Assembly: GCA_025617745.1 (NCBI GenBank)
Contig: CM046856.1
Coordinates: forward strand, 41,662,888-41,726,887
Reading direction: 5' to 3'
DNA from: Heliocidaris erythrogramma
Lineage: Eukaryota; Echinodermata; Echinoidea; Camarodonta; Echinometridae
Length of the DNA: 64,000 bases
The position numbers were made by a program, and so were the translations under genes. This document shows positions 1 to 64,000 of the stretch, piece by piece. Every line of letters begins with the position of its first letter. Positions within the stretch are counted from its first letter, which is position 1. The notes below the pieces were generated by a model. It worked only from the letters and a program-made list of their open reading frames with translations, had not been told where the DNA came from and did no database searches.

Positions 1-659
1 TCTTCATTACCTAAAATCCCATATGAGACGAAAAAATAAAGTGGGTGTTTACATGTATTATAAAAATTAAATCTTTATAATGATACTTTTAAATTGTCTG
101 GTTTTGCTTAACAAAAATCTATTTTCTTGGGTTTGCCAAACAGAGCAGAACATAATATATGCAGCATGCAGTCTGACTTTTCAAGTCCATTATCCGAAAG
201 CAGGTGAATGCATAGTTTGCCGCTATAGATGCTCAGGGAAGAAGCATCCATAAAATTTGAATTAATTTGCTCCGTCCCATACGTCCAGTATCGAGAAAAT
301 AGATTTCTATTAAGCGAATATCGATTTTCAACAGAAATATATAAGGAAATCTTCAGTTTAAAAATAAATTGACATATCTATTCTATATTTTTAATCTCAA
401 ATGGGTTTTTAATTTTGAAAAAGGCAATTGAGCATTTGGATTAAGAAAATCTTCTTGTACACATAAACAAAATGGCAGCCCCCATGTGCTGCTAGCAGAC
501 GATACATATTGCTAGCAGATGGTAAATTTTGCTCAGAATATCTTGATTCGTATCGATCTCGTATATTTTGACGCGAAGCCATAAATATTATAGTCTAACA
601 AGTAGGAATAAATAACACCTTTGAACACTATCATCTTTATTTTTGAGCGTAATTCTCCT
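1..659. mobile_element. TTAA-bounded foldback element, right part
   Basis: The right end reads AATTCTCCT then TTAA (660-663), the same terminus as the elements at 11652 and 52699. Inside are the same landmarks: GCTAGCAGACGATA, AATGGCAGCCCCCATG and the GCAGGTGAATGCATAGTTTG block. The left end lies outside the window. No coding capacity. TTAA duplication is typical of piggyBac-type transposition, but no transposase is present. Confidence 0.65.
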
Positions 660-1144
660 TTAAGCCCTGCAAGTACCGATATGTTGGTTGCTGTCAGCCT
701 GCAAACCGGTTTTGTTGTGTAGGGGTTACATAACCGTTTGCTTTCTTTGAGTATTATGATCAAGGAGTTATCACAGAACACTCCTTGATATGATGAACTA
801 GTGACACAAAGTTAATTACAGTTGAAAGCTATGGAGCATAGCATTTATTCAGATGAAGTATAACATGAAGATACAGATGAATATTATGACAAGGAAGCCT
901 AGAGGAAGTCTGATGGTGACTATACTCTTATGATGTCTGGAAGCTATCTGAAGTAAATCTGGATTTCTATTTTGACTGGGGTCCTGAAAGGGTAACCCCC
1001 TGCTCTATTGGGAGTTGATCAACCTTGAGTCCTTGACCAAATGTCCATAAGTACGTCATAACCACTGGCGTAGACAGGGGGCACACTAAAAAAAGAGAGA
1101 GAGTGAGAGAACAAAAAAGCGCGGAAGTGAGAGGAAAAGGCCTA

Positions 1145-1960
1145 AAAAGGCGCTATAAGCCGTATCTTTCTCTCAAAATTCGCGCGGGAAGGGGGAAATA
1201 ACTCTCATCTCCCTGCACTCATTGTTACATACAGTGAAATGTTGAGTCCACATAATTGAAAAGCAGTCCAGGCGTCGAAATATAACTTTCCGCCTAAAAA
1301 AATTGTTTGCTACTAGCCGTTTTCTTTCTCTCAAATTTGCTCAAAACGTCAGAGCTTTCGCTCTTTGCGCGGGAAGGGGGAAACACCCTCCCTGCACCCA
1401 TCCCTGTTACAGTGCAGTATTACGTCCAAAATAACAGAAAAGCAGCCAGGGCGTCAAACTAACTTTCCGCCTAAAAAAAGTGTTACGAGCTGTTATCTTT
1501 CTCTCAAATTTGTTGTGAAACATAAGAGCTTTTGCGCTTCGCGCGGAATGGGGGAAACTCCCTCTCCCTGCACCCACCCCTGTTACATACAATGCAATAT
1601 TGCGTCCAAATAACTGAAAAGCAGTCAGGGCGTCGAACTATAACTTTCCGCCTAAAAAAATGTTTGCTACGAGCCGTTTATCTTTCTCTCAGATTTGCTA
1701 AAACGTCAGAACTTTCGCGCTTCGCGCGGGAAGGGGGAAACTCCCCCTTCCTGCACCCACCCCTGTTACATACAATGCAGTATTGCGTCCAAATAACTGA
1801 AAAGCAGCCCGTGCGTCGAATTCACTTTCCGCCTAAAAAAAGATGCTACGAGCCGTTATCTTTCTCTCAAATTTGCTACAAAACGTCAGAGCTTTCGCGC
1901 TTCGCGCAGGAGGGGGAAAACTTCCCCCTGCCTGCACCCATCCCCTGGGGAGCACACTTT
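1145..1960. repeat. Tandem repeat, ~175-bp unit, about five copies
   Basis: Units share TTTCTCTCAAATTTGCT, GCTTTCGCGCTTCGCGCG, GGAAGGGGGAAACTCCC, CTGTTACATACAATGCA and AACTTTCCGCCTAAAAAAA in the same order. ORFs across it are repeat-derived and not considered genes. Confidence 0.85.
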
Positions 1961-2127
1961 GCGTGCGTGCTCATCACCAATTTCACACTCTTTTCGTGCT
2001 TCACGTCTGGGCCCCCATGGGTGTCGATCTCGGGGGGGGGGGGGGTGGGGGGTGGAGGTATATATCCCCCAAAAAGAAATTTGAGATGGGGGTGGCCTGT
2101 ATTATCATCCCCCCTATGATACATTAA

Positions 2128-3993
2128 AGTAGATATTCAAAGAAAATCACAAATATGGCAATTAATGTATCACTAGAAACTGGGAAGCTTACAGATGGCA
2201 ATCTTATAAGTTTTATGTCAACTGCGTATCTGGTGATTATAAAAACAACACAAATAAAAGCTCTTCTCAGCATCTGGAATATCCGAGGATTCGCCAGAAA
2301 TATAGCGATGTTTTGATGTCGTCACACTCGGGATCGATCCTGCTTAAGCAGACGACGTCCTATAATGAATGAACGTAATTGCAATGCAATTATTTATCAA
2401 ATTATAAAGAGTTTGGTGTATTTAAACATGACCTTATTTCACACCATTATAAAGGGAAAGTGAAACTGATTCTGATAGCTAAAACCGTTTGATTGTAAAT
2501 ACATAGGAGAAGGTCAATGATCAATGAAATAAACCCCACTTTCAAATTGAAAAGCCCTCCGAATAATAGCAGGATGGTATTCGTTCCCTCTTGAAACGCC
2601 GAACATGCCCCGGTGCAAACAGCTGAAAATACAATGGCGTCTTATTTTGTTTACAAGTGACTGATTCCTTTATTTTTTTAACGCTGCATTTTTCATCAAA
2701 ATAATACCATACACGAAGTTAAGAGTGAGGCAACAGACTAACATTAAAGTAGAACACTAATGATTTTAAATATTGGCTTAATACTTATTATTGCATAGAT
2801 GGCATAGATTAAACAAGGTTATCCAAATTTAAAGCTTGGAAACATTTGAATTAATGATTATTATCAATTATAAAATGGTAAAATACAGCCCCCGATATAG
2901 CAGCTGAAAAGCTCCTTGAACGCTGCTGAGATGTGTGACGACACAAGAGGGGCGAGTCCTGTCTAAGCAGACGATGTCCCATAACATTATACACATTTTT
3001 CAGTGCCTGTTTTGTCATCTCCTCTTCACTTATTTCTCTTACTTGACTAGCGTCAGTCTTAATGTTAGTCTGTTGCCTCACTCTTAACTTCGTGTATGGT
3101 ATTATTTTGATGAAAAATGCAGCGTTAAAAAAATAAAGGAATCAGTCACTTGTAAACAAAATAAGACGCCATTGTATTTTCAGCTGCTTGCACCGGCCAT
3201 GTTCGGCGTTTCAAGAGGGAACGAATACCATCCAGCTATTATTCGCAGGGCTTTTCAATTTGAAAATGGGGTTTATTTCATTGATCATTGACCCTTCTCC
3301 TGTGTATTTACAATCAAACGGTTTTAGTTATCAGAATCAGTTCACTTTCCCTTTTAGAATGGTGTGAAATAAGGTCATGTTTAAATGTACCAAACTCTTT
3401 ATAATTTGATAAATAATTGCATTGCAATTACGTTCATTCATTATAGGACGTCGTCTGCTTAAGCAGGATCGATCCCTCGTATGACGACATCAAAACATCG
3501 CTATATTTCTGGCGAATCCTCGGATATTCCACATGCTGAGAAGAGCTTTTATTTATGTTGTTTTTATAATCATCATATACGCAGTTGACATAAAACTTAT
3601 ACGATTGCCATCTGTAAGCTTCCCAATTTCTAGTGATACATTAATTGCCATATTTGTGATTTTCTTGAGTGTTCTACTTTAAGACTGACGCTAGTGAAGG
3701 AAGAGAAATAAGTGAAGAGGAGATGACAAAATAGGCTCTGAAAAATGTGTAAGATGTTATGGGACATCGTCTGCTTAGCCAGGACTGGTCCAGGGTGTGT
3801 CGTCACATATCTCAGCAGCGTTCGAGGAGCTCTTCAGCTGCTATATCGGGGGCTGTATTTTACCGTTTTATAATTGATAATAATCATTACTTCAAATGTT
3901 TCCAAGCGTTGAATTTGGATAACCTTGTTTAATTTATGCCATCTATGCAATAATAAGTATTAAGCCAATATTTAAAATCATCAACGTTCTACT
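2128..3993. mobile_element. Interlocked inverted-repeat element X-Y-X'-Y' with TTAA junctions
   Basis: Block X (2128-2743) is repeated in reverse complement at 3063-3678, and block Y (2748-3058) in reverse complement at 3683-3993, both with high identity. TTAA lies at 2124-2127, 2744-2747, 3059-3062, 3679-3682 and 3994-3997, that is, at every junction. X and Y both start AGTAGA and share a core like AAGCAGACGAYGTCCYATAA. Not coding; an ORF at 2851-3081 is spurious. TTAA duplication suggests piggyBac-type mobilisation. Confidence 0.75.
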
Positions 3994-6599
3994 TTAACGT
4001 AAAACTAATAATTATCCAAATACATTGTTTGACCTTGAAATACAATCACATTCTTTAATTATTAGAAATAAGAAAATAAGAAATGTCATAATTTGAATGC
4101 AAAAATATGGAAGAAAATTCGTTCGCTCGCATTGTCATTCTCAATTGAGGAGTTCCGTCCATTGGCGTAGATCCGTGCATTCCTTTTATTCATTAAAAAA
4201 ACATTTTGGGATGCTTTAGAATGCAAGTTTTATAGACAAATTGTGTTAAGACAAAATGTCCCTGTATGGGAGGGGGATACCCCCTCCAACACCCTCCCCC
4301 GCTCGGTCGCTTCACCCAGTGGTGTATCTAGCGGAGGGGGGGGGGGGGGCAGAAAGAAAACTCATAATCTTTATACGGATTACGCACCCCAAAATCCACA
4401 GGGTTAATGCACTAGAAATCTAGTTTTGAAGGTTTGAAATGCAAAAATTTTAGAAAGCTCGGTCGCTTTGCTCCCTCGCATAATTATTATCTTTCAGGAT
4501 CTCGTAATTTCGCGCCCCCAGTAGGCCTTTATAGTTCTTAAATAGCTTAAAAGTTTCAAAATTTGAAAAAATAAAGATGTAATTTCTTTGCTCGCTATAT
4601 CATGTATGTTTCATATGACTCCTGTAGTGTCCCTGTATTAAAGAGTTGCGACATGGACGTCTGACTTTTCTGGAAACAAAATGGCGTTCAAATTCTTTCT
4701 ATTGAGAACACCCAGGTGCTCATCGGAATTGAATAGAAATGTAGGATACAGTGTATAAAACAGCATTTGCAAAGGTTCAACTTTTGAAAGAAATCTCAAC
4801 TTCAGGTATAGCCTTGCTGAATTTCTTAACTCTTTCTCAAGCCTTTCAGGGTTTTCGTTGGTTTTGCTCCCGATTGTAGAAGTGAGTGAATAGAAAACCG
4901 CTTATCAATGTATAAAATTCGAGCTTCTCTACTGCTCAATAGACCTCTTCTGTAATGTATACAAATTTATGCACATAATTCTCTGAGCACCGAGTGACGA
5001 GCTATTCCATGAACCTGCTTTTTATAAATGAGCCTCAATGCTTGAAATCCAGTTTGCATACATTATTTGTAGCTATGTCCGGCAAGCTTTCAGGTTATCA
5101 AGAACAACCTTTGCCAGTTGAAAGGTATGCATAAACTTTGCATACATTACCGAAGCGGTCAATAGCGGTGGTCAATTGCAAAATTTAATGGGTAAAATGC
5201 ACAAGAAATTACGTTTTGGTGGGTTAAAAATTGAAAAATTTGCCGCTCGGTCGCTTTGCTCCTTTGCTGACGAAGATAAGTTTGGGCACTGAAAAATCGA
5301 TTGAAAAATCAATTGAAAAATCCTGGCTACGCCTGTGGTCATAACTTTTACTCAGTATTGGGGAGTGGGGCTGTTATCTGGAAGGAGTGATGTTGTAAAT
5401 AGGAAGACCGTAAAGTGACCATTGCGTCATAGCTTTAGTTGGAAGTGCGGGTCGCTATACACACCCTTCCTTGACTTTTGTATTTTCTTGTATTCTCTCA
5501 TTCCTGCGTTGTGACCCGATGAGTGCAGGTCGAAAAGCTTCGTCACTATGAATTTGTTAAATGTTATCTTTGAGTAATACTTTGTGAAGAAATTGTTAAG
5601 TTTGTAAACATAATTATGAACTTCCTATTCACTTCCTGTATAGGTATAGATAGAGTATTGATAAATTATTGATAGAAATAAAATTGGTCTTATTATCACA
5701 TTAACATTATGTTAGTCTTTGCACGATTTCTCTCTTGAAACACGTCATTACGGAGATTTTTAATATAAGCAAATTTACGACACGAGCTGATCGAAATGGA
5801 TTTATTTTTTTAAATTTTTCTAAGTTATTTAATTTCTATGCTTTTGAATAATTAGTCTTACTTCATGAGATATTGTGACATTATTCAGGCAGGTTTATTT
5901 TGTTCAAGATATTATTAAATATGTCAGAAAATAATTCTTTAAAAAAATTGACAAGTGGCACAAAATTATCTCCTGCAGCACGACGAGCAAAGCCATGTTA
6001 AACTTGTGGACATGCGCATACCGATGGGGGGGGGGGGGGTGTTTTAGGTGTTGTTGGCAAAATCATGCAAATAGTGGGGGTGAATAAAGTGCACGCAGGG
6101 TAAGGGTCAGTATATTACAATTTATAAATCTGATTTGTGGTGAAGATAATCGAATCAAAACGGGTGCAGTTTTCCTTGTCCTAGGGCATGATGTTTGATG
6201 TGGTTTTAAAGATGACACCGATATTAGACTAATTGAAATACTAAAGATATTTATCAACACAATCACTCTATTAGTACTCATTAATCATGTGAAAACAGGT
6301 TTTGACAGTTTTGCAATGTGGCACTTTATATTTATAGCCTTAATTCTCAACACTCTTGCATAAACATGAAAAAGTCACTAACTCCAAAGTAAAGGTAGCA
6401 TTTAAAGAATACATAATCACAAACTATCAAACTTCACGCCAAATAATTCAATCTCTGCTACATGTATATATGCATCGGCGTCGCAAGAGGGGGTGGAGGT
6501 GACAACCCCCCCCCCCCCCCCCCCCCCCCTCAAAATTGCTGTCGGAAAATGCGCCACCTCTGTCGGGAAATAAAAATGGGAGGGGGAGAGGGAAGAGGA

Positions 6600-6635
6600 C
6601 ACAGAACTCCTAAAGACGTCTTTAGGAGTTCTGTG
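6600..6635. repeat. Perfect 36-bp palindrome
   Basis: The half-arm CACAGAACTCCTAAAGAC is followed immediately by its reverse complement with no spacer. A third partial copy of the arm (TAGGAGTTCTGTGG) lies at about 6761. It is not next to a recognised gene. Confidence 0.9.
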
Positions 6636-6774
6636 GTTCGTTGAAAAGATCGAGGACTAAGCAATATGGCGTCGTGTGCACTCGAGCGAATCCTACACCG
6701 GGTTTGACGGCCTATACCGCGATCTGTGCATTGGGAATGGGTATGAGCCTTCTACGTTTTAGGAGTTCTGTGGA

Positions 6775-6935
6775 ACAGGAAAGAGAAAAGGAAGAGGAAA
6801 GAGTAAAGAAAAAGGAGAAAAGAGACTGGAGAAGAAAAAGAAAAGAAAAAAGAAAATGGAAAGGAAGGGAAAACAAAAACAGAAAAAAAAAGAAAAGGAA
6901 AAGGGAAGGAAAGAAAAAGAAGGAAAACTGGCAAA
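6775..6935. repeat. GA-rich low-complexity tract
   Basis: Almost purely purine (GAAAAG, AAGGAA variants). ORFs on both strands here are Lys/Glu- or Phe/Ser-rich artefacts. Confidence 0.9.
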
Positions 6936-7214
6936 TTTTGAAAGTTAATATTCGGGAAAAAGGCAAAGCCTTCGGCAATGGGTTGCACCCCCCCCCCCCC
7001 AAGGATTTTCACAAGTTTCGATATTAGGGCAACCACCTCTTTTTGGGCAGCGAGCTGGCAGAATATCTCACATTTGGGGCTGATAGGTTCCCAGATTAAT
7101 TATGTAACTTTTTTAATTTAAACTACAAAAAAAAATTTTAAATTTGCTCTCTCGCAAAAAATTAGAAATTGAAATGTTTATATTCGGGCAAATGACGTCA
7201 GCACCCTTTGGGAA

Positions 7215-7450
7215 GATCTCTACATCGCTCACTCTCTCTTTCCTCCCACTCTCTCACTCCCCACCATCTACCCCCTTCTCACTGTGTTGGTGTGTTGTTG
7301 TTTTTTTGTCCTCTCTTCTGCTCTCTCCTCCTTTTCTATCTCCTTTCCTCCTTTTCTTTTCTCCCCCTCTTTTTTTCTCTAAGAGACCCCCCCCCCCCAA
7401 CTCACACAAACACCCACACAATCTCTCTCTCTTCTCTCTCTCTCTCTCTC
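7215..7450. repeat. CT-rich low-complexity tract
   Basis: Imperfect CT and CTC repeats with a C tract near 7388, ending in (CT)n at 7425-7450. Beyond it, up to the MCM3 stop codon at 8945, I see only AT-rich unannotatable sequence. Confidence 0.85.
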
Positions 7451-7974
7451 ACAAACACTGTAGTTAACACAAACCAAAGTGTGTTCAAAATTATGCCCTC
7501 CATGAAAATTACTGTGAGAAATAAACCTGTAATTTCCACAATAAAGGTCAATGACGTACTTTTTATTACTCTTTCTGCACAAGGTTTTCTATACAATGTA
7601 TAATATATAATGAAATACTAGCAGGGCACAAAAGACTTACAAAATACATACTTGTAATGTCTGACTGTGACTCAAACAGCAATGTTAGACATTAGAAATG
7701 CAATTTCTTAAGGGCATATTACAAACAGAATGAGAGCAGGTTAAAATGCAAAATCATGATATAGATGAAACAAAACTGAAAAAATCTGGTTTGGCCTCAC
7801 AGCCCATCACTTAATGAAAATGCTTATTAAATTAGTGTCCAGTATAACAGAACACTTTTACCAGGAACACCATCCTGGTATCCAGTTGGATTTGATGAAA
7901 GCAGAAAAGACACAAACAGATCTGTGAAAATGTGAGTAAAATCTGATATATATATGTATGTTTATATTTTTGCC

Positions 7975-7980
7975 TTTATT
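7975..7980 (-). terminator. Candidate MCM3 polyadenylation signal
   Basis: TTTATT on the plus strand gives AATAAA on the MCM3 strand, about 970 bases past the stop codon. It is the first canonical hexamer I found downstream; a variant ATTAAA lies near 8617. No RNA evidence is available. Confidence 0.35.
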
Positions 7981-8944
7981 TAACAATCACTTTCAACCTG
8001 AATTTCTGAGCTTAGCTTTTCAAGATTGTATAAAATTCCTACTCAACACATAAATTTCCAGAGGAAATTATGGAAATATTTTATCGTAAGCTATGTACAT
8101 GTACAGCCAGCTTATATGGCTACCATTTCAAATAATACTACAGCACATGAAATATAATTAACAAAATATTTTGATACACATATGAATAAGATAATGACCA
8201 AATAATGAATTTGATAAATTGATTTTCTATTTGTCACAATTACCACACAAATTTTGTATTGTACCTGTGCTTATTTTTATGAATGGTCAAATAAATAATA
8301 ATAATTAACGAGCGTATAATCACAATCAACCCTTCAGTTGAATATTGGTTTAAAGAATGTATTATGCCACATGCATTCTAACCTCAAAATGTATTCAGAA
8401 AAAAAACAAAAAGTATTTTCCTAAAATACAAATTGTTAAACCTTATTCTTCATAATCCTTCTGCACAAAATATAAAAGAAGTTGTACTGAACAATCAAAA
8501 TAATATATGCAGAAATTTGCAAAAGGAATACTGTATGATTTCTAATTTATGCAATGGAAAAAACAATGTCTTTCAGTGCAATAGACCAATATGCAGCACC
8601 TGGAAATTATAAAAACTTCTTTAATCATAATATAAGTTACCTAAGTGATGAAGACCATCGATATCAGATTTAGCAAAATAGATTTTTGAAAAAAATTGTA
8701 TTTTATAGAGATAAATCGTAGTGTCGTATTTTCATTGAAAAATCGTATGAAATATGACAAAATCATACTGGTTGGCAGGTCTCTATAACCCATCTATAGT
8801 ATTCTTGAACATTTGACCATTGTATATTTATGAAGCAAGAATCCCCCCCCCCTTTTTTCTTGGTCACTTTTTTTTTCCTCCTCTGACAATTCCTGAATAC
8901 CTTGAGAAGAAAATCATAGAACAAAAGGACTGAAACATGGCCGA

Positions 8945-46385
<37,441 letters not shown>

Positions 46386-46510
46386 TTTTAGCTTTGAAAT
46401 TTCTTCCAAAATGTGACGATAAAACTTGAAAATGCCCACTTGTCAGCGTTGTAAACAAAGACAGTCTCGCACAGCACATGCACAGACACAGTTTAAATGC
46501 CCGGTGTTAA

Positions 46511-46517
46511 TTTTATA
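46511..46517 (-). promoter_or_regulatory. TATA-like element of MCM3
   Basis: TATAAAA on the MCM3 strand lies about 126 bases before the ATG. It would place the transcription start near 46480 and give a 5' UTR of roughly 100 nt. Confidence 0.5.
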
Positions 46518-46540
46518 CACAAAATTCTGCAGGCACACAA

Positions 46541-46550
46541 TTTTCGCGCC
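46541..46550 (-). promoter_or_regulatory. E2F binding site in the MCM3 promoter
   Basis: TTTTCGCGCC matches the E2F consensus TTTSSCGC. It lies about 155 bases upstream of the MCM3 ATG, between the TATA-like and CCAAT motifs. MCM genes are known E2F targets at G1/S, so position and identity agree. Confidence 0.75.
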
Positions 46551-46614
46551 ATGATCAACATGTGATATGGATCAAGCCGCGGGCCGGGACCTTTAACTCG
46601 ATCCTCGTTCTCTC

Positions 46615-46619
46615 ATTGG
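46615..46619 (-). promoter_or_regulatory. CCAAT box of MCM3
   Basis: CCAAT on the MCM3 strand (in GACCAATGAGA, an NF-Y-type context) lies about 70 bases upstream of the E2F site, in a short GC-richer stretch. NF-Y plus E2F is a common layout of S-phase genes. Confidence 0.6.
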
Positions 46620-47064
46620 TCAGTTTGATAGGTCCCAAAGGAATTGACTAGTCTACAATCTGCAGACTCTTTGAAATTCATAATTGGTTTCTGTGGAATG
46701 TTTTTCGTTTCTTATATTTTAATATCATGATAAACGCTACATGTTTTAGTTGGAATGCATGGTAAGCAAAAATGAGAGAAAAGGATCGGTCACTGGTATG
46801 GACTGTGGTGTCCTTGGAGTTGTATCACAACAGCCAGGGTCTAAACTAACACGGACTCTACGACTTTCCCTGTACAAATTCTCCATAAACAGCAATTTGA
46901 GAATTAATTTTTTGCCAAAGTTATAAATCACATTTTAATTTCTGTAAAACATGTTAGATTCAGTCAGTGTACTGCTAATTATTAAACCTTCATTGAACTG
47001 AAATGAATTGAAGTGAAATGAAATGAATTGAAATGAACTGAAATTAAATGAATCGTATAATGAA

Positions 47065-47110
47065 CAGGGGCGGATCCAGGATTTTGTAAAAGAGGGGGCG
47101 CCGGAGCCGG
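47065..47110 (-). repeat. Terminal fragment of a GGCGGATCCAGGA-type repeat
   Basis: GGGGCGGATCCAGGATTTTG followed by a G-rich stretch resembles the text at 60277-60305 in reverse complement, and the hAT-like terminus in style. No partner end found. Confidence 0.35.
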
Positions 47111-47248
47111 AAAAGCACACAATAGTCCGCTTCGGTAATGTATGCAAAAAAATTTTGCATACCTTTCAAACGAAGGTTGTTCTTGACAACCTGAAAGTTA
47201 TTATGAACGTTTTTTCTTAGTCCCTGTTTTTTGTACCTGAGTCCCGTA

Positions 47249-47392
47249 GCCCCCGTTTCATAAAACTTGTTATCAATATACAACTAACTGTCCCATTTTT
47301 ATGACAAATTTGCTCTCAACCAATCAGATTCAAAGATTTCCGTAGCATATAACAATGTTGTAACCTGTTATTTTATGAAACGGGGCCCCGAT
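47249..47392. mobile_element. ~140-bp MITE with CCCCGTTTCATAAAA ends
   Basis: CCCCCGTTTCATAAAACTTG at the left and TTATTTTATGAAACGGGGCC at the right are inverted. The interior is short and non-coding, with CAACCAATCAGATTCA. Confidence 0.7.
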
Positions 47393-48599
47393 ATGCTTTA
47401 TATGTAAAACATGGTAATCTTCTGAACTGTTCTGGTTTTTTTTTTTTTTTTTTTTTTACAGAACCAAATAAAAACCGGCAATCAGGGTTGAAGACTACAA
47501 ACAAAATGATAGCTGTCAGAAAGAAATGAAAGGAGCTAGTAGACCCAATCACTGTCTTTATGTACTGCACATGATGTAAGCAATCCTTTTCAATTAATAA
47601 AATCGCCACCTGTTTTTTTGCTTGGTTGTTGTTATGTTGTTGACCTTTTGGTTTAATGAGGACGGGGGGGGGGGGGGCATTATGCCCCCTTGATATCTAG
47701 GCCGCGACATCATCGATCGCCGTGAAATTTTGCACAGACCTCGAGAATCACGTAAAGAACACAAATCTATCGTTATTTTTATGTAAATCTTTAATTTTTA
47801 TTCAATATGATAATTAATACAAATTACTAGGGCCATGGTCTTACCTGACGATCCTCTGCAGTATGTTCTGATTAAATTTGTCTTGTTTTCAATCAGTCTT
47901 GAAATATTTTCATTGAAATTCGTCCTATAAGGATTTGATCCATATGGATTTGTGAACAAGCTATTCATATATGGCCATTCTCCAAAAAAGTGTGCAAAAG
48001 TGCGATTTTTGTGTCGCCAGCATTCATATATAAAAGCAGTTTATATCGCTTATTTGTCCCTTTTTGTTTAATTCATCCTAGAGGCTTGATCTCTAAAATA
48101 TATATCAATAGAGCTGTGCAGGACACCCATGATAATATTAGAAATACAAGCAGAAGTTTGATATCACCTTAAAAACCCCATGTAGCCAGGGAAGGAAGTG
48201 CTGATATAACAAGTTTTTACTCGTTAACATATCATTCAAATTAAGAGAAATATTACATAACAATATGAGGGTTTCATATTTCTCTTGGGGCTCATTTAGA
48301 CCGTGTCGCCAAATCGCAGTCAGATACGTTACCCTCTTTTGTGACTCCTCAGAGAAGGTCAAAGTAATGCCGCATATAGGGTGTGTAATTGAACATGTGT
48401 AATTGAACGAGTTAAACAGAGTCAACCTCAAGCATAAATGGCACCATGATATATTCATCGAATCTCTTGTTACGAAATATATACAGATCTAACCACTTGG
48501 AAAACCACTGTTACGATGAACTAATATCAGATACGTTACTTCAACTTTGTTATATTATTCCTCCCTTTTCCTTTCAGGTTTGGATGTACCAAGAATAGA

Positions 48600-51251
48600 T
48601 GCAAATGAAAGGAAATTTTGAATGGCCCAATAACAAAATCTGAATTATGGTCAGTCTTGAAATCAATGTCCTCAAATAAAACTCCAGGGTTGGATGGTCT
48701 TCCAAGTGAATTTTATGTAGTGTTTTTTAATGATATTGTAGATTTGATGCTGGATTCTTTCAATTTTTCTTCTTCTAATGGTTTGTTAAGTCAATCTCAA
48801 CGAAATGGAGTAATAACTCTAATATTGAAGCCAGGTAAAGATCCATTAGAAACCAAACGTTATAGGCACATTTCCTTATTAAATGTAGATTACAAATTAA
48901 TTGCCAAAGTATAATGAGTCAAAGACTTAAAAGGGTAATTAATTCTCTAATTCATACAGATCAGCAGGGATTTTTAAGTGGGCGTAATATAAGTGCAAAC
49001 ATTTGCACAATTATAGACCTCATTGAGTATACTGATGCTGTTGATGCTCCTGGTTCAATAATTCTATTAGATTTTGAAAAAGCTTTCGATAGAATCGAAC
49101 ATGAATATTTATTTAAGTCTTTAGAACAGTTTGATCTTGGTGAGAATTTTATAAATATTGTAAAAACATTTTATAATTGTAGATACAGTTATGTTATAAA
49201 TAATGGATTTTTAACAAAGCCCTTCCCTATGACTCGTGGTATTTTTCAAGGATGCCCTATTTCACCTTATTTGTTTGTTTTGGCAATCGAAATGTTAGCT
49301 ACTGCAATAAGGGTTAGCCCTGATATTAAAGGAATTAAGATAGGTAAAATAGAAAAAAAGGTTGGTCTATTTGCTGATGATACTATTTGCTTTTTGGATG
49401 GTGAAATGGACTCTTTTGTTAATTTATTTGAATTGTTAAACTATTTTGAAAGCTTTTCAGGATGTCGAGTAAATAAATTATGTCAAAATCTGAGGCCATA
49501 TATTGGAAGTTTAAAGAATAGTGACGAAAAACCTTTTGAAGAGAAAGGATTTAATTGGAGAAGCAATACCTTTAAAGCACTGGGAGTTACGTTTTCTTTG
49601 CAGACAAAGTGTTTGTATGAACTTAATTATCCCATGAAATTGAAAAAGATAGAACAAGTTATGAATTGCTGGAGACAGAGGAGTTTATCTTTAATTGGAA
49701 AGATAGCAGTTGTTAAATCTCTTTTATTGCCCCAGCTATTGTATTTGTTCTCAGTCTTATGTATAGATGTCTCTAAATCCTTTTTCAAAAAGCTGAACGG
49801 GTTGCTTTATAAATTTATCTGGAATAATGGTAATGATAGGGTGAAAAGAGTCTTACTCTGTAATTTGTATGAAGAAGGTGGCCTTAAAATGATTGATCCA
49901 AGCACTTTTGCAAAATCACAGAAAATGGTTTGGGTAAAAAATATTTTGAATGATAACTATGTGAGTACTTGGAAATATAGAAATAGAAATGTGTAGATTG
50001 TTTCATAATGACCCAGATTTACTTTGGAAAGCAGAAGCTCCTCTGAGTGTACTGAAGAAATTGAAAAATTGTCAATTGATTGAAACTTTGAAAGTCTGGT
50101 ACGAATATAGATCTTTAGTTATGAAATAATTGAATTTACATAGTTACCACAATCAGGACTATATATTTGGTATAACAAAAATGTGAGTTTAAGGCATAGA
50201 CCTTATTTTTATTATCATGCTTGGTATGAAAGAGGGATTGTCTCTCATTTGTATGGAGGTTGTAATATGGTGAAAACCTTTGAAGACCTGGTAATAGAAT
50301 TTGATATTCCTATAACTGACCGTCGCAAGTATGATTCCCTGATGAATGCTATATATTTAGATTGCTTTATTGATCACCAAGATGTTGACGAAAATATTTT
50401 TGATAGGATTGTTTCAGAGTTGCTTGGGAAAGTGAAAGTACCCAAGTATGCTTATTCTGTATTCCGCAACAAAGATCACTCTAAAAACTCAAATGTTAAA
50501 TCTACATTTAAAAGGTTGGAGGAGTGACAACATTTTTAAAATGGTAAATTAACAATTTTAACATGCTGGATCTAATAGTTTAAAGGTTGGATGCAGCATG
50601 TTAAAAGTGTTCATTTACCATTTTGAAAATGTTGTCACTCCTCCAACCTTTTAAATGTAGATTTAACATTTGAGTTTTTAGAGTGATCATTCCACACATG
50701 TCAAAGTTGGTAATAAGTGGGAAGATTGGCTTGGGTTGGACAGAAATAAAATTGAATGGTCTTCTATACATAAAAATAATTTTAAATGTACTATAGAAAC
50801 TCAGTTAAGGTCCTTTTATTCTAAAGTTTTTCATAATGCCATAGCCTTGAACTCATTTTTGTATAAAATTGGAAGAAGAGACAGTCCATTGTGCTATTTT
50901 TGTCAGGAGCTTCCTGAAACTTTGATCCATATCTTTTGTAATTGCACAGTAGTTGCTCCAATGTGGAAAAAACTTTCTGAATATATTGATCGAATGACAA
51001 AGGAGACAACACTGTACACTGACTTTGCTTATTTTGGTATTGATATTGGAGGAAAACATAATTTATGTATTAGTTTCTTATTCCTGTGCCTCAAGTTTTA
51101 TATTATTCGCTGTAAATATCAGGAGGTAGAATTGGATTTTCATAGTTTCCTTTCTTTTGTAAAATTAAAACAAAAAATTGAATACAGAATAGCAGAAAAG
51201 AAAGGTAAATTGAACTCCCATTTTAAGAAATGGTCTCTTTCATTTTTGTAG
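48600..51251 (+). pseudogene. LINE ORF2 reverse transcriptase pseudogene
   Basis: RT motifs in order: NKTPGLDGLPSEFY, KDPLETKRYRHISLLNVDYK, ILLDFEKAFDRIEHEYLF, MTRGIFQGCPISPYLFVLAI and GLFADDTICFL with the catalytic DD near 49375. Toward the end CYFCQELPETLIHIFCNCTV gives the zinc-knuckle region after RT. Frame breaks occur at 48912 and 49996 and around the foldback insert, so it is dead. The motif spelling is L1/Tx1-like; the clade is inferred. Confidence 0.92.
50474..50688. mobile_element. 215-bp foldback element inside the LINE
   Basis: About 100-base arms starting GATCACTCTAAAAACTCAAA and ending TTTGAGTTTTTAGAGTGATC are reverse complements around a short centre near 50575-50590. LINE reading resumes after 50690. 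The end CACTCTAAAAAC resembles those at 55186 and 61114. No clean target duplication seen. Confidence 0.75.
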
Positions 51252-52097
51252 AAATTTATCCCCTCCCCCCTTATTGTCAAGAACATGTAAACATCTTATC
51301 TGGTAATTACGGTTTTCTTCCCTGTTTAGTAATTAGTGGAGCCTCACTTTGATGACATAAGCTTCAGTTAAATATTCATTATAGTTGTCTCTCTATATCC
51401 TTGATGTTCATTAGGATGAGGCTTCTCTATTTTAAAGAGTTGGGGCATTGGCATTATGTTGTGATGTGTAGTGTTGTGCTGTGTTGTTTTGTATTTTTCT
51501 CTATTCACGCACACTTTTTGATATAACATGTATTGTAAATATATTATGTAGTTAGGTTTGTTTTGTTTTCAATAAAAACAAAAATACAAAAAAAACTTTG
51601 TTATATTATTATTTTTTCTGAAAATAGTGTGAGAAAAGAAACGGCACATCAGATAGGGCCTATAGGCCTACGTTACATTCAAATACGTTACGGATTGAAT
51701 GTATCAGGCAGCATGATCAACGCAAAGTGCTTTGGCGAACATATTGTAACGAAATTGGGTTTAATTTCGTAGAAAAGCTTAAGTTTTAGTACAGAAATGA
51801 TCGTTTTGGCCGATTACCGGATTGAAATAACATTTTATCAAAATGTGAGATCGATCATGTAGTTTCTGAGAAAAGAGGATGTTTTAGTTACACTTTGTAA
51901 CTTTTGTTTTTGTTATATTTGCTTTATGATTGTTACCAAGTTATTTAGCATTTTATGCCAATTCATCTGGTAGGTCATTTACCGAGGTCAAAGCAAGGAA
52001 ACTTTGGTTAGGAAAATATTAGTTTATTATTGCATGTGTATTTAATTAACCACTTTTTCTTGTACACGTAATTGCATAATTAAGTAATGGTGTATTT

Positions 52098-52282
52098 GAC
52101 CGGGCGTTGTGGCGTGCGCCTGTAATCCAGCTACCACTGGAAGTTATAAACTGATTCAGCGGACCTAGGTTCGAGACTGAGTCACGTCTTTCGGATGGTG
52201 ACGTTAAAGGTCGGTCCCAGACGTAAATAATCATATCTGATTGATACACGTCTGTAAAAACCCAATTACACACACACACACG
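52098..52282 (+). repeat. 7SL RNA/Alu-like SINE
   Basis: The head GACCGGGCGTTGTGGCGTGC followed by GCCTGTAATCCAGCTAC is very close to the Alu domain of 7SL RNA (GCCGGGCGCGGTGGCGCGTG, CCTGTAGTCCCAGCTAC). GGTTCGAGACTG serves as a B box. The tail (GTCTTTCGGATGGTGACGTT AAAGGTCGGTCCC) resembles the 3' end of invertebrate LINEs and ends in (CA)n, where LINE machinery would prime. Head and tail roles are inferred. Confidence 0.7.
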
Positions 52283-52698
52283 CTGAATAAGTGTCTACGG
52301 CTGAGTCATTCACTGTATGCTAAGTCAGCGCTCACCGAGCCTGATAGTGCGGTGGTTGACGGCTGGCTTGGTGTGCGGGCCAAATGATTCAAATGACGTT
52401 TTGTCTTTCCAAATATTGATTTGGAAGATTTCGAGAGTAACTTGTTCAATCGCTACGCCAGTGATTGATTTCTTGGCTTTTTGCCTGGCCTTCTTAGCAC
52501 CTCATCGCAGGGAAGCTGGTTGATGACAATCTACTGAAAACGAAGTCTGGACATGGTCGTGCGGTACTACGTATTTCTTGACATGGTCGTGTGGTACTGC
52601 GTATACTTCAGAAGAGTAAACTATATAGCAGAAATAGCGCAGTAGTGACGGTTTGCAGAGAAAGCAAGATTTGGAGAGAAAGCAGGTTCGACAATTAA

Positions 52699-53324
52699 AG
52701 GGAAATTAACCTCAGCGTATGAATTAGCTTATTTTGAATGGTGTAGTATATGCCTCTTATTTGATACATGCAATTTCATGTAAAAACACAGGATATAGAT
52801 ATAAATCACTATTTTCCAGCCAAGTTATCGTCTGCTAGCAATAATAAGGGGGCTGCCATTACTTTATGTGTACACGAACATATTTTTCATCCCAAGTAAA
52901 ATTTCCTTCATCGTTAACTTGTAATTGATTTTTAGAGGACAAATATATATTAGATAAAGTCACATATTCTGAAATGTAAGTTTAGTTTTATATATTTTTT
53001 AAAAGGTCTTAATTTGTTCATAAAAAATATACTTCATAAAAAATTGACGTCAAGGACGGAGACAATCGTAACAATACCAAAACAAAGCGAGGAATCTGCT
53101 TTACAGGATGGCTATTAGAACTCATGGGTCGTCAATTATCTAGGCCCATGGCCAATAACAATCGTAATACAATCAGAACAAAGCGACGTATCTGTTGTAA
53201 AGGTAGGCTATTATCAATGCATATGGTACCTAATGATCCGTGTCATGCACAAAATGGCAGCCTCCATGGAAAGACGTAGCAGACAATAGGTGCATCTAGA
53301 ATATCACGTGGGGTTAATTGTCCT
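52699..53324. mobile_element. TTAA-bounded foldback element, third copy
   Basis: TTAA at 52695-52698 and 53325-53328 brackets AGGGAAATTAACCTC and GGGGTTAATTGTCCT. Contains ATCGTCTGCTAGCAATA, GGGGGCTGCCATTACTT and AAAATGGCAGCCTCCATG, as in 11652-12516. Confidence 0.72.
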
Positions 53325-55185
53325 TTAAGGTGGTATATTTCCGCTAAACGTACCACGTCCTCAGCTCGGGCTATCCTTACCGAAACCGCAGCTGGAGGAA
53401 GCAGCGTCGATTTCATTACAATATTTTACTTTTCGGACCGCTCTTTTTTTGTAAGAATAGCGGCTGAATACCTGTTGATCTGTGTGCTCTTATTGCCAAA
53501 TAATATAAGTACGGTAACTGATCAGATCAGATTATCAATGTATCTAACAAGATATGTATTTCTCATTTTATAGCCCATATATCTACAAAATATGTATGTC
53601 TATATAATATTATGTAATTATTGATAATGAAATTTTAACATCTTGTGCTGACACATTACCTATCTTCTCTCTCCTTCCTTTTCATTTTTCCTCATTTCTT
53701 TTCTGATCAGGGGGTAACGTATCTGATGAGATCATTATGTATTGCTCATTTGTCGTTTATAATTTTCTTGAGACATTATTTATTACAGGAACAATGGGAA
53801 ATGGAATTTATGCGTATATTATTTTCATAAAAATCTTCTCCAACTTCATTTTTACCGTCTTCCTAACTGCAAATTTCCTTGATTTTCCTTGATTTTGATT
53901 GGATGTTGAGTGATGTTACCATGATAGTTACCATTGATAGCAGAGTTACCATTAATGGTAAGTTTTATGCAACAAAGCCCGGATTCGTCAAATACGTTAC
54001 CATGCATCGTTCTTCTTTGCATCCATAAGTTTTATTTAATCTGGCAGAGATGTTACGTGTCATTTGTTTTTTATCACAAGTTTAAAATGCCTATTCATAA
54101 CGTTTCATACATAATCAATGGATTACTGATAAAATTAAACTACAAATATAAACTCAATTTAGGGTTACATAAAATTATTTCAAGCAGAAATATATATGTT
54201 TTGCTTTGTATTTAACCTTCACTTTATAAATCACGATCATTTTTATTACAGAAAAGATCAAGGTTGACTCCAAAATGTTTCCATGAGGTTTGTACATATT
54301 CAAGCTTGTAGTTTTACATAAGTGTTGACATTTTTAAGCAAGAATTAAGCTAGCCTCTAATCGAGGCGATGTGCTGCTCTTTTGATCCCCTGCATGGTCG
54401 ATCCTCGAAACCCGCGGAATCATCCCCTGATCATTGCGTGGGAAGTCTTGCTCAGCACATAGCCTCCATACGCACCCGTTACTTGTTGTTTTTTCATATT
54501 TTGACCTTTGAACTCTTTCGTCAATTTTCTACGAAAATCTTTCATGAATAATTCAGTTCCTGGTAGAAAATATGAACCAATCAATAGCTTGACGTGGAGT
54601 GAAGAGACCGCTCAGCTGATTCCAAACATGGGGAAAGTAAAAATTTGTAATAGATGTCTAATGTTTAATGAAGGGGTTTGGGGTGTGTAGAACTGATCTC
54701 TGAGATCATTCATTCATTGTCAGAAGGAGTCAAGTGAAGGTCAATGTTGAACTTCATATGGATAGTACTTTGTTTGGATATGATTTGTCTTTAACGGGTA
54801 TGCGCTGCCGAATGCCTTGATGGTGTTATATTTTCAATATTCAAGTCGAGTTCACGAACTAAAGGTCAGGTCAAAGTTCAATCTTACCCCTGGGTCACAA
54901 AGGCCAAATATCTGTAATTTTTAGTCTATTAATTATTGTTAGGACTCGGAGAATAGTGTATTTATGCAGAATTGTGCCGCTTCAAATCATCTCAGTTTAG
55001 TTTATATGCGGTTTAGAATATTGCAAGCAGTTGGATGTTGAATTACTAAAGTGGTCCTAGAACAATTTCAACTTTGTTGCCCTTAAGGGCAACCTTGAGC
55101 AATTTGCATAATTTGCATAAATCCAAAATGGTGCCTGGTAGCCATATTGAAACTCAACTTTTCAACTAAAAGTTACATACAAGTG

Positions 55186-55909
55186 CACTGCAAAAACCAG
55201 GGTGTTAAATATTCAACACTACGTTGGTGTACAATTAAATGTATTCTTATGGTGTTATTATAACACCCAGAGAATCATTGTTATGGCTCCGTAATCAAAT
55301 CTGTTGGAATAGTTCGGTTGATTACACCATCGGGTGTAATTTATTTAAAACACGCATGCGCAAAATAAATGAACAGAAATACCGCGGGATCGCTAGCTCC
55401 TGATTGGTCTAAGCATAGTGCAGCAGCGCATGCTCCAAACACTTATATGAATATTCATGAATTTTCAGTAGCGTATGGTTTGGGGTGGCCCGATTTTAAT
55501 AACTCTTACCATATGCATAAAAAATTATAATGGGTATATAAGAGCTTGCACTAGACTGTACCAACAGGATAAGATTATTAGGATAGGATAGGATAGGATA
55601 GGATAGTACTAGGATAGGATAGGTTAAGATACACATGTAGGATCTGTGTGTACCAAGATGATATAGGACATGGCGTTACTCTGACACCAGCTATGGTGTA
55701 AATTATTTTTAATACCATGGATGGTGTACAATATTGGTGTTTAAATAACACCAGTGGTGTTGAATATTCAACACCATTCTGGGTGTTAATTTTGATTTAA
55801 TCCGAAACTAGGTGTTCTTTTAATCTTTCGGTGTTGCAGGATATAGATACGGGAAAGAATAACTTTTAACACCCATGGTGTTGAATTTAACACCCTGGTT
55901 TTTGCAGTG
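55186..55909. mobile_element. 724-bp MITE with CACTGCAAAAACCAGGGTGT ends
   Basis: Inverted ends CACTGCAAAAACCAGGGTGT and ACACCCTGGTTTTTGCAGTG. The same site in the next tandem copy (about 56560) is empty, reading CATACAAGTGTATAATACAT, which fixes the insertion to the base and shows a duplication of only TG or GTG. The interior repeats GGTGTT...AACACC motifs and has a (GGATA)n run at 55580-55620. Confidence 0.85.
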
Positions 55910-56971
55910 TGTATAATACATGAATATAGGGTTTCGAGGGACGTAGCAATTTAGGGTCACGTTTAGGTCATAAAGGTCAAATAAAGGTCAAATTTGCTGA
56001 CATATATGACTGTGCATACGTTGGATTTTTAAGTGTTATAGATGTCTAATGTTTAAATGAAGGGGTTTGGGGTGTGTATCTCTGAGATCATTCATTCATT
56101 GTCAGAAGGAGTCAAGTGAAGGTCAATGTTGAACTTCATATGGATAGTACTTTGTTTGGATATGATTTGTCTTTAACGGGTATGCGCTGCCGAATGCCTT
56201 GATGGTGTTATATTTTCAATATTCAAGTCGAGTTCACGAACTAAAGGTCAGGTCAAAGTTCAATCTTACCCCTGGGTCACAAAGGCCAAATATCTGTAAT
56301 TTTTAGTCTATTAATTATTGTTAGGACTCGGAGAATAGTGTATTTATGCAGAATTGTGCCGCTTCAAATCATCTCAGTTTAGTTTATATGCGGTTTAGAA
56401 TATTGCAAGCAGTTGGATGTTGAATTACTAAAGTGGTCCTAGAACAATTTCAACTTTGTTGCCCTTAAGGGCAACCTTGAGCAATTTGCATAATTTGCAT
56501 AAATCCAAAATGGTGCCTGGTAGCCATATTGAAACCCAACTTTTCAACTAAAAGTTACATACAAGTGTATAATACATGAATATAGGGGTTTCGAGGGACG
56601 TAGAATGCGTTTTTTACGCAATTTTTGCAATTTAGGGTCACGTTTAGGTCATAAAGGTCAAATAAAGGTCAAATTTGCTGACATATATGACTGTGCATAC
56701 GTTGGATTTTTAAGTGTTATAGATGTCTAATGTTTAAATGAAGGGGTTTGGGGTGTGTAGAACTAATCTCTGAGATCATTCATTCATTGTCAGAAGGGGT
56801 CAAGTGAAGGTCAATGTTGAACTTCATATGGATAGTACTTTGTTTGGATATGATTTGTCTTTAACGGGTATGCGCTGCCGAATGCCTTGATAGTGTTATA
56901 TTTTCAATATTCAAGTCGAGTTCCGAACTAAAGGTCAGGTCAAAGTTCAATCTTACCCCTGGGTCACAAAG

Positions 56972-57278
56972 TAATAATAATAATAATAATGTGATTTATA
57001 TAGCGCCAAATCCACTCTGTGGAGTGCTCAAGGCGCATTCAAGAAGAAAAGTAGCTAAGAAGAGAATAGCAAAGTTTTTAGAAGTTTTTTAAAGGACAAT
57101 GAGGTCGAACAACTTTTTATGTCTTCAGGTAGGCTATTCCAAAAGGTCGGGCTTGTGTATGAATATGATCGTTCCCCCCAGGTTTTAGATACTTTGGGTA
57201 TATTGAGAAGGCCAGAAGAGGAAGAACGAAGTGATCTTGTTGGGGTGTAGCGCTTAACAAGTGAAATATTATATATAT
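56972..57278 (-). mobile_element. CR1/jockey-like LINE 3' fragment
   Basis: On the minus strand it encodes RYTPTRSLRSSSSGLLNIPK, then RSYSYTSPTFWNSLPEDIKS and KLLKTLLFSS stop, the typical C-terminus of CR1/jockey-type RT. This is followed by GCGCTATATAAATCACA and (TTA)n. ACAAAG is duplicated at 56966-56971 and 57279-57284; the sister repeat copies are uninterrupted here. Confidence 0.85.
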
Positions 57279-57904
57279 ACAAAGGCCAAATATCTGTCAT
57301 TTTTAGTCCATTAATTATTGTTAGGGTCACGTTTAGGTCATAAAGGTCAAATAAATGTAAAATTTGCTACAAGTCATGTGCATGTGACTGTGCATACGTT
57401 AGATTTTTGTCAGTGTTATAGATATCTAATGTTTAAATGAAGGGGTTTTGGGTGTGTAGAACTAATTTATGAGATCATTCGTTCATTTATTGGTCAGAAA
57501 GGGTAAATTCAAGGTCAATGTTGAACTTTTTTTATATTTATGCTTTTATTATAAATCATCAAGAATCACAATATTTACAATAGATGTCAATGTTGAACTT
57601 GATATAATGGATAGTACTTGGTTTGAATATGATTTGTCTTTTACCGGTACGTGGTGCCGAATGCATTGATGATGTTACATTTTCAATTTAAGTCGAGTTC
57701 ACGAACTGAATGTCAGGTCAAAGTTCAATCTTACCCCTTGGTCACAAAGGTCAAATTCAAATATATGTAATTTTTAGTTAATTGTCAGGACTCAGAGAAT
57801 AGTATAATATTCAGAATTGTGCCGATTCAAATCATCTCAGTTTAGTTTCTTTACGTTTTGATATGCGCCAAACCATTGAATGTTGATTTACTAAAAATAT
57901 ATTA

Positions 57905-60200
57905 GGTCGTATGACTCGAGGTGCTACAGTTCAGGATATCCATCGCACCTATGCAAAGCACTGACGTCTGCGACAGTCTTGCTGCTGGGCTGTTGATGAT
58001 GTTGTAATGCACTTGCACAATTGGACTATAGCATTTGGCTTATATTACCGGTATCGGTAATGATCCTTGTTTGAACGAATAGCGATCGTTACTGCGATTC
58101 TGAAGCTGTTACATATTTTTTCTTGTACATCAAGTTAACAGATAGCGTCAGCATAAAATTATGTTATTCTCCTCCATATATTTACGTCTCACTCATCATA
58201 TATGGATGTCCGAGTAGACAAAATCTGTCACGGGCTAATTGAGTAATAACACAGTCCTTTAAGTTGTAGGAATAAACATCTGATACTATAATAAGATGAT
58301 GCATTTCCTTTTAATTTTTCGGATACTACAAATAATATTATTATTGCTGATGAGAGGTGCTCGACAGGAAAACATGGAAATCTTCCCAATGGATGACACT
58401 GGAATGCATCTCTACTATCCGAGAACGAAAAATCCCTTAACACAGTATATTTCTTAGATGTCTAAAAAAATTGATATCTAGGTGCATGTTGAAAAGCCAT
58501 ATAAAATATCATGATTGTGGATTTCTTCTGCCACTCTTGATGGAATTTTGTCAGTATGTTTACTATGTGTGAGATAGTCTGATCTAGATTGTTGCGATTA
58601 TAGTGCAAACTTTGAGTTTCAGATATACTTTGCAGACCTAGCATGTAGATTAGGACTATGCAGTTTCTATGCAGGAAGGTCCATGTGTTCATCACGGGAT
58701 GTGGTGTTGGGAAGGTAGGACCTATAGTTTAATACGATATAAAGGATCTTCCATTGCCGAATTTGATGACCTGGTCCCCGCAACATAAATGTTTGCAATT
58801 TATTAATCGTGCAGAGTCAATAGCCAATCTAGATCCTTGTCTCATGAACCTCTTGTTCAAAATGATAACCCCTATTGAACAATTTATATATTCTTTTTTA
58901 ATGGAAAAAAATGATATGGGTGCTTATAGTGACTAAAGAATACGATGACCATGCCAGTAAATGTGATACATTTCTCTTCCCATGACTAAAAAAAAAAATC
59001 TATCCCTGATATTTCTTATTTCAGACAAGTCAGTGATTTTGGAATTTACGTATCATTTATCCGACTGGAGAAATAATTTGTTTAAATCGTTTTTGCTGTT
59101 GCCATCTTGCATTTGTACTTGTGCGTCATTTTGATGCAAATTCATGAAAATTTAAATGCATTTATGGATGTTATGGATGACAATATTACATCAATTTTTT
59201 TGCATAACCATATCACACAAACAGCATGCACACACTCTACAATTTAGAATTACCCCCTCCCCCATGACACCCGCTCACTTTTTTGTATACAACAAAATTA
59301 TAAAATAGGCATCTGTTATCATTTTCTTATGAAATTGCTTCTTTAATAATTCACCACCACGCATTGTTTCAATAAATAATACATCAATATGAAACCACAT
59401 TTTGTATAAATCAAGAAATAATGAAATATCAATTGCAATAATTTGACATATAAATGATGCGATATGACAAATGCTTTAATATTCATGAATCGATCTTTCC
59501 TGCTGTTTCTAAACTATAAAAAAAATGAAATGAACTTAAAAAGTTAGATTAACTAATTCACAATTATTATTGCAAGTATATCCAAGGACAACGCGCAATC
59601 CTAAATTCTATCATTTAGAGTAACTCATTTTGCAAGATCGACGCAGACAGAATTTATCATTCGTCAAAAGAATTCATCTTAACACAAAATATTTTGTGTT
59701 AAAATAATTTGACATTACAATCAAATAATGAAATTAAGCAAAAACTAATGTGCGTAAAACTTTAATAATTCTGATAAAAAGCAAACATACATTCCTACTT
59801 GAAAAAGAGGCATCTATAATGAAATTGTTAATGTTAAAATATGCAGGCCATTAAATAACAGTTTATCATAGTTAATGACGAATAATTATATTATTGATGG
59901 ATCTTGGTTTAAGACACATACTTCCCTGCTCAACCGTATTAAATTAAAAATTACCATTTCTCGTGACAACCTTTCCAAATCTATCAAGAGAAAGTTGTGG
60001 TTATTTTCCCCTCTTAATTGACATTAATATTAATAACATGGCAATACAATGTGTAGGAAATATGTTTCGTATTATAAGCTGCAAAAGTAATCTGTCTTAT
60101 CTGATATTATTGATCAGTAGCGTGGGGACACAGGGCGTACGTGCCCAGCGTCTGTGTCCCCCACTGGGAGATTCGACAATCCTGTTATAATTATTTTTAG
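57905..60200. other. Stretch without recognisable gene
   Basis: AT-rich, with only short ORFs and no repeated landmarks that I could match elsewhere in the window. The same holds for 53330-54640, 47650-48540 and 51611-52097. Confidence 0.5.
59679..59702. repeat. Perfect 24-bp AT-rich palindrome
   Basis: TTAACACAAAAT is followed directly by its reverse complement. In AT-rich DNA this may be chance. The surrounding 57900-60200 shows no gene or clear element. Confidence 0.8.
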
Positions 60201-60251
60201 TATGTTGTCTGTTAGGGATTTTAGACTCCTTTCTGTGCCGCCACGCACCTC

Positions 60252-60305
60252 CCCCCCCCCCCCCCCCCCCCCCCCCCGCAGTAAAGAACCCTGGATCCGC
60301 CACTG
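60252..60305. repeat. Long C tract beside a GGATCCGCCACTG terminus
   Basis: About 28 consecutive C residues are followed by GCAGTAAAGAACCCTGGATC and CGCCACTG, whose complement starts CAGTGGCGGATCCAGGG. Looks like the end of a repeat with a G-rich subterminal run. Confidence 0.6.
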
Positions 60306-61111
60306 TCCTTGAAAAGAGAGCAACTGATAGTAGTTATTTATGTTTACACGTAGTACATAGCATCGATGCTTTGTAAGTCTCGAAACTATTTCCATTGCGT
60401 TCAGACAGGCCATGATCGACTTGCTTCTATCACCCACTCCTGACTATTCATCGCTCACTTGCGCCACACACGGTGACCCGAAGTATAATTGGTACGTATG
60501 GTCAAAACGCGCGGAAGTTTGTGCACAGGGGTCGTATCATGCGAAGTTGCGAGTGAAGATAGCAGCGAGTGAAGCAGTGATTGCGTTCACATTACAAATA
60601 GTCATAAGCGCGGTGGGTGGTCTACCGCAAAGCATCGATGCTTTGTCGCTGGATCCTGAGATTTACTCCCGCCAAACTCGCTGCCAGAATAGTTTCGAAA
60701 CCTAGCTCCAACTCGCTTCTATCTCGTGACTATCTGCGTTCAGACAGCGTTCGGTCTTAAAACTGGTCATGACCAAAATAGTCTCGAAACCTAGATAGCA
60801 TCGGGGCTATCGCTCTACCTGTGAACGCGCCCAATGTTGCAGTCATGGAAATGGAATATTTTTTACTAGTAACAGGTCCGCGTCTTAGTCACAAAGTCAC
60901 AAAGTCACAATGTCCGCTTATATGATTATGATTATGACCGATTCGATTTTCCCAACACCATAGGCCTATCCCTGATAGCAGAAAGTGGTAAAAATTACGT
61001 GATATTTACGTCGTGGTTTTCGTCTTTTTTACGTCCTGTAATTACGTCAAAAAGACGACAACTTGCACCAACGCAAGACGTCAAGAGGACGTCTTATTTT
61101 GACGTCATCTG

Positions 61112-61579
61112 TACACTTTAAAAACTGAAGTGCTGTATATAGCACTTTTTGAGGGCATGCATAGGGACTGCACTCAGAGTGCTATTGAATGCACCCAGCG
61201 TGCTATTTCAGCACTTTCACGGGAGCTGGACCGGCTCCTTAAACTGCTAAACATTCATTAGATAATGATTTGGGCGAGCTTCGAACCAGGGTCCGCTGAT
61301 CGAGAATTGCTGGCATTACCGCTAGACTAACTCACATTGTACGATTTAGAGCAGATCATATTATTACATAGTGAATTTACGACACCACATATTCATGTTA
61401 TCTACTTGACTCCCATGACTAAACTGGATTGCAAGAAGCATTCGTTAGTCCATCGGTAACGTCAGCGCCTCTCAATCAGCGGAACCTGGTAAATTAGCAC
61501 ACTACAAGTGCTATAAACAGCATTTCAGGTGCAGTCACTATACATGCCCCTAAAAGTAGCACTTTAGTTTTTACAGTGT
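61112..61579. mobile_element. Nested MITE with GTACACTTTAAAAACT ends
   Basis: Left GTACACTTTAAAAACTGAAG, right (inward) GTACACTGTAAAAACTAAAG, both followed by GTGCT motifs. The interior has AGTGCTATTGAATGCACCCA and a tRNA-like stretch. It lies at the fold centre of the GACGTC-rich element. Confidence 0.75.
61262..61332 (-). repeat. tRNA-like sequence within the nested MITE
   Basis: On the minus strand: GAGTTAGTCTAGCGGTAATG (A-box-like) and CCTGGTTCGAAGCTCGCCC (B box). It has tRNA-like spacing between the boxes, but acceptor pairing is not convincing. Pseudogene or SINE head. Confidence 0.5.
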
Positions 61580-62629
61580 ACAAGACGTAGAGATGACGTC
61601 AAAATAAGACGTCTTGTGTTGGTGCAAGTTGTCGTCTTATTGACGTAATTACAGGACGTAAAAAAGACGAAAACCGCGACGTAAATATCACGTAATTTTT
61701 AACACTTTCTGCTATAAGGGAAGAGGAATGAAGACGTAGAGATGACGTCAAAATAAGACGTCCTCTTGACGTCTTGCGTTGGTGCAAGTTGTCGTCTTAT
61801 TGACGTAATTACAGGACGTAAAAAAGACGAAAACCACGACGTAAATATCACGTCATTTTTTAACACTTTCTGCTATCAGGGATATTGTATATTTCATAAC
61901 CTGGGACCTCCCAATGCATAAGCAAATTTGATTTCCTCTGCCATGTCTGCTGAGAAGGGTGTTCACTATTAACGCCCTTCTTGCTCTCAATAGGCAATTT
62001 GACGTCATTATATAATAATTCATGTTCATGATTATGCAGTGCGTTAGAGGTTCTACTTAGCAGGTGAAAATACATGTTGGAAAAATATCAGTCCAAAATC
62101 ACTGAAAAGCAAGATTAGACATGGTTGGCTATAGAAATATGTAATTCTTTTTCTGCGAGTTGGCGACATCCTAGTAGGCCGACAGCCCATGAGACGTCTC
62201 ATGAACCATAAGAAAAGTGGTCAGAAGGCCAGCAAGATTGACCTCGCTAGCCATAAGGACCGTTATCCATAACGCCCGACTAAATGAATACCGGTCTTTC
62301 TAATAACGAGCAGACCATAGACAAATTACCTCGCTATTCAAAAGGACCTCCATTCATAAGGACCACTATTCATAACGCGTGTTAAATGAATAGTGGTTTT
62401 CTATGAATGGCGAGCGGACCCCCTCGTGGGCTGTTGGTTTTGTGGGACGTCGGTATCACAGGCGTATTTGCACTTTTCTCGAAGGGGCAAAAATTTTCAC
62501 ACTTATTTTGTATAAAAATCTACAGAAATTACGTATTCGGGCACTGCTGCCTAATGGTGTCTTCATAAGGGGCAAATTGAAAAAGTGTCCATCTCAGTGT
62601 GATTTTCCAGCTTTTAGGATAAAAAACGA

Positions 62630-63240
62630 AAAACAAGGGAAGAAAGAAAAATATTAGTAGAAGGATAATGCAAAGAAAAACATGAACGATAGAGAGAGGA
62701 TAAAAGCGTAGGAAAGATGGAAGAGAAGATGACAGGAAACAAAGAATACAACAAGAAAAACGAAAATTGGAGAGGATAGATGAGTGGATAAAAACAAGGA
62801 ATAACATAAAGAAAGATTGAGATATAAATGATAGAAGGATAAAGATATCAAAAGTAACATAAGGAAAGATGGAAGAGAAGATGACAATTTGAATAAAATA
62901 ATGACATAACGAAAGGAAAGATGAAAATAAAAAAGATAGGATTTAAAAAAATGGCTTCTGGAAAGTAAGTAAAGATGGAAGCAGAAAATTATATAAAAAA
63001 GAATAATATCATGAAAGACAGAGAGAAATGATAAGATAAAAAAAAAGGTTATCTTAACGAATGATACAGAGAGAAAGGATAGAAGGATAAAGATTAACGT
63101 GGGGAGAAAATGATAAAAGGAAACAAAGGATGGAAAAATAATTGACAGAAGGATAAAAGCAAGAAATAACAAAACGAGAAATAGAGAGAGAAATGATAAA
63201 GGGTTATTATAAACGTGAGGAATACTGGAAGAGAAGATGA
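62630..63240. repeat. Purine-rich imperfect minisatellite
   Basis: Degenerate repeats of GGAAAGATGGAAGAGAAGAT, GATAGAAGGATAAAGA and AGAGAGAAATGATAA. Continues more weakly to about 63600. Minus-strand ORFs here are Phe/Leu/Ser-rich artefacts. Confidence 0.85.
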
Positions 63241-63289
63241 TAATGATAAAAATGGCCACTTATATGGGCTCATATGTCAGTTATAGCCG

Positions 63290-63420
63290 AACCGCCAAAG
63301 TAGCTATCAGGCATATCAGGTACCCATTTACACCTGGGTGAAGAGTGGCAAATGTAGATTAGTGTCTTGCCCAAAGACGTTAGTGCCATGGTAGGATTCG
63401 AACCCCGTTCGAACCCCGTT
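63290..63420. repeat. Retroelement-like tail fragment
   Basis: GTACCCATTTACACCTGGGT, GTGTCTTGCCCAAAGACG and GGATTCGAACCCC in this order resemble a tail found in many aquatic-animal SINEs and LINEs. Family not determined. CCCCGTTCGAA is duplicated at the end. Confidence 0.4.
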
Positions 63421-63743
63421 CTGCACGAAAGTGAAGATGAAAGCAAAAAAATAAATACATAGGATAAAAAGAATAAATATAAAGAGTAACATCAAGAAAA
63501 AAGGGAAGACAAGATGCTACAAAGAATCAAAGAATAACATAATGAAAGGAAAGGTGGAAAGAAACAAATTATAGAAGGATATAAAGAGAATAGCACTCTA
63601 TACCCTTTTGCTGCTAAAAAAAAAAACAGGTACCATGCATGAAATTCGTGAAAAATGTTCGAAAATTTCTACCCAGCGAGCCGCACCGCGACCAGACTGT
63701 TTAGTAAAAGCCGATATAAGATGGTTGCCAGAACAAATCCTTG

Positions 63744-63771
63744 AGGGGGGGGGGGGGGGGGGGGGGGGGCT
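63744..63771. repeat. Long G tract
   Basis: More than 20 consecutive G residues follow CAAATCCTTGA. Possible G-quadruplex former and a likely assembly-error site. Confidence 0.8.
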
Positions 63772-64000
63772 CGTACGTCTGTGGTCGGTACCATGGGATG
63801 AATCCCCTCCAGTTATGATGTTAAACCATTTTTATAAATTGAAAATTAACGAATTTACTCTTACTTGAGGTTGACAATTTTTCTTTTCTTTTTTTTCTTT
63901 TTTGCATAACCATGCACGTGCATAAAAATATCGGAACACGTGCTCATGTGCGTCGACACGCTTTTGGGACTCCGAAAGTACATTGTCTACCAAATTCATT

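Follow-up and report, generated by a model that had tools for sequence, protein, structure and literature searches.

The 64,000-nucleotide stretch of Heliocidaris erythrogramma DNA analysed here (contig CM046856.1; referred to below as the window) contains, at positions 52099–52281 of the forward strand, a full-length copy of a short interspersed element (SINE) in which a head derived from the 7SL RNA of the host is joined to the remainder of an older SINE. The explanation that we favour, and hold with considerable confidence, is that a young non-autonomous SINE family arose when the 5' domain of the host 7SL RNA (nt 1–44, with its Pol III A box) took the place of the A-box half in an older tRNA-type SINE. 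The two-part anatomy, the copy number, the host origin of the head, the higher divergence of the parental-type family, the low divergence of the present one, its 5'-truncated copies and its short target-site duplications are directly observed. The window copy begins with ACCGGGCGTTGTGGCG, closes with an (AC)n repeat and is 98.2% identical to a provisional family sequence. Its extent follows from genome matches of window positions 52090–52290; the motifs listed in the initial annotation were found where it had put them, and the true ends lie one base further in on each side.

The Rfam model Metazoa_SRP scores above its cut-off at 18 host 7SL genes (12 on contig C16, five on C4 and one on C1), and the sequences of 17 of the 18 were inspected; the genes on C16 (41246598–41716167) form two groups of tandem copies with a spacing of about 2 kb. 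The head of the SINE (family nt 1–46; window 52099–52144, + strand) shares 43 of 44 bases with nt 1–44 of the host 7SL RNA and carries, in addition, a single insertion of 2 nt in the loop of helix H4; this alignment scores 76, compared with 31 for the best of 500 shuffles. Metazoa_SRP itself recognises the element in a cmscan search with 31.9 bits (E 1e-6), below the gathering score of 70, and Rfam at the gathering threshold gave no match over the whole window. The Alu-like SINE with a 7SL RNA head that had been proposed from the sequence is thus real, as is the 7SL match of about 37 bases on which the proposal was built, although the match extends over 46 bases. The comparison with the host 7SL RNA suggested at the same time found the head similarity there and excluded its absence.

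The head corresponds to the Alu 5' domain of the signal recognition particle (SRP) RNA, with helices 2–4 (H2, H3 and H4) and the UGU motif, as identified from the family alignment, cmscan and a check of the base pairs. By the alignment and the pair check, its likeness to 7SL stops at the final base of H2, on the 3' strand. The family and host 7SL have identical pairs in H2, in H4 and at positions 4–9 of H3, and Rfam pairs 10–17 and 11–16 are non-standard in both; the window copy has a C–A mismatch in H2. The UGU motif, which in SRP RNA contacts SRP9/14, is kept in the family and lies at 52121–52123 (+), within CCTGTAATCC (52119–52128). A putative Pol III A box of the 7SL type, GGCGTTGTGG, occupies 52103–52112 (+), consists of the same bases as in host 7SL and is positioned equivalently to the A box of human 7SL (PMC7245038, in excerpt).

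Beyond the head, the element belongs to another source. The majority sequence of the family, built from 49 copies, covers 170 positions ahead of the 3' repeat; they were chosen from 55 after removal of copies less than 90% identical and of three that were either duplicates or cut. Family nt 47–90, the B-box half (window 52145–52188, +), score 12 against host 7SL, where the shuffle mean is 14.0, and 46–51 against four copies of the older SINE, where no shuffle exceeds 22. For nt 91–168, the body and tail (window 52189–52267, +), the corresponding scores are 13 (shuffle mean 14.4) and 106–126 (shuffle maximum 29). As nt 1–46 are 7SL and the sequence from nt 47 onward is that of the older SINE, the family is a head-swapped chimera, that is, by its sequence, a fusion with the junction between an A box from 7SL and a B box of the tRNA type. 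The B-box-like motif, GGTTCGAGACT, at 52168–52178 (+), was labelled from what we take to be the B-box consensus. The (AC)n repeat that ends the window copy (52268–52281, +) differs in length among copies.

The older SINE starts around GGATCAGGAGTTGGTCTAGCGGTAACGTC, contains GGTTCGAATCTC and shares its body and tail with the family; it was sampled as 10 of the 476 matches of a 26-base core with at most two mismatches. Since neither ARAGORN (seven loci) nor Rfam (two loci and a further four) called a tRNA in it, its tRNA origin rests on its A-box- and B-box-like motifs, the tRNA-type label presuming our working consensus for each box.

The relation to the recognised SINE classes follows from these scores. 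On sequence, the family is a SINE1 in the broad sense, its 5' end being derived from 7SL RNA, and is not one in the strict sense of a complete Alu domain: neither the 7SL 3' region (about nt 267–299) nor the 7SL B box was found, nt 47–90 and 91–168 rising no higher than shuffles against 7SL. Nor does it belong to SINE2, in which both boxes come from tRNA, its A-box half being 7SL. It is highly improbable that the element is nevertheless a complete SINE1, like Alu or the hagfish SINE1-1_EBu, composed of 7SL Alu 5' and 3' parts with 7SL's own B box. In favour of that reading, cmscan aligns 52099–52191 end to end with Metazoa_SRP 1–299 across a large gap, and does likewise in two of the family copies tried (L071 and L144), but the 3' part of the alignment contains many non-standard pairs, and nt 47–90 resemble the older SINE and not 7SL. 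Taking the match to the 7SL 3' end to prove that the Alu domain is complete was ruled out by the segment scores. With only the 5' domain in its head and a B-box half from the older SINE, the element is a hybrid whose Alu-like head is incomplete, which refines the initial description.

The search for further copies covered 1,064,227,859 bases in 26 contigs, C1–C21 together accounting for about 1063.9 Mb. The contig that carries COX1 (C24, 12,905 bases) has the traits of an echinoderm mitochondrial genome: translating AAA as Asn gives FPRMNNMSFWL in COX1, TGA encodes Trp, and the long frames follow one another as COX1, ND4L, COX2, ATP6, COX3, ND3, ND4, ND5, ND6 (opposite strand) and CYTB, which with the 21 large contigs suggests a sea urchin. 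Window positions 52090–52290 gave at least 45 matches on many contigs, 40 of them near full length with 96–100% identity (40 of 391 candidates scored). A 28-base head pattern, allowing two mismatches, matched 4210 times (2059 and 2151 on the two strands), and its reversed control did not match at all; true 7SL genes account for 12 of the 4210, 12 of the 18 host genes fitting the pattern. The element is thus short, dispersed and present in many copies, as a SINE should be, and the same chimeric structure was found in 49 of 49 aligned copies. These numbers exclude the single copy that, according to the initial annotation, would have pointed to a mere 7SL pseudogene. The short resemblance to primate Alu heads could suggest such a pseudogene or mammalian DNA in the assembly, yet a host-specific head, thousands of copies, one chimeric structure throughout the aligned set and host flanks on many chromosomes leave this explanation with virtually no likelihood, and the concern about mammalian contamination can be set aside.

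Two forms of the family are separated by exact 24-mers, a GCTACC form with 2716 matches and a GCTAAC form with 565. As GCTAC is present in 7SL too, GCTAAC looks derived, and for the same reason the idea of a later reversion to the GCTACC loop was rejected. Other features of the copies deserve mention. The antisense strand of the SINE carries an open frame of about 60 codons (L005, L002), and at L005 a SINE is embedded in a LINE-like frame of 904 codons, which remains open across it. In the window itself, positions 1179–1947 hold 4.2 copies of a 183-base tandem unit that by eye resembles the 3' flank of a SINE copy on C17 (L037), so that the unit is probably a dispersed repeat.

The family is young. 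Divergence, computed from some 110 bases that exclude the search words, has a median of 0.9% in the GCTACC form (17 copies; mean 1.9%, largest 17.3%), 1.8% in the GCTAAC form (seven copies) and 10.3% in the older SINE (10 copies). These samples represent 17 of 18 loci for the GCTACC form (L061, a head without a tail, was left out, and L073 entered without its 3' part), seven of 10 for the GCTAAC form (leaving out L140, a near-duplicate of L139, and the damaged L142 and L143) and all 10 for the older SINE; having been drawn by exact words, they are biased toward young copies. Copies truncated at the 5' end, starting inside the body or the tail, are also present.

Target-site duplications are detectable in the copies as a group and clear in some of them only. 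The common flank word averaged 5.32 in 28 copies, compared with 3.98 after re-pairing (maximum 4.71 in 300 re-pairings), and 5.54 compared with 3.99 (maximum 4.44) in 52 copies, some of which had been picked for a shared flank. Duplications of 13 and 12 bases are clear at L071 and L095, and 14 bases were recognised by eye at both L070 and L144; in many copies, that in the window included, no clear duplication was found. In 42 copies examined immediately ahead of ACTGGG, the two bases preceding CTGGG were A in 32 and 30 cases, and the commonest four-base endings were ACAA (eight) and TTAA (six); the extra A's may belong to the element or may have been gained upon insertion. An apparent GCT preference at the insertion sites of L035–L054 proved to be an artefact, the query having run beyond the element and selected copies with that flank.

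Some copies lie in head-to-tail arrays: at C1:7720597–7721348 five head matches are spaced exactly 181 bases apart, at C1:35967868–35969553 nine matches fall within 1.7 kb, and L048 is also arrayed. Such arrays could arise by template jumping or unequal crossing-over. They are what would be expected if a DNA-level or template-switch recombinant had spread mainly through gene conversion and tandem duplication, retrotransposition playing a minor part. We consider this highly improbable, as copies occur on many contigs with unrelated flanks, only 15 of the first 100 GCTACC places belong to such groups, and some copies have target-site duplications like those at L071 and L095. Taken together, the low divergence, the short target-site duplications, the truncation of copies at the 5' end and the (CA)n terminus point to recent copying by LINE-driven target-primed reverse transcription.

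The 3' half of the element had been annotated as a LINE tail ending in (CA)n. The (CA)n end was confirmed and a LINE origin is plausible, with no LINE sharing the tail in the stretches that were read. Tail patterns formulated so as to exclude the usual preceding SINE letters gave 94 matches, of which 20 were inspected, and a second tail pattern gave 155, of which 21 were inspected; two further patterns gave 14 matches and 10 matches, nine of the latter being inspected. The inspected stretches hold the family SINE, the older SINE or fragments starting within the tail, and no LINE sharing the tail appeared among them. Downstream of 12 of the 150 RVT_1 matches listed (L117–L128) no SINE tail was found, an absence that carries little weight as the end of the ORF was seen in only six of the 12. 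One candidate on C11, a LINE whose reverse transcriptase is followed 1.95 kb downstream by the tail, was rejected: what lies there is a SINE fragment at the (CAA)n end of the LINE itself, and the tail is not shared. This LINE (L116, C11:39799700–39804700) has an open frame of 1157 codons, including a stretch that we take to be RNase-H-like; its (CAA)n 3' end directly abuts a damaged SINE, after which comes a second SINE fragment. At L134 (C10:28882860–28883810), the terminal bases of the SINE tail alone occur twice, in a local duplication of about 272 bases with unrelated upstream sequence. The window holds a LINE remnant of its own at 48866–51248 (+; RVT_1 E 2.5e-25, zf-RVT E 1e-7), which ends about 0.85 kb upstream of the SINE copy; its 3' region contains no second match to the SINE tail. 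A tail hairpin, CAGACGT...ACGTCTG (52218–52254, +), is predicted by folding in both families and is a candidate structure for recognition by a LINE, its stability being no greater than that of shuffles (z −0.90 and −0.96).

Alu RNA consists of a 5' domain that extends as far as helix H4, followed by a 3' domain formed by helix H5; UGU is the contact for SRP9/14, and the loops of H3 and H4 pair with each other (PMC8137916, in excerpt). In the sea-urchin family the end of the graft coincides with the closure of the SRP 5' domain, and helix H5 from 7SL is absent. The stability of the 90-nt 5' part is not unusual (z −0.65), the full-length RNA, left unconstrained, folds without H4 or H2, and a fold with the 5' domain imposed is 4 kcal/mol less stable (−44.9 vs −48.9). 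A hairpin is weakly predicted at the place of H5, after the 5' domain (52151–52186, +): z is −1.59 for the family, where 11 of 200 shuffles fold equally well, and the older SINE is similar, with z −1.95. As the older SINE has a similar hairpin, this structure would have been inherited and did not arise for an SRP purpose. The GCTAAC form alters a loop base that, judging by its position, we would expect to pair, and this form nonetheless spread to its 565 exact matches.

Read from the anatomy and the Alu literature together, the RNA would be transcribed by Pol III from a hybrid promoter, with the A box of 7SL and a B box of the tRNA type. Its SRP 5' domain may then bind SRP9/14 and dock at ribosomes making the LINE reverse transcriptase, and the LINE enzyme would recognise the tail and (CA)n and insert the copy by target-primed reverse transcription. 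These steps are modelled on accounts of Alu (PMC7245038, PMC8137916, both in excerpt). There is a substantial chance, somewhat short of even, that the head was kept as a Pol III promoter only, the SRP 5' domain being a by-product with no role in spread. The weak fold evidence, the spread of the loop-changed form and the missing 7SL helix H5 would fit such a history; the graft, however, reaches the last base of H2, further than an A box alone needs, and the form with the unchanged loop is the commoner (2716 vs 565 exact matches), a difference that lineage chance could also explain.

Known 7SL SINEs were listed in 2024 only from primates, rodents and hagfishes (PMC10886601, in excerpt), and the hagfish family, in which 7SL is fused to a tRNA-type SINE, was presented as the first evident SINE1 outside Euarchontoglires (PMC7245038, in excerpt). 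Among the titles and abstract beginnings listed from the open-access literature, no report of a 7SL SINE from an invertebrate was found. The possibility of an independent origin, raised at the outset, gains support from the host-specific head and the thousands of copies, and the 7SL-headed SINE of this sea urchin apparently arose independently of the earlier ones.

As described in the same excerpts, the nearest parallel is SINE1-1_EBu of the hagfish Eptatretus burgeri (Kojima 2020, PMC7245038), where a 7SL 5' end also sits on an older tRNA-type SINE; both families are young, lack a tie to mammalian L1 and end in a 3' microsatellite. The hagfish element, however, has 96 nt of the 7SL 5' part together with a 7SL 3' part, both 7SL boxes, an RTE tail and duplications of about 17 bp, whereas the sea-urchin family has 7SL nt 1–44, the B box of the older SINE and short, variable duplications. 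Alu, B1 and their relatives in Euarchontoglires likewise begin with the A box of 7SL and the Alu 5' domain, but contain 7SL regions 1–63, 76–83 and 267–299 and end in a poly(A) used by L1; here nothing of 7SL follows nt 44, and the SINE tail is succeeded by (CA)n (PMC7245038). Going by their description in that source, the Tu SINEs of tree shrews and GarnAlu of the bushbaby are likewise chimeras of 7SL- and tRNA-derived SINEs, each joining two types of SINE inside the SINE1 lineage of mammals, while the sea-urchin family has an echinoderm 7SL and its junction between A box and B box. The sea-urchin elements SURF1/SINE2-4c_SP, SINE2-3_SP and SINE2-8_SP are listed as SINE2, headed by tRNA and not by 7SL, with CR1 or L2 LINEs as partners (PMC3747384, in excerpt); the comparison of the older SINE with them is one of listing and not of sequence.

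In its fullest form, for which we see about an even chance, the interpretation is that a 7SL-headed SINE was born independently of those in Euarchontoglires and hagfish, for the first time in an invertebrate. Only the free-standing SRP Alu 5' domain would have been grafted onto an ageing tRNA-type SINE; the graft would have revived the lineage and given it a hybrid 7SL-A-box/tRNA-B-box promoter, and the hairpin at the place of H5 would complete a fold that SRP9/14 can bind. 7SL-derived SINEs are regarded as a rarity, and the echinoderm family adds a case with the SRP Alu 5' domain alone, separating the role of this domain and the promoter from that of the remaining Alu domain. It also presents head replacement as a route to renewed activity of an old SINE, the parental type being about 10% diverged and its offspring about 1%. 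The family could make dependence on SRP9/14 testable in the sea urchin, together with a LINE that is not mammalian L1, and, if the interpretation is true, would serve as a natural experiment with a minimal module on why binding of SRP helps SINEs to spread.
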